From: a virus
IMG/VR virus record: IMGVR_UViG_3300045051_000918
Coordinates: 1 to 47,063 of that record
DNA length: 47,063 nt
Strand: one strand, 5' to 3'
Both the position numbers and the translations under genes were made by a program. The notes beneath the pieces were generated by a model. The model was not told where the DNA came from and did not search any database. It saw only the letters and a list, made by a program, of their open reading frames with translations. Numbering within the stretch: position 1 is the stretch's first letter; every line of letters starts with the position of its first letter. Of this stretch, positions 1 through 47,063 are shown in pieces.

Positions 1-127
1 TGTCGGCCAGTCTCCCAGTCTTTCCCGGTGTCCGCTCAACGGTACTTTTACATCGAACTTTCTTGAGCATTCCCGATGAATCAGCGCTGACTGCATCTCT
101 GCGATATCGCTTTGCCAAGGCTTCCTA
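1..127. repeat. Terminal direct repeat, left copy (circular contig overlap)
   Basis: These 127 bases are identical to 46937-47063. The match stops exactly at both contig ends. An overlap of this size equals a common maximum assembler k-mer, so it most likely marks a circular or circularly permuted genome of about 46,936 bp, not a biological terminal repeat. The junction falls inside the structured non-coding region. Confidence 0.95.
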
Positions 128-217
128 GCAGAGGTAGCTACTCCCCCGCATGCCCCTTGGTTCGGCTCAACCCTGTGGACCCATTACAGTCTATTCCCCA
201 GTGAGCTTCTGAGCGCC

Positions 218-255
218 GATCCCGAAATCCTCAGATAAAGGACTTTGGGATCAGA
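218..255 (-). repeat. 38-base hairpin repeat, copy 1
   Basis: The sequence is identical to 440-477. It folds into a stem with outer arms GATCCC/GGGATC and inner arms TCCT/AGGA around a short loop. The copies are 222 bases apart in direct orientation. Duplication of a long hairpin in non-coding DNA suggests a repeated RNA domain or a processing site. Confidence 0.85.
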
Positions 256-439
256 GCCGGTCGCGACCCGGCACCCATCGTATCCGCGTTACCAGCGCGG
301 CCCACTCCCCGTCTGGCGACAGGTCGGTAACTTCATGGTGGTTTGGCTCCCGATGGACTGGAAACCCTTCTCAGTGCGTCTCTCCAGGGAGTCGACTACT
401 GTGACCAGTCTCCTGCTCTCCCAGCTTCCCACGCCGTCT

Positions 440-477
440 GATCCCGAAATCCTCAGATAAAGGACTTTGGGATCAGA
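440..477 (-). repeat. 38-base hairpin repeat, copy 2
   Basis: This is the second identical copy of the 218-255 hairpin. It lies immediately downstream of tRNA-His in the minus-strand direction, where it could act as a processing or folding signal. Confidence 0.85.
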
Positions 478-480
478 TAT

Positions 481-553
481 GTGTCCGGTGGGATTTGAAC
501 CCACGATTTGCAGCTTCACAAGCTGCCGGCTTGGACCGCTCGCCTACGGACAC
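481..553 (-). tRNA. tRNA-His (anticodon GTG)
   Basis: On the minus strand this folds as a full 73-base cloverleaf. The acceptor is GTGTCCG/CGGACAC, the anticodon arm is GCAGC-TTGTGAA-GCTGC and the T arm is CGTGGG-type with a TTCAAAT loop. The loop gives anticodon GTG, reading CAC/CAU. The base before G1 is G, as expected for tRNA-His, but the discriminator (complement of 480) is A rather than the usual bacterial C73. A73 is known mainly from alphaproteobacterial tRNA-His. CCA is not encoded. Confidence 0.9.
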
Positions 554-570
554 CACTTGCTGGGTAATGG

Positions 571-643
571 ATGGGACGGCAGGCATCGAACCTGCAACCG
601 ACGGCATCAAAAACCGCTGCGCTACCAATTGCGCTACGTCCCA
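571..643 (-). tRNA. tRNA-Gln (anticodon TTG)
   Basis: This minus-strand cloverleaf has acceptor TGGGACG/CGTCCCA. The D arm is GCGC-AATTGGTA-GCGC, the anticodon stem GCGGT/GCCGT has wobble end pairs, and the T arm is GCAGG-TTCGATG-CCTGC. The loop TTTTGAT gives anticodon TTG for CAA. The U1-A72 pair is typical of bacterial tRNA-Gln and supports the identity. The discriminator would be U, which is unusual. It lies 17 bases upstream of tRNA-His, so the two are probably co-transcribed. Confidence 0.88.
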
Positions 644-1341
644 ATGAGTGATCCAGAGCCGGTCAGAACCTGGGAAGAGTGGACCATGACTGACTGCGAT
701 TATAGTTTAGCCCTTCCCAGGCTTGCCGACTCGAAGCCGAGATTAGCCCGCGGCAGAGGGATTGTCAGGCCGGGATCGTGTACTGATGGGTGCCTCGCCT
801 GGTTAAACTATCGTGCGCGCTTCCGGGTCGGGGTCGAACCGACATCTCTCAAGGTCCGGACCCTGAGTGTTTTGACTCCTTAAAAGGGAGCGGCGAGACT
901 ACTGAAGCTTAAGCAGATATGAGTGGAAGGAAAAGTCTGGATCGCATGCGGAAATTCGGGCAAATAGCTAGGCCAGGGCTTTTTAAGGGTCATATATCCC
1001 CTAAAACTCCCCTGCCTTTTCGCCGCTGGTACACCCGACATTGCTCCTGCGCAGGATTTATTCCGCTTGTATGACCCACCTGCTACGGAAGAAACATTCA
1101 AAGAAACCGTCGTCTTCTTCGGGTTATGACTCTCGTAACTGAACTGGAGCCCCTGGCATTCAGAATGTTTGCTCTCAGACAATCACGGGTTGCAGTTCTC
1201 CTCGGATACCCTGTGCAACATGGTCTCGAAAAGAAGCGGTTGAGATTATGGTGCCGACTCAGCGTTATAAAGGCACCCTCGATTTCTGGGGTTGAGGTTC
1301 GATGCCAAACTAATGGCCCTGCTCCCAGGAATTCCCGAATT
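644..1341 (-). ncRNA. Structured non-coding segment upstream of the tRNAs
   Basis: About 700 bases carry no credible gene but many local inverted repeats. Examples are CCTGGGAAG/CTTCCCAGG (669-677 with 713-721), GGTGCC/GGCACC near 1248-1278, GTTGCA/TGCAAC near 1190-1222 and a 12-base palindrome TCCTGCGCAGGA near 1050. A tRNA-like element sits at 819-908. Dense hairpins next to tRNAs in a phage fit a large ornate RNA such as GOLLD or ROOL. That assignment is inference from context, since no consensus was matched. Confidence 0.45.
819..908 (-). other. tRNA-like element with long extra arm, no D arm
   Basis: On the minus strand there is a perfect T arm (GTCGG-TTCGACC-CCGAC, bases 827-843). A 7-base acceptor-like stem with one mismatch is formed by GCTTCAG and CGGAAGC. 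There is also a hairpin with loop CTTTTAA and a 10-bp extra arm (CTCAGGGTCC/GGACCTTGAG). Only about ten bases separate the acceptor strand from the anticodon-like arm, so there is no D arm. It is not a normal tRNA. It could be a tRNA mimic within a larger RNA or a decayed tRNA. Confidence 0.5.
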
Positions 1342-1575
1342 TTACCAGGGCACGTCTGGATCGGTCGAGTCCGCTGTTAAGGCAGGGTCAGGTGTCCAGT
1401 CCAATGCGTGCTCCTCACGTAAATATGGCCGGTGAGCAACTTGACGGTATTTCGCATCGATCTCCTTCGGAGTGTAGCCGCGAGCCTCGAAATGACGTAT
1501 CACCTGCCGAAGCGGATGAAACCGCAAAAGCTCGCGCATCGCAGGTACGGAAAGCTTGTTGTAATCGATGTTCAC
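1342..1575 (-). CDS. Hypothetical protein, 77 aa
   Basis: I do not recognise this family. The start is a GTG preceded by AAGGAG at a good distance. A longer frame begins upstream but lacks a ribosome site. The product is basic in its first half (including a helical stretch rich in Arg, His and Glu around residues 15-40) and acidic at the C-terminus. It lies just upstream of the tRNA/RNA region in the same direction, so it may share that transcript. A nucleic-acid-related role would fit the composition but is only a guess. Confidence 0.65.
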   Translation of the reverse strand: MNIDYNKLSVPAMRELLRFHPLRQVIRHFEARGYTPKEIDAKYRQVAHRPYLREEHALDWTPDPALTADSTDPDVPW

Positions 1576-1684
1576 TCGTGTAATCTCCTTTGAAGCCTTG
1601 CCTTTACAGGGCTTTCGCAGGATTAACAAGCTGCGATAGGGTACGGCATAAGGGGTTCTTTGGGATCTCCGCTTCGCTTCGATT

Positions 1685-1840
1685 CCTGTTGGTTTGAAGG
1701 GGATTTGGGGCTTTTGGTAATTGGGGTGTCAGTGTGTAGGGGTTGGTGGTTGTGGTTGGGAAATATTGGTGAGTCGAAATGGGTGGGTGGAAGTGAGTGG
1801 CTGGTTTTTAAAAATAAAAAGAAGTGGTGGACGGTACAGG
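1685..1840 (+). other. G-rich, C-depleted tract, possible G-quadruplex
   Basis: The plus strand has several GGGG runs between about 1698 and 1745, separated by A/T-rich loops, then TGGGTGGGTGG repeats. C is nearly absent over about 130 bases. Such skew favours G-quadruplexes or R-loops when the C-rich strand is the template. The frames across it are low-complexity and not convincing as proteins. Confidence 0.5.
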
Positions 1841-1850
1841 TACTCAGAGG

Positions 1851-1876
1851 GGGGGGTCTCACCCCCCGATCTTTTT
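1851..1876 (+). terminator. Rho-independent terminator-like hairpin
   Basis: GGGGGG-TCTCA-CCCCCC is followed by GATCTTTTT on the plus strand. The U-rich tail is only on this strand, so it should stop plus-strand transcripts coming from the G-rich tract. Confidence 0.6.
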
Positions 1877-2514
1877 CAATATGATAGGTGGGGCTAACCC
1901 GCGCTGAGCGGGGGATTCGCAAGCTCGATCAAGTCCCACGACTGCATTCCTGGTCAACGCATGTTGACGTAGATATCCCTCGATTCTCTCCCATATGCAT
2001 TCCATATCAATCGTAACCATGCGTAATCATTGGAACCTTCTGCATATTCATCTCGAACCTATAGGGCTTTTGGTATGAGATACATGCTCATGCGACTATA
2101 TGCCTTGCCTCTATTGCATTGTAGCCATGTTCATATTGCATGTTATCTCTGCGATATTTGATCACGATTGCTGGAATGGTCTTGATGACGGTATCTAGAT
2201 GACGTGATCGCGAGTTAATATAAAGCGATGCATTTTGACGGTCCTCTCACAACATTTCCGTGTTTGCTCACCATGTCACAACCAAACACTCATCACGATA
2301 CATCAAAATAACCCAAAGCCAACCGCCTTACCACGCCATCACGATAATGCGTCACAATATCCCGATCTAACCGCTTGATCATAAGCCAGACTTCTTGATC
2401 TAATAACACCCATAAGTTTCACTACTGCAACTATTGGCATTAACACCCATCTGGCCATACGCCATACACGCCATAGCATTGACTATCATCAAACACTCAA
2501 AGCCCGGACGCTGC

Positions 2515-2772
2515 ATGATATACGAAGAGAGAATAGTTATCGAACGCTTGCCGTCAAGCCCTTTAAAGCCTGTCTTCCTGACCATGGGAGAATCACTTAT
2601 CGCAATCCAATTGCAATACGAACGATCGGCTCTCCTGCGCCTCAGAATTCCCCGCATACACGCCAACATTTCATGGCTCTCATGGCGCATCGAACGCGAA
2701 GACCATGAAGTCAGATTCACGGCAATCCTGCGCATCCGCAATTTGGTCGCATCGCCGCGACCGCTGCCATGA
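2515..2772 (+). CDS. Hypothetical protein, 85 aa
   Basis: This frame is the more plausible of two overlapping opposite-strand frames, because it runs with the following plus-strand genes. The product has no recognised domain; it alternates charged and hydrophobic residues as a small beta-rich protein would. The ATG at 2515 was chosen, but its ribosome site is weak. A TTG at 2434 in the same frame is an alternative start. It is followed at 2810 by a very small membrane protein. Confidence 0.45.
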   Translation: MIYEERIVIERLPSSPLKPVFLTMGESLIAIQLQYERSALLRLRIPRIHANISWLSWRIEREDHEVRFTAILRIRNLVASPRPLP

Positions 2773-2809
2773 TAGAGCATCAAAGCCATAACGGCATATG
2801 GAGCGAACC

Positions 2810-2914
2810 ATGGCAATCCTGATCAAAATCGTGGTCTTTTTCATCGTCGTGATAGCAATCGAGGGAATAGTCGAAGACCTAAAGCGCTGCCCGCGCGATA
2901 GCGAAACTCACTGA
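2810..2914 (+). CDS. Very small membrane protein, 34 aa
   Basis: ATG lies 6 bases after GGAGCG. The peptide has a strongly hydrophobic segment at residues 2-20 (Ile, Val and Phe), then a short charged tail with one Cys. It should sit in the inner membrane with a small cytoplasmic or periplasmic tail. Phages encode many such peptides, some blocking superinfection or altering membranes, but this one matches no known family I can name. Confidence 0.6.
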   Translation: MAILIKIVVFFIVVIAIEGIVEDLKRCPRDSETH

Positions 2915-2994
2915 AAGCCCTTCCCGGCAAGGTTTCCGCTTGCCTTTCCCAATGCTCTATCATATATCTCAGACCGAACAAGGTTCAGCTACGA

Positions 2995-3000
2995 TATAAT
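2995..3000 (+). promoter_or_regulatory. Possible -10 element TATAAT
   Basis: A perfect TATAAT hexamer lies 17 bases before the preferred start at 3017. The -35 region is poor (GACCGA at 17-bp spacing). If used, the leader would be very short. It may drive the 3017 gene. Confidence 0.35.
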
Positions 3001-3016
3001 GGAGAACGTCAAAGCA

Positions 3017-3460
3017 ATGCAGATCGAGCTTTTCCATACATCGCCTGTGCCGATCAAAGTAATCCGAAAAGATGGCCTTTTCGGGTCTTTTCTGTGCTTC
3101 GCTGCCAGTCCATACACTCTAAGCGGCGAAAGCCCGAAGCACGTCTATCAAATATCGCTCGATAAAAGCCAAATTATAGAGGCTTGCTCGCTTTTTTATC
3201 ACGCTGACGCACAGAATCTTGAGCCGATAGTCGAAGAGGCAATGGCTCTCATCGATTGTGATCACGATACAGCGGTCGCTTTGCTCTCAGAAGAACAAGC
3301 CTATCTCGATGATCCCGAAATATCATGGGAATTGCAGCGCCTTACAGCTGAGTGCGCGAAAGTATTGGGTTACATCGCATGCCGCATGACCGACGAACAG
3401 GGATCGGTTTATTTGGTTGACGCCACAAAGGTTAAACTCGAACAGATAGAGGGGCACTAA
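3017..3460 (+). CDS. Phage hypothetical protein with LFHTSP start, 147 aa
   Basis: The ATG at 3017 was chosen because GGAG lies ten bases upstream. An earlier ATG at 2999 overlaps a TATAAT and has no ribosome site. The protein opens with ELFHTSP and contains an LFYH motif near residue 58, then acidic helices. From memory this resembles a family of uncharacterised proteins in many phages of Gram-negative hosts; the function is unknown. The stop codon lies within a terminator, so it ends its transcript. Confidence 0.75.
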   Translation: MQIELFHTSPVPIKVIRKDGLFGSFLCFAASPYTLSGESPKHVYQISLDKSQIIEACSLFYHADAQNLEPIVEEAMALIDCDHDTAVALLSEEQAYLDDPEISWELQRLTAECAKVLGYIACRMTDEQGSVYLVDATKVKLEQIEGH

Positions 3461-3471
3461 GCCCCTTTTTT
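3451..3471 (+). terminator. Rho-independent terminator
   Basis: GGGGC-ACTAA-GCCCC is followed by six T on the plus strand. The stop codon of the upstream gene forms part of the loop. It also separates that gene from the convergent gene ending at 3471. Confidence 0.85.
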
Positions 3472-3758
3472 CATGCCTCAGACGCTGCCGCTGCCGCTGC
3501 TTTCAGCTTCCGCGCTGCCCGCTTGGGCTCCTGCGCTGCTTCCGTATCCGCCAGAACCTCAGCTTGCAGTAGATGCCTCTGATCAACCAATCCTTCTTGA
3601 ACAAGCTGATCACCGACTTCCGCGACAGTCCAGTCACGGCCGAATTCATCGTCTTTAAGCCGCACGATAGTGCCGATCGCCGCATGCCGCTCATTAATCC
3701 AGCCGCTCAGTTTTTCCTGCTTTGCTGACAAAAGGTTAACGCCTTTGAAAAAAGCCAT
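3471..3758 (-). CDS. Hypothetical protein, 95 aa, Ala/Lys-rich tail
   Basis: This is a minus-strand gene inside a plus-strand region, with AGGTG six bases before ATG. Residues 1-60 look folded, with helices around LSGWINERH and a strand at IVRLKDDEF. The last 30 residues are rich in Ala, Lys and Arg and probably disordered or DNA-binding. A TTGACG about 50 bases upstream could be its -35 box. I do not recognise the family. Isolated opposite-strand genes like this are often recent additions. Confidence 0.7.
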   Translation of the reverse strand: MAFFKGVNLLSAKQEKLSGWINERHAAIGTIVRLKDDEFGRDWTVAEVGDQLVQEGLVDQRHLLQAEVLADTEAAQEPKRAARKLKAAAAAASEA

Positions 3759-3919
3759 AATTCACCTCAAATTTTGATGTTTGCATGAGATTGCGCGAAC
3801 CAGGTGAAAGCGTCAATGACTTGCTGCGTATCGTGTTGCAAACCGTACCTAGGTTCGGTATGAGATGACATCAAACACAGGCAGGGCAAGGCCTTGCACA
3901 AACTAATGGAGATCTTTGT

Positions 3920-4201
3920 ATGCATACACCATGGGGAAAATCTCAATCATTCGAGCAGGTCACAAACGGCGTGATCTTCGTCACGACGGCCAGCCATGGC
4001 GGTTACAAGCTGTCAGCTGAGCGAAACAAGGAAATCCCAATGCCCTATCGCACAAGCGATGGTTGGTATGAAGAAGACTGCGAAGCTGCGCTGGTAGGCT
4101 ATTTTCTGCAGGACGCATGCTTCGATGCGTTTAAATCGATCGCAAAAGAAACCGTGCAGCACTGGTATCCAGAAGCTTTGCAACAGGAGCCAGCGCTATG
4201 A
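3920..4201 (+). CDS. DUF7007-like protein, 93 aa
   Basis: The N-terminus reads HTPWGKSQ, followed by an STASHGG-like block (TTASHGGYKLS, residues 22-32) and GWYEEDCE near residue 50. These blocks match my memory of DUF7007, a domain found on phages and plasmids whose role is not established; an anti-restriction-type role has been considered because of its context elsewhere. The start has GGAG upstream. It opens a tightly coupled operon in which each gene overlaps the next by ATGA. Confidence 0.75.
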   Translation: MHTPWGKSQSFEQVTNGVIFVTTASHGGYKLSAERNKEIPMPYRTSDGWYEEDCEAALVGYFLQDACFDAFKSIAKETVQHWYPEALQQEPAL

Positions 4202-4620
4202 AAATCCTTGATCCAAGAAAAATCAAAGGCAAGAAGCTTGAAGGAATAAACCTGTATTTGGATGGAAGAGCGATCGTTAATCTGGCTAAACATGAGAGCA
4301 TAACTACGGGAAACACAATTGAAAGCATGGCGCTGCGCGGCTCTTATGAAGCAAAGCATAACTTTCCGGACCTTTTTGAGTATTACTGCACAAGAGATAG
4401 TGCCGGTACACGAATTTTAAGAAAGGCTTTGTCCGTCTACATTTCCCCTGACTTAGCGCCAATGATTGACGATATCAAACGCATGACAATTGGCTGGTCA
4501 AGCAATCTTAACGGCTTATGTCTTCGCATAGAAACCAAGTCAGGAGCATATTTTAGGCTTACTCCATCGGAATGTTGGTGGATTGATCAGGACGTTCCAT
4601 ATAATGAGCCAGCGCAATGA
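4198..4620 (+). CDS. Hypothetical protein, 140 aa
   Basis: The start overlaps the stop of the DUF7007-like gene (ATGA), so translation is coupled. The product is a mixed alpha/beta soluble protein with Trp-rich ends (GWSSNLNG and CWWID). No domain is recognised. It is the second gene in the 3920-5505 operon of small early proteins. Confidence 0.75.
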   Translation: MKILDPRKIKGKKLEGINLYLDGRAIVNLAKHESITTGNTIESMALRGSYEAKHNFPDLFEYYCTRDSAGTRILRKALSVYISPDLAPMIDDIKRMTIGWSSNLNGLCLRIETKSGAYFRLTPSECWWIDQDVPYNEPAQ

Positions 4621-4880
4621 TCACTCCTTTTGACCTTCGCTGCGAACAGGCACTAAAAGCCAAAGGTATCGATCCTTGCTCACAAATAAGCCGAACAGCT
4701 ATTCGCATAATTAATAAGATTGCGCGTGATGAACATTGCTCTCGAAAGCATGCTGAGCGGGCTATTCGCTGGTATCGCCGCGCGTATTTTCCTGCAAACG
4801 GACCTTGCTCATGCATCGAATACATTGCGGGAATTGATCATTTGATTGGGCTTTACGTCAATGGAAGGGATCTGCAATGA
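4617..4880 (+). CDS. Hypothetical protein, 87 aa
   Basis: This gene is coupled by ATGA to its upstream neighbour. It is helical and basic in the middle (residues 25-55), with five Cys. The segment CSRKHAERAIRWYRRAYF could form a helix-turn-helix-like pair, but this is not a confident DNA-binding call. No known family is recognised. Confidence 0.7.
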   Translation: MITPFDLRCEQALKAKGIDPCSQISRTAIRIINKIARDEHCSRKHAERAIRWYRRAYFPANGPCSCIEYIAGIDHLIGLYVNGRDLQ

Positions 4881-5068
4881 AAAACAAATGGATCATTCAA
4901 GACTGGACAGGCAAGACCTGTTTCCACGGTAAATCCTTCAAAAGCTTCGATGATGCTGACTGCTTTCTAACCGAATTCATTGAAAAAACCTATCCCGATA
5001 CAGTGGAGAATGATGAGCGGTATTCAGAAGAGAGAGGAGAATATTACATCGATGAGGTGAACAAATGA
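4877..5068 (+). CDS. Hypothetical protein, 63 aa, acidic
   Basis: The gene is coupled by ATGA at both ends. The protein reads as a short beta-beta-alpha unit (WIIQDWTGKTCFHGKSFKSF, then an acidic helix). Small proteins of this look are common in phages of Gram-negative bacteria and have no known role. I could not tie it to a named family. Confidence 0.7.
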   Translation: MKNKWIIQDWTGKTCFHGKSFKSFDDADCFLTEFIEKTYPDTVENDERYSEERGEYYIDEVNK

Positions 5069-5505
5069 CAAGCATATCGGCGCGAGCGATAGCTCGCAAT
5101 GCTCTCAGCTATTTTCAAACTAAAACTCGGCAGAGCGGCGAAACTTTCCACTGCTTAAAAGACGGCAAGCCCGATTGGGTTCAAGACCTTGTGAGGCATG
5201 CTCATGACGGTATGCTGCCCGATGACTTCCGCTATGGAATAATAAAAGACTGTCTTGATGCGATCGCGGACGGTATCGAAGACGACCTGGAACCTGAGCA
5301 CAAGCACTATATTCTGTGTCAATGGCTTGGCAGTCATGGCAAGCGCCATGAATACGTGAACGAAGCGGCAAGCGACTATAGCGGGGATATCGATATCATG
5401 GAATTGCTACAGGCCGGGTATGCCCTGGAGCTAATGGAAGTCACGGCGCTTTTGATCGATAAGCTGGAAGAGATAGCGGACGAACAAACGGACGAGGAAG
5501 AGTAA
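5065..5505 (+). CDS. Hypothetical protein, 146 aa
   Basis: This is the last gene of the 3920-5505 coupled operon, closed by a terminator 25 bases later. It is acidic and helical, with a conserved-looking core CQWLGSHGKRHEYVNEA near residues 87-103. Related early-region proteins exist in other phages to my memory, with no function assigned. An RNA- or protein-inhibitor role in host takeover is possible but unproven. Confidence 0.75.
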   Translation: MTSISARAIARNALSYFQTKTRQSGETFHCLKDGKPDWVQDLVRHAHDGMLPDDFRYGIIKDCLDAIADGIEDDLEPEHKHYILCQWLGSHGKRHEYVNEAASDYSGDIDIMELLQAGYALELMEVTALLIDKLEEIADEQTDEEE

Positions 5506-5530
5506 GACCAGCGGTCTTCATTAGCTAGGA

Positions 5531-5563
5531 ATCCTTGCAGGGCATTGCCTTGCAGGGATTTTT
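5531..5563 (+). terminator. Rho-independent terminator
   Basis: ATCCTTGCA and TGCAGGGAT pair with one wobble around an 11-base loop and are followed by TTTTT on the plus strand. It ends the early operon at 5505. Confidence 0.8.
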
Positions 5564-5599
5564 GATTTATATACTCTTGCGAGTAATTGGGAGAATCAG

Positions 5600-5836
5600 A
5601 TGCAAGTAACTATCATCGATCGCGCGGCAATGCGGAAAGCATGGGGAACAGGACAGCATCAAATAATCACGCGAACCCTTGAAATACCTGATAATTGCCC
5701 GGTTTGTGGCGAACCTCGCGGCAAGGCCAAGCCGATTAGCATGACAGAAGACGGCGATAGTACCTGGATTAGTTCCTGGCAGAATCCTTGCGGTCATGTC
5801 GATAAGTATGCGGACTTGATCAAAGAAAACACTTGA
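5600..5836 (+). CDS. Small zinc-ribbon-like protein, 78 aa
   Basis: It has one clear CPVC knuckle (Cys33, Cys36) and a second possible ligand pair, Cys64 and His66 (PCGH). This gives a plausible zinc site. The start has GGGAG nine bases upstream. It stands alone between two terminators. It has no assigned function; small zinc ribbons in phages often bind nucleic acid or host proteins. Confidence 0.7.
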   Translation: MQVTIIDRAAMRKAWGTGQHQIITRTLEIPDNCPVCGEPRGKAKPISMTEDGDSTWISSWQNPCGHVDKYADLIKENT

Positions 5837-5941
5837 ATAGTATTCGTGATATCAATAGATTGCCTCAGCTGACCGAATGATGCTTTTGCGCTGTTTTTCA
5901 TGGTACGCCACGCAAAAGATTCAGATGGTAGCTGCAAATTG

Positions 5942-5971
5942 AACCAGGGTTGCCTATCCCCTGGTTTTTTT
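5942..5971 (+). terminator. Rho-independent terminator
   Basis: AACCAGGG and CCCCTGGTT form the stem, followed by seven further T on the plus strand. It lies about 105 bases after the zinc-ribbon gene and may end its transcript or a small RNA. Confidence 0.85.
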
Positions 5972-6043
5972 GTGCCAAATTGCTGATTTTACCAGGATTT
6001 CTCCGCTCTTGACTCGCATTGCGCATGCTCCCGATTGCGCTGA

Positions 6044-6056
6044 TTTAAGAATTCTT
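6044..6056. promoter_or_regulatory. Operator-like palindrome TTTAAGAATTCTT
   Basis: The core AAGAATTCTT is a perfect palindrome. The same 13 bases occur inside a 16-base perfect palindrome at 12643-12658, also intergenic. Shared use upstream of two plus-strand transcription units suggests one regulator binds both. Confidence 0.5.
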
Positions 6057-6359
6057 TACCGCTTGACCATAACTGCGATTTTGCCTGACATTGCGCCTCC
6101 CTACGATTTGATCCGGGTTTCATCCCAAACCGAACCATGGCGCGGCGTATTCCCGCTAAAGGATCTCAAATTTTTTCGGCTGATTTCAAAAACAAAATCC
6201 AATGCCAAGGGGGGGTTAAATTTGGGGCTTGTAACTCTCATTTGGTTCAGTTAGAGATGGGATTAACGCATGCTATCACGGACGATCAGCATACCTGAAC
6301 AAGGCGACAGCCAAGTGTTTCATGGTCTTCAAAGTTTTCTTTGGGAAAGTTCGGAACTT

Positions 6360-6767
6360 ATGAGCATAGATGTAGAGATCTATCAGCAGGCTCGCAAAGT
6401 CATCGAGGAAGAGAATTACAGACATGTGAACGTCGAAAGACTCGGAGATGATTTGATAATCTCAGTTCACCAGATGTTTTCAGCAGACCAGTCACTCGAC
6501 CCTGTAGAGCTAATACGGCTCGCGGGTTTCAGCGAAGTCGATAAGTCGGGTTTGATCCCGCGCGGCAGAGTGGTCTGGGAACACTCCCCCACCGATCGCT
6601 GGCAAGTGACGGCCATGTACATGCACCCGGCCAACATCTCGCTCGCAATCGAATGGCCCACGAAAACAAGGCAAAACCCGCGCGAGCTGAGGCTCGGACT
6701 CCAGGCACTGAACAGGGTGTTCAATGCATTCAAAATCAAAATGGAGGCTTCGCCGTGTCAGAGGTAA
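6360..6767 (+). CDS. Hypothetical protein, 135 aa
   Basis: The ATG at 6360 follows a GGGAAAG-type site; an upstream in-frame start at 6270 is less likely because it falls in the regulatory stretch. The protein is mixed alpha/beta, with RWQVTAMYMHPANISLAIEW in the second half. No domain is recognised. It overlaps the next gene by 13 bases and probably forms an operon with it and the serine recombinase. Confidence 0.65.
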   Translation: MSIDVEIYQQARKVIEEENYRHVNVERLGDDLIISVHQMFSADQSLDPVELIRLAGFSEVDKSGLIPRGRVVWEHSPTDRWQVTAMYMHPANISLAIEWPTKTRQNPRELRLGLQALNRVFNAFKIKMEASPCQR

Positions 6768-7138
6768 ACAGCGCACGCTACAGTGAGTGGCGGGTCTGGA
6801 AGCGGCTCGACTACCGGGCTCAGGCCATTTGCAAGATTCACGGTCAAACGCCCAACGATCTCGTCGAGGTCGCGCTTGAGGAGTACATACAGCGGATCGT
6901 AAAGGACTGGTTCAACGTCGAGACCTATGCAGTGGTCACGGAAATCAGGTCCAATCCCGAATGGGCAGCTGTCGCATATGAGGCCGATGACTATGTGGAA
7001 TTCTGCCGATTGATGACCGACCGCGGCATCACGCACACTCGAAGCGGTGTCTACATCAAAGAGCGAAAGATCGCCCGCATGCGGGTGAATATCGAGATCA
7101 GAAAGAGGAACAGGTTTCATGACGAAAAGGAAGATTAA
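6755..7138 (+). CDS. Hypothetical protein, 127 aa
   Basis: A GTG start was chosen because GGAGG lies seven bases upstream. The longer frame from 6653 lies almost wholly within the previous gene. The first 55 residues are helical and basic (YSEWRVWKRLDYRAQAICKI), the centre is acidic and the tail is basic again. It may be a DNA-binding accessory for the recombinase encoded directly downstream with a 20-base overlap, but no family is recognised. Confidence 0.7.
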   Translation: MSEVNSARYSEWRVWKRLDYRAQAICKIHGQTPNDLVEVALEEYIQRIVKDWFNVETYAVVTEIRSNPEWAAVAYEADDYVEFCRLMTDRGITHTRSGVYIKERKIARMRVNIEIRKRNRFHDEKED

Positions 7139-7850
7139 AAAACCAAGGCCCACGCCTGTCGAAGTCTTTTACGTGCGCAAGTCGGAAAAGCTCGTCAACG
7201 GCAGCGATGAGACCGAATATGAAAACCAGCTTTCCCGGATGCGGGAGCGCTGGGGCGACCTGCCCGTTCACACGGAAAACATCTCTGGCGGCAAAAAGCG
7301 GGCGGTGCTGAACCGTCTGCTCGAAACCCTTCCCGAGGGGTCGACAATCTATGTGGCGCATATCGATCGCCTCAGCCGTGCCGGGATCTTTGACTTCCTC
7401 TCGATCGTGGAGCAGGCACGGGAGCGCAAGATCTCGGTGATCTCGATGCACGATGGGGACACGGACCTGCTGGATCAGAACCCACTCTTTTTGGCCATGA
7501 AAGCCTACATCGCAGAGCAGGAGCGGCATGCAACCTCGCGCCGTATGAAAGATGCGATCAAAAGCATCCGTTACAAAAAATACGACGGCAAGTGGGGCGG
7601 CGGTCGCGCCAAGGAACTCGGCACCCATAACTGGGGGACAAAGCCTGTCAATCCCCTCTGGGAAGAGGCCATGCCCTACCTTCTTGAGCTTCGGGCACAG
7701 GGCCTTTCCTATGCAAAAATCGCTGAACGCGCGAGCGAGAAATACGGTGAGAAGTTTTCCACTGCGCACGTCCACCGGCTTTTGACTAAGCGTATTTCAG
7801 AGACTTCAGATAGGCTTCCCACTCCCAGGAATGAGCAGACACTTCATTGA
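7119..7850 (+). CDS. Serine recombinase (resolvase/invertase family), 243 aa
   Basis: The N-terminal catalytic domain covers about residues 14-165. Candidate nucleophile Ser22 lies in YVRKSE, and the DRLSR motif (Asp83, Arg84, Arg87) matches the family's active-site arginines. The C-terminal 65 residues hold an HTH-like segment around LSYAKIAERASEKY. At 243 residues it is close to small resolvases and invertases and too short for a large serine integrase. It could resolve multimers, invert DNA or integrate the phage. I see no obvious att or crossover sites next to it. Its end overlaps the convergent exonuclease gene by 65 bases. Confidence 0.88.
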   Translation: MTKRKIKKPRPTPVEVFYVRKSEKLVNGSDETEYENQLSRMRERWGDLPVHTENISGGKKRAVLNRLLETLPEGSTIYVAHIDRLSRAGIFDFLSIVEQARERKISVISMHDGDTDLLDQNPLFLAMKAYIAEQERHATSRRMKDAIKSIRYKKYDGKWGGGRAKELGTHNWGTKPVNPLWEEAMPYLLELRAQGLSYAKIAERASEKYGEKFSTAHVHRLLTKRISETSDRLPTPRNEQTLH

Positions 7851-8661
7851 CCGCCATGGGATATCCCGGCCAGACGCCAGTTCTCTGGCATTCCTGGTAG
7901 AGCCTCACTGCCCCCATCATTTCATGCCTTGCGATTGTCGCAAGGTCCTGCTTGATCGTATAGATCGCAGAGCAGTATGGGGGCGAGGTTTCCACGGCCA
8001 CGATCGTGAACGTCGGGGCATGCCCGGTGATCGCCTCAACAAGATCCATGTACCAGACAGCCTGCCAGTGATATCGATAGCTTCGGATGTCACGCTCGAA
8101 CTGCCGCTTGCTCGCGCATTTGGTGGACTTAAGGTCAATGATCTGGTGGGCCTTTGGCCGGTAGTAATCGAGCTGGGCCTTGGCGTGTACGTCATGCACA
8201 TATCCAAAGCACATACGCTCAGCAACGCCGTCCTGGAAAATCTCTGAGATGACTTCGCTCTTTCGCACAGCGTCACGCATTTCGAGTGCCGCATCGTAGT
8301 GATCGGCCAGAAGCATTTCCATCCCCAGCTGTCGTGCGTATGCCTCTGCATTGTCCCACTCAGCTTTCCCGGCTTTGGTCCTGCGATTGACATCGGGCGC
8401 CTTGATGTAAAGCTCATGAAAACGCATTGGCTCAAGTATCGCAACGTGCGCTGCGCGACCCAGTTTCTTCGGGTCGGTATCGGGACGGGGGTATCGTCTA
8501 TTATATCGGTAGTGTGCCGGTGAATGTTCGGCTATGAGCTTAAGTTCAGACTGTGAAAGGGCTTCGTGGGATCTATAGATATCGGAAGGCATTTGTCCGA
8601 GAAACATGACGCCAGACTGTTTATTCAACTCGACCCTTAAATCTTCGACTGTCTTGATCAT
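7786..8661 (-). CDS. RecE/exonuclease VIII-like PD-(D/E)XK nuclease, 291 aa
   Basis: Family features visible are a conserved GRAAH (His72), then Asp165 in AQLDYY and the DLK motif at 176-178, which together form the expected PD-(D/E)XK metal site. Such nucleases resect one strand of a DNA end so that an annealing protein can load. It is encoded opposite to its presumed partner ERF, with start codons 72 bases apart, so a shared divergent promoter region is likely. The ribosome site is weak (GAGCGG). Its 3' end overlaps the recombinase gene. Confidence 0.88.
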   Translation of the reverse strand: MIKTVEDLRVELNKQSGVMFLGQMPSDIYRSHEALSQSELKLIAEHSPAHYRYNRRYPRPDTDPKKLGRAAHVAILEPMRFHELYIKAPDVNRRTKAGKAEWDNAEAYARQLGMEMLLADHYDAALEMRDAVRKSEVISEIFQDGVAERMCFGYVHDVHAKAQLDYYRPKAHQIIDLKSTKCASKRQFERDIRSYRYHWQAVWYMDLVEAITGHAPTFTIVAVETSPPYCSAIYTIKQDLATIARHEMMGAVRLYQECQRTGVWPGYPMAVNEVSAHSWEWEAYLKSLKYA

Positions 8662-8733
8662 TTTCCGCTCTTGATTTTTTAAGTTTCTCTGAGCATAGTT
8701 TTCCCATCACCCCCTTACAAGAGAAAATAATTC
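8662..8733. promoter_or_regulatory. Divergent control region between nuclease and ERF genes
   Basis: The 72-bp gap holds TTGATT followed after 18 bases by ATAGTT on the plus strand. AT-rich sequence reads the other way too. It must contain the start signals for both genes. No clear palindromic operator is visible. Confidence 0.4.
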
Positions 8734-9303
8734 ATGACACAGCTTCAAAGTCAGGAGCTGGGTGAACTCGCGACTGCATGGGCAAAAGCTCAGGCGGAGA
8801 TGCCGGTCATCACCCTCGATAAGCAGGTTTCCTACAAGAACATCAACTTCGAGTATGCATCGCTCTCGAACATCATCCATGCTACCAAGCCGATCCTCGC
8901 AAAGCATGGCCTGAGCATTCTTCAGTTCCCCAGCTCGAACGGTGAAACGGTGACAGTCGGCACTCGCATCCTTCACATATCGGGCCAGTTCATCGACTCG
9001 GAAGTCACAGCAACACTTGCCAATCCCAAGGACCCCAAGGAGCTGGGAAGTATGGTGAGCTACCTTCGTAGGTACTCATATGGGAGCATTTGCGCGATTG
9101 CGCTCGATGGTGACTACGATGCCACGACGATTGCTGAAAAATATCTCGGCACATCTGAGCAGAAGGTCTGGCTTCGGGACCTGCTCCTGAGCAGGGGTCT
9201 CGACCAAGCCGCCATGCGCGCCGTCAGCGATGAAATGATCCGGGGCAACTACGAAGCAACTGAAGAAGCAGCATATAAAGCTATGGAGGTACTTCGCAAA
9301 TGA
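8734..9303 (+). CDS. erf: ERF-family single-strand annealing protein, 189 aa
   Basis: The central part, around INFEYASLSNIIHATKPIL, GLSILQFP and LGSMVSYLRRYSYGSICAIA, matches the ERF superfamily (P22 Erf-like). These proteins form rings on single-stranded DNA and anneal homologous strands. The C-terminal 60 residues are helical and acidic. It should work with the adjacent RecE-like nuclease in phage recombination and genome circularisation. Its stop overlaps the next start (ATGA), giving a coupled recombination operon. Confidence 0.92.
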   Translation: MTQLQSQELGELATAWAKAQAEMPVITLDKQVSYKNINFEYASLSNIIHATKPILAKHGLSILQFPSSNGETVTVGTRILHISGQFIDSEVTATLANPKDPKELGSMVSYLRRYSYGSICAIALDGDYDATTIAEKYLGTSEQKVWLRDLLLSRGLDQAAMRAVSDEMIRGNYEATEEAAYKAMEVLRK

Positions 9304-9668
9304 CAGACAATGCGGGAAAAACTTATGTTAATAAGCTCCCAAACGATGTCGCTGTAAAGCTTTCCGTCGAGAAGGTTTTCAAGAGGGACGAGCAAGACAA
9401 TGCGTTTTCGATTGAATGCCGGATTTGCGACGGTGAACTCGTTGGAAACCTGATCACGCTTTACTTCTACCGCAATAAGCTCGCTGGAGGCCCCCGCAAG
9501 GATACAGCGCAATTGCTCGAGAAACTGAATCCTGGGAAGAAAGCTGAAAACATTCCGAGCTACCTCTTACAGGGGAAAATTTTTGAGACAACTCCCTGGC
9601 ATCCCGAAAGCAGCAGGTTTCAGATGTTCGGACGATTCAAATATATCGGCACAAACGACGTTTTTTGA
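9300..9668 (+). CDS. Hypothetical protein in the ERF operon, 122 aa
   Basis: The gene is coupled to erf by ATGA. The product appears beta-rich, with charged and aromatic residues suited to an OB-like fold (VKLSVEKVFKRDEQ, GELVGNLITLYFY), so a single-stranded DNA-binding or recombination-mediator role is plausible. That is inference from position and composition. I recognise no exact family. Confidence 0.7.
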   Translation: MTDNAGKTYVNKLPNDVAVKLSVEKVFKRDEQDNAFSIECRICDGELVGNLITLYFYRNKLAGGPRKDTAQLLEKLNPGKKAENIPSYLLQGKIFETTPWHPESSRFQMFGRFKYIGTNDVF

Positions 9669-9676
9669 GGAAGTTT

Positions 9677-9916
9677 ATGAGCACAAGGTTTGATTACGTA
9701 AAGTACGATGAAATCGCCATGACCAAGCAGTGCAACGCCAAAAATTTTTGCACCACCCTTGAGTCATTTATTGAGCAACAGCTACCGAATGGGCGGGCCA
9801 AAAGCCTTGCTTTGACGAAGCTTGAGGAAGTTTACATGTGGATTGGCAAAGCGATCAGAGATGAGCAGGTCGAGCAACGGATTGCGGTTCTTCAGGAAGA
9901 GCGATCCAACGAATGA
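9677..9916 (+). CDS. Acb2/Tad1-domain anti-defence protein, 79 aa
   Basis: Residues 40-62 contain GRAKSLALTKLEE followed by YMWIGKAIRD, the helical-hairpin signature I associate with the Acb2/Tad1 family. Those phage proteins bind and sequester cyclic nucleotides made by CBASS or cyclic ADP-ribose signals made by Thoeris, so the host effector is not activated. The N-terminus YVKYDEIAMTKQ also fits. Start 9677 has GAGGA upstream. It sits in the early recombination operon, suitable for early expression. Which signal it binds cannot be told from sequence. Confidence 0.8.
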   Translation: MSTRFDYVKYDEIAMTKQCNAKNFCTTLESFIEQQLPNGRAKSLALTKLEEVYMWIGKAIRDEQVEQRIAVLQEERSNE

Positions 9917-10413
9917 GTTTGAAAATTCCAGTCCCCTCTTCCTTGCTTTGGAGTGGGACTTATGTCGGTCGTGTATTCCCGTTAGCGAGGCCCCGTCTGT
10001 CGGGGCTTCGCATCTACCAGCCACTCGAAGAGCAGAAAGCCCTGCGAGCATGGATGCAGTCGAGACGCCCTGAAATTCCCTTTCGTTGTGATCTCTGGGT
10101 CGAGTGCCTGTTCATCTTCTCAAGCAAGTCTTTGGCCGATTGCGACAATCTTCTCAAAGCGGTGAACGACGGACTCCAAAGTTCCGGGATTATCGGCAAT
10201 GATCGGCAAGTTGTTGGTGGAAGCTTTATGCGGGCATTTGGCGATCACGACGAGTGTCAGATAAAAATCAGAGAGGCACTCTACTATGATCCCACGTCCG
10301 TACCAAATGGAAGCGGTCGACGCCGTATCAAGCGCTCTAAAATTTCACAGAAAAGTCGGGGCCGTTCTGCCCACGGGGTCCGGAAAGAGCCTGGTCGAGA
10401 CCCTGCTGATTGA
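9913..10413 (+). CDS. rusA: RusA-like Holliday junction resolvase, 166 aa
   Basis: The motif DCDNLLKAVNDGL supplies Asp76 and Asp78, and Asp97 follows in GNDRQV. This matches the three catalytic aspartates and spacing of RusA. The enzyme cuts four-way DNA junctions from recombination or replication. The core ends near residue 125. The last 40 residues, very basic, overlap the next gene by 128 bases and are probably an extension read in another frame. It starts by ATGA overlap with the Acb2-like gene. Confidence 0.88.
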   Translation: MSLKIPVPSSLLWSGTYVGRVFPLARPRLSGLRIYQPLEEQKALRAWMQSRRPEIPFRCDLWVECLFIFSSKSLADCDNLLKAVNDGLQSSGIIGNDRQVVGGSFMRAFGDHDECQIKIREALYYDPTSVPNGSGRRRIKRSKISQKSRGRSAHGVRKEPGRDPAD

Positions 10414-11860
10414 TCGGCTCTGCGATGAGCTTCGATTCAACCAGTGCGTGCTCGTGGTCTCCCATCTCACGGATGTCGTTGACCAGCTCCATATGGCATA
10501 CGTTAAGCACGGTCGTTATGCCAAACAGTCAATGCGTCTGAATGCCATAGATAAGCCAAAAATCACCACAAAAGTCCTTTTTGGCACCATTCAGGGCCTT
10601 ACAACGTCCCGAAGCAGGTCATATTGGACCGATGATCCCATGCGAAAAGACGTGGTCAGCGTTGTGATCGACGAGGCCCATCAGTTTGGGACAGATGGAT
10701 ACGGTATATTGGACCATGAGCTTTTCCCCATGGCAAAGGTCGTCGGATTCAGTGCGACACCATACCGCGCCAATCAATACTCATTCGCGCAATTTGACAC
10801 AGTCCCGTTTGCGATCGATTCGCAAACCCTGATCGACCAGGGTTACCTCGTCCGCCCTCACCTATTCCAGCTCCGCTTCGAGGGCACGGAAACGGGCGAG
10901 CGCCTCGCGAGCGTAATCAAGGTCTGGAGGGAACGCGAGCGTGAGCGGAACCTTGTGTCGGTCGTCTACCTTCGGACGACTGCAGAGGCTCAGGAGATGC
11001 GTCTCGTAGCTGAGCAGGAAGGGATCAAGGTCGACTTCGTTTCCGGGGAGTCGCCGGAAGCCTTCTGCCGCGCCCTTTATGCACGGGCCAGGGCTGGCGA
11101 AGTCGAGATGATCGTGAATTGCCGAAAGCTCGAAACCGGGATCGATATCCCGAACATTGGCTCGGTTTTCATGCCTTTTGGAACGGGATCGGTGGTCACC
11201 TACCTGCAGCGCATAGGCCGCGCCCTGAGGCCGTTCAAGGGGAAGGATCTCGCGCACATTTACGTGATGGGCGATGCGCCAAGCATTGAAAAAGGCACCT
11301 GGCAGAAGGTTCATGCAGAAGCGCTGAGAGCGAAAAAACCCCTCGATCCGATCGAAAAACTCAGCGAGGAGCTGTCCGAGCTCATCGAGGACTCGGCGCC
11401 AGCGCATCGCATTGCCTGGACCCAGGCCGCCATAGAGGCATGTGAGAGGCTTCAGAGCGGTAACATGCGCACTCTGGCAGAGCTGATCGCTGAGAAGCGG
11501 TTCCCCCCGAAGTACGCCAGAGCGATACAGGAAATCACCAGGCGCATCAAGCTCGACCGGATCCCCGAGGGTGCCTTTGAAAAACCCCTCTCAGAATCGC
11601 AAAATTCGGTTCTGGTGAAGCGGCATGGGTTCCCCCAGGAACATGTCCAAAAACTCAGTTCCGGCGAAGCAGGGGCGATTTTAGGGGCCATTTCGGATTT
11701 CTATGCCAGATCGCCTTGGATCCTGCAGAGCGGGCCGCACGCCGGAAAGCACATCGCAGACACACCCACCATGTACCGCAGGCATTTGAAGGACCCGGCG
11801 AATCGGATCCTTTGGCAGAAATGGATTAAAGCCGGGAGGCCCCATGGAGAAGAATCCTGA
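10286..11860 (+). CDS. SF2 DEAD/DEAH-box DNA helicase, 524 aa
   Basis: All main superfamily 2 motifs are present: Q-like RPYQ at 4-7, Walker A GAVLPTGSGKS at 25-35, DEAH at 129-132, SATP at 156-159 and QRIGRALRP at 308-315. The first half is the ATPase core, and the last 200 residues are a family-specific C-terminal region. Such phage helicases act in replication or recombination, often near resolvases and annealing proteins as here. The start lies inside rusA, and the 3' end overlaps the small membrane protein gene. Confidence 0.92.
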   Translation: MIPRPYQMEAVDAVSSALKFHRKVGAVLPTGSGKSLVETLLIDRLCDELRFNQCVLVVSHLTDVVDQLHMAYVKHGRYAKQSMRLNAIDKPKITTKVLFGTIQGLTTSRSRSYWTDDPMRKDVVSVVIDEAHQFGTDGYGILDHELFPMAKVVGFSATPYRANQYSFAQFDTVPFAIDSQTLIDQGYLVRPHLFQLRFEGTETGERLASVIKVWRERERERNLVSVVYLRTTAEAQEMRLVAEQEGIKVDFVSGESPEAFCRALYARARAGEVEMIVNCRKLETGIDIPNIGSVFMPFGTGSVVTYLQRIGRALRPFKGKDLAHIYVMGDAPSIEKGTWQKVHAEALRAKKPLDPIEKLSEELSELIEDSAPAHRIAWTQAAIEACERLQSGNMRTLAELIAEKRFPPKYARAIQEITRRIKLDRIPEGAFEKPLSESQNSVLVKRHGFPQEHVQKLSSGEAGAILGAISDFYARSPWILQSGPHAGKHIADTPTMYRRHLKDPANRILWQKWIKAGRPHGEES

Positions 11861-12020
11861 CAACGATGAGAAGAGACTCCGCATTGAACTGTTCACGAAA
11901 GCGAGCTATCGTTTCTGCACGAACCCCTTGAAGGACGAGGTAAAGACGTGGCTCATCGCGGCCCTCTTCATTGTCGTCGCTTTCATTGTAGCCTTGAATT
12001 TCCTGCTTTCCGTGCTCTAA
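11844..12020 (+). CDS. Small membrane protein, 58 aa
   Basis: ATG has GGGAGG seven bases upstream and overlaps the helicase end by 17 bases. The first 35 residues are charged. Residues 37-57 form one strong transmembrane helix (AALFIVVAFIVALNFLLSVL). This makes it a tail-anchored inner-membrane protein with a cytosolic head. A role in lysis or exclusion is possible; position at the end of the replication operon argues against a classical holin. Confidence 0.7.
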   Translation: MEKNPDNDEKRLRIELFTKASYRFCTNPLKDEVKTWLIAALFIVVAFIVALNFLLSVL

Positions 12021-12414
12021 GAAATTCCAGAAACTCCCTGGTGCTTCCGGAAAATGCCGGTCGCACTATGGGGTCCACTGGAAGCCGCCGCAGGATCGAC
12101 CTAACGGAATTGACATTTATCTGCAGTTTTTCAGAGATCGCTCGAAACGAAAAGCCAAGCGTTCTTAGCCTCACTGCCTCACGCTCCTTCTGCCAGCTGA
12201 TCTTTGGCTTTCTGCGAACCCTATGAACAACGCTCATGTCGACCCATGACGGAGCCGGTGTCCTGGTTACAAGGGGATCATGGCCGATCCTTTGGATCAC
12301 CGAATGCGCTGCGCCTCGTGATATCTGAAGGATTCGAGCGATCACTTCGTAGGAATACCCTTCCCTTCTCAGCTCGAAGACCTTCTGCCGCTTGTCATCG
12401 TCTTTCAAAGACAC
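11983..12414 (-). CDS. Double helix-turn-helix regulator, 143 aa
   Basis: Two similar HTH-like units are visible, one around EGYSYEVIARILQISRGAAHSVI and one around LGFSFRAISEKLQINVNSVRSIL, suggesting internal duplication. A GTG start with GGGGG upstream is preferred over a TTG at 12456. It is a likely DNA-binding transcription regulator, convergent with the replication operon, overlapping its last gene by 38 bases. Operator-like palindromes at 12523 and 12585 lie upstream and could be its own targets. Confidence 0.75.
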   Translation of the reverse strand: MSLKDDDKRQKVFELRREGYSYEVIARILQISRGAAHSVIQRIGHDPLVTRTPAPSWVDMSVVHRVRRKPKISWQKEREAVRLRTLGFSFRAISEKLQINVNSVRSILRRLPVDPIVRPAFSGSTREFLEFLRARKAGNSRLQ

Positions 12415-12522
12415 AGGATTCCCCCGTAAAATCTCGGAAAAACTTGAGAGTGCCAAATTTTTGAGCCGGTGTCATCGGCCTGATTCTAAAGGTCGGTAAC
12501 TTGTCGCTCGTGAAATCACCCA

Positions 12523-12537
12523 TGCACAACATGTGCA
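12523..12537. promoter_or_regulatory. Operator-like palindrome TGCACA-ACA-TGTGCA
   Basis: Two perfect 6-base arms are separated by three bases, about 110 bases upstream of the double-HTH gene start. This has the size and symmetry of a dimer-binding site. Confidence 0.45.
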
Positions 12538-12584
12538 AAATCACTGATATCCCTTCGATTTTCGAGAAAGCTGAATTTGCGAAC

Positions 12585-12598
12585 GCCAGAAATTTGGC
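12585..12598. promoter_or_regulatory. Operator-like site GCCAGAAATTTGGC
   Basis: This near-palindrome, followed by an AACGCGA word, recurs as GCCAAGAATTTGGC plus AACGCGA at 40684-40707, upstream of the XRE gene. The two sites likely bind the same regulator. Confidence 0.5.
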
Positions 12599-12642
12599 AA
12601 AACGCGAATGATCAGAAAACCCCTGTTCAGCGAACAAGTGTG

Positions 12643-12658
12643 TTTAAGAATTCTTAAA
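12643..12658. promoter_or_regulatory. Perfect 16-base palindrome TTTAAGAATTCTTAAA
   Basis: The full 16 bases are self-complementary. Thirteen of them are shared with 6044-6056. It is a likely operator in the control region of the plus-strand units. Confidence 0.5.
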
Positions 12659-13164
12659 AGTGTACGCTAGTCATTGAAATCATTATTCTTTTTACGATTA
12701 ACACCTGTTTTTTGGATGGACATATGGAGGCCGCAAACCCTTGTGTATCAACTGTTACAGCTTTTTAAGGGGGTTTTAAGATCACTCTGGCAGGGTGTTC
12801 TGATCAAATCCAGGCTGGCAGACCCCCAGTATATCGCAACTGTTCAGAAATTAAACAGAAAAGCGTAGCGTTAGCTGAAAACACGGGAGGACTGAGAGAA
12901 CACCTGTAAGCAATGGAAGAGGGATCCTGAAACCTTCTGAAACCCGCACGAGTCAAGACTTTGACTTCATCCGTTTAAATTAGGGCTCTGAGAGCCTCAT
13001 GGCTGGACAATACCTGGGCAAGGGTAGGGGCAAGAAAACGCATCAGAGCCGGATTTTGAAAGCCTGACTTCCGTAGGTCCTATATGCCGAAATGTCACTA
13101 ACTGGACAAACCCGCTCAGGGAGGGTAATTCACCGAGAAAATCTTCAGCGAAAGGTCATCTATC

Positions 13165-13614
13165 ATGACGCAGACAAAAAAACATCGAGTCAACCAGGAC
13201 GTGGTCAAGGCTTTCGTGACCCTTCTGACAAACCTCCCGGAAGTGGATCGTCGGGCAATATTCGGCCATTTCGAGAGCCAACCGGCATTCCCTTCGATGA
13301 TTGGGCTTGCCAGGGTAGGGGCATCGAACCTCACAAGGTCCGAATTGATCGACTATTGCAAGCGAATCGAATTCTGCTACCTGCAGTTCCCCGGCCACCC
13401 ATCCAAGCCATTCGTGCCTTTTTCTACTACCCGCGACCTGGCCGAAAACATCCTCGAAAAGCATGGAGAAGCATGTCTGAAGCAGTACGTCGAACACCTG
13501 GAAGACTGCTACACCAGGGCTTGGCAGGGCTTTTCAAGACCCGAACGCATTCGGGAACACTTCAGGGCATGGCACGAACATACGCAAAAATCCCCACCCA
13601 ACCCTACCCAATGA
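13165..13614 (+). CDS. Hypothetical protein, 149 aa
   Basis: ATG follows GAAAGG. The protein is mostly helical and basic, with an aromatic-rich middle (FCYLQFPGHPSKPFVPF) and a C-terminal segment HFRAWHEHTQ. No domain is recognised. It sits alone between two long non-coding stretches in the regulatory part of the genome. A longer frame in another phase (13092-13652) is Pro/Arg-rich and was judged a shadow. Confidence 0.65.
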   Translation: MTQTKKHRVNQDVVKAFVTLLTNLPEVDRRAIFGHFESQPAFPSMIGLARVGASNLTRSELIDYCKRIEFCYLQFPGHPSKPFVPFSTTRDLAENILEKHGEACLKQYVEHLEDCYTRAWQGFSRPERIREHFRAWHEHTQKSPPNPTQ

Positions 13615-13837
13615 GGGTGAATGGATCTTTTTGTCATAGGAAGCGGATTTAAAACAAAGCCGACCGCGATGCCATCTCTGGAGTTGAAGGGTTCTGTGGC
13701 GTAGCGGACCGGGGCTGTTCAGCTACCGTGAAGGGGTTCAGTGCAGAGAACGTCAGTGGCGACAGGTGTTTGGTCGAAGTGACTTGGATAATCGCCACTC
13801 AAGAGCGGATTTCTGGATCCCGGTTTTCCTGCCTTTC

Positions 13838-13866
13838 ACGCGCCACTAAATATCGTTCCGGCGCGT
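13838..13866. other. GC-rich stem-loop
   Basis: ACGCGCC and GGCGCGT form a perfect 7-bp stem around a 15-base AT-rich loop. It is one of several hairpins in 13690-13940 that make a non-coding RNA plausible. Confidence 0.5.
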
Positions 13867-14065
13867 CTGGATTTTGGGTGCCCGTAGCGAGAGGCGGAGG
13901 GTACCCCTTGAATGGGAGCCCCGAAGGGGAGCCCGAGATCAATCGTTTAAAAAATGACGGGGTCCAGGGATCCAAAGCCCGGAAGAATAGAAGATCTTAT
14001 AAATAAGCACTTCCTACGTCATTTTGCGGAACCCTTGAGGGATAAGCTTTTCAAGGCGTTTGACG

Positions 14066-14083
14066 GGTGTAATTTTTTACACC
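14066..14083. promoter_or_regulatory. Palindromic operator GGTGTAA-N4-TTACACC, copy 1
   Basis: Perfect 7-base arms flank TTTT. A second copy with the same arms lies 32 bases on, about three helical turns, so two dimers would bind on the same face. It lies about 160 bases upstream of the winged-helix gene. Confidence 0.65.
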
Positions 14084-14097
14084 ACCGAGAATCGAAA

Positions 14098-14115
14098 GGT
14101 GTAATCCGTTACACC
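14098..14115. promoter_or_regulatory. Palindromic operator GGTGTAA-N4-TTACACC, copy 2
   Basis: The arms are the same as in copy 1 with centre TCCG. It is followed at once by GCCAAATT (14117-14124), a word repeated in other intergenic regions here. Confidence 0.65.
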
Positions 14116-14154
14116 TGCCAAATTGTTCAGATCGGTTGCGATCCAATACAAAAA

Positions 14155-14183
14155 AAAAGCCGGTCTAAACAGACCAGCTTTTA
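14155..14183. terminator. Bidirectional terminator-like hairpin
   Basis: AAAAGC-CGGTCT pairs with AGACC-AGCTTTT. A run of A precedes and T follows, so it can work on both strands. It shields the 14242 gene from upstream transcription. Confidence 0.65.
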
Positions 14184-14241
14184 ATTCCGGACAATATCGT
14201 TTATGCCCGTTTGCACAATTATTAAACGAGGGCTAAATACC

Positions 14242-15108
14242 ATGAATTCAAACCCTGTGAAATCATATTATCGCGCCGATCCCTTGCTGCTCCTCTACCT
14301 GCTTGAAAACAAACTGAAACCGACATCGGCGATGATTCTTTTCTATTTCATGCTGTGCATGGACCGGGAAAATATGCTCGAAGTCAGCGAAAAAACTCTC
14401 AATGAACATCTTCACAATAGATTTAAAATCGATAGAAAGAATCTCATCCGTTATGTCGGTGCCATTCAGTCTCTTGGCCTCATCGTGAAACTGAGCCCTA
14501 AAGCCATACGCATCAACCCTTGGCTTGCAAACCGTTGCCAAAATTTATCTGGTTTTTGGGAGTTTTCCGATATAAAACTAAATCCGTTAGGTGCTGAATA
14601 TCATGAATGGCTCTGCAGGAACGCTTTGCCTGCGGGTATGCCGTCGTATCGTCGATTGAAAGCATTTGAGCAGCACCGTGAGAAACTTCTCAAAAAATAC
14701 GTGCTTATGAGCCAGCATATTGAAATTGTCGAGAACTTTAAGCGTCAAATACAGCTGCTAATCGATGAGCAATCTGACGACGTTCTGAATTATCTTGAGA
14801 CAATGAAACAAAAAGACCAAGAGATTGAAAGTTTAAAAATCGAGCGAAAGGAACGGGACATGCGAATAGAAAAGCTTGAGGGTGAGATTATTAAGTCTAA
14901 CTTAGAGAAAGACGATATAGCGCGCCGTTCGGAAATCACGATGAAACGTTTTGAAATGAAGATGGATAACTATATGAAGCAGATCCTTGCTGAACTTCGT
15001 AAGCAGGATGTCGACAAAGCAGAAAAAATGCTTCTCACCGTAATAAACGGCGGCAGAGGCAAAGCGTCTGCAAAATCTCGCAAGGATGATGAGCCTCTCC
15101 TTCACTAA
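14242..15108 (+). CDS. Winged-helix/coiled-coil protein, possible replication or regulatory factor, 288 aa
   Basis: The ATG at 14242 has GAGGG nine bases upstream. Residues 1-105 look like a winged-helix domain of the kind seen in plasmid/phage replication initiators (TSAMILFYFML, then LNEHLHNRFKIDRKNLIRYVGAIQSLGLI). Residues about 150-265 form a long charged coiled coil. Twin palindromes upstream could be its binding sites, as with initiators that bind iterons. The call is by shape and context, not by a recognised family. It converges with the late operon, overlapping by four bases. Confidence 0.55.
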   Translation: MNSNPVKSYYRADPLLLLYLLENKLKPTSAMILFYFMLCMDRENMLEVSEKTLNEHLHNRFKIDRKNLIRYVGAIQSLGLIVKLSPKAIRINPWLANRCQNLSGFWEFSDIKLNPLGAEYHEWLCRNALPAGMPSYRRLKAFEQHREKLLKKYVLMSQHIEIVENFKRQIQLLIDEQSDDVLNYLETMKQKDQEIESLKIERKERDMRIEKLEGEIIKSNLEKDDIARRSEITMKRFEMKMDNYMKQILAELRKQDVDKAEKMLLTVINGGRGKASAKSRKDDEPLLH

Positions 15109-15476
15109 AACAGCTTCCCCTTTTCGATCATCTGAAGCACTTCATCTGCAGGAGTGCTTTTTCTTTTTACGATGAATAGCGAATCAAATTCCCGATCACC
15201 GAAATCATTAACGCCCACGCAGCAAACGGAATCATCGTTAATAATTTTGCTTCGACCAAACACAAATGAGCCGAGCATGGTCTCATCGAGAGGCTTTCCC
15301 CTCATCTTGAGATCCTCGTCCACCTGTGCTCTCAAGCCTTTCAAGTGAGTGATCTCGTCCTCGATCTGTTCGAGCAGGTCCACCATGTCCCCTTTCGCTT
15401 CACATGTCCTGTGATGGATGTCCAAGATAAATAGAAGTCCGATCGTAAGCATAATAAAGCAGAGCAGAAATTCCAT
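15105..15476 (-). CDS. Membrane-anchored hypothetical protein, 123 aa
   Basis: ATG at 15476 has GGAG six bases upstream. Residues 1-20 form one transmembrane helix. A coiled region (LLEQIEDEITHLKGLRAQ) and a beta-rich C-terminal domain follow. It lies downstream of a minus-strand terminator, so it may be expressed by read-through or its own promoter. No function is recognised. Confidence 0.7.
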   Translation of the reverse strand: MEFLLCFIMLTIGLLFILDIHHRTCEAKGDMVDLLEQIEDEITHLKGLRAQVDEDLKMRGKPLDETMLGSFVFGRSKIINDDSVCCVGVNDFGDREFDSLFIVKRKSTPADEVLQMIEKGKLF

Positions 15477-15488
15477 ACGCATCTCCAA

Positions 15489-15517
15489 ATAAAAAGGCCC
15501 CCACCAAAGATGGGGGC
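15489..15517 (-). terminator. Late-operon rho-independent terminator
   Basis: On the minus strand GCCCCCA and TGGGGGC form the stem and CTTTTTATTT follows. It lies 43 bases after the vWA gene and is the natural end of the late operon. Confidence 0.85.
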
Positions 15518-15539
15518 GTCAAACTAAGGAACATGCCGT

Positions 15540-15565
15540 TCAATCAATCAATCAATCAATCAATC
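15540..15565 (-). repeat. Tetranucleotide repeat (GATT)n at the vWA stop codon
   Basis: On the minus strand GATT is repeated about six times, and the first repeat supplies the stop codon of the vWA gene (GAT TGA). Such tracts change length easily, but only read-through would alter this protein. Confidence 0.85.
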
Positions 15566-16174
15566 CGAAATTGCCCCTGCAAGAGCTTCGGTCAATGTCT
15601 TGTCTCCCAGTTCGTCCATGGTCAGGGTATCGACGATATCGAACTTGGCGTCTTTCAGATCGTCATCGAGTTGCTTCAGAAAGTGCCGTGCTCCCTGGTC
15701 GTTGCCGACCTGCACGAAAAGAATCCCGTATTCCTCGTCGCGGTCCAGCAGATTGCTGAACGAGGTTATGGCTTTCTTCACGGCCGACTGATCATCGGGA
15801 CTTCCATCCGTTACGACGACTGCGATCTCACCATTTGGCTTCAGTTCGCCAGCTTTCTTGCGCTTCTGAAAGTCTGAGAAGATCGCCGTTAAAACTCCAT
15901 CAAGATTTGTGGAGCCGTTCGGTTCGACTTCCTCAAAGATGCGCGCCACTTGTGCCGAATCAGTGACATTATCAAAACGGCGATGCTTACCAGCAAAAGT
16001 ATATACCGTGAGACCGTCCGGGTCATAGGTCGCGGCCTTTCGTGCAAGTGCTGTGGCTGCTTCTGCAGCGGACTCCCAACGGGATCTGCCGCCTGTCTGG
16101 TCTTTGGTTCCCATGCTTCCGGAGCTATCGACGACAAACACGAAGTCCCGGTCTTTAAGCTGAACTGGTTCCAT
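15560..16174 (-). CDS. von Willebrand A-domain protein, 204 aa
   Basis: The whole protein is one vWA domain. The metal-ion site (MIDAS) is complete: Asp16, Ser18 and Ser20 in DSSGS, Thr89 in GSTNLDG and Asp123 in VTDGSPDD. vWA domains bind protein partners through the metal; the closest resemblance is to TerY-type cytosolic bacterial proteins. It has no signal peptide. It follows the coiled-coil gene by four bases at the end of the late operon, so the two probably act together. A virion or defence-related role is open. Confidence 0.9.
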   Translation of the reverse strand: MEPVQLKDRDFVFVVDSSGSMGTKDQTGGRSRWESAAEAATALARKAATYDPDGLTVYTFAGKHRRFDNVTDSAQVARIFEEVEPNGSTNLDGVLTAIFSDFQKRKKAGELKPNGEIAVVVTDGSPDDQSAVKKAITSFSNLLDRDEEYGILFVQVGNDQGARHFLKQLDDDLKDAKFDIVDTLTMDELGDKTLTEALAGAISD

Positions 16175-16177
16175 TCA

Positions 16178-17110
16178 TTACCTCTTTTGCTGTGAGTCAG
16201 ATGACCCTTGGGTTACGATAATTTGCTTACTGGCACTGTCGACAGCTCTCTGGGCGATCTCCTGAACCTTCTGGGTCGCGTCCTTGGCAATCGCAGAGAG
16301 CTGAATGTTTTGCTGAGACAAGTCGTCGACTTTGCCCTGAAGAAGCTGTATCTGCTGGCATGCAAGGTTATGGCTGTTCTGCAGGTTGGCTTTCTCGATC
16401 TGGAATGTAAATTCGAGTTCCTTCTTTTGGGACGCGACAGCAATGGCAACTGTCCTATCGACTTCTTTCTTTTTATCGTCGTCATAGGTCTGAAGCCGTG
16501 CCTTGTTCTTATTGAATTCCTCGGTCCATTCCTGGATCCATTTTTCCTTGGCCAGGATTCTGTCTTCCCTTTCCATAAAGGCTTTCAGGAATTCCTGCTC
16601 GCGCTGCTTTTTGTGGTCGTTCCACTGGTCCTCGTCCTTTTTTCTGGCCATGTCGCGGTTGTAGGCATAGATGTCGTCGTCCCGCTTTCGCTGGAGCTGA
16701 AGCTCCTTTTTCTGGTCCTCGTATTGACGGAGCCAAGCCTTCTTCTCCTCGTCAAACTTGAGGCGCTCCGCTTCATTTGCGGTCATGAGTGCATCGAGGC
16801 TTTCGGCTTCCGCCTTTATTCCGTACAGTTCTTCGAGGTTCTTGCGTTCAAAGGCGATAGCCTCCTGCACCACCTTGAAGTTCTCAAGCTGGGAAGACAC
16901 AAGGGATGCAATGGAATCGAGAGCCGAGGATATCGTGATCTTATAGCTGCCGATCGTCGTCACGAGATCGTTATGATTCAGTTCCTTCGCCTGGGATACA
17001 GACTTTGTTCCCTGCTCACGGGCCTTTTTTTTCTGAGCTGTTTCCTTTCCCTTGCTGGCCGAAAGATTATCAGTGTGCGCTTCGGAGACCTTTTTTGCCG
17101 TCGATGTCAT
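16178..17110 (-). CDS. Long coiled-coil protein, 310 aa
   Basis: AAGGAG precedes the ATG. After a Lys/Ser-rich N-terminus, residues about 45-100 include an SSALDSIASLVSSQLENF helix and ERKNLEELYGI. Residues 110-300 are a nearly continuous charged coiled coil. The ELYGI block recalls chromosomal proteins found beside vWA proteins, from memory and without a family name. It is very likely a partner of the downstream vWA protein, as scaffold or filament. Confidence 0.75.
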   Translation of the reverse strand: MTSTAKKVSEAHTDNLSASKGKETAQKKKAREQGTKSVSQAKELNHNDLVTTIGSYKITISSALDSIASLVSSQLENFKVVQEAIAFERKNLEELYGIKAEAESLDALMTANEAERLKFDEEKKAWLRQYEDQKKELQLQRKRDDDIYAYNRDMARKKDEDQWNDHKKQREQEFLKAFMEREDRILAKEKWIQEWTEEFNKNKARLQTYDDDKKKEVDRTVAIAVASQKKELEFTFQIEKANLQNSHNLACQQIQLLQGKVDDLSQQNIQLSAIAKDATQKVQEIAQRAVDSASKQIIVTQGSSDSQQKR

Positions 17111-17345
17111 GACTGCTCCTTCTCAAAGGGTGATCGTGTCTATAAGCTTCCCAGCATGTTCTTGAGCAAAACGTCCGGGGAGATTTCCTCGAGTGAACTG
17201 ATCGCTCGAAAACGATATTGCACTGCAGGCAGGTCGTCATGCGTTTAACGCGACGCTTACATGCGAGCGAGCAGCAACCTTCAAATTCCTCGTAAACCCG
17301 ATCGGGGATTTGCATCTCGCAAATGTTGCAGCGCACGAACTTCAT
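17070..17345 (-). CDS. Double zinc-knuckle protein, 91 aa
   Basis: Two CxxC-CxxxC sets are visible: Cys6/Cys9 with Cys25/Cys29, and Cys39/Cys42 with Cys60/Cys64. This suggests two treble-clef-like zinc sites. The last third is basic. It overlaps the coiled-coil gene by 41 bases, so the three genes 17345-15560 form a unit. It could be a nucleic-acid or protein-binding adaptor. The family is not recognised. Confidence 0.7.
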   Translation of the reverse strand: MKFVRCNICEMQIPDRVYEEFEGCCSLACKRRVKRMTTCLQCNIVFERSVHSRKSPRTFCSRTCWEAYRHDHPLRRSSHDIDGKKGLRSAH

Positions 17346-17356
17346 GGTTAGACTCC

Positions 17357-17397
17357 GAAAAGAAAACCCCGTGTACCCCTCCGCTCAGGGGCCACGG
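17357..17397 (-). terminator. Terminator-like hairpin after the internal virion genes
   Basis: On the minus strand CCGTG...CACGG encloses CCCCT/AGGGG, and GGTTTTCTTTT follows. It separates the virion genes from the zinc-knuckle/coiled-coil/vWA trio, which may therefore be expressed separately or by read-through. Confidence 0.65.
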
Positions 17398-17482
17398 TCG
17401 CATTTTGGGATGTCAACTCTCTATATCTGATCTGTATTGCAGTAGGCATGTTGTACCAATGATGCCGGGGAAGGTCGAGTTG

Positions 17483-19171
17483 CTACTCGGTACGGCTATC
17501 CTGCGCTTCCTGCATTCTTCGCAGGTATTCTTCGGCGGAAATATTATAAAGCGGGTAACCAATAAATTGGGGATCGCTTGCATTACTCGTGGACATCGTC
17601 ACAGCAGCAGGACGCAGGATTGAATCCATGAGCCCAGGTCCACCGCGACTCGGAGCAACTGCCAGCTGCTTGAAGATGTTGGGGCCAAAGACATCGCGGA
17701 TAAAGCCTACTGTGGCCAGTTCCGGGGACTGCGAGGCCATCCCGATCATGGTCGCATAGCTTGGAGTCTTGAGGCCAAAATGGGTTTCATTTGTCGCGCG
17801 CTTGATCTTCGCAAGCGTGTCGCCGTCTCCATATTTCTCTGCGAAGTCCTTCAGGATCTGCTGGGTCGTCTCCTTCTTTCTGATCTGCCGGAGCCGGTTG
17901 AAAGTCGGGTCCACTGCCTCGTAGCGAACTTCTTTACCAGGACCGAACTTCAGGGCTTTTCTGAGCTTTTCAACTGCATCGGTGTCCGTTGCAACCGACT
18001 CCATTACGTCTGCGTATTGAGTATTCTTTTTCCCAAGCGTTTCATTGATTGCTCCACGAGCCATTTTATAGGCGTCGGCCACGAGTTTATTGGCGCCGGT
18101 TGAGTTCCGGTCATACTTCGCCATGGTTTCAAGGCTCGCATAAAACCGCTGAAGCTCCTTCTCTGTGAGGTATCCCTTGTCCCCAGCGAGGCTTTGCAAA
18201 AATGCCAGATTGCTTTTCAGCTGCTGCTCAACCTGAGGCCCGAACTGGCTTCTGAGTCTGCCAGAGACGGGATCCTTGAAGAGGACATCCCGCTTCGTGA
18301 ACTTGTCGAGGATCATCATTGTCAGGTCCCGTGGACTCAGCGTCGGGTTGTCCGTGAGCTTATCAAGCGCTTGCTGCTTTGCCTGCGAGGCCCCTTCGGA
18401 AACCTTATTTGCCATGGGAATGATATTGTCTTTGGCGATCTCCTCAATCGTTTGCGCCTTGCCCCGATAGACGTGTGGGTCATCCAGGACTTCCTTGGCG
18501 ACCTGCTGGGGCACCTTGAAGACGGGCTTTGCGATTCGCTCCATGGTCCACTTTGCGGCCTCGGTCAGGGGCTTTTTAACAGGACTCAGAAGGGCTTTCC
18601 CAGCAGCTGATCCAGCCTTGGCGAGACCAAGCCCCATGAGACCTTCGACTGCGCCTTTGCCCGCATCCAAGGCTGCGATCTTTGGACCTGCCAATGGGTC
18701 CTCATACTCGGGATCTGAGTATGGGCGGGTTCCGTAGCCCATGCCCATGACGGCGCCTTGAGCAGCAGCCAATTGCGCTGCCCGAAGAAGGGCTGGTATA
18801 CGGCCAAGCTTTGCGACGTTCCCAACACCAAGGCCAGGAACGAACATCGTCCCAACCGAGCCAGCGACTTCGCCGCCAAGCATCTTTCCTGGAGCCAGTC
18901 GCCGGTATCGCTCGATCTCTTTTTGCTTTTCATTCCAAACGTCGCGGTAGTCCCTGCCAGATAACGCTGCCTCATACTTTGCTGCGAGTTCGTCGGAAAA
19001 GCCAAACGTTACGCCCTGCATGAGGCCCGTGAAAAAGGGGTCGTCTTCTTCCGTGAGCTGGTCGACTGTAGCCTGAGCACCCTTCGATGGAGCCCTTTGC
19101 CAGCCATCACCATCAGCCTTTGCCGCAGCGGGAGCCGATTTGGGCTTTGCCCTTTGCCATTCATCAGCCAT
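17483..19171 (-). CDS. Putative internal virion (ejection) protein, 562 aa
   Basis: The protein starts with two WQRA repeats in a disordered Lys/Ala region. A Gly/Ala-rich amphipathic stretch follows (residues about 90-205, GEVAGSVGTMFVPGLG and similar). The rest is helical. Gly/Ala-rich membrane-active segments are typical of podoviral proteins that leave the capsid with DNA and form a channel. Last gene before a terminator; GAGGAG precedes its start. The role is inferred from composition and position among virion genes. Confidence 0.6.
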   Translation of the reverse strand: MADEWQRAKPKSAPAAAKADGDGWQRAPSKGAQATVDQLTEEDDPFFTGLMQGVTFGFSDELAAKYEAALSGRDYRDVWNEKQKEIERYRRLAPGKMLGGEVAGSVGTMFVPGLGVGNVAKLGRIPALLRAAQLAAAQGAVMGMGYGTRPYSDPEYEDPLAGPKIAALDAGKGAVEGLMGLGLAKAGSAAGKALLSPVKKPLTEAAKWTMERIAKPVFKVPQQVAKEVLDDPHVYRGKAQTIEEIAKDNIIPMANKVSEGASQAKQQALDKLTDNPTLSPRDLTMMILDKFTKRDVLFKDPVSGRLRSQFGPQVEQQLKSNLAFLQSLAGDKGYLTEKELQRFYASLETMAKYDRNSTGANKLVADAYKMARGAINETLGKKNTQYADVMESVATDTDAVEKLRKALKFGPGKEVRYEAVDPTFNRLRQIRKKETTQQILKDFAEKYGDGDTLAKIKRATNETHFGLKTPSYATMIGMASQSPELATVGFIRDVFGPNIFKQLAVAPSRGGPGLMDSILRPAAVTMSTSNASDPQFIGYPLYNISAEEYLRRMQEAQDSRTE

Positions 19172-19174
19172 TGC

Positions 19175-20482
19175 TTACTCCTCGCGACCGCGTTTAATGA
19201 CTTTGATTTTTCGGCTCTTCATTTCCTGGAGGAACTTATTGACCTTTTCGGCTGGAATGATCCAGTCATCGCCTTTACCGTCCGCAGGACTGAAGCGGTA
19301 GCGACCTTTGTCAACGGCGAACTTTTTCGCAATGGGTCGTACGACATCATTCGGATTATGTCCGGCCAGTGCTGCCCGCTCCATGTATGAACGCTCAACA
19401 GCTTTATATTCCCGGTTCACAATGCTTTCAAAGCTATCGAGCATCGCCGCGATCTGCTCGCGCTGGGCGGATGGAAGCCGACCACCCGTGAAAAGCTTAT
19501 TGGGCGCGTTGATCAGCTGATCGACCACACCAGCAGACTTTGAAAAGTCCTTGGCTTCGTTCATCATGACAGCGCTGTCACGATCGAGTTCCTTCAAAAG
19601 TTGGATCACGATCGCATAGTCCGCGGTCCCTGGACTGAGGTTCGGGGAATAGAGAAGGTCCCTTAACCTTTGAGTTTTTTCAATGTTACCGGCCCGCTTT
19701 GTAACGATGTCTTCTTTGTTAAATTCCCGCTGAAGCTCATTGAGGTTTTTCCTTTGATCTGCCGCGATGTCCCTATTCTGGGTATCGGCCCGGTTCTGCG
19801 CATCATTGTTATTTTGCATGACCTGGGTCTGGAGCCTGAGCCTTGCAAGGTCCTCAGCCGTACCTCCACGCAGCGCCTTCCGCAGAGCTTCATACATCTG
19901 CGCCCTTTGAAGGGGGGACTGCATGCCCTGCTTTTCCTCATACTCTTTGAGCCTTGTCTGGTATTCAGCCAGCAAAGCCTGACCCTTCACCTGCTGGAGG
20001 GCCTGACTGTCAGAGTTCAGCGCCTTGATGTCTTTGAGCTGGTTCAGCCGATCCTGCGTAAAGTTTGGCGTCATGGACGCGAGCTTTGTCCCGTAGAGAG
20101 TATCGGAAAGTCCCGCAAGTCCACGCAGGTCAAGGGGAAGGTTCGTCGTATCGGGTGGCTTAACTGCCGCTTTGAGTTCGTCCATGTTGAACTTTGGAAA
20201 CGGGTTTTCCGTATCCTTTGAGAGCAGTCCGAGATACTCAGCCGCCGTCTTAAGGTACTCAGGGTCAACGGGTGGACCGTTGTCCTGAAAGCTTGGAACC
20301 GGCATGAGAAGAGGCTGAGCCCTTGGGATCTCGCGGACCTTGATAGGTTCTTCGGGAGCCGGAGCAGATGCCACGTAAGGCTTTGCCGGGACATTGGGCG
20401 CCACGGGCACAACCTTTCCCACCTTTTTCTTTTTCGTTACGTCGTCATACATTGGGCCGAAAAGTTGATCCAAAAGTCCCAC
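19175..20482 (-). CDS. Putative internal virion protein, 435 aa
   Basis: GTG start with GGAGGG eight bases upstream. It has a Pro-rich disordered N-terminus (residues 20-75) and then a long helical body rich in Gln, Asn and Asp (MQNNNDAQNRADTQNRDIAA). It lies three bases upstream of the 562-residue gene and was probably acquired with it. Helical, Gln-rich large proteins here fit an ejection or internal-core role. No specific family is recognised. Confidence 0.55.
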   Translation of the reverse strand: MGLLDQLFGPMYDDVTKKKKVGKVVPVAPNVPAKPYVASAPAPEEPIKVREIPRAQPLLMPVPSFQDNGPPVDPEYLKTAAEYLGLLSKDTENPFPKFNMDELKAAVKPPDTTNLPLDLRGLAGLSDTLYGTKLASMTPNFTQDRLNQLKDIKALNSDSQALQQVKGQALLAEYQTRLKEYEEKQGMQSPLQRAQMYEALRKALRGGTAEDLARLRLQTQVMQNNNDAQNRADTQNRDIAADQRKNLNELQREFNKEDIVTKRAGNIEKTQRLRDLLYSPNLSPGTADYAIVIQLLKELDRDSAVMMNEAKDFSKSAGVVDQLINAPNKLFTGGRLPSAQREQIAAMLDSFESIVNREYKAVERSYMERAALAGHNPNDVVRPIAKKFAVDKGRYRFSPADGKGDDWIIPAEKVNKFLQEMKSRKIKVIKRGREE

Positions 20483-20497
20483 GGCTCATGCCCTCCA

Positions 20498-20977
20498 TTA
20501 AGTGCGATTAGGCGAAATCACCGGCATCATCGGCGGCGGCGCATAGGGATTGCCCGCATCTTCCGGCCCCGTGTAGGGATTGGGTTGAGGCGCTTCATAG
20601 CCTTTGTAGCTGGGGCCTAAAAGCATCTCAATGAGCCCATTGATCCCGTTTCGATTACGAATATGCTCCCTGCGAACGAGACGATTTGCATACGATCCGG
20701 CGTTTTCAAGCTCCCGCAATCCCGCTGGCTGGTTCATCATCTGCATCACTGCAGGGGGAAACGCTGAATCCATCGGAGTCTGGCCCTGGAGCGGCTGAGG
20801 CGAGGGTTGCATGGCCCTGGCCTGCATTTGCATGAGATCGAGCACTGGTTGTGGGAGGTTCGCTGATCCGCTATCGAGCGGAGCTTCAGGAGCCTGCTCC
20901 CCCTTGCCGGGTTTGGTCTTGATTGTAACGGTGCGCTCAAGATTTGGGTCACCGAGAATTTGCGAAAGATAGTCCAT
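20498..20977 (-). CDS. Pro/Gln-rich virion-operon protein, 159 aa
   Basis: The ATG at 20977 is preferred because GGAGG lies six bases upstream; an ATG six bases earlier is too close to that site. The protein is Pro-, Gln- and Met-rich and mostly low complexity, with a short helix near residues 95-120. Such proteins accompany podoviral ejection proteins. The function is unknown. Confidence 0.6.
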   Translation of the reverse strand: MDYLSQILGDPNLERTVTIKTKPGKGEQAPEAPLDSGSANLPQPVLDLMQMQARAMQPSPQPLQGQTPMDSAFPPAVMQMMNQPAGLRELENAGSYANRLVRREHIRNRNGINGLIEMLLGPSYKGYEAPQPNPYTGPEDAGNPYAPPPMMPVISPNRT

Positions 20978-20979
20978 GG

Positions 20980-21393
20980 TCATCCTCCACTAAATGGATT
21001 GCGGGTTTGGAAGGGGTTGTAAGCCTTGTACGAGTAAGGGCCTACGTCGGGTGCTCCCTGACTCATGGTCGGGTCCTGCACAGCATAGGGAACAAAGACA
21101 TCGGTTTTATCGGTCTGAGCCTTGCCAGCCGCAGCCGCCAGGGCCGCAGCCTGGGCCTTTTGAGCGTCGCGATCTTCGAGCTGGGTCATGAGGCTATAGC
21201 CCGTGAGCAGACCCTGGATTGCGCCTGGGTTCTGGTAGTTTTGTTCCATGGGAAGAGCCTGAGGAGCACTGCCGAAGATTGGCGAATACATGTTGATCAG
21301 GGCCTGCTCTTTTCGAGCCCTGTCCTGCGCCTGCTGCTGCTTGTATCCCATGTAGCCGCCAGCCACTGCCGACGCGATAGGTAACCACCACAT
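20980..21393 (-). CDS. Small virion-operon protein with hydrophobic N-terminus, 137 aa
   Basis: The N-terminus WWLPIASAVAGGYMGY is hydrophobic and Gly-rich and is followed by a Gln/Arg helix. The middle is Ala/Gln-rich. This pattern (membrane segment then helix) is common in podoviral ejection proteins. It overlaps neither neighbour but is only 2-3 bases from each, so they are tightly linked. Confidence 0.6.
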   Translation of the reverse strand: MWWLPIASAVAGGYMGYKQQQAQDRARKEQALINMYSPIFGSAPQALPMEQNYQNPGAIQGLLTGYSLMTQLEDRDAQKAQAAALAAAAGKAQTDKTDVFVPYAVQDPTMSQGAPDVGPYSYKAYNPFQTRNPFSGG

Positions 21394-21395
21394 TT

Positions 21396-21953
21396 TTATA
21401 CTCCTTGTTGCTGGGCGATTTTTCTCGCGGTTTCGAGCTGCCTCTGGAGGAACGCTTCCTTGAGCTGCTCCATGTAAATATTCGTGGCTTTCTTCTCAGC
21501 TTCCGTCGCCATATCCTGCGCCCTTTGGTTCATGATCCGCTGGTTCGCATCGAGCGTCGACTGATTCAGGCCAACGTTGAATTTTTGCGTGTCATAGAGA
21601 TTTTGCGCATCCATCTGATCGTAAGCAGCCTGAGATCCCTGCGAGAGGTTCACCCTCTGGCGTTGACCCTGAGCAAGGATTGCCTGCCGGTCTGCAGCCG
21701 AAAGTCCCCCGGTTGAGGCAAGCTGGTTCATCGTCGTCAGGTTCCCCGACTGGACCCCGGCACCGACCGATTGAAGCGCCCTCTGCCTCATGGGATCATA
21801 GTATTGGCCCAGCATGCGCATGGAGTTCAAAGTCTGAACAGGATAGCTGTAGACGCTCTGCTCATAGGCTTTGATGTCGTCCCCATAGGGATTTCTCGGT
21901 TGCCTTTCGGTAGGTACCGGCATATTGCCTGTAGGAGCTGCTACGAGTGACAT
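21396..21953 (-). CDS. Helical virion-operon protein, paralogue A, 185 aa
   Basis: It is rich in Gln, Ala and Asn. The core from GGLSAADRQAILAQGQRQR to a helical Asn/Gln run aligns with residues around GPLSASDRMNAAQNFNRQR in the next gene (21963-22805), so the two are paralogues. It probably belongs to the ejection or tail-inner set. No named family is recognised. Confidence 0.6.
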   Translation of the reverse strand: MSLVAAPTGNMPVPTERQPRNPYGDDIKAYEQSVYSYPVQTLNSMRMLGQYYDPMRQRALQSVGAGVQSGNLTTMNQLASTGGLSAADRQAILAQGQRQRVNLSQGSQAAYDQMDAQNLYDTQKFNVGLNQSTLDANQRIMNQRAQDMATEAEKKATNIYMEQLKEAFLQRQLETARKIAQQQGV

Positions 21954-21962
21954 TTTCTTTCC

Positions 21963-22805
21963 TCAGCTGAAAAAGTTTCCAAGGTATCGATCCATGCCGC
22001 TATAGAGTCCATCGAGAATGCCGCCACCGCCACCTGATTTGCCCTGCATCCTTCCGATGATGCCTGCTGCGTCGAGCTTTCTGCCGAGGTTGGCTTCCTC
22101 TTTGGCCGCTCCATATAGGTTCTGAGTTCGATGCAGGTTCATGTCAGCCAGCATTTTCGATTGATCATTCATCGCCCCGACGTTGGCCGCCTGGACATTC
22201 ATCGACCTTTGCAGGTTGCCCTGGTCGGCACCGAACTGTGATTGAGACTGGGCCTGATCGTATTTTGCAGCTCCACCGAGCTGGCCAATGATCCGCTGGC
22301 GGTTGAAGTTTTGGGCTGCATTCATCCGGTCGGAAGCTGAAAGTGGACCCTGCTGCTGCATTCCCGAGAGAAGGCTCTGGTAGTCGCTCGATGCCTGGGA
22401 GCTGGCCTGGTTCTGGGCGGCCTCACGATAGGGGTTGTAATTCATCCCCTGGAGGCTTCCCCCCTGGCTTGTCAGATAAGGGTTATAGCCAAACTCAGTA
22501 CCTCTATATTGAGATGTCGCATTGCGTCGCAGGATAGCGGACTGAGGAATTGGAGCGGGACCAGCTTCCTCAAGTGTTCTTGTCCCTGCGTTTCCCATAT
22601 TCTTCGCAGCGTCTTTGATTTCCTTTGCACCGGGCACAGGTATATTGCGATCAATTGCTTTGGATGCTGTGTCGTAGGCACCGACGACATCCTTCTTCGC
22701 CGTTCCGAATGGATCCTTGACGCTGGCTTTGACGTGCTCGATCTCATTGCTAACTTTACCCTTTATTGCTTTCCCTGCCTGCCCGAGAGTCCCGCCAATC
22801 TTCAT
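21963..22805 (-). CDS. Helical virion-operon protein, paralogue B, 280 aa
   Basis: It has a Lys-rich N-terminus, a Tyr/Asn/Gln-rich centre, the LSASDR core shared with paralogue A, and a Gly-rich tail (KSGGGGGILDG). The Gly run and amphipathic helices suit a membrane-interacting internal protein. It starts right after the adaptor gene, at the head of the ejection-type gene run. Confidence 0.6.
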   Translation of the reverse strand: MKIGGTLGQAGKAIKGKVSNEIEHVKASVKDPFGTAKKDVVGAYDTASKAIDRNIPVPGAKEIKDAAKNMGNAGTRTLEEAGPAPIPQSAILRRNATSQYRGTEFGYNPYLTSQGGSLQGMNYNPYREAAQNQASSQASSDYQSLLSGMQQQGPLSASDRMNAAQNFNRQRIIGQLGGAAKYDQAQSQSQFGADQGNLQRSMNVQAANVGAMNDQSKMLADMNLHRTQNLYGAAKEEANLGRKLDAAGIIGRMQGKSGGGGGILDGLYSGMDRYLGNFFS

Positions 22806-22823
22806 ATGGGTTCCTTTAAACTG

Positions 22824-23531
22824 TTAGAATTCATCGCCATAGGCTTCCTGAAGAGCCCGCATATCAGGCTCCAGGTAAACGTCTTCATCGTCATCCGTGA
22901 GACGGGACAGCGAGTTCTTCAGCTTGTCTTCCTGCTTGTCGAGGCGCTTGCTCCAGACTTCCACCAGGGGATCGCCGATCTTTTCGAGCACCGATTTTTT
23001 CACATGAGCAAGGATATATTGGATCCGAAGACCTTTCTCCAAAACGTCTTCATCATCTTCAAGGCGCTTTGCCTGCCTGATATACCACACGCGAAACTGA
23101 TTGGATGACGACTCACGGATAGGCGGGTAGATGTAGATCGCTTGGCCCAGGCTGGTTGTGTTCACGAGCCGATAGCGATAGCTGTCATTTGCTGAGACGT
23201 TTGTGATCTCGTCGAGATCGATCTTTCCGAGCTTATAGGAATCGCCCATGTTGTCGGCGTCGTAGCCGTTTTCAGAAAAGAAAACCCGGCGTAGCCTGCT
23301 CTCGTAAAGGTCTTCAGGGAGGTCGATCGTCTCGTCACCTTCTTCCACCGTGAGATCCGCGTAAGTGAGAAAGAAGTCCGAGAAGCAGTCAATGATGATC
23401 TCTTCGGCATCGTCGATCGCGTCCTCGATGAACTGCTTTATATCGTCAGTCGTGACGAAGTTTTCCTCGTGGAGGTCGAGGTCGTCCTGGACTTTGCTCA
23501 CGATTCTTGAAAGCGGCCATTCGCTTGCCAT
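22824..23531 (-). CDS. Probable head-tail adaptor protein, 235 aa
   Basis: Acidic and helical, with TTDDIKQFIEDAIDDAEEII at residues 26-45, the kind of N-terminal helix bundle seen in podoviral adaptor proteins (T7 gp11 / P22 gp4-like role). The start at 23531 has GGGAG seven bases upstream. An in-frame ATG at 23666 would add 45 residues but has no good ribosome site. The adaptor joins the portal to the tail nozzle. Identity is by fold impression and position. Confidence 0.6.
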   Translation of the reverse strand: MASEWPLSRIVSKVQDDLDLHEENFVTTDDIKQFIEDAIDDAEEIIIDCFSDFFLTYADLTVEEGDETIDLPEDLYESRLRRVFFSENGYDADNMGDSYKLGKIDLDEITNVSANDSYRYRLVNTTSLGQAIYIYPPIRESSSNQFRVWYIRQAKRLEDDEDVLEKGLRIQYILAHVKKSVLEKIGDPLVEVWSKRLDKQEDKLKNSLSRLTDDDEDVYLEPDMRALQEAYGDEF

Positions 23532-23880
23532 TGCTTTCTCCCGGCGCACGTAAAGAGTTTGAGTCTCGACTGCTTGACCGGACTTGACCTTGACTGGATT
23601 GAATATGCGGGTGGAATAGACATGCTGGCGCACCTGGAAGTCGATCGACTGCGCCGTTAGATTCATAGCTTACATTATCTTTCGGGTCAGAAATACCCCC
23701 GCCCCTCGGGGAAATTTGGCAAGTTTCAGTGAAGGATAAACCTTTTCGGACAAAACGGGGGGCGATGTGGGCAGGGGCAGAAAAGGTCAGCAGATCTAAG
23801 CAGAAATTGTAATAGGGATCGCTGGCTCCGATGAAAGAGCTGGCGAAGAGACGGCGAGAAGAAAAACTGCGATGCAGAAC

Positions 23881-24090
23881 TTAATCATAATCAGGGTCCT
23901 TCAAGGTAAAAATCTTTGGATCCCACCGGACGTTAAACCGGAAAGCCTTGGCACAACCGCGACATGTAAGTTTGCGGTCAAGGATATCACCCAGCATTAA
24001 AAGGTTAAACCTGTTTTTCTCAGAGCAATATGGACAAAGGATCATGAGATGATCCGGTTTGCAGCAAGGTGGTGTTCGTTGATATTTCAT
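23881..24090 (-). CDS. Small zinc-ribbon protein, 69 aa
   Basis: Two CxxC knuckles are present (Cys19/Cys22 and Cys43/Cys46), separated by 20 residues, the classic zinc-ribbon spacing. The ATG at 24090 was chosen over a TTG further upstream. It is a likely nucleic-acid-binding or regulatory adaptor; no family is recognised. It sits between the small exported proteins and the adaptor gene. Confidence 0.6.
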   Translation of the reverse strand: MKYQRTPPCCKPDHLMILCPYCSEKNRFNLLMLGDILDRKLTCRGCAKAFRFNVRWDPKIFTLKDPDYD

Positions 24091-24230
24091 ATTGAGAGCC
24101 ACCCAATGAAAGTCAGACTGCCAAGCCAATTGGCGAGGCAGCCCAGGTTTTTTGCCTATGGAGGTTAGTGAAAAACATTGGTGCTCGATATGCTGAATAA
24201 ATTATATGACGTTCTCGATCGCAGCCGCAC

Positions 24231-24263
24231 AAAAAAACCGGACCTTTAAAAAAAGCCCGGTTT
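24231..24263 (-). terminator. Rho-independent terminator
   Basis: On the minus strand AACCGG and CCGGTT pair across a T-rich loop and TTTTTTT follows. It lies about 30 bases after the 52-residue gene at 24294. Confidence 0.75.
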
Positions 24264-24293
24264 CGCACAGGAGTTCAGTCTATGACCTATCGA

Positions 24294-24452
24294 TCATTCC
24301 GGCTGATTCGCATCTGGAGCCGGTTTGCTGCTGTCTTCCGGGATATTTTTCACAACTTCGATCAGAAAAGCAACGCACGTTCGCACCTTTTCGTTTCCTA
24401 CTGCGACAGCCCCGATAGCCATCAGCAGTATCAGGACATACCGCTTTACCAT
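24294..24452 (-). CDS. Small exported or membrane protein, 52 aa
   Basis: GAGG lies seven bases before the ATG. The N-terminus VKRYVLILLMAIGAVAVG is a transmembrane or signal segment, followed by a short charged tail ending in Pro/Asp-rich residues. It is placed 36 bases after a lipoprotein gene. A lysis-related role (spanin partner or holin-like) is possible, but length and charge pattern are not decisive. Confidence 0.7.
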   Translation of the reverse strand: MVKRYVLILLMAIGAVAVGNEKVRTCVAFLIEVVKNIPEDSSKPAPDANQPE

Positions 24453-24488
24453 ATTGATCCTCACGCAATGAGTGTTTGGTTAGTCTGA

Positions 24489-24761
24489 TTATTGAAATGT
24501 TTTACTGTTTTTTACCAGCTCGGGATGCCGTTTTACGAGCAAACCCTGGTGATCATATTCCTCTTGCTCGACTGCAAGCTTTTGCAGATCCAAAAGAAAT
24601 GTGTCCTCAAACTTATCTACATTCTCGGGTCGATGTGCCTTTGGTTTTTTAACCGGCTGAAGCGGCTCGCAAGGCTTCTCAATTTCACGTTCTGGCTGCT
24701 TTTGTACAGCTTCCTCAGCGGAGCATGACACGAGAGACAAAAGCAGGATGAAGCGCTTCAT
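24489..24761 (-). CDS. Small lipoprotein, candidate outer-membrane spanin, 90 aa
   Basis: A short signal ends in a lipobox, Leu10-Val11-Ser12-Cys13, so the mature protein starts with a lipidated Cys. The rest is charged and Pro-rich, then helical. Small lipoproteins in phage late operons often act as outer-membrane spanins (Rz1-like) that breach the outer membrane at lysis. The endolysin is 4 kb upstream in the same operon. AAGGAG precedes the ATG. A matching inner-membrane spanin is not certain. Confidence 0.7.
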   Translation of the reverse strand: MKRFILLLSLVSCSAEEAVQKQPEREIEKPCEPLQPVKKPKAHRPENVDKFEDTFLLDLQKLAVEQEEYDHQGLLVKRHPELVKNSKTFQ

Positions 24762-24861
24762 AACGTTTCTCCTTCGATTAAATTTTTGTCTCGACTTTTG
24801 GTTAGGGTGAATAAGGGACCTGGCAGGAAGCGCCAGATCCGCAAGGAAAGGTTAGGATTAG

Positions 24862-25053
24862 TCAGGCTTCTTCGATTGCCGTTACAGCTTCATAGAGATC
24901 AATGATCAGTTGCTCTTGATATAGCAGGCATTCTTTGATCTTTTTGGTTACCCGATAAATGGCTTCCCTCGTCTTATCGTCGGTGATCGACCGGACATCG
25001 TCATCCGCGAGGTCAGTTGGGTCCGGTCTATTGCTGTCGTCCAGTTCAGGCAT
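24862..25053 (-). CDS. Hypothetical acidic helical protein, 63 aa
   Basis: ATG at 25053 follows a run of seven G that acts as a ribosome site. An earlier in-frame start at 25089 lies inside the tail gene. It has an acidic, disordered N-terminal half and a helix in the second half (YRVTKKIKECLLYQEQLIIDLY). It overlaps the end of the large tail gene by eight bases. The role is unknown; a tail accessory or chaperone is possible. Confidence 0.65.
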   Translation of the reverse strand: MPELDDSNRPDPTDLADDDVRSITDDKTREAIYRVTKKIKECLLYQEQLIIDLYEAVTAIEEA

Positions 25054-28000
25054 TGACCCCCCCTTTGTCCGATGACTTGAGAGCCCCATGCGTTCGATCG
25101 CCGATCAAACGATATGTGAGATTATACCCAATCATGTCTATTTTCTGATCATAAAAATAACGGTACCAGCGAATTGTCGGCCATCTTTCCGTGTAGTCGG
25201 CAAGGTTGGTCGGGTTCGCAGTGTCCGGCAGGACAATGATCGTATAGGTCGACCCCGAAAGGCTCACAGTGGACACTGGAACCGGGTCCATGTCCTCCTC
25301 CCAGGCCACCAGGAATTGCCCGGACTTGTCGAGCCCTATGTCGATCACGGGATTACTGAGATGGTCCGTGACCGTAACCTGTATGAACACTGTAGTTTGA
25401 GGGAATGCAGCCTTCATCACCACATTGATAGCCGTTATACCCGTTACATCGAAAGGCTCCCAGGTCGCATACTTGAACGCAAGAGCCTCGAACCCCACCT
25501 GCTTAAAGCAGTTGCGGATCTGTCCTTTCCCGAAATGCCGTTTGTACGATATGACCGTTTCCGTTTTAAACCTGCAGTCCGTGTGCCGAAAGAACTGCTC
25601 AAGGTCGAGGAGCGATCCCGTCGTATAGTCGGTATCAAAGGGCAAATGCTGGTAGTTCAGGCATGCAGTCAGCTTCTCGGGAGTCTCCCCGAGATCGTTC
25701 CAGCCCAGCGGCCTGAAACTGACCCCTGTTTGCGCCCGATCCTGCAAGGTGAACATGGCCCTTATCGTCTGCTTTCGAGCCCAGGGAATGCCGTATGCGA
25801 ACGCCACAGACTTATAATACGGAAGTATGGGATGCTTCAGGCCCGTGACATGCGACTCGTCATAGGTCCGGTCAGAATCGGCGTACATGAGGTAGGTGTC
25901 CTGCGAGCGATACCAGCGCCTCGTATCATCGGAGTAAAGCGTGGCATGGGTTTGAAAGTAATCCGTGTCCGTCACCACCCCTAAAAGCGTCGTGTCCTGA
26001 AACCTTACCCCGTCGTGAGTCGTTACGGGCATCGTCGAACTGAGTCCCTTTTGAAGAGACAGCACAACAAAGAAGGGTTTGGAGTCCTCGTCATAGAGCG
26101 ACCAGTAAATGAGCCGGTTCAGCTCGTCAAACCTGCCCCGCAGCTGCTTCGGACCAATCTCACCTGTGCTTGCCCGGACCGTCGCCAGCCAGTCGTTATA
26201 GGTGCCAATCAAGTGCTCTGTAACCCTGAAAGCCTTGAGGCCATCGGTATAGATGATCCCGCTATTGCTCCAGAGGAATACCCCGACGTTCGTCACGACG
26301 ATCGATTGATTGGCGATGCAGCCATATTCATCGGATATCGTGCGAAGGAAGGTGCGGCCAGCTCCATCCGAGGACTTGTTACCCTCGACCCGCCAGAGCC
26401 TGTTTTGAGTGGTAATGATCGGCTTATCGAGAAAGCTCGTAACGCCAGTACCCTCGTCGTCAAAGTCCTCAAACAGCGATGCCGGGGTCGCATGCGGAAT
26501 GCCTGGAGTGCTCTGGTAGAGCCTTTGAATGTTGTTGACGATGTTGAGTGCGTAGCCGATCTGGTTGACGATCGTGAAATAGTAAGGCCCCTGAGGAAGC
26601 GAGTCGTAGCCGAGCACTCCCCCATTGAAGTATGCCTGCTCGTTGAACTGCTCATCAGAGTCGGTGGTTTCCGATTGGTGGGGCACGACGTATGCGGTCT
26701 TCACTGACCAGCCATCATCGATGAGAGCCTGGGGCAGAGTCGGTGCCGTGATGTCGCCCGTCCGATACCACCACTTCGCAGACTGATCGATGTAATAGAC
26801 ATCCCCGCCGTTGAGCGTTCTCGCAAAGACGGCATCGATCGTGCTCTGAAAATAGAGGTCCGTGCTGCGATCCATCCTGGCGGCAATCCCGCCATAGACC
26901 AATGGTGCGGACGAGAAGCTGTATGCGTTGGTCCTCGTGCTCTCGCTATAAGCAATCAAAGGCTCAAGACCAATTGGCGATAGCGTCCTGACTTCGAGGA
27001 AGCTCACAGGGCCATCGAACGTGAATTGCCTTGGAGCCCCCTCGTAGCTTGCCGTGTAGCTGTCCCTAAGGTAAAACGCATAGCCGTAGCGATAGTTTCC
27101 GGCCACGTCCTCGGGAAGGGTATCGGCATACCATGAGTCCACGTAGGCATTGCTGATATCCATGAGTTCGGTGGTTTTGGCTTTGGCGTTCGTCTTGATG
27201 TAAAAGCCAAAGTTGCGATATGTGGCGTAATAGGTCGTTCCACCGATATCGACTCCACGCGACTGATAGGCTGTAAATGCATCGCGGATATAGGCTACAA
27301 GGTCTTCGTAGGTGATCGATTCGATCGTAGCCGGTGAGCCGTCATGCATGCAAAGCCACAGTTTTCCCCAATCGGTACCGATACCGATGATGGGAGCATA
27401 GGCAGCAACGGCAGAGACGTTATAGTCTGCAACCGAAAAAGGGTTGGCCGCATCGATGGGGTTAGCCGTCCCGGTTAAAAACTCGTAGGCCAGATACTGC
27501 ATGTTGGTCATGGCTCCAGGCGCACCGACCTGTCCCCAGGTTCGCTCTGCCCAGATCTCGATGGACCCCGTGGTATCCGACGAATACGCCCCCGACTTAT
27601 AGTCCCAGCGGATGCGATAGACCTGATAGCGGTAGTTCTGCACTGTCGAGTCATAGGTCGCATTCTCCGTCGACTGAGCAGAGTTTACTCCGATGTAGGT
27701 CTTTGGCAGCTGAGCATTGAAAGCCTTGAGGGTATATCCCGACGTGTCGCCAATCGGGTTTTTAATAGGCGCAATCTTTCGGAGCGGCAGACGATTATTG
27801 TCCGGTGGATAGGTGTCCGGGTCTTCCCCGTCAGGGTCCGAAGTATTGGCTGTAAAGGTTTTGATGTAAGGCTCCAGCGCCAGATAAAGATGCGACTGCC
27901 AGTCGGATGCCTGAAGATGCCCCTGCTCATCGACGAATGCAACGGCTGTCCCATTGCCATCACTACGGGCGTTTGCTGGATAAATTCCAAGCACATCGGA

Positions 28001-28681
28001 TGCATTGGTCTGCACTGTCAGGATCTCATCGAAGACCACTTCATCGGTGGACAATGTGCCCGAAAACCTTGATACAGTCCAGCCCGCGGGGAATGCGGTA
28101 TCAAACCACCCCCATTTGAGATTCCCGAGTGCTCCGCCCCGAGCATACTTTTTTGTGGTCGCATCCAATCTCGCAGTTGCCACAGCGATCGTAATTGTTC
28201 GGCTGCTGCCGCTTATCACAGGAGCATATGTCGGGCCTGCCCCGTTACTGCCAGAAGCCACCACGAGCTGGTCATAGGTTGGAGCCGACTTTGTAACCGT
28301 GAAGCCCTTGCCGCTGCTATCGTAGACCCGGAAAACAACAGAGGTTGACCTGTCCTTTGGCGTTTGAACCTCGGTCCAGGCACTGCTCGTATCGGACTCC
28401 AAACGGTAGTAGAGCTTGCCGGACACCTGAGCAGTCGTATTCGCTGGCTCCGCATAGCAGTAGGCGATCAGCCAATCTTCGAGCTTGAATAGCTGGCGAA
28501 TCTTGGTCGGTGTCGTCTGGGTCGTGAATCTCCGATAGCCGTCTCGAAGTGAGAGCATCTGAATTTTGAAGTTATTCGTGAGGTTCCGACAGATCTCCTG
28601 AAACTCAGAACCGCTGGCCGTTACAAGGTCAGTGATTCCGCCGCTGTGATCGGTCACGTCCTCCTGTTTCCAGTCGTACAT
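25046..28681 (-). CDS. Large tail protein, nozzle/stabilisation type, 1211 aa
   Basis: It is the largest gene in the window. Tyr/Trp-rich beta repeats run through the protein. A block near residues 760-830 (NRLWRVEGNK, RTISDEYGCIANQS, GVFLWSNSGIIYTDGLKAF) looks like the propeller-like repeats of podoviral tail nozzle or DNA-stabilisation proteins (P22 gp10 / T7 gp12 role). It should sit at the tail tip below the adaptor. It begins one base after the next gene's stop (TGATG), a coupled arrangement. Confidence 0.65.
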   Translation of the reverse strand: MYDWKQEDVTDHSGGITDLVTASGSEFQEICRNLTNNFKIQMLSLRDGYRRFTTQTTPTKIRQLFKLEDWLIAYCYAEPANTTAQVSGKLYYRLESDTSSAWTEVQTPKDRSTSVVFRVYDSSGKGFTVTKSAPTYDQLVVASGSNGAGPTYAPVISGSSRTITIAVATARLDATTKKYARGGALGNLKWGWFDTAFPAGWTVSRFSGTLSTDEVVFDEILTVQTNASDVLGIYPANARSDGNGTAVAFVDEQGHLQASDWQSHLYLALEPYIKTFTANTSDPDGEDPDTYPPDNNRLPLRKIAPIKNPIGDTSGYTLKAFNAQLPKTYIGVNSAQSTENATYDSTVQNYRYQVYRIRWDYKSGAYSSDTTGSIEIWAERTWGQVGAPGAMTNMQYLAYEFLTGTANPIDAANPFSVADYNVSAVAAYAPIIGIGTDWGKLWLCMHDGSPATIESITYEDLVAYIRDAFTAYQSRGVDIGGTTYYATYRNFGFYIKTNAKAKTTELMDISNAYVDSWYADTLPEDVAGNYRYGYAFYLRDSYTASYEGAPRQFTFDGPVSFLEVRTLSPIGLEPLIAYSESTRTNAYSFSSAPLVYGGIAARMDRSTDLYFQSTIDAVFARTLNGGDVYYIDQSAKWWYRTGDITAPTLPQALIDDGWSVKTAYVVPHQSETTDSDEQFNEQAYFNGGVLGYDSLPQGPYYFTIVNQIGYALNIVNNIQRLYQSTPGIPHATPASLFEDFDDEGTGVTSFLDKPIITTQNRLWRVEGNKSSDGAGRTFLRTISDEYGCIANQSIVVTNVGVFLWSNSGIIYTDGLKAFRVTEHLIGTYNDWLATVRASTGEIGPKQLRGRFDELNRLIYWSLYDEDSKPFFVVLSLQKGLSSTMPVTTHDGVRFQDTTLLGVVTDTDYFQTHATLYSDDTRRWYRSQDTYLMYADSDRTYDESHVTGLKHPILPYYKSVAFAYGIPWARKQTIRAMFTLQDRAQTGVSFRPLGWNDLGETPEKLTACLNYQHLPFDTDYTTGSLLDLEQFFRHTDCRFKTETVISYKRHFGKGQIRNCFKQVGFEALAFKYATWEPFDVTGITAINVVMKAAFPQTTVFIQVTVTDHLSNPVIDIGLDKSGQFLVAWEEDMDPVPVSTVSLSGSTYTIIVLPDTANPTNLADYTERWPTIRWYRYFYDQKIDMIGYNLTYRLIGDRTHGALKSSDKGGVNA

Positions 28682-29064
28682 CAGGTGACTCCCAGGATGA
28701 TATCCATCTTCACGTATGTATAGAGACGAACGCCTGTGCTGGCTGTGCGGCCCTGCTCAAGATATACGATCTCCTCGGACGTATTGCGGGCCGTGATGTT
28801 CACGGGACATGGGTCGTTATCCGCCCAGGTTACATCCCAGGCCAGAGGGAACGTGAAGTCATAGTAATAGGGAGCCGAACCACCCACCCAGTCAGCAGTC
28901 AGGATCGATACCTTGTATGGCTCCGCTGCGCCAGGGGTAAGCCTTTGCGAGTCGATCCCATCGTGCGTGTGATCGTTCAGCCTTTGGATGTCGAAGTTAT
29001 ACGAATCCCAAAAGTCGCGATCATCAATTTCTGGGATTTTGTAGCCTTTGTCTGTATATTTCAT
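28681..29064 (-). CDS. Small tail-associated protein, 127 aa
   Basis: It contains NDHTHDGIDSQRL (residues about 31-43), a histidine-rich motif common in phage tail and fibre proteins where it can bind metal. The rest is beta-rich. It is translationally coupled to the large tail protein (overlap of one base) and overlaps the endolysin by 41 bases. It is likely a tail accessory or fibre-attachment protein. Confidence 0.7.
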   Translation of the reverse strand: MKYTDKGYKIPEIDDRDFWDSYNFDIQRLNDHTHDGIDSQRLTPGAAEPYKVSILTADWVGGSAPYYYDFTFPLAWDVTWADNDPCPVNITARNTSEEIVYLEQGRTASTGVRLYTYVKMDIILGVT

Positions 29065-29542
29065 AAGCCCGTTCCCCTTCTTTTAGCGATTCGGAGTAGG
29101 AAAATCCAAGGAACAGCTTTCTTTCGGCTGCCCTGCGTTTGACGAGTACGCCCATCACTGCTTTATCGTTTTTGTTCCACTTCAAAAACTCTTCAGCTGC
29201 ATCAAACCTTTTCCCGAGGTTCAGCAGTTTTAGAAAGCTCGAATCCTTGAAGGCAGCGACGCCCACGTTATAGATGAAGCTGGCCAGGGCATCGAATTCC
29301 TTTTGCACAACGGGAAGCTTTACGTATCGCTCGATCGCTTTCTCGACATAAATGAGATCCTTGACGAGAAGAATTCCAGCTTCCATCCTGGTAATTTTCA
29401 TTCCCATCTTCACGTCAGGACCTGTGTGGCCAAAACCTATAGTCCATGGCTCGCCTGTCTTTGAGCCTGGATCGGGATATGCTTCTGCTGAGAAGCCCTC
29501 GAAGTGTTTGATAAAGTCTCGACCGTGATCCGATGTGTTCAT
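29024..29542 (-). CDS. GH24 lysozyme (endolysin), 172 aa
   Basis: The catalytic triad is visible as Glu15, Asp24 and Thr34 in EGFSAEAYPD...WTIGFGHT, the T4/P22-type lysozyme signature. It cuts the peptidoglycan glycan strand at lysis. Its length is normal for the family. There is no signal peptide, so a holin must let it out; no clear holin is adjacent. GGAG precedes the ATG. Confidence 0.93.
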   Translation of the reverse strand: MNTSDHGRDFIKHFEGFSAEAYPDPGSKTGEPWTIGFGHTGPDVKMGMKITRMEAGILLVKDLIYVEKAIERYVKLPVVQKEFDALASFIYNVGVAAFKDSSFLKLLNLGKRFDAAEEFLKWNKNDKAVMGVLVKRRAAERKLFLGFSYSESLKEGERAYEIYRQRLQNPRN

Positions 29543-29633
29543 TTATGCTCCGACGATGTTTTCCAGGTTCATTCAGATGCTTCAAGCGTTGGTCCGTTCA
29601 TTTGAAAAACCTTCCTTTTTCAGTGGCAAAAAC

Positions 29634-31727
29634 TTAAATAGCCCGTCGTGCCTGAAACGAGCCATACACTGTGAGTGTTGACGCCGTGAAGGTTGAGCGT
29701 GCTACAAGATAAATGGTTGTGTTTGTCGTGACAGATACCCGGTACTTTGGAATGATAAAAGTGTTATGACCAGCGCCATTTACAGAAGCTGGCTGATCCC
29801 ATTGAAATCTGATTTCACCTGAAGTTGGTACTGCGAGAGTATCCCCGGCAGGCAATGTTGCCGAAGTAAGAGAAATACCCCAACCATAACTGGTTACGGA
29901 CGTTGTAGCTTGAGTTTGAAATCCAACGGATCCGCTAATATCCCAATCGCCTGGAGTGAGAGTGATTGCCGAAGATGTCACGTTAAGAGTTGTGTTGGTT
30001 GTTACAGCACTGCCGCTGGAAGCAACCCGAGATTGAGACAAAACTTCACCGACGTAACCGGCAGGAACAGCAACTCCATCAGTCTTTCCAACAAATTTTT
30101 GCCCAACATAATTGCTTGATGCTATTTTTGCAGTATCGCCTAACGTCCAGTCTCCCAGCGAGTCACATTGCCCTAATGTTGCAAATGTAACAGTATCACC
30201 AACGGCGTGAGAAGTACTGGAATCAGCTTCAAAAAGGAAAACTGAGCTTGTGTTAACACTGCTGGATAAAACCCGCATGCGGGCAACGGTTTGACTGGCG
30301 ATTGACGCGTAGTTACTTACGTAATCTGTATAGTTTCCTGCTCTAAGTTGTGTCCCAATCCCCGAAATTGAACGCTCATCCAACATGAGAGACGAAACAC
30401 GTCCGCCGATAAACATTCGGTTGGATGCACCGGTTCCGAAAGCAGTCCCGCCAGCGGTTACAATATTCCCATAAACGTTATGATTTAAAGAATCATATGA
30501 CGATGTAGGACCTACAGCCCACTCAGCTGAGGTGCTGATTGTTCCCGCAGTTTTTGCGCCGTTGTTTCCAACTTTGAATAGGATCTGATCTGTGGCGCCG
30601 ACCCCACTCGTGGACTGAAGCGTGAGCGTTGACCCGGTACCAGTGCCGCCGATCACCAAAGGAGTCGTGGCACTTGTCGTGAAAGTCGGAGTCAATAGAG
30701 TCGGACTCGTGCTGAACACGAGGTTCGTTGTCGTCGTGCCGGTCGTCCCCGTAGCTCCTGACAGATAACCGATCTGCGTTGCCGTGGTCGTGGATTCGGT
30801 CACCAGCCCTGCCGGGTTGGTCACAAGCGCTTTGGAAAAGCCCAGTGCTGCCATCTTGGAAAATGAAATTCCAGCTGCACTATCGATGTCGGCATTGACT
30901 ATGGTCGCAAAACTGAGCGCATTTGATGCGCGCTTTAGAACCGTATTGTCCGCAGCAGCGGCAATGTCCGCATAGGCGCCAGAGCTGTTGGCTGACCTTC
31001 CGAGAACAGAAACAGCCGTCGCATTTGCAAGCTTTGATACAGCGATTGCAGCGGATGCGGAAATGTTAGCATTAACCAGAGCAGCCCATACCGCCGTTCC
31101 CCCTGACTCCACGAGGACCTGGTTTGCGCTGCCGATCGGGAGCCTTCCCTGTGCTCCTCCAACGCCTCCAAGAATGAGGTCACCCGCCGTCGTCATGGGG
31201 TTTGTGGAAACGGTCGAGATCCAACGGAGCCCCTCGGTAGCAGTGTTGTCGGATGACAGGACCTGACCGTTCGATCCGGCTGCGAGCTTGACGCTATTTC
31301 CACCATAATATGTGATGATGTCGCCTTTTACCGCCAGAGGAGACAAAGCATTGAATGCTGCAGTCTTGGCGGTTTGCCCGGTTCCACCATTCGCTATCGC
31401 GACCGTTCCCGTGACATTTAAAGACGTTCCGCTGCAGTTTCCGGTCACGTTCCCTGTGACGTTACCCGTGACATTACCTGTGACGTTGCCTGTCAGGTTA
31501 CCCGTGAAGGTACCGGCAATGGCGCTTGTCCATGACGTGTCGGTCCCGTCAGTCGTCAGAAACTTGCCAGCGTTGGTACCCTGCGATGGAATGAGGGGTC
31601 TCCAGCCGCCGTTATAAATATAGAGGACGCCAGAAACCTGGACGATTCTGCCGGTGAAAAGTTCTGTGACGGGCAGCGAGCCGAGGACTTCGGCACCTGC
31701 GAGCTTCATTTGCCCCGCAACAATCAT
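29634..31727 (-). CDS. Tail fibre / receptor-binding protein, 697 aa
   Basis: The ATG at 31727 has GAGG upstream; the frame continues 54 codons further but overlaps the next gene. Residues about 14-45 form a module shared with the upstream gene. Residues 75-97 are TGNV repeats, GGTGQT-type repeats follow, then a long Ser/Thr-rich beta region. The C-terminal 130 residues look like a jelly-roll head domain. This layout is typical of trimeric fibres. The repeats suggest variable length. Confidence 0.8.
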   Translation of the reverse strand: MIVAGQMKLAGAEVLGSLPVTELFTGRIVQVSGVLYIYNGGWRPLIPSQGTNAGKFLTTDGTDTSWTSAIAGTFTGNLTGNVTGNVTGNVTGNVTGNCSGTSLNVTGTVAIANGGTGQTAKTAAFNALSPLAVKGDIITYYGGNSVKLAAGSNGQVLSSDNTATEGLRWISTVSTNPMTTAGDLILGGVGGAQGRLPIGSANQVLVESGGTAVWAALVNANISASAAIAVSKLANATAVSVLGRSANSSGAYADIAAAADNTVLKRASNALSFATIVNADIDSAAGISFSKMAALGFSKALVTNPAGLVTESTTTATQIGYLSGATGTTGTTTTNLVFSTSPTLLTPTFTTSATTPLVIGGTGTGSTLTLQSTSGVGATDQILFKVGNNGAKTAGTISTSAEWAVGPTSSYDSLNHNVYGNIVTAGGTAFGTGASNRMFIGGRVSSLMLDERSISGIGTQLRAGNYTDYVSNYASIASQTVARMRVLSSSVNTSSVFLFEADSSTSHAVGDTVTFATLGQCDSLGDWTLGDTAKIASSNYVGQKFVGKTDGVAVPAGYVGEVLSQSRVASSGSAVTTNTTLNVTSSAITLTPGDWDISGSVGFQTQATTSVTSYGWGISLTSATLPAGDTLAVPTSGEIRFQWDQPASVNGAGHNTFIIPKYRVSVTTNTTIYLVARSTFTASTLTVYGSFQARRAI
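31441..31512 (-). repeat. 12-base tandem repeats in the fibre gene
   Basis: Near-identical 12-base units encode the successive TGNV pairs of the fibre. Such arrays expand and shrink by slippage or recombination and so tune shaft length. Confidence 0.8.
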
Positions 31728-31743
31728 GGTGTGCCTCAAAGCT

Positions 31744-31764
31744 AAAAAGGGGCCGAAGCCCCTC
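31744..31764 (-). terminator. Rho-independent terminator between fibre genes
   Basis: On the minus strand AGGGGC-TTCG-GCCCCT is followed by TTTT. It lies 11 bases after the 191-residue gene, so fibre expression can be lowered relative to upstream genes. Confidence 0.8.
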
Positions 31765-31774
31765 GATTTCTGGA

Positions 31775-32350
31775 TTATGCAAACGCTTGAGAGTAGGTCC
31801 CGTAGTAGCTCGTACCGTCGTAGAGAAGCGTGACCAAATCCTTCGCAGCCGCTGTTGCTGTGAGTGTTGGAGCAACCCCACCCACCCACTTGATCGTTGG
31901 CCAGGTAATCGCTTTAGCCGTCGCGGCCTGGGTGATCAAGAGGTCATACCGAGCGCCAGCCTTGGGATTGGAAAACGTCAGGGTACAGTCGGCAGTCAGG
32001 GTTATGGTCTGGACGTTGCCGTCGTTCCAGTCGATCGTCTTAGTCGCACCGCTGTTGCCGATCGCATTGCGAGTTGCATACAGCTGTCCGTCGACCTGAA
32101 GGTTCTCGTCAACCGTAAGACTGTCCTTGACTTGAAGGGCGCCAGTGGTCTTAACGTTTCCGAGAATTGTGCTTGTTGGGATAAGGCTCGAAGAGCTACC
32201 TGCATCGGCAGAGATCGCGATCCAGCCGCCAGCATAGTAGTAGTAAACTCCAGACAGGACCACGAGTCGACCAGTGGTAAGCGAGGTAACAGGCAGTGAT
32301 GTAACGACTTCCGCAGTCGTCAGGTCTATAGTTCCACCAATGACATCCAT
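31775..32350 (-). CDS. Fibre-like / head-decoration protein sharing an N-terminal module, 191 aa
   Basis: Residues 17-47 (VVTSLPVTSLTTGRLVVLSG, then YYYAGGW) closely match residues 14-45 of the fibre. The rest is beta-rich, with a VDENLQVDGQLYATRNA segment. It may be a short fibre, a fibre adaptor or a capsid decoration. The ATG at 32350 was chosen for the GGAG upstream. It lies between the capsid gene and the fibre. Confidence 0.65.
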   Translation of the reverse strand: MDVIGGTIDLTTAEVVTSLPVTSLTTGRLVVLSGVYYYYAGGWIAISADAGSSSSLIPTSTILGNVKTTGALQVKDSLTVDENLQVDGQLYATRNAIGNSGATKTIDWNDGNVQTITLTADCTLTFSNPKAGARYDLLITQAATAKAITWPTIKWVGGVAPTLTATAAAKDLVTLLYDGTSYYGTYSQAFA

Positions 32351-32368
32351 CGTAGGGCGCTCCATGAT

Positions 32369-32388
32369 AAAAGGGGCCAGTGGCCCCT
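32369..32388 (-). terminator. Terminator after the major capsid gene
   Basis: An almost loop-less palindrome AGGGGCCA/TGGCCCCT is followed by TTTT on the minus strand. It is placed 20 bases after the capsid stop, as often seen to set capsid dosage. Confidence 0.75.
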
Positions 32389-32407
32389 CGTTCGTTAGCT
32401 CGACCGA

Positions 32408-33679
32408 TTAGTTGAATGCATAGTTTGCGAAACTATGGATCGCGACAGCCGTGTAAGGCTTGCGGTAGATGAAGTCGCCGACCAGACGGATATCACTGAT
32501 ATACGTGTAACCGGAAGTTGCACGTTTGGTGTAATACTTCAGTCCGTCTGGAGATGTCATGAGGGTGAAGGGATCGCGACCGGTTTTGAAGTCGAGGAAC
32601 TGAGGATCGATACCAGCGATCCATTCGTCATCAAAGTGACGAATACCAACCAGAGTACAGGATCCAGCCACGCCACCAACTTCGATAGTCGAAGCGTCGG
32701 CATAGTTGACTTGTGGCTTGATGTTTTTATATGCACCCGAGCCAGCTTCGATGAGCTTGAGACAAGCGGAATAGTGCTTGTAGCTCATGAGGAAGACCTT
32801 TGGTCGCGCTCCGCGCTGGAAGCCTTTGCGCATGGCGTCAAATATCATGTTCAGGACATCGGACTTTGTAATTGCCGATCCGCCCCAGTCGCCAGTTGTC
32901 GCAGTGGCATCATAGAGAACAGGCTGGGAGAAGGTGGAGTCGGTTTTGGTGATGTTACAGAAGGTGTCCGAACCACCGAGGGACGCTGGCAGCAGCATGT
33001 CCTTGAGGGATCCGAAGTAGGTGGTGTTACCGCCATCGATATAGACCTTGGTATCAGCTTCCACCAGACCAGCAAGGTCAACTGCAGTGGAGCCCCCACG
33101 AGTCGTCACGAAGCTGATAACGCCTGTATTTTTGTTGATCGCTTTCACGTAACCAGTAGCAGTCGTACTGCCGTCAGTCACGATCAGCTTTTGGCCGATA
33201 TTGAAACGTTCTGGATGCTTGACCGCGAGGACATCGGTGGCAGCGTCAAACGCCGTTGCCACGGTATCGATCGCCTTACCGCCCAGGACCTGAATGGAAA
33301 TTGTTTGTTTGAAAAAGTCCATCAGCTGGTCGAGCTGATCTGGAAGCACTTTGAGGAAGTTTTGGGTCGAGATCTTACCATGGTCGAAAAGGTCGCGGGA
33401 GTTGAACGCGATCGTACCGTAGGCTTCCACGTAACCCGACAGGTACCCACGGAGGTAGGTCGCGAAGTCGATGTCAGTGTCATCAGTCAGACCGCCCATC
33501 TTCACAGACGATGCAACCGATTGCTGGAAGGGAACGATGAGCTTTCCGCCCTGCCAGGACTTGTCCCAGTTACAGTTCTGAAGGAGCCAGTTCTCCTTCT
33601 TCATTTCTTCTTCAAGGAGGTCATAGGGAAGATATTCATTCAGCATGTCGCTGAATGTAGAAGCTTTCGTCGTCGTCAT
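32408..33679 (-). CDS. Major capsid protein, 423 aa
   Basis: Length, central Thr/Gly-rich beta regions and position directly after the scaffold gene support a major capsid protein of the HK97-fold type used by P22-like podoviruses. Visible segments include GGKLIVPFQQSVASSVKMGGL in the N-terminal part and RPKVFLMSYKHYSACLKLIEAG near residues 293-314. It assembles the procapsid on the scaffold. No exact match to a named phage is claimed. Confidence 0.75.
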   Translation of the reverse strand: MTTTKASTFSDMLNEYLPYDLLEEEMKKENWLLQNCNWDKSWQGGKLIVPFQQSVASSVKMGGLTDDTDIDFATYLRGYLSGYVEAYGTIAFNSRDLFDHGKISTQNFLKVLPDQLDQLMDFFKQTISIQVLGGKAIDTVATAFDAATDVLAVKHPERFNIGQKLIVTDGSTTATGYVKAINKNTGVISFVTTRGGSTAVDLAGLVEADTKVYIDGGNTTYFGSLKDMLLPASLGGSDTFCNITKTDSTFSQPVLYDATATTGDWGGSAITKSDVLNMIFDAMRKGFQRGARPKVFLMSYKHYSACLKLIEAGSGAYKNIKPQVNYADASTIEVGGVAGSCTLVGIRHFDDEWIAGIDPQFLDFKTGRDPFTLMTSPDGLKYYTKRATSGYTYISDIRLVGDFIYRKPYTAVAIHSFANYAFN

Positions 33680-33683
33680 CTAA

Positions 33684-34604
33684 TTAGCTCTCCATCTGTT
33701 GCGCAAGTTTTCTGAGGTCTGCAATGCTCGAAATCTTCTTCTTGACTGCTGACCCTGAGCGGCCCGAGCCCATGTTGGGCAAAGGAGCTTTGGGTGCTTG
33801 TTCTGTGACTTTGCGCTGAGAGCTGGCAGGCTGCGTTTCAGTCACGGGAACGAGTTTTGAGAGTCTTTGGAAGGCTTGCGATACTGCGACTTGCGGGTCC
33901 AGATAGCGGCCTTGATGGAATTCGATCGTGCCCAGGCGGTTGACTTCTTCAATGAAGGCTCCCTGTTGCCCAACGCGACGATCGTACTCTTTGGAGAATC
34001 TTTGGATTTCTGGGTCGGTCAGTGCGCGATCCATCTTCATTTCGTGAAGCTGGCGCTGCATGGCCTGTGAAACTTGACCTTCTCGATTGATTCGGTCTTC
34101 ATACTGGAGCATTTCGATGCGATCACGGTAACCTTTTTCGACCCTGTCACGGGCCTCTGGATTATCGTGAGTTCCCAGTATCTCGGACGCCCGCCGAAGA
34201 ATGGCGGCATCTGGGATTTCCCAGACCTTTTGGAATGTGCCGAAGTCGTCGCCTTTCAGAGCGTTGATCTTCTGCAGGGTATTTTGCACATGATCGAATT
34301 GATTGCGCAAGTCCCCATATTGCGAACTTGTTTCCTGGTACTTTTTTTTGTGTTCCTCAGCCCTCTGCTTGACGAGTTCGAGCCCGTGAGCCTTGGTGTA
34401 AATGTCCCTAAAGTATTCCTCGGACTCCTTGTCAGTTATGAGAGGACGGATTCGATCATCGAATTCAAATTCCTTTTCATCGACGCGGAACTTAAAGTTT
34501 GGCTGATAATCCTGAGTCTCCACCGGCTGCTCGTTTTGGCTTTCGGCTCCCAGGTTCTCGACAGTCTCGACTGGCTCGATATTTTCCTGGGTCTCGAATT
34601 CCAT
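33684..34604 (-). CDS. Scaffolding protein, 306 aa
   Basis: Acidic and highly helical. The N-terminus is disordered and Glu-rich, residues 85-180 form coiled coils, and the C-terminal 20 residues are basic (KKKISSIADLRKLAQQ), as in P22-type scaffolds where this end binds the coat protein. It lies four bases upstream of the capsid gene. GGAG precedes its start. The role is inferred from order portal-scaffold-capsid. Confidence 0.75.
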   Translation of the reverse strand: MEFETQENIEPVETVENLGAESQNEQPVETQDYQPNFKFRVDEKEFEFDDRIRPLITDKESEEYFRDIYTKAHGLELVKQRAEEHKKKYQETSSQYGDLRNQFDHVQNTLQKINALKGDDFGTFQKVWEIPDAAILRRASEILGTHDNPEARDRVEKGYRDRIEMLQYEDRINREGQVSQAMQRQLHEMKMDRALTDPEIQRFSKEYDRRVGQQGAFIEEVNRLGTIEFHQGRYLDPQVAVSQAFQRLSKLVPVTETQPASSQRKVTEQAPKAPLPNMGSGRSGSAVKKKISSIADLRKLAQQMES

Positions 34605-34613
34605 TACGTGCTC

Positions 34614-36779
34614 CTAGGCAGAAATGGGCATGCCTCCCGATTGCTGTGGGGGGGCCATACCTTGTTGCTGTTGAGCCGCGCCCATTGCATTGCCGAGATC
34701 GGCCTGCGCTGCGAGCGGCATATTCGTTATCTTGTCCACTTGAGTCCCTTGATCTGCGAGCCGCTTGACAAGCCAGTCCACTGCTTCATATGGCAGTCGA
34801 ACACGCTGCTGCTTGCCTTCCGGACTCGTGATGTAGTAATCCGCGGACACCAGCCCTCCCCCGCTTGGAATGAAGCCTGAGGTAGCCGCAGCCGCCTGCT
34901 GCTGCTGCTGGACCATGACCTGGTCGTGGAGCTGGAGACGGTCAAGATAGTTAAGCTGGACCTTTTGAGGCAGAAGCGGGAAGTCGTTCTGATTCATGCG
35001 GGTTGTGATACGGCTGATCATGTATTCATGGTTTGTCCGCTCAAAGAAGAACGGTACCTCGCCCCTGTCAAGGCTCAGAATCAGGGCATCAGCCTGATCC
35101 TTGTAGACCGTGTAGTCCTTCATAATCGCGTCTTTGCTGAGGAATGGAAGCTCTCGCACGATCGCAGCAATGGCTTCTGGCGGGAGCTGGGAGCCGACAT
35201 ACTGAAGAACCCACTGGAGCTGGATGGATTTGCCAAGCGTGCTTGAAAAGTCATCCGACCTGGGTTTGACCTGGATCGAATATTCCTGAGGGGTCGTCTT
35301 TCTGAATTCGGCGATATTCACCGCTTCGGACTTCCCTACGATCGGGATAACCTCGTCGTCACGGAGATAGCGGCGGGCAAGCTTCAGCGAGTATTCGATG
35401 ATCCGAATGATCAGACCTTCGACCTTCTCGGCATAGAGCGAAAAGCGCATCTTGTCCCGGAGCGAGCGACCGAGCATGGCAATGGCATCATTGGTACCGC
35501 TTGCGTTCTTGTCCTCGTCGATCTGCGGAACGAGGCAGACCCTATACATCTCATCGATTTGCTGGTTCATGTAGTCGATGTAGTTCTGCCCGGTCTGGCC
35601 TGGGATGACGGACGGAGGGTTTACCGAGTGGTAGGCAAGGCCCTTCATTCCATTTCCGATAGCGGAAGTGGTCGGCTTTTCTCCAGCCGGATACAGCACC
35701 GTCGAATGCCCCAGGACGATCGATTCGGTAATCGCGGCAGCAGCTGCCCGGTTGATCTCCACTTGATACGGCTTGGCTTGACGGATGATGGAGTAACCTC
35801 TTGGGTTCTCTGGTGATTCGTCGAAGACTTCGGAAAAAATGCAAAAGCCATCAGGAAGCTCACCTTCCTCCAGTACGCCCGAGTCAGTCGCATATATGAA
35901 ATAGCCCTCTGGGTAGTCGGCGCAAGGCTTGAAGTAAAACTCCCGAAGCTCAACCTCGTCGCTGTTTTCCGAGTAGATGCCCGTGAAACCGTCGAACCAG
36001 TTTTGCTTTTGCTTGCTCGACTTTTCGATGATCTCGACCTTCCGCTTGTCGCCAAGGTAGCGGCCAATGAGCTGCTTTCGCGGGAAGAACTTTTGGATGC
36101 AGCACCACATGTTTGTGCGTTGGCTGTCGGCATCGGGGTCAGTGAAAAAGCGGTATGCGGGGATTCTCTCGTAGACTATGGCACCACGGAACTTGGGGAT
36201 TTTTTTGTCGGTCCGAGGGTTCTTTAAAGCCTCCTCGTCCTGCTCTTCCTCCCCTGCCTCGTGCTCAGGTGTCTCGGCGCTTTCGTCCTCTGTGGCAGAG
36301 TCTTCCTCATCACCTTCTTCGTTTTCGTAGCCATCGAAGTCCCCGGCGTGCGGGTCGTGGAATACCTTTGAGTGCGATTCACCAGACTCGACAAAGTCAT
36401 GGATCAGCTTTGAGTAAAACGCCGTAAGCTCGTTTTTGGTCTTCAAAAACTGATAGACCGACTCGTTGAGCTCAGCCGACTTCTGATCGGCTAACTCCTT
36501 TTCATTCCTGGGGAATATGGCGCCATCGGGGGCACGGTTTTGGATCGAGTTACGTATGAACTTCGTGATGACCTGGATGTGGTTTTTTGTGATCCTGATC
36601 TTCTTCGCCTGGGACAAATCCCGAAATATCGATGTTCTGGAATTTGCGAAGCGATCATACTTTGGGTGGTGGAAGCCAGCTGCCAAAAGAATGTTCGTCC
36701 TAATCTCCGCAAAGTGCGATTGCAGCGCTGATTCACTGCGGGAAAACATCTCGTTGAGATCGGATATTGTTTTTGACAT
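34614..36779 (-). CDS. Portal protein, P22-like size, 721 aa
   Basis: It lies downstream of the terminase and upstream of the scaffold. Its size matches the large podoviral portals (P22 about 725 residues). Residues 152-186 are an insert of almost only Glu, Asp, Ala and Ser. The C-terminal part has a Gln-rich run typical of the portal barrel region. Portals form the dodecameric ring through which DNA is packaged and ejected. Its start overlaps the small upstream gene by 47 bases. Confidence 0.85.
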   Translation of the reverse strand: MSKTISDLNEMFSRSESALQSHFAEIRTNILLAAGFHHPKYDRFANSRTSIFRDLSQAKKIRITKNHIQVITKFIRNSIQNRAPDGAIFPRNEKELADQKSAELNESVYQFLKTKNELTAFYSKLIHDFVESGESHSKVFHDPHAGDFDGYENEEGDEEDSATEDESAETPEHEAGEEEQDEEALKNPRTDKKIPKFRGAIVYERIPAYRFFTDPDADSQRTNMWCCIQKFFPRKQLIGRYLGDKRKVEIIEKSSKQKQNWFDGFTGIYSENSDEVELREFYFKPCADYPEGYFIYATDSGVLEEGELPDGFCIFSEVFDESPENPRGYSIIRQAKPYQVEINRAAAAAITESIVLGHSTVLYPAGEKPTTSAIGNGMKGLAYHSVNPPSVIPGQTGQNYIDYMNQQIDEMYRVCLVPQIDEDKNASGTNDAIAMLGRSLRDKMRFSLYAEKVEGLIIRIIEYSLKLARRYLRDDEVIPIVGKSEAVNIAEFRKTTPQEYSIQVKPRSDDFSSTLGKSIQLQWVLQYVGSQLPPEAIAAIVRELPFLSKDAIMKDYTVYKDQADALILSLDRGEVPFFFERTNHEYMISRITTRMNQNDFPLLPQKVQLNYLDRLQLHDQVMVQQQQQAAAATSGFIPSGGGLVSADYYITSPEGKQQRVRLPYEAVDWLVKRLADQGTQVDKITNMPLAAQADLGNAMGAAQQQQGMAPPQQSGGMPISA

Positions 36780-37050
36780 TCTGAGCCTTCCTTAAGTAAT
36801 CCTCAAAAGCCTCGGGGTCGTTGATCATAAGCGTTTGAAGCTCAAGATCACTGAGATCGGGGTCTTCCTCGATTTCTCGCTCGATTTGGTCTCGATTTGG
36901 ATTTGACTTGGGAAGTGCTGCTTGAGCCGGGGCAGTGGCCGAAGCGCTTGGGTCAAACGTGATGTCCAGTTTTTCCCACTTGATTCTCGATACTCCCGCA
37001 TTCTTGCAAGCCTCGAGCAATTTGACAACCTCTTCCAAACACTGGCTCAT
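36733..37050 (-). CDS. Small protein between terminase and portal, 105 aa
   Basis: Residues 1-30 form a helix with a Cys. An Ala/Pro-rich linker follows, then a second acidic helical region. It is coupled to the terminase end (ATGA overlap of four bases) and overlaps the portal start by 47 bases. No family is recognised. Position suggests a packaging or portal-assembly helper. Confidence 0.65.
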   Translation of the reverse strand: MSQCLEEVVKLLEACKNAGVSRIKWEKLDITFDPSASATAPAQAALPKSNPNRDQIEREIEEDPDLSDLELQTLMINDPEAFEDYLRKAQNVKNNIRSQRDVFPQ

Positions 37051-38630
37051 AACATCTCCTCAAAATATGAAATGGCTTCCGCCAGATCTTCCCCTGGCTC
37101 ATCACCGAGAGACCGCATTGGGTCATCCTTCCGGTCAATGCCCTTGTAGAAAGCCAGTCTCGGGTTCATCGCCTGGAGGACTTTTTCGTGAACAGCCTTG
37201 GATTCGCTTTCTTTGAGAGCTTTCAAACGGAACGGTATCAGGGAAATCGCGTACCGCAGGGCATCCGTGCAGTCATCGATTCTGTGTCTTTTTGGGGTTT
37301 CCTCGGAAGTCGACTGAAGCTCTGTGCAGAGCTGCTGGGCGTCGGGACTTGTCCCAAGTATCACCTTCAGCTGCTCGTCTTTGAAAAGGGAATTGCAGAG
37401 GTTGATCCCTATCTCGTGCGACTTCTCTGCCTTGTGCAGCACGATCTGCTCGCGGGCCGCGAGGGTAAAGAGGTCTGTAGCCCCCCAGTCACCAAAGGCC
37501 CAGTGTCGACCAAATCTCGGCATCATCATCTTATATCGAAGCAGAAGATCGCCTTGCGTCATGCGGCGTTTTCTTGACCACCAGACATCGACGACGCGAG
37601 CATTTTCAAATGCGGGGCAAACCTTCACATGGATGATCGCCGAGCTATGGCCGTACTCCCCGCCCGATCCAAAGTCGAGCCCGACGTAAGATCGCCAGCC
37701 CTCCATATTGGTAACGCCAGCGGGTTCGGTGTTTTTTTCGCGATTGAATTCCTCGAATAGCAGGCCCGAGCTTTTGACAAAGCGACCATAGATCCGCCGC
37801 TGAATCTCCTTCTCGTTACGGTACTTCGGGATAAGCTCTGTTTTGATATACTCTTCGGTCCATATACGGGACGGTGTGCCGTCTGCATAGAAGAGGCAAT
37901 CGAAGAGGGAAACCTGCCTTTTCCAGGCTTTCTTGAAGGTTTCATCGGGAGTGCCCTGGCGCTCCATGCAATCGTAGAGAAACTTTTGCCCTAACGTTGC
38001 AGTAAATACACATGACGTGTGACCGCTTCCAATCGATTGGCGAGCCTGGGTTCTAACCAGAAGTTCGTCAAAATGCTCCTGCGGGACTTCCTCGTCCAGG
38101 AACACCGCGTCAGCCGTATGGGCCTGCAGAACTGTCGGTTTCTGCGAGTAGAAGCGGAAGTAACACGTAACGCCCGTCGCAAAAGTAATCGACTCAATCG
38201 TGCCCTTGTCGCTGTATTCCTCTTTCCATCCCCATCTTGGGTCATTCTTCATCTCCCCGCGCGGCAGGTACTCCTTGACCCATTTCTCCTCGAATTCGAC
38301 AGTCGCAAGCTTGCTCTCAGGATAGAGATAAAGAAATGTGCGGGGCCTGCGATTTGGAAACCACTTTGGCCAGAGATCCGTTCGCAGAGCCATGTTTATG
38401 CATTTGATAATCTGGATTGATGACTTACCAATTTGGTTTGCTGCGGTCAAAAACGCGAGGAGCTTTCGATCGATCGTCTCTGTACCGACCAGCAAAAAGT
38501 CACGCTGCCACTGGTAGAATGGATGCGAATAGCAGCTATTCCAGTCCGAGGAGATATAGAACGGAAGGTTTTCCCGCATGTATTCGCGGGCGGCGAGCAG
38601 CTGCTGCTGCTCACGGCTCGTCGTCACCAC
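37047..38630 (-). CDS. terL: Terminase large subunit, 527 aa
   Basis: ATPase: Walker A variant AANQIGKS at 63-70 and Walker B VFLDEE at 176-181. Nuclease: Asp319 in VGLDFGS, Asp381 in GDWG and acidic residues at 452-456 in IDDCTDALRY. It packages DNA into the procapsid and cuts the concatemer. Start is GTG, preceded by GGAGG, and overlaps the small-subunit gene by 20 bases. This is the most reliable landmark of the late operon. Confidence 0.93.
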   Translation of the reverse strand: MVTTSREQQQLLAAREYMRENLPFYISSDWNSCYSHPFYQWQRDFLLVGTETIDRKLLAFLTAANQIGKSSIQIIKCINMALRTDLWPKWFPNRRPRTFLYLYPESKLATVEFEEKWVKEYLPRGEMKNDPRWGWKEEYSDKGTIESITFATGVTCYFRFYSQKPTVLQAHTADAVFLDEEVPQEHFDELLVRTQARQSIGSGHTSCVFTATLGQKFLYDCMERQGTPDETFKKAWKRQVSLFDCLFYADGTPSRIWTEEYIKTELIPKYRNEKEIQRRIYGRFVKSSGLLFEEFNREKNTEPAGVTNMEGWRSYVGLDFGSGGEYGHSSAIIHVKVCPAFENARVVDVWWSRKRRMTQGDLLLRYKMMMPRFGRHWAFGDWGATDLFTLAAREQIVLHKAEKSHEIGINLCNSLFKDEQLKVILGTSPDAQQLCTELQSTSEETPKRHRIDDCTDALRYAISLIPFRLKALKESESKAVHEKVLQAMNPRLAFYKGIDRKDDPMRSLGDEPGEDLAEAISYFEEML

Positions 38631-39231
38631 TGGGCAGGCCCTCCAGCTGTCGAAGCTGTGTCTCGATCTGCAGCGGATCCATCATGATAGGATTCGCTGG
38701 CGAAAGGAGTGACACTTGACGCTGGACTGCCTGGCCGAACTTGCGATCGAGCAGGATTTGAATCGTTTTGTGCAGGATCTTTGCGGACTCGATATCGAGA
38801 GTCCCATCGGGCTTCATAATGGGTGCAGAAGCGATTTCCCAGAGGCGGGTACTAAATGCTGTGAGCAGGGCATCCTGGTCCTCCAGATACGATCCCAGGC
38901 GCTTACCAATGAAAACAGCTTTCGCCGGGAGATCGACCCTCCGTTTATAGACTTCATAGCTGCAAATATCCCGGAAGATGTCTTCCTGGCGTATTGGCTT
39001 TGCGATTCTGGCGTTGTGGGGGTCCATCAACTTTTGCATGAGCGACTGAAAACGAATCCGAAGACGCCAATCTATCGTATCGGGAACAGCTTCCCGCATC
39101 AGTTTGTCTTCGGTCATCATTGCGTATTCAGTTTGCTGAGCTTCCCAAAGTTTCTTCGGGATCAGCTGTTTTAGCGGTATCTCGTAGCGTGTTATCTTGG
39201 CTTCACTCGACTCGTTAGAGTCATCTAGCAT
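38611..39231 (-). CDS. Probable terminase small subunit, 206 aa
   Basis: It lies directly upstream of terL and overlaps it, the usual place of the small subunit that recognises DNA. The protein is helical and basic in its first two thirds (residues 15-90), with an acidic tail. I cannot see a clear HTH, so the name rests on position and general character. Confidence 0.6.
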   Translation of the reverse strand: MLDDSNESSEAKITRYEIPLKQLIPKKLWEAQQTEYAMMTEDKLMREAVPDTIDWRLRIRFQSLMQKLMDPHNARIAKPIRQEDIFRDICSYEVYKRRVDLPAKAVFIGKRLGSYLEDQDALLTAFSTRLWEIASAPIMKPDGTLDIESAKILHKTIQILLDRKFGQAVQRQVSLLSPANPIMMDPLQIETQLRQLEGLPSGDDEP

Positions 39232-39509
39232 TCATTGATCCCAATTAGTTCAATATTGCACGGCTTAGGTCCGAGCACGGTCCGTGAGCCTGCTGCAATG
39301 CCAGCCTTGACCAGCCGCAAAGCCTCATCCTCACTCGTCGCGCGGACAGTCCCCTCGAAACTCTCGATAACGTTCCACGTGAAACAGTAATCCTTCACAT
39401 CGCCGGAACCCGCTTCCAGCCTGTAATGCGAGCGACAGAGACGCTTGAAAAATGCTTCGTCTGTGCAGCCTGCTTTTATACATGTGCCTCTATTTATCAC
39501 TCGTACCAT
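39225..39509 (-). CDS. Zinc-finger-like protein, 94 aa
   Basis: The ATG at 39509 was chosen for the GAGGA before it. Cys10, Cys15, Cys25 and His28 could bind zinc near the N-terminus, like HNH-less zinc motifs in phage packaging-region proteins. The C-terminal half is alpha/beta (TVRATSEDEALRLVKAGI). It overlaps the small-terminase start by seven bases. The function is unknown. Confidence 0.65.
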   Translation of the reverse strand: MVRVINRGTCIKAGCTDEAFFKRLCRSHYRLEAGSGDVKDYCFTWNVIESFEGTVRATSEDEALRLVKAGIAAGSRTVLGPKPCNIELIGINEC

Positions 39510-39807
39510 GTGTTTCCTCGACATAGTGGGGCCATTTTTTCCGCTCGATTACCTGGTAGATCAGCAGACAAATAGTGTATGCCACATCCTCCCAGGAATC
39601 AGCCAATTCAGTATATCCGTAAACCTCGATCTCGAATTTAAGGTCATCTCCACGCCGTTTAAGCTGGTATGGCATTTCAAGATCGTTGAGGAGAAAGAGC
39701 GCCTTATTGGGATACCTTGTGTACGCACCGACACTATAGCGCTTTCTACGATCGCGGTACAGGATGCGGGATTCAATCCAAAGGTCGAGGGCCTGGTCAC
39801 GGCTCAT
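39490..39807 (-). CDS. Hypothetical protein, 105 aa
   Basis: GAGGAG precedes the ATG. The first 45 residues are rich in Arg and Tyr (RILYRDRRKRYSVGAYTRY); the second half is acidic and ends in a helix. It may bind nucleic acid. It overlaps the zinc-finger-like gene by 20 bases. No family is recognised. Confidence 0.65.
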   Translation of the reverse strand: MSRDQALDLWIESRILYRDRRKRYSVGAYTRYPNKALFLLNDLEMPYQLKRRGDDLKFEIEVYGYTELADSWEDVAYTICLLIYQVIERKKWPHYVEETHGTSDK

Positions 39808-39904
39808 AGTGGCTCCTCTTTTCAGAAGAGCATAGCCGTGTTGTCATGGGTGGGGCAAGTCAGGATGGGAACCGGGCGAACCCGGCCCCAGTTTGGATGG
39901 GTTT

Positions 39905-40306
39905 TCAGTGATGGACCACTGAAGCTGGTGAACGATAGATATAGCAGCCTTTGTCGTTTTTCGATCTCACGAGTACCTTGCTATCAACCATGGCCTTGCA
40001 GCTCGCGGCAACAGCGCTTTGGGCATCCTTTTCCCGACCGATCAAATGCGTGATATCTGAACTCGTGCTACCAGGAAAAGCTTCGACAGCTTCCCGGATC
40101 TGATCACGCATCGACCCTTCCCTAATGCGAAACTTCTTTCTTTTCTCTGGCACAGGCTCTGGGGCTTTCTTCTCCTCTTCGACCGCCTTTTCCGCGGGAG
40201 CTGGAGCCATGGTTGGACCAATGGGATACTCATCGAGCAGTTCAAAGGTCGTAGTCCAATCCTTCGTAATCCGCATTAAGCGGTCTATCACGTCGCGTTC
40301 GTTCAA
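39905..40306 (-). CDS. Winged-helix-like DNA-binding protein, 133 aa
   Basis: A TTG start was chosen with AGGAGG eight bases upstream. An Ala/Pro/Glu-rich linker (residues 30-60) separates a short N-terminal helix from a C-terminal domain (68-130) with the pattern of a winged helix: SMRDQIREAVEAFPGSTSSD, then AVAASCKAMVDSKVLVRS. It may be a late regulator or packaging factor, given its place between the XRE gene and the terminase. Confidence 0.6.
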   Translation of the reverse strand: MNERDVIDRLMRITKDWTTTFELLDEYPIGPTMAPAPAEKAVEEEKKAPEPVPEKRKKFRIREGSMRDQIREAVEAFPGSTSSDITHLIGREKDAQSAVAASCKAMVDSKVLVRSKNDKGCYIYRSPASVVHH

Positions 40307-40324
40307 TGTTCGATCCTCCTGGTA

Positions 40325-40618
40325 TCAAGCGCCGATGTAAATTTCCTGGCGCGTGGGCTTCACGGGTTTGGTCTTCGCAATACACATAACGTCATCGAGG
40401 ATGCTCACGGGGATCTCAAGATATTGCAGGATCCGGAGGAGAAGGTAGACGGAAATCTTATAATTCCCGCGTTCCACGCCCATAATAGTGCTGCGGGAAA
40501 CTTCCGTTTCATAGGCCAGATCCTCGGCAGACATGCCCCTGGACTTGCGTGATTTACGCATAAAGGCCCCCAGCTCACGATAGAAAGCGTGTTGCTCTGG
40601 ACTGTACACAGCAGTCAT
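40325..40618 (-). CDS. XRE-family HTH transcription regulator, 97 aa
   Basis: Residues 14-67 form an XRE/Cro-like HTH: GAFMRKSRKSRGMSAEDLAY, then VSRSTIMGVERGNYKISVYLLLRIL, with the recognition helix near residues 40-50. GAGGAGG precedes the ATG. It is the first gene of the minus-strand late region and faces plus-strand genes across a control region carrying an operator-like palindrome at 40684. It is a likely repressor or switch of this divergent region. Confidence 0.88.
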   Translation of the reverse strand: MTAVYSPEQHAFYRELGAFMRKSRKSRGMSAEDLAYETEVSRSTIMGVERGNYKISVYLLLRILQYLEIPVSILDDVMCIAKTKPVKPTRQEIYIGA

Positions 40619-40683
40619 CTACCCCTCCTCGACTAAAAATGAATGGTTGTAAAGAAGCTCCAAAAGCTCACGGGATCTGCGTT

Positions 40684-40697
40684 GCCAAGAATTTGGC
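40684..40697. promoter_or_regulatory. Operator-like palindrome GCCAAGAATTTGGC
   Basis: The arms GCCAA/TTGGC flank GAAT, 66 bases upstream of the XRE start. The same core with AACGCGA beside it occurs at 12585-12598. It is a good candidate for the XRE protein's own operator. Confidence 0.55.
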
Positions 40698-40763
40698 CGA
40701 ACGCGACATGAGATCCGCTAAAGATGATTCTTTGTTATTTATATTAAAGAAGTTTGGTTGTCG

Positions 40764-40871
40764 ATGGATGAATTGCAAAAAATTGAAGCGAATCTTTGGA
40801 AGTTGAAATTGCCTCCAAATAACAGCTTCGATAGGTTTTCGCACACACGCTTGGCCGTCTGGATTTCATGA
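40764..40871 (+). CDS. Possible micro-protein, 35 aa
   Basis: The frame starts at ATG GAT GAA with a weak AGAAG about eleven bases away. It is Leu/Lys/Asn-rich with no motif. It overlaps the next short frame by ATGA, which looks like coupling. Chance is a real alternative, so confidence is low. Confidence 0.3.
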   Translation: MDELQKIEANLWKLKLPPNNSFDRFSHTRLAVWIS

Positions 40872-40954
40872 TATCTATTTCAGTCATGCATGACGGGCGT
40901 TGGTTCATCGCAGCCGCATCTAGCGATTTGATTGATTCCAGCGTTCCTATATAG
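40868..40954 (+). CDS. Possible micro-protein, 28 aa
   Basis: It is coupled by ATGA to the preceding short frame. The sequence SISVMHDGRWFIAAASSDL could be a beta-hairpin like the start of an antitoxin-type domain, but the frame stops after 28 codons. It may be a remnant of a longer gene. Confidence 0.25.
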   Translation: MISISVMHDGRWFIAAASSDLIDSSVPI

Positions 40955-41011
40955 TTTATGTATGACAACGGTTTTGGGGTTTCTATATTTCCATGAAAAC
41001 GAGCAGAAAAA

Positions 41012-41164
41012 ATGTCTGATTACACGGGTCATACCTATAGTGCCTTCTGTATGGGATGTAACAACACGACAATTTGGGGCCTCTGGAAGGATAAAGAAGG
41101 CTACTATTTCCACTGCGAAACGTGCAGAATTTTGCGAATTCACTGGAACGGAGATGCACAATGA
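41012..41164 (+). CDS. Small zinc-ribbon protein, 50 aa
   Basis: Two CxxC knuckles (Cys13/Cys16 and Cys35/Cys38) are spaced as in a zinc ribbon. The middle is aromatic (IWGLWKDKEGYYFHC). It overlaps the next start by ATGA, so the two are coupled. It was too short for a default ORF list. The function is unknown. Confidence 0.65.
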   Translation: MSDYTGHTYSAFCMGCNNTTIWGLWKDKEGYYFHCETCRILRIHWNGDAQ

Positions 41165-41451
41165 CTTTGCCGTGCAAAAGCTGTAAAGCGGAATGCTGTT
41201 TCTCACCTGCCGTAACCGTGTCCGAGTATCAATACCTGAGATCCAAATACAGCGGAATCCGTTTTACACACCTGTCGGGCGGCCCGCATGCTGTGCTGTG
41301 CATAGGAAAGCCGGGAGAGCCCTGCCCATTTGTAAAAGATAATCAGTGCTCCATTTATGATGATCGCCCTCTCGTATGTCGAAAGTTCGGCGAGGATAGA
41401 GACCTTCAGTGCCCGAAGGCGCCACTGCCAGGATCCATTTTCCAATCGTAA
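41161..41451 (+). CDS. YkgJ-like zinc/iron-chelating cysteine-cluster protein, 96 aa
   Basis: The family pattern is visible: CxxCxxxCC at Cys5-Cys13, then Cys47, Cys55 and CSIYDDRPLVCRKFG (Cys63, Cys73) and one more Cys near 85. YkgJ-type proteins bind a metal cluster; the substrate is not known. The start at 41161 has GGAG upstream and overlaps the zinc-ribbon gene. It belongs to the plus-strand accessory operon. Confidence 0.85.
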   Translation: MTLPCKSCKAECCFSPAVTVSEYQYLRSKYSGIRFTHLSGGPHAVLCIGKPGEPCPFVKDNQCSIYDDRPLVCRKFGEDRDLQCPKAPLPGSIFQS

Positions 41452-41502
41452 AACCCGCAGTTTCATGCTCTTATCGACACATCAACACTCGCGAGAGACA
41501 TC

Positions 41503-41673
41503 ATGACTTATTACGAAGCTTTCGTGACTTTTATAGGGCATATCGTGTCCGCAGCCGTCGCGATATACATCTACACACACGTTGCGCTACCGATTGAGAT
41601 AGACCGGACAAGACGTGAAGCCTATGAGCAGTGCGAGAAAGAGCGGCCTCGTCACCCGAAGCCTTTGAGATGA
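41503..41673 (+). CDS. Small membrane protein, 56 aa
   Basis: ATG follows GCGAGAG. One transmembrane helix spans about residues 7-31 (FVTFIGHIVSAAVAIYIYTHVAL), followed by a charged tail rich in Arg and Glu. It would be a single-pass inner-membrane protein. No family is recognised. It is followed closely by the 41707 gene. Confidence 0.65.
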   Translation: MTYYEAFVTFIGHIVSAAVAIYIYTHVALPIEIDRTRREAYEQCEKERPRHPKPLR

Positions 41674-41706
41674 AATGTACGGTATGAGATAAAAAAGGAT
41701 GCGATC

Positions 41707-41997
41707 ATGGACGACAAAACGATTCGATTCATTAACACAAATCCGGAACACCTTGCCGCACCCGACGAAAGCGACCCGGAACTGCAGACTTTTTTGAGCT
41801 TTGTGAAGATGTTTGACCCAAACGTGGTGGAGCACATTCAAGATGCGAGCAGAAAAACCTGCGTTAATTTCATGCGCACAACAGGCATAGAAATGACAGT
41901 AAAGCAGCAGCTCCAGTTCATCGGTGCGCTGAACACCATGTATTGGACAGGTATGATGTCGCTTTGGAAGTCCCATCACGCCGCGATCAACCGATGA
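41707..41997 (+). CDS. Hypothetical protein, 96 aa
   Basis: It is a helical protein with an acidic N-terminus. GIEMTVKQQLQFIGALNTMYWTGM is a long amphipathic helix. No family is recognised. It is coupled by ATGA to the next gene, within the accessory operon. Confidence 0.7.
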   Translation: MDDKTIRFINTNPEHLAAPDESDPELQTFLSFVKMFDPNVVEHIQDASRKTCVNFMRTTGIEMTVKQQLQFIGALNTMYWTGMMSLWKSHHAAINR

Positions 41998-42176
41998 ACC
42001 GCTACATCATCACCGAGGAAGAGCTGTCCGAAGCAATAGACTGGCGGACGACCTGGAAGCGGGTGTATGAGATTGCAGACAAGGTTAGGAAACGTCTCGT
42101 GCCTGACTTCGCAACGCACTTCGCCGAGGAACCAGATCACTTCACGTCAGCCAATATCGAGAGAATCCCGGAATGA
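41994..42176 (+). CDS. Hypothetical protein, 60 aa
   Basis: The start overlaps the stop of its neighbour (ATGA) and its stop overlaps the next start. The product is helical and charged (EEELSEAIDWRTTWKRVYEI). No domain is recognised. The in-frame upstream start at 41943 lies inside the previous gene and is rejected. Confidence 0.7.
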   Translation: MNRYIITEEELSEAIDWRTTWKRVYEIADKVRKRLVPDFATHFAEEPDHFTSANIERIPE

Positions 42177-42400
42177 TGCGACTAATCATAGTACTTGGAA
42201 ACCTTGCTGCGATTATCCTTCCGGTGGTTTTCATCCTATGGATATCAGGCAAAATCGTTGGAGGAAGAATGCGGTTTTTTTGTCGAATATGGATTCACGA
42301 CTGGGAGCCCTGGCAGGACTTTGGTCAAGTGCAAACAAAATGGCAATTCTCGTATTGCAAACATTGTCGGATTAAAAAGGAGCGCTACAGTGGGCGTTAA
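42173..42400 (+). CDS. Membrane protein with DUF1660-like tail, 75 aa
   Basis: Residues 3-27 form one transmembrane helix. The rest, from about residue 33, reads MRFFCRIWIHDWEPWQDFG...YCKHCRIKK, resembling the DUF1660 phage zinc motif (C...HxW...CxxC). A fusion of a membrane anchor with this motif is unusual. The DUF1660 assignment is from memory. It overlaps the SPFH gene by 11 bases. Confidence 0.6.
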   Translation: MMRLIIVLGNLAAIILPVVFILWISGKIVGGRMRFFCRIWIHDWEPWQDFGQVQTKWQFSYCKHCRIKKERYSGR

Positions 42401-43166
42401 TATACGTGTCGTAAGCATGATTTTTTCAATGACATTCCTTGCTGGATGCGGATGTGAACAGGTCGACACCGGCTATATCGGAATCGAAACGAGATTTGGG
42501 GAAATCCAAGGGAAACCGCTTCCGCCAGGACTCCATTTTTATAACCCCTTCACTTCTGGCATCAAGGAAAAGGAAGTCAGGGAAGTAAAATTTGAGGACA
42601 AGGCGGTCAGCTTTACTCGCGACACCCAGCGGGTTGACATCACGTTCGCGCTTACCCTTTATCCGCAAGCTGACAAAATGGATATTATATGGAAACAGTT
42701 CGGCGACGAGTGGCAGAAAAAGCTTGTTCCTCAAGCCGTGCAGAATGCAATTAAGGACGTGGTCGGGCAGTATATCGCTGATGATTTGGTCGGCAAAAGG
42801 GATGAGGCGCGAACCAAAGCCGAATTGGAAATCCAGAAAAATCTTTCAGTAAATGGGATCATTGCGACGCGTCTCGACTTTGTGAACCTGGATTTTGACG
42901 ACGCCTATGAAAAAGCTGTGGAAGCGAAAGTGGTCGCTGTTCAAAAGGCTGCCGAGGCGAAAAACAAGACTGTTGAAATCGAGGAAAAGGCCCGACAAAC
43001 CGTCCTGAGTGCAGAAGCTGAGGCAAAGGCCATGCAGATAAAAAGCAACGCACTGAAGGAAAACAAGAGTCTTGTCGAGTTCAATGCCGTTGAGAAATGG
43101 GACGGGAAACTGCCGCAATACATGATGGGCAGCACGGTGCCTTTTATCAAGCTGGATGGTAAATGA
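42390..43166 (+). CDS. SPFH/prohibitin-like lipoprotein, 258 aa
   Basis: The GTG start has GGAG eight bases upstream. A signal with lipobox Leu17-Ala18-Gly19-Cys20 makes it a lipoprotein. The rest has the order of a prohibitin (SPFH/band 7) domain: VDTGYIGIETRFGEIQGKPL..PGLHFYNPF, then a long heptad-rich helix (AAEAKNKTVEIEEKARQTVL). SPFH proteins assemble rings at membranes. A lipoprotein form in a phage is unusual and could remodel or guard the envelope. Confidence 0.85.
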   Translation: MGVNIRVVSMIFSMTFLAGCGCEQVDTGYIGIETRFGEIQGKPLPPGLHFYNPFTSGIKEKEVREVKFEDKAVSFTRDTQRVDITFALTLYPQADKMDIIWKQFGDEWQKKLVPQAVQNAIKDVVGQYIADDLVGKRDEARTKAELEIQKNLSVNGIIATRLDFVNLDFDDAYEKAVEAKVVAVQKAAEAKNKTVEIEEKARQTVLSAEAEAKAMQIKSNALKENKSLVEFNAVEKWDGKLPQYMMGSTVPFIKLDGK

Positions 43167-43185
43167 CCGAAAATAGGGGGTGAAT

Positions 43186-43413
43186 ATGAGTGAAGAATTT
43201 ACTCCAGAGCGAATAGGTGTGATCGTCGGCGCTTATACCGGTTTCTTGTGCGGAGAATTCAGTGCCCTGCACCAGTATATCGAACAGCTGCTAAGCAGGC
43301 CCGTCTATACACATGAAATGGCTGATCCCGAATTAATGGCGAAGGTTAAAGAGGCAGCGAAGCCAGACTTTTTAAAGCTTGCGAAATACTGCGGGGCTTT
43401 GGTTCGGTCATAG
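43186..43413 (+). CDS. Small phage protein, DUF7736-like, 75 aa
   Basis: The pattern TPERIGVIVGAYTGFLCGEFS then RPVYTHEMA resembles, from memory, small phage proteins of the DUF7736 type, of unknown function. GGGGGTG precedes the start at 43186. The stop codon is part of the TAGCGCGCTA repeat shared with two later genes. Confidence 0.65.
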   Translation: MSEEFTPERIGVIVGAYTGFLCGEFSALHQYIEQLLSRPVYTHEMADPELMAKVKEAAKPDFLKLAKYCGALVRS

Positions 43414-43420
43414 CGCGCTA
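43411..43420 (+). repeat. Intergenic TAGCGCGCTA motif, copy 1
   Basis: This perfect palindrome begins with the stop codon of the upstream gene. Close relatives lie at 43797-43806 and 44502-44511, each at or just after a stop codon. Confidence 0.6.
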
Positions 43421-43467
43421 GGCAAGCGATCATAATAGAAGTGTTTCTCGATTTGATGAGGTGATCG

Positions 43468-43785
43468 ATGGGAATAAACGACGATGAAAGGCGATACTTT
43501 TGGGCCGAGCAAGGCGGTGTCCGTCTTGGGTGTGAGCGAGCGTCGATGGGTCAGATAAAATTTATCATCGATCATCCAGCGGGCTCAAACCATGCGACTA
43601 TTGCATCGTACCGCGTTGCGGACCTATGCCGTTTTCTTGAAACGGATCTTGCCAAGAGCCTTGAGGCAAACCAGAAGCACATTGCAAAGCTTATGGCCGT
43701 GGTTGATGCTGTTTTAGATACGATGTCAATTGAAACGCCAAAGAAGGTTTCGGATGCGCTTGCTGAGCTTGAAAAACCGGACTGA
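43468..43785 (+). CDS. Hypothetical protein, 105 aa
   Basis: GATGAGGTGA lies just upstream of the ATG. The first half is alpha/beta (FWAEQGGVRLGCERASMGQIKF), the second a helix with Leu/Ala/Lys repeats (LAKSLEANQKHIAKLMAV). No family is recognised. It is followed by a TAGCGCACTA motif. It has its own copy of the leader seen at 43854. Confidence 0.7.
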   Translation: MGINDDERRYFWAEQGGVRLGCERASMGQIKFIIDHPAGSNHATIASYRVADLCRFLETDLAKSLEANQKHIAKLMAVVDAVLDTMSIETPKKVSDALAELEKPD

Positions 43786-43796
43786 TGGATGAGTCG

Positions 43797-43806
43797 TAGC
43801 GCACTA
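43797..43806 (+). repeat. Intergenic TAGCGCACTA motif, copy 2
   Basis: One base differs from the 43411 copy. It lies 12 bases after the stop codon of the 105-residue gene. Confidence 0.55.
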
Positions 43807-43853
43807 TAAAAGTGATCAAAAGACATCTGTTTTGTGATGGGATGAGGTGAAGA

Positions 43854-44147
43854 ATGGAAATAGCAATAAGCGAAGCCAAGCGATACGGGGACGCGATCCA
43901 TATTGATCTTTGGTATCCTGGCGTCGAAGGAAACGCTAAATACATTGTCCTGGGCTTGATGCATGTTCGCGCCGCCGATGGTATCCGCATCTCTTATGAC
44001 TTTGAACGTGATGGATACAAGATTGAACAGGCCAGTAAATTTCAATGGGAAGCCGATGACCCTATTTGCGATCCCGATTGGCAAGAGGTCGCTTTCATAA
44101 AAGCATGGGCTCGTGAAGTCGAGAAGGATGAGTCCCAGCACGAGTGA
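43854..44147 (+). CDS. Hypothetical protein, 97 aa
   Basis: GATGAGGTGA precedes the ATG, as for the previous gene. The product is acidic and beta-rich, with many Asp, Trp and Tyr residues (HIDLWYPGVEGNAKYIVLG). No family is recognised. It is separated from the next gene by 18 bases. Confidence 0.7.
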   Translation: MEIAISEAKRYGDAIHIDLWYPGVEGNAKYIVLGLMHVRAADGIRISYDFERDGYKIEQASKFQWEADDPICDPDWQEVAFIKAWAREVEKDESQHE

Positions 44148-44165
44148 TCAAAGAGAGGGGGAACA

Positions 44166-44504
44166 GTGAAAATCAAAGTTTGGCATCCGGAAATGAGCGT
44201 GGAAGAAACCAAGGATCTTGCTTACTGGGAACGCAACATGCTAGCTCTGAGGTATGCAGACGGTTGGTATAATGATGACGTTATTGATTATCAGATTCCC
44301 GGTGATGATTGGTATGTTTATAAACCACGCTATGAGGGATGGAGGCGGGTTCTAAGCCTCGACATGGGGAAGATAACGTTTCATGTTCCTGATAATTTTG
44401 ATGTCGGAAATCTGCCTGAGATCGAGCGGAATTGGGATGGACACACGACTGAACAGAAGTGGGCGCGGATAGCTGAGCGTTTCGGGATTGAGGTCGCGTC
44501 TTAG
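44166..44504 (+). CDS. Hypothetical protein, 112 aa
   Basis: GTG start with GAGGGGG upstream. It is Trp/Tyr/Asp-rich (WYNDDVIDYQIPGDDWYVY) and probably a small beta protein. No family is recognised. Its stop codon is the start of the third TAGCGC motif. It is the last gene of the 41 kb accessory operon. Confidence 0.7.
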   Translation: MKIKVWHPEMSVEETKDLAYWERNMLALRYADGWYNDDVIDYQIPGDDWYVYKPRYEGWRRVLSLDMGKITFHVPDNFDVGNLPEIERNWDGHTTEQKWARIAERFGIEVAS

Positions 44505-44511
44505 CGCGCCA
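44502..44511 (+). repeat. Intergenic TAGCGCGCCA motif, copy 3
   Basis: It begins with the stop codon of the 112-residue gene. It differs from copy 1 by one base at position 9. Confidence 0.55.
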
Positions 44512-44538
44512 GAGAGCTTGCGCTGCTCAGCGGCAAGC
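44512..44538. terminator. Strong stem-loop between convergent genes, no T tract
   Basis: GAGCTTGC pairs with GCAAGCTC, enclosing GCTG/CAGC. Neither side has a clear T run, so it may be a stabilising 3' end or a weak bidirectional terminator between the plus-strand operon and the CAP gene. Confidence 0.4.
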
Positions 44539-44576
44539 TCACAGGAGACGAAAGATGAGCGTGGAAGCAGGAAATC

Positions 44577-45191
44577 CTAGTCAGCATCCGGCAAAGGATA
44601 CGGCCCCTCGCAAGCGTTCGTCGGACGCGGCACGTTCCGGGCAAAGTCTCCGAGGTAGTTCCCAGGGGGATTATACCGGCATACATGATAAATGCCCTGC
44701 GGACACTGCGCCGTCCCGCAGCCAATTTCCGAAGTCTTCGCCCACACCATTTGTGTAAAATGCATCATCTCATGGGGTGGAGTCGCGACTCCGTAGGGAT
44801 ACCCCTCCCCTTCCTCATACCAAAGCTCCATGGCCCTCTCTGGCGTTAAACCAGGCCCGATTGCGAGATTCTCCCCATGCCCGGTGTTCGACGCATGCTG
44901 AAATACGCAGCGATTCGCCCATGCCTGAGCTTCGTTTGCGAGGGCCTGTGACCAGCGCAATGGCTGGACACCATGGGGACAGCGATAATCATTGTGTATC
45001 GCCTCCCAGACCGTCGGCACCGGGATCGGCGCTGGTGGAGGCATCGGGTTCGGTCCGGGCGGCAGTGGCGTTGCTGTGACCGTTGGAATCGGCGTAGGAA
45101 CTGGATAGGGAACCGGGACCGGTACAGGTTCGGGTGGTGGCGGATTCGGAGAAGGACAGAGCAGAAAAGCGAAAAGCAAAAGCCGTTTCAT
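44577..45191 (-). CDS. Secreted CAP-domain protein, 204 aa
   Basis: A hydrophobic signal (residues 1-12) is followed by a Pro/Val/Thr linker (about 14-60) of PVP-type repeats. The CAP/SCP domain (61-195) has HGENL at 105-109, HFTQMVW at 144-150 and GCGTAQC at 157-163, with candidate cavity residues His99, Glu107 and His144. CAP proteins are secreted and bind lipids or cell-wall parts. It is rare in phages. AGGGGA precedes the ATG. It is monocistronic and opposite to its neighbours, which suggests acquisition (a moron). Confidence 0.9.
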   Translation of the reverse strand: MKRLLLFAFLLCPSPNPPPPEPVPVPVPYPVPTPIPTVTATPLPPGPNPMPPPAPIPVPTVWEAIHNDYRCPHGVQPLRWSQALANEAQAWANRCVFQHASNTGHGENLAIGPGLTPERAMELWYEEGEGYPYGVATPPHEMMHFTQMVWAKTSEIGCGTAQCPQGIYHVCRYNPPGNYLGDFARNVPRPTNACEGPYPLPDAD

Positions 45192-45268
45192 GGCAATCCC
45201 CTATGAAAATTGGGGGTATTTTACCACGTCATTCGATGCTTACATATTCATTTCAAGGAAATCTTAAC

Positions 45269-45297
45269 TTGACGGTAACCCGCGCCCGTCCTAGTGT
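45269..45297 (+). promoter_or_regulatory. Putative sigma70-type promoter for the CPBP gene
   Basis: TTGACG is followed after 17 bases by TAGTGT, and the gene starts 27 bases later with AAGGA in between. The -35 is good, the -10 weak. Confidence 0.45.
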
Positions 45298-45323
45298 GCA
45301 GGGGCTTCATACAAGGATCATTA

Positions 45324-46070
45324 ATGGATTTACGCAAAACCCACCTCTTCACTCTCGGCGTGTTCTCGGCGCATTTGAGCTATATTGCCCTGCTGCTGAA
45401 ATTCAGTCCGGGCATGCCTGCCACGACTTTTTATTTTGCCGACCTGGGTGTCACGTATATTGCTATTGCCGTCATTTTGAAGATCAAATGGGGGCAGAAC
45501 ATCAATCGCCCGACGATTTCCCCGCTCGCGTCGATCCTTTTCGTCCTCGGAGCGTTGTCTCTCGGTTTGATCCTCAAGGGCGCTTGGTATGAGCTTTTGC
45601 AATCCATGGCGAGCGAGCCTCAAAAGTATGTGGACCCGATGCTTTATAAAGAGGCGCCAGCACAAAAGTCCCTTTTTCAGAATATCTGGACCATGCTTCT
45701 GGCTCCCCTGAACGAGGAGATTCTCTATCGCTTCGGACTTTTATCGTCGCTCTCGTTTTTTGTGAAACGCCCGCTGGCACTAGTCTTGTCAGCTGCTGTA
45801 TTCGCGACTGCTCACTTTTGGGTTTACCCGGCGAGCATGATGATTCCGCTCTTTGTCACCGGCCTTATCCTCGGAGTTGTCTACCTCACCCTCGGACTCC
45901 GCTGGTCGATGCTGCTTCATATCATCTTCAACTCGAAGCCTCTGATTGACTCCACGCTGCTATCAAACGAGACAACTTTCACAGTCTTTTTCGCGTTGGC
46001 TTTTGTTGGAATTTGGGTGTTCATCTCGAAATCTTTCAAAGTCCGGCGTGCTGTCTTCGACCTTCAGTAA
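45324..46070 (+). CDS. CPBP-family (CAAX-type) intramembrane metalloprotease, 248 aa
   Basis: The hallmark motifs are present: Glu131-Glu132 and Arg136 in NEEILYRFG, FATAH ending in His164, and His199 with Asn203 in HIIFN. Six or more hydrophobic segments make it an integral membrane protein. CPBP (Abi/Rce1-like) proteases cut prenyl-type or other membrane substrates; some protect against bacteriocins or take part in immunity. Start 45324 has AAGGA seven bases upstream. It is followed 14 bases later by a secreted-protein gene. Confidence 0.9.
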   Translation: MDLRKTHLFTLGVFSAHLSYIALLLKFSPGMPATTFYFADLGVTYIAIAVILKIKWGQNINRPTISPLASILFVLGALSLGLILKGAWYELLQSMASEPQKYVDPMLYKEAPAQKSLFQNIWTMLLAPLNEEILYRFGLLSSLSFFVKRPLALVLSAAVFATAHFWVYPASMMIPLFVTGLILGVVYLTLGLRWSMLLHIIFNSKPLIDSTLLSNETTFTVFFALAFVGIWVFISKSFKVRRAVFDLQ

Positions 46071-46084
46071 CAGGAGTACCGACT

Positions 46085-46762
46085 ATGCGCAAAATTTTTC
46101 TGGCTCTATTTATCGCTTCGGCATCGACTCTCGCACTTGCAGATGACCCAGGTAGTGAAAAGGTCAAGGTCACAGGGCCGCGAGTATTTCCATCGTTTGG
46201 ACCTATCGGTATGTCTGGGCCGATCGGCGGAAATGGCCCCAAATGCGCGGAACCCACCTGCGGCGGACGGATTATCGAAACGGACGGCGGTGAGAGCGGA
46301 GTCACAACGAGCGCGGAAAAAGCAAAAGAAAACAAGAATTCAATCGATCAAGCAAAGAAAGCTCTCGTTATATTCAAGGACGCGATCAAATCCTCAATCG
46401 ATCTCATAAACGCAATGAAAAAATGGATGCGTGGTGACGTGAACATCCATGAAGACAATGTGACAATTGAAATCCGGCCCGATGGAACAAAGATAATCTC
46501 GGGATCCTGCAAGGACGTTATCATCGATCTCGGACCAGAAAGCGGACAAAAACCCACATGCGCGGTTATCAAAGGCGGATCACAGCTTATCCAGCGATCA
46601 AATGGCGAATATGAAAACCAGCTCCGTCTTCAATATAGCGTCTACAAAGGCTGCTACTACACAAAGCAGTGTGGCGTTCAAACCGTCGTTTTCCTCGCCG
46701 GGAGCGAAGAGGAATTGAATTACATTCTGAATAAGGTGCTGGGTGAAGAATACTTCCAGTGA
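46085..46762 (+). CDS. Secreted protein of unknown function, 225 aa
   Basis: The ATG at 46085 has CAGGAG nine bases before. A signal peptide (KIFLALFIASASTLALA) ends near residue 19, so the protein is exported. The mature part has a Gly/Pro-rich start, a helical middle (residues 75-120) and a beta-rich C-terminal domain with four or more Cys (GCYYTKQCG). No family is recognised. It is co-oriented with the CPBP gene and may be its substrate or partner; this is inference. Confidence 0.75.
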   Translation: MRKIFLALFIASASTLALADDPGSEKVKVTGPRVFPSFGPIGMSGPIGGNGPKCAEPTCGGRIIETDGGESGVTTSAEKAKENKNSIDQAKKALVIFKDAIKSSIDLINAMKKWMRGDVNIHEDNVTIEIRPDGTKIISGSCKDVIIDLGPESGQKPTCAVIKGGSQLIQRSNGEYENQLRLQYSVYKGCYYTKQCGVQTVVFLAGSEEELNYILNKVLGEEYFQ

Positions 46763-46936
46763 GGATTGGGGAAGGCCCGGAGTCGAACCGGGCGACCTAC
46801 GCTCCGCAAAAAGATAGGCCCTTCCACAAGCGATCCCACATTAGAGACCAACCAACACTTCACGGAGTTCAGGTGTTTGCCCCAGGCTGCAAGTGGGGCT
46901 TGGCGACCCAGGGATTGGACACCTTCGTCCGCTCGC
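46763..46936 (-). ncRNA. Structured end of the putative large RNA
   Basis: This is gene-free. On the minus strand AGGTGT/ACACCT encloses GCCCCA/TGGGGC between about 46870 and 46925, and the tRNA-like element at 46769-46825 follows. Through the contig junction it is continuous with 1-1341. It could be the 3' domain of one large RNA. Confidence 0.45.
46769..46825 (-). other. tRNA-like element lacking a D arm
   Basis: On the minus strand a perfect T arm (CCCGG-TTCGACT-CCGGG) is followed by CCTTCCC, whose CCTTCC pairs with GGAAGG at the 5' side. A CCTA/TAGG arm lies between. At 57 bases it is far too short for a tRNA and has no D arm. It is a tRNA mimic, a decayed tRNA, or the 3' half of a split tRNA. 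Confidence 0.5.
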
Positions 46937-47063
46937 TGTCGGCCAGTCTCCCAGTCTTTCCCGGTGTCCGCTCAACGGTACTTTTACATCGAACTTTCTT
47001 GAGCATTCCCGATGAATCAGCGCTGACTGCATCTCTGCGATATCGCTTTGCCAAGGCTTCCTA
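46937..47063. repeat. Terminal direct repeat, right copy
   Basis: This is the exact second copy of bases 1-127. Joining the copies makes the non-coding tRNA/RNA region continuous from about 46763 through the contig end to 1341. Confidence 0.95.

Follow-up and report, generated by a model that had tools for sequence, protein, structure and literature searches.

A folded RNA module of ~65 nt, made of a pseudoknot and of a short hairpin with the loop GGAAAGAC directly 3' of it, is conserved and covaries across unrelated tailed phages, where it sits ahead of or between untranslated RNAs (tRNA, tmRNA and tRNA-like RNAs) or in leaders. We are confident that the pseudoknot and hairpin are a real conserved phage RNA element. 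Because no catalogued RNA family matches it, the module looks like an undescribed phage RNA, and we found no description of it in Rfam or in the open-access literature, to which the literature search was confined. The question whether it represents a new autonomous class of RNA device seems to us evenly balanced; such a device, common to tailed phages of many hosts and placed ahead of tRNA, tmRNA and tRNA-like RNAs, would be either a family of protein-independent antiterminators reaching far beyond put or a small self-cleaving ribozyme of a new kind. Long untranslated tRNA arrays are common in phages, though their transcription and processing are poorly understood. The module gives a concrete sequence handle on them, which can be searched for, deleted, and assayed for readthrough or cleavage, including in the Escherichia coli phage mEp390.

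The window, by which we mean the whole stretch of DNA that was analysed, consists of one virus record, 47,063 bases long. Its positions 1-127 are identical to 46937-47063 (a terminal repeat of 127 bp), and the genome is therefore circular, with 46,936 bp, as a preliminary description of this DNA had assumed in reading through the junction; the length of the repeat suggests a residue of assembly at k=127. Its genes include those for a helicase, an internal virion protein, tail proteins and a distant terminase. The closest terminase relatives in IMG/VR share only ~35-42% identity with that of the window, and their contigs hold neither tRNAs nor sequence similar to the RNA region; they were dropped as a route to homologues of this region, as was the neighbouring protein at 46085-46762, for which no relative was found. 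A plasmid collection searched with the region gave a single match, to a tRNA only. Between a plus-strand gene that ends at 46762 and a minus-strand frame that ends at 1342 lies a gap of ~1.5 kb. Codon signal is present in the flanking genes and absent in every frame from 46763 through the junction to 1341, so that the minus strand is indeed almost free of genes here. The frame next to the region has no PHROG match and is possibly co-transcribed with it. Beyond this frame, a second gene-poor stretch of ~1.4 kb (1576-2998), a possible origin or promoter region, separates divergent gene sets and holds a G/T-rich run (~1690-1790) as well as, on the plus strand, a hairpin that resembles a terminator (1849-1867). 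Elsewhere, a CAP-family secreted protein (44577-45191, minus strand) adjoins an Rce1-like CAAX protease (45294-46070, plus strand), which is unusual phage cargo. Read 5' to 3' on the minus strand, the region and its neighbouring frame contain the following features.

1342-1575, minus strand: frame of 77 aa with a GTG start, which stops where the RNA region starts
818-910, minus strand: weak candidate for a second tRNA-like element, with a T-arm (GTCGG-TTCGACC-CCGAC), a T-loop motif and a long palindromic arm
568-643, minus strand: tRNA-Gln (TTG), called by ARAGORN; Rfam 62.9 bits
480-553, minus strand: tRNA-His (GTG), called by ARAGORN; Rfam 68.5 bits
440-477, minus strand: hairpin copy 1 of an exact 38-nt repeat, 2 nt past the 3' end of tRNA-His
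218-255, minus strand: hairpin copy 2, with the same sequence as copy 1
34-78, minus strand: H-type pseudoknot, with a second copy at 46970-47014 in the terminal repeat
15-32, minus strand: GACA and hairpin, with a second copy at 46951-46968 in the terminal repeat
46844-46950, minus strand: rod of 107 nt closed by a 14-bp helix, which begins directly past the hairpin via the circular junction
46769-46826, minus strand: tRNA-like structure without D-arm, with acceptor GGAAGG/CCTTCC, one arm, and T-arm CCCGG-TTCGACT-CCGGG

The two tRNAs and the duplicated hairpin were already part of the preliminary description; an exact scan of IMG/VR with the 38-nt hairpin found no relative. Two tRNA-like elements had also been proposed, and only one of them proved well supported. 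It runs from 46826 to 46769 on the minus strand, combines a 6-bp acceptor with a T-arm (shuffled genome strands average 0.05 such matches each), lacks the D-arm and is closed on itself within ~58 nt; neither ARAGORN nor Rfam calls it. The other, at ~910 to 818, looks decayed: its fold has no excess stability (z 0.13), its acceptor has one mismatch by eye, and the acceptor-plus-T-arm scan missed it. A reading of the 3' end as a permuted tmRNA was dropped because the tRNA-like element holds both acceptor strands. The dense inverted repeats once attributed to the whole region are only partly borne out by folding energies. Among the 150-nt minus-strand windows, only 389-538 (z -4.15) and 614-763 (z -3.3) stand out, and most of the others have z ~0; the 3'-terminal 188 nt (46763-46950) also fold strongly (z -2.97). 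This 3' end is a folded stretch of ~250 nt in which pseudoknot, GACA-GGAAAGAC hairpin, rod and tRNA-like RNA follow each other in this order. The closing helix of the rod has a score of 30, and positions 46937-46950 of it are the same as 1-14; covariation is lacking for the rod because it has no homologue. The whole may quite possibly be a polycistronic non-coding RNA locus of the minus strand, composed of tRNA-Gln, tRNA-His, the repeated hairpin and the 3' folded stretch.

The key element, at 78 to 15 on the minus strand, falls outside the segment 128-1341 to which the preliminary description was assigned and inside the stretch that its text covered, where it had been overlooked. In the pseudoknot, helix P1 pairs 78-74 with 55-51 (CATCG/CGATG) and helix P2 pairs 68-63 with 39-34 (GCTCAA/TTGAGC), and the fixed letters are GGAAT (73-69), GAAAGTT (62-56) and TACCG (44-40). 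The stretch from 78 to 34 thus has the family architecture P1-GGAAT-P2-GAAAGTT-P1'-linker-TACCG-P2', fully paired. A permissive blastn search of phage genomes gave the first relative, which lies in a gap without annotation in Vibrio phage vB_VpaP-MS02 (58 nt, 78%, E 0.3-0.5), and the differences between the two sequences sit exactly at the helix positions of the pseudoknot: in MS02, P1 is AGTGG/CCACT and P2 is ATCCAA/TTGGAT. Pattern scans added the Vibrio phage pVco-5, the near-identical prophage-like L161 and L162, and the metagenomic phage L186. When the loose pattern GGAAT-N6-GAAAG-N13-TACCG was scanned, the true members had 11/11 Watson-Crick pairs, and all other matches had at most 6. The alignment of the five distinct phage sequences has all of its cells paired (55/55), with double compensatory changes in 10 of the 11 pairs; such pairing was reached in 0/500 shuffles, and it falls to 27-40% when the partner is slid by 1-3 columns. 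The conservation of the fixed letters is partly by construction, because exact-pattern scans select those letters; the pairing evidence is independent of this selection. The earlier proposal of a structured non-coding RNA beside the phage tRNAs is supported by these data, including by covariation, the test that it had itself put forward. In L186 (4503-4585), the pseudoknot occurs past a gene end without the GGAAAGAC hairpin and with an intrinsic terminator immediately 3', so it may have an independent existence. Upstream of a TerD gene, the module of MS02 (L028) is replaced by other sequence in the Vibrio phages PhiImVa-1 (L031) and BUCT194 (L033); the flanks are 90-98% identical across the three, which makes this a cassette swap.

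The hairpin is the more widespread half of the module. In the window, 32 to 15 on the minus strand comprises GACA (32-29), the complementary stem CCG/TGG (28-26/17-15) and the loop GGAAAGAC (25-18). Its short-stem form, GACACYGGGAAAGACTRG, is mostly viral: it occurs in 105 stretches in IMG/VR (2.9 million virus contigs) and in only 22 in prokaryote genomes (257 Gb), many of them within long open frames. Three sets of observations concern the hairpin and its stem. First, at the Y/R pair the short form has T-A in 78 virus loci, C-G in 31, T-G in 4 and C-A in 0, in a scan that imposed the choice of Y and of R but not their combination. Second, other copies have unrelated complementary stems (CCCC/GGGG, GCCG/CGGC, CTTT/AAAG, CTCA/TGGG, TGCG/TGCA), and beyond the short-stem pattern 23/30 independent occurrences are fully paired, in a set partly retrieved by stem sequence; four permuted loops used as control gave 1 match, unpaired. 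Third, when ten hairpins with arbitrary, invented stems were searched in phage genomes together with ten loop-reversed controls, 89 records matched, and among the 60 listed all had the true loop and none was a loop-reversed control. Among the hosts of these phages are Vibrio, Xanthomonas, Stenotrophomonas, Pseudomonas, Acinetobacter, Klebsiella, Cronobacter, E. coli and Bacteroides. A region may hold more than one copy, as in Stenotrophomonas phage BUCT709 with three and in MW202675 with two.

The genomic contexts associate the module with untranslated RNAs. In 12/46 independent clusters of the short-stem set, a tRNA or tRNA-like RNA follows on the same strand at a distance of up to 260 nt, compared with 0/46 antisense and 0/242 distant windows. 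The hairpin ends 2-9 nt 5' of a tRNA or tRNA-like RNA in about ten independent loci (L039, L052, L056, L061, L077, L090, L097, L125, L215 and L225), and one hairpin precedes the 5' end of a phage tmRNA (L133, 3554-3978) by 6 nt, with another copy within the tmRNA itself. Other copies are found in leaders directly ahead of protein genes and, as in pVco-5, in short gaps between genes. Two copies lie at the head of a gene run, downstream of the repressor in mEp390 and of a Cro/CI-HTH pair in BUCT709; the heads of gene runs near repressor or Cro are the sites of nut/put-type signals. By eye, a long paired arm follows 3' of the hairpin in mEp390 (ACACAAC...GTTGTGT, L220 1502-1790) and in Klebsiella phage P7641 (AAGCACTG...CAGTGCTT, L223 1202-1330), and the downstream partner therefore need not be a tRNA. 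In other contigs the hairpin alternates with tRNA-like structures that lack the D-arm (L110 900-1250, L058 9500-9830, L107, L068 and L097), several of which are followed by TTGG; these are probably undescribed RNAs or unusual tRNAs that ARAGORN does not call. A permuted tmRNA stands beside tRNAs and the hairpin in the phage contig L077 (3075-3335).

What might such a module do? We infer an action in cis, on the transcript that carries the module, and our preferred reading, a tentative one, is that the module modifies transcription elongation over untranslated phage RNA, in the manner of put but as an unrelated family. The folded module would bind the elongating host RNA polymerase, which would then resist pausing and Rho-dependent or intrinsic termination, and long, untranslated, strongly folded phage RNAs could thereby be transcribed to their end. 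The working mode would be that of HK022 put or lambda nut, achieved by an unrelated RNA; put antiterminates by way of the beta' zinc-binding domain of RNA polymerase. The put RNA has ~70 nt and two stem-loops, and it is cis-acting, with no phage protein needed (PMC9378689). The module resembles it in the proposed mode, that of a folded phage RNA working in cis close to the heads of operons, but it has a pseudoknot, adjoins tRNAs and may occur in several copies per region. We favour an elongation role because a single mechanism would then account for tRNA arrays, tmRNA, leaders and the heads of operons. Furthermore, a host range from Vibrio to Bacteroides suggests either that the RNA has an activity of its own or that its target is conserved among hosts, and RNA polymerase as the target would explain this breadth. 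A number of observations count against antitermination: the intrinsic terminator that follows the pseudoknot in L186, the seven T that trail the hairpin itself at L084, and the fact that no promoter-like site was found ahead of the mEp390 copy. The hairpin is also missing from HK022 between 25 and 34 kb, a stretch scanned whole, with the put sites unmapped within it; identity of the module with HK022 put by sequence was rejected on this ground. Antitermination alone also leaves the spacing of 2-9 nt between hairpin and tRNA unexplained.

This spacing is better accommodated if the module is a processing element, either a self-cleaving ribozyme or a landing site for a nuclease, that cuts polycistronic phage RNA near tRNA, tmRNA or tRNA-like domains. 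Processing or self-cleavage fits the tight spacing better than an elongation role does, and fits the leader contexts worse. Helices next to the hairpin point in the same direction: one begins 0-9 nt past it more often than in controls (0.32 vs 0.08 at score>=20), and one tends to end 0-2 nt ahead of it (0.31 vs 0.11 at offset 1), a tendency that we do not claim to be universal because the overall excess is modest. A small fixed core with variable stems also recalls the cores of ribozymes, and theta ribozymes offer a precedent beside phage tRNAs, with a cleavage site at most 5 nt from the tRNA 3' end (PMC10879173). These HDV-like RNAs, whose fold has a catalytic C in J4/2, share with the module a small structured form that adjoins phage tRNAs, but the hairpin is found 2-9 nt upstream of the tRNA 5' end and theta ribozymes at the 3' end, and the module was rejected as one of them; the HDV models of Rfam matched neither the RNA region nor the module-bearing loci scanned. 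Many copies, moreover, are away from tRNAs (the Vibrio, Barba and marine leader families, and mEp390), tRNA 5' ends are already generated by RNase P, no cleavage site is evident, and one copy is within a tmRNA. We therefore regard processing as rather unlikely, though a serious competitor of the elongation reading.

Less probable again, and in our view unlikely, is a purely structural role, in which the module would be a linker or a protein-binding joint of large phage non-coding RNAs with no direct part in transcription or cleavage. Its location between folded domains, the multiple copies per region in BUCT709 and MW202675, and the copy inside the tmRNA are consistent with such a role. Copies in leaders directly ahead of protein genes and in short gaps, as in pVco-5, speak against it.

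The preliminary description had likened the region to GOLLD and ROOL, large non-coding phage RNAs found near tRNA islands (PMC12286853), and had proposed a comparison with the Rfam models of GOLLD, ROOL, OLE and tmRNA. None of the four, nor any other Rfam 15 family, gave a credible covariance-model match besides the tRNAs at E<=5 in cmscan searches of 1-2200 and 45900-47063, on both sides of the junction or across it, and all were rejected. That the region is a divergent RNA of the GOLLD/ROOL type, a single large molecule, in GOLLD one that exceeds 800 nt, forming an oligomer or cage, is very improbable. It has ~1.5 kb of non-coding sequence beside phage tRNAs, as those RNAs do (PMC12286853), and the linker of GOLLD can contain tRNAs, but most of it has ordinary folding energy and the 1.5 kb as a whole gave no homologue; the part conserved in other phages is modular and has ~65 nt. 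The suggestion of a new class holds for this module; that the 1.5 kb form one large ornate RNA is conjectural. As for phage tmRNA (RF00023), one tmRNA contig carries the hairpin and the tRNA-like element of the window also lacks a D-stem; however, ARAGORN found no tmRNA with tag peptide in the window, no Rfam tmRNA model matches it, and its tRNA-like RNA is self-contained, with ~58 nt. RNA C and RNA D of T4 (species 1 and 2) are likewise small stable RNAs within a phage tRNA cluster, and close to the 3' end of RNA C there is a sequence resembling a T-arm, but the GACA/GGAAAGAC hairpin is absent from the T4 tRNA region. The idea that we are looking at a tRNA cluster that has decayed in a gene-poor gap, with a coincidental likeness of motifs, has next to no probability: the MS02 match was not significant by itself and the second tRNA-like element looks decayed, but covariation in pseudoknot and hairpin and the invented-stem searches refute chance for the module, leaving it possible for parts of 644-1341.

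The neighbourhoods of the hairpin also bear on the annotation of known phages. In Xanthomonas phage FoX2, gp30 and gp31 (L214 1472-1655) are tiny annotated ORFs, probably spurious, that overlap or trail the hairpin. In the deposited record of Vibrio phage 1.033.O, the tRNA-Gly (L228 1688-1762) has been assigned to the wrong strand; according to both ARAGORN and Rfam it is on that of the hairpin. Bacteroides phage BS-TP2 (L225 1226-1333) has an unannotated tRNA of ~108 nt (Rfam 40 bits) that starts 4 nt past the hairpin and probably contains an intron or a large variable arm. Finally, an abiF RNA (RF03085) lies in the phage contig L038 (1421-1457), ~160 nt ahead of a copy of the hairpin.

Follow-up and report, generated by a model that had tools for sequence, protein, structure and literature searches.

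A set of three linked genes closes the late operon of a phage known from IMG/VR record IMGVR_UViG_3300045051_000918, and its position raises the question of whether these genes belong to the virion or are carried as accessory cargo, and of what such cargo would do. The first-pass annotation of this stretch of DNA, hereafter the window (the whole 47,063 nucleotides analysed), had described a double zinc protein, a 310-residue coiled coil and a complete vWA domain at 15560-17345, and each of these descriptions was borne out. The open reading frames are present on the minus strand, beginning with the gene for the zinc protein (17070..17345, minus strand), whose 91-aa product shows two C-x2-C ... 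C-x3-C zinc motifs. It is followed by the gene for a rod-like coiled-coil protein of 310 aa belonging to the phrog_29668 family (16178..17110, minus strand) and by a stand-alone vWA gene (15560..16174, minus strand) encoding 204 aa with a complete MIDAS, a member of the TerF-like vWA family. The zinc and coil genes overlap by 41 nt, the coil stop codon and the vWA start are separated by 3 nt, and each of the three starts is accompanied by a purine-rich Shine-Dalgarno-like sequence (CGGAG, AGAAGGAG and AGAGGT).

The record is classed as linear and carries an exact 127-bp direct repeat at both window ends (1-127 and 46937-47063), a terminal overlap of k-mer size, as is typical of circular assemblies. 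The window is therefore probably a complete circular assembly, with a phage genome of ~46.9 kb. Its late genes lie on the minus strand and include the large terminase (37047-38630; phrog_2, E 5e-15), a portal-like gene of 721 aa, the SU10-like major capsid protein (32408-33679; E 1.6e-4), the SU10 adaptor (22824-23666; E 4e-9) and, as the last virion-like gene, one encoding a putative ejection or internal protein of 562 aa (17483..19171; phrog_5880, 1.5e-13). A PADLOC match of this 562-aa protein to BrxA (E 4e-4) had no passing stretch and was disregarded. The trio comes last on the same strand, 3′ of the virion genes, and beyond it oppositely directed genes begin another operon. Elsewhere, the window holds tRNA-His and tRNA-Gln genes at its left end (480-643, minus strand), a recombination region at 7119-11860 (serine resolvase, a DUF3799 nuclease on the opposite strand, ERF annealing protein, RusA and a RadD-like helicase) and a gene for a CPBP/Rce1-like CAAX membrane protease (45294-46070, plus strand; E 1e-13).

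The earlier description of the trio as following a terminator that ends the virion genes also held. A terminator-like hairpin with a U-rich tail (UUUUCUUUU) lies at 17358..17402 on the minus strand, past the end of the last virion gene and upstream of the zinc gene (-19.9 kcal/mol, z -2.3); 2 of 200 shuffles were equally good, and a simple consensus terminator scan missed it. The stronger of the two hairpins flanking the trio (z -3.3) is the intrinsic terminator found 3′ of the vWA gene at 15497..15517 on the minus strand, which consists of a 9-pair GC-rich stem followed by CTTTTTATTT. The zinc ATG is located ~20 nt past the U-tract of the upstream hairpin, a gap that leaves no room for a promoter, so that read-through or an upstream element must drive the trio. 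A tetranucleotide repeat (CAAT/ATTG) with about six copies was also observed at window positions 15539-15566; it starts in the final codons of the vWA gene, and the vWA stop codon TGA falls within its first copy.

A search with the terminase retrieved 11 related phage records, the longer of which have terminase, portal, capsid and adaptor in common at 24-42% identity. The vWA was found in none of the 11, several of them short fragments in which absence means little, and the coil profile had no match in the three related records searched with it. In four related phages (G003, G028, G032 and G035), the late operon's end gene encodes 558-644 aa and occupies the same place as the 562-aa gene of the window, a homology assigned by eye and by position, the search itself falling below E 1e-3 significance. 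In most of these four, one small gene (89-102 aa) comes after the 558-644-aa gene, and then the operon ends and an opposing or next operon begins. A podovirus-like group (L003-L010 and L132-L149) was also observed to have SU10-like capsids and the virion core of the window in common; no close relative of this group was present in the collection of phage records, where terminase matches stayed below 26% identity. Because the vWA is missing from the related phages, the trio is to be regarded as cargo and not as virion core, and because related late operons end after the 558-644-aa gene, with its small gene, the trio sits at an accessory position at the late-operon end. Its assignment as accessory cargo outside the virion core is thus well supported.

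The strand and direction that the trio shares with the late genes would also fit late-expressed vWA and coiled-coil proteins with a scaffolding or decorating role in the particle, but the hairpin stands between the trio and the virion genes. Such a virion part or assembly factor is unlikely, given that the related phages sharing this virion core all lack the vWA and that full-length related phages end their late operon without the trio. Viral vWA folds do match the window vWA, and MoxR-vWA in the assembly of an archaeal virus, proposed also in jumbo phages (PMC7824862), offers a precedent; nevertheless, no MoxR-type AAA+ protein was present among the Pfam-scanned window ORFs, a set that includes the long coding-strand ORFs, and a MoxR-vWA chaperone pair was dropped for this reason.

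Analysis of the window vWA protein revealed matches to Pfam VWA_2 (E 1.5e-13) and phrog_5359 (4e-11), and its MIDAS residues (D16-S18-S20, T89 and D123) are conserved across the family. The AlphaFold2 model (pLDDT 92) aligned with the vWA domain of RGLG1 (6k88) in a fold comparison (Z 19.1, rmsd 2.5, 181 residues); the fold matches were generic vWA domains only (plant RGLG1, proteasome Rpn10 and ANTXR2) and are uninformative on function. The vWA-TerF-like family PF10138 was matched by 26 of 27 sampled family members (best E 3.7e-12), the sole exception being the window's own vWA, with no match at E ≤ 1. Cyanobacterial relatives, common in chromosomes and plasmids, are similar to the window vWA over the full length (44-57% identity) and have the same stand-alone architecture of ~200 aa; they differ from it in being chromosomal or plasmid-borne, with coil pairs elsewhere in the genome. 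These genes are often in tandem (more than one copy in 42 of 100 loci), and in 49 of 100 loci a small gene lies downstream, the representative of which is a Slr1339-family salt stress protein. In a phylogenetic tree, the window vWA grouped with viral contig L018 (91/78), and the cyanobacterial rows were adjacent with support that is not firm.

The first-pass annotation had regarded a vWA gene as odd for a phage, a view contradicted by close relatives in at least 21 IMG/VR contigs and by the Ter genes, TerF among them, that jumbo phages carry (PMC7824862). The relatives of vWA and coil in IMG/VR surfaced with alignment-based scans only, single-sequence scans with the vWA, coil or zinc protein having returned none. 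Most of the phage vWA relatives are located in early or recombination regions, with no Ter genes nearby. The same vWA query retrieved the vWA of Streptomyces phage TunaTartare, which matched PF10138 at 1.7e-22; this TerF-like vWA gene (5779-6603 of L002) was observed within an extensive array of tRNA genes, with a gene for a Ro-like RNA-binding protein a few kb away.

The coiled-coil protein matched phrog_29668 over its second half (E 1.2e-10), and gp268 of Bacillus phage G, a member of this family, aligned to 95% of the window coil at 21% identity. In the AlphaFold2 model, residues 56-300 (~245 residues) form a single helix, with a pLDDT of 78 from only 4 sequences; this shape fits a rod and is uninformative on oligomeric state. 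HMMs built from cyanobacterial relatives alone matched the window coil at E 8e-15 and 1e-8, and none of 200 heptad-preserving shuffles of the coil scored at E ≤ 10 with them, which indicates that membership in the coil family exceeds coiled-coil noise. Weak Pfam and NCBIfam matches to DUF3577, ZapB and STY4534 were taken as such noise, and TelA was rejected, Pfam TelA matching neither the window coil at E ≤ 1 nor its relatives at E ≤ 0.01. The window coil thus resembles phrog_29668 (phage G gp268 and its relatives, of unknown function) by profile and by alignment, and differs from its members in a shorter central region and in a vWA partner, which was found with no other phage member. The phage coils were too diverged for placement in a tree. 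A plasmid search with the coil of a Lysinibacillus phage as query returned no coil relative, and one with the window coil gave a single weak cyanobacterial match. In cyanobacteria, a profile search found tandem pairs of full-length coil relatives in 16 of 25 vWA-bearing genomes. Pairs at four loci (L159, L161, L164 and L165) lie near XRE regulators, with IrrE/M78-like peptidase genes also present at all of these except L164; these neighbours suggest stress control or a regulated response.

The cysteines of the zinc protein (6, 9, 25 and 29, and 39, 42, 60 and 64) make up two treble-clef-like units of the FCS/CCS type. Residues 36-74 weakly matched an HNH-endonuclease PHROG (E 0.011), in the zinc portion of that family. 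No relative of this protein was found in phages, plasmids or IMG/VR, the best plasmid match being at E 0.8, and the trio as a conserved unit therefore lacks support. Of the linked set proposed at first, its place outside the virion core, 3′ of both the final virion gene and the hairpin, was retained, and its status as a conserved three-gene unit was not.

We then considered whether the vWA and coil families are associated with each other. Among 146 cyanobacterial genomes, the coil was present in 28 (threshold E 1e-10) and the vWA in 54 (threshold E 1e-30, in the same genomes), and all 28 coil genomes were vWA-positive (Fisher 2e-15, uncorrected for shared ancestry and genome size). Within the small subset listed in full and for genomes of at least 3.3 Mb, the coil-vWA linkage was 4/7 vs 0/8 (p 0.026). 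In those cyanobacterial loci that were inspected, the vWA and coil genes did not adjoin each other, so that the earlier statement that vWA and coiled-coil pairs occur in bacterial chromosomes is correct in the phyletic sense and not as gene adjacency. In other phages the two families were not seen together, the outcome (genes that rarely co-occur) which the first-pass annotation had named as refuting its proposal: the coil was present in 0 of 21 vWA-bearing phage records, and no vWA was detected with Pfam VWA_2 in four coil-bearing phage records, a weak test given that this model failed to detect the established TunaTartare vWA as well.

Ter systems combine a TerF-type vWA and TelA, which are thought to form sub-membrane structures, with TerC in the membrane and TerD, which binds ligands. 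Both families of the window adjoin Ter genes elsewhere in phages. A vWA relative is directly followed by TerC in L021/G009 and likewise in L022/G010, both of them phage contigs. Contig G004 holds a second copy of the vWA gene (L169, 3789-4388), with TerC directly upstream; this adjacency in three contigs ties the vWA family to Ter genes in phages, although most phage members are not adjacent to them. In contig G006, TerC is ~17 kb away. As for the coil, the relative in Lysinibacillus phage LysYB1 directly precedes TerD, TerD and TerC. A Band_7/SPFH (stomatin/prohibitin-like) gene was also observed in the window (42195-43166, plus strand; E 2e-24) and in phage contigs G008 and G009; in G009, vWA and TerC follow it after a few genes.

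The window itself lacked both TerD (no match to PF02342, nor in phmmer searches with two phage TerDs) and TerC (no match to PF03741 or by phmmer), and since the genome is seemingly complete, its trio is not a full Ter operon. What it shares with Ter systems is the TerF-like vWA family and the Ter genes that adjoin each of the two families in other phages, together with a coiled-coil partner resembling the proposed structural place of TelA. It differs from them in lacking TerC, TerD, TerB and TelA, in a stand-alone vWA with no TerD domain and in the additional orphan zinc protein. Ter operons are implicated in the inhibition of phages and in resistance to colicins (PMC8123226), and an action against superinfecting phages has been proposed for the Ter genes that phages carry (PMC7824862). 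The abbreviated Ter operons of Caulobacter jumbo phages (TerD, TerC, TerF and TelA) resemble the window in their phage-borne TerF-type vWA, for which an anti-superinfection role is proposed in the same text; the window differs in being a ~47-kb phage without TerC/TerD, and the coil family is not named in the available part of that source.

Altogether, these data lead us to a tentative reading, held at somewhat less than even confidence, in which the trio would be an accessory, moron-type Ter-like envelope or stress module, perhaps for superinfection exclusion, based on a vWA-rod partnership and not needed for the virion. A small podovirus-like phage would carry the trio at its late-strand end as a moron-type operon. 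The vWA would act as a TerF-like metal-dependent protein-binding domain, with the long coiled-coil rod as its proposed physical partner, and late in infection both may assemble beneath the infected cell's envelope, a location suggested by analogy with Ter systems. Such a scaffold could render the cell less permissive to competing phage or to envelope stress, the zinc protein might serve as adaptor or regulator, and TerC-family proteins, a widespread group (9 of 14 control genomes matched), could come from the host. At first, exclusion, counter-defence and virion assembly had been offered as equal options. An envelope, stress or exclusion role would now be favoured because of the Ter links of the vWA and coil families, and a core virion role disfavoured because the vWA is absent from related phages. 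Several observations speak against the Ter-like module: the phage is without TerC/TerD, its own vWA misses PF10138, no other phage record found has both families, coil and vWA do not adjoin each other at the cyanobacterial loci examined, and most phage vWA relatives lie away from Ter genes.

The chromosomal location of the close vWA relatives (44-57% identity) in cyanobacteria, which hold coil pairs too, could also mean that the phage proteins are decoys, mimicking a vWA and coiled-coil surveillance or stress module of the host and blocking the host's own complex, and the XRE-type regulators beside several coil pairs, some with IrrE/M78 peptidase genes, do suggest a regulated response. However, the vWA and the coil are full length and the vWA keeps all its MIDAS residues, which a decoy could lose, the vWA family adjoins TerC in other phages, and PADLOC gave no family at E ≤ 0.1 for any trio protein, so that counter-defence of this type seems improbable. 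The latter result also led us to drop a known anti-phage defence system, no defence-system match of the trio having been obtained. A chance gathering of three independent hitch-hikers (zinc protein, coil and vWA), having their own functions or none, would agree with a pair seen in no other phage, a zinc protein without relatives and the tendency of phage accessory sites to gather unrelated genes, but is doubtful in view of the tight operon with overlapping or abutting genes, the independent nesting of the coil within vWA-positive cyanobacteria and the independent adjacency of both families to Ter genes.

Under the preferred reading of an accessory Ter-like module, the link between coil and vWA, previously unrecognised, constitutes together with the Ter neighbourhood of both families the new content of this analysis. 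We propose, with more reserve than for the module itself, that phrog_29668 and the cyanobacterial coil pairs may be dedicated partners of TerF-like vWA proteins in a sub-membrane machine independent of TerC/TerD, serving as a phage exclusion or stress device. A functionally uncharacterised coil family with members in Bacillus phages and many cyanobacteria is tied to a TerF-like vWA by a strict 28/28 phyletic pattern, which provides a concrete vWA-coil interaction to check. How Ter systems work has long been a puzzle, and a phage version of two or three genes without TerC/TerD would be their smallest testable unit.
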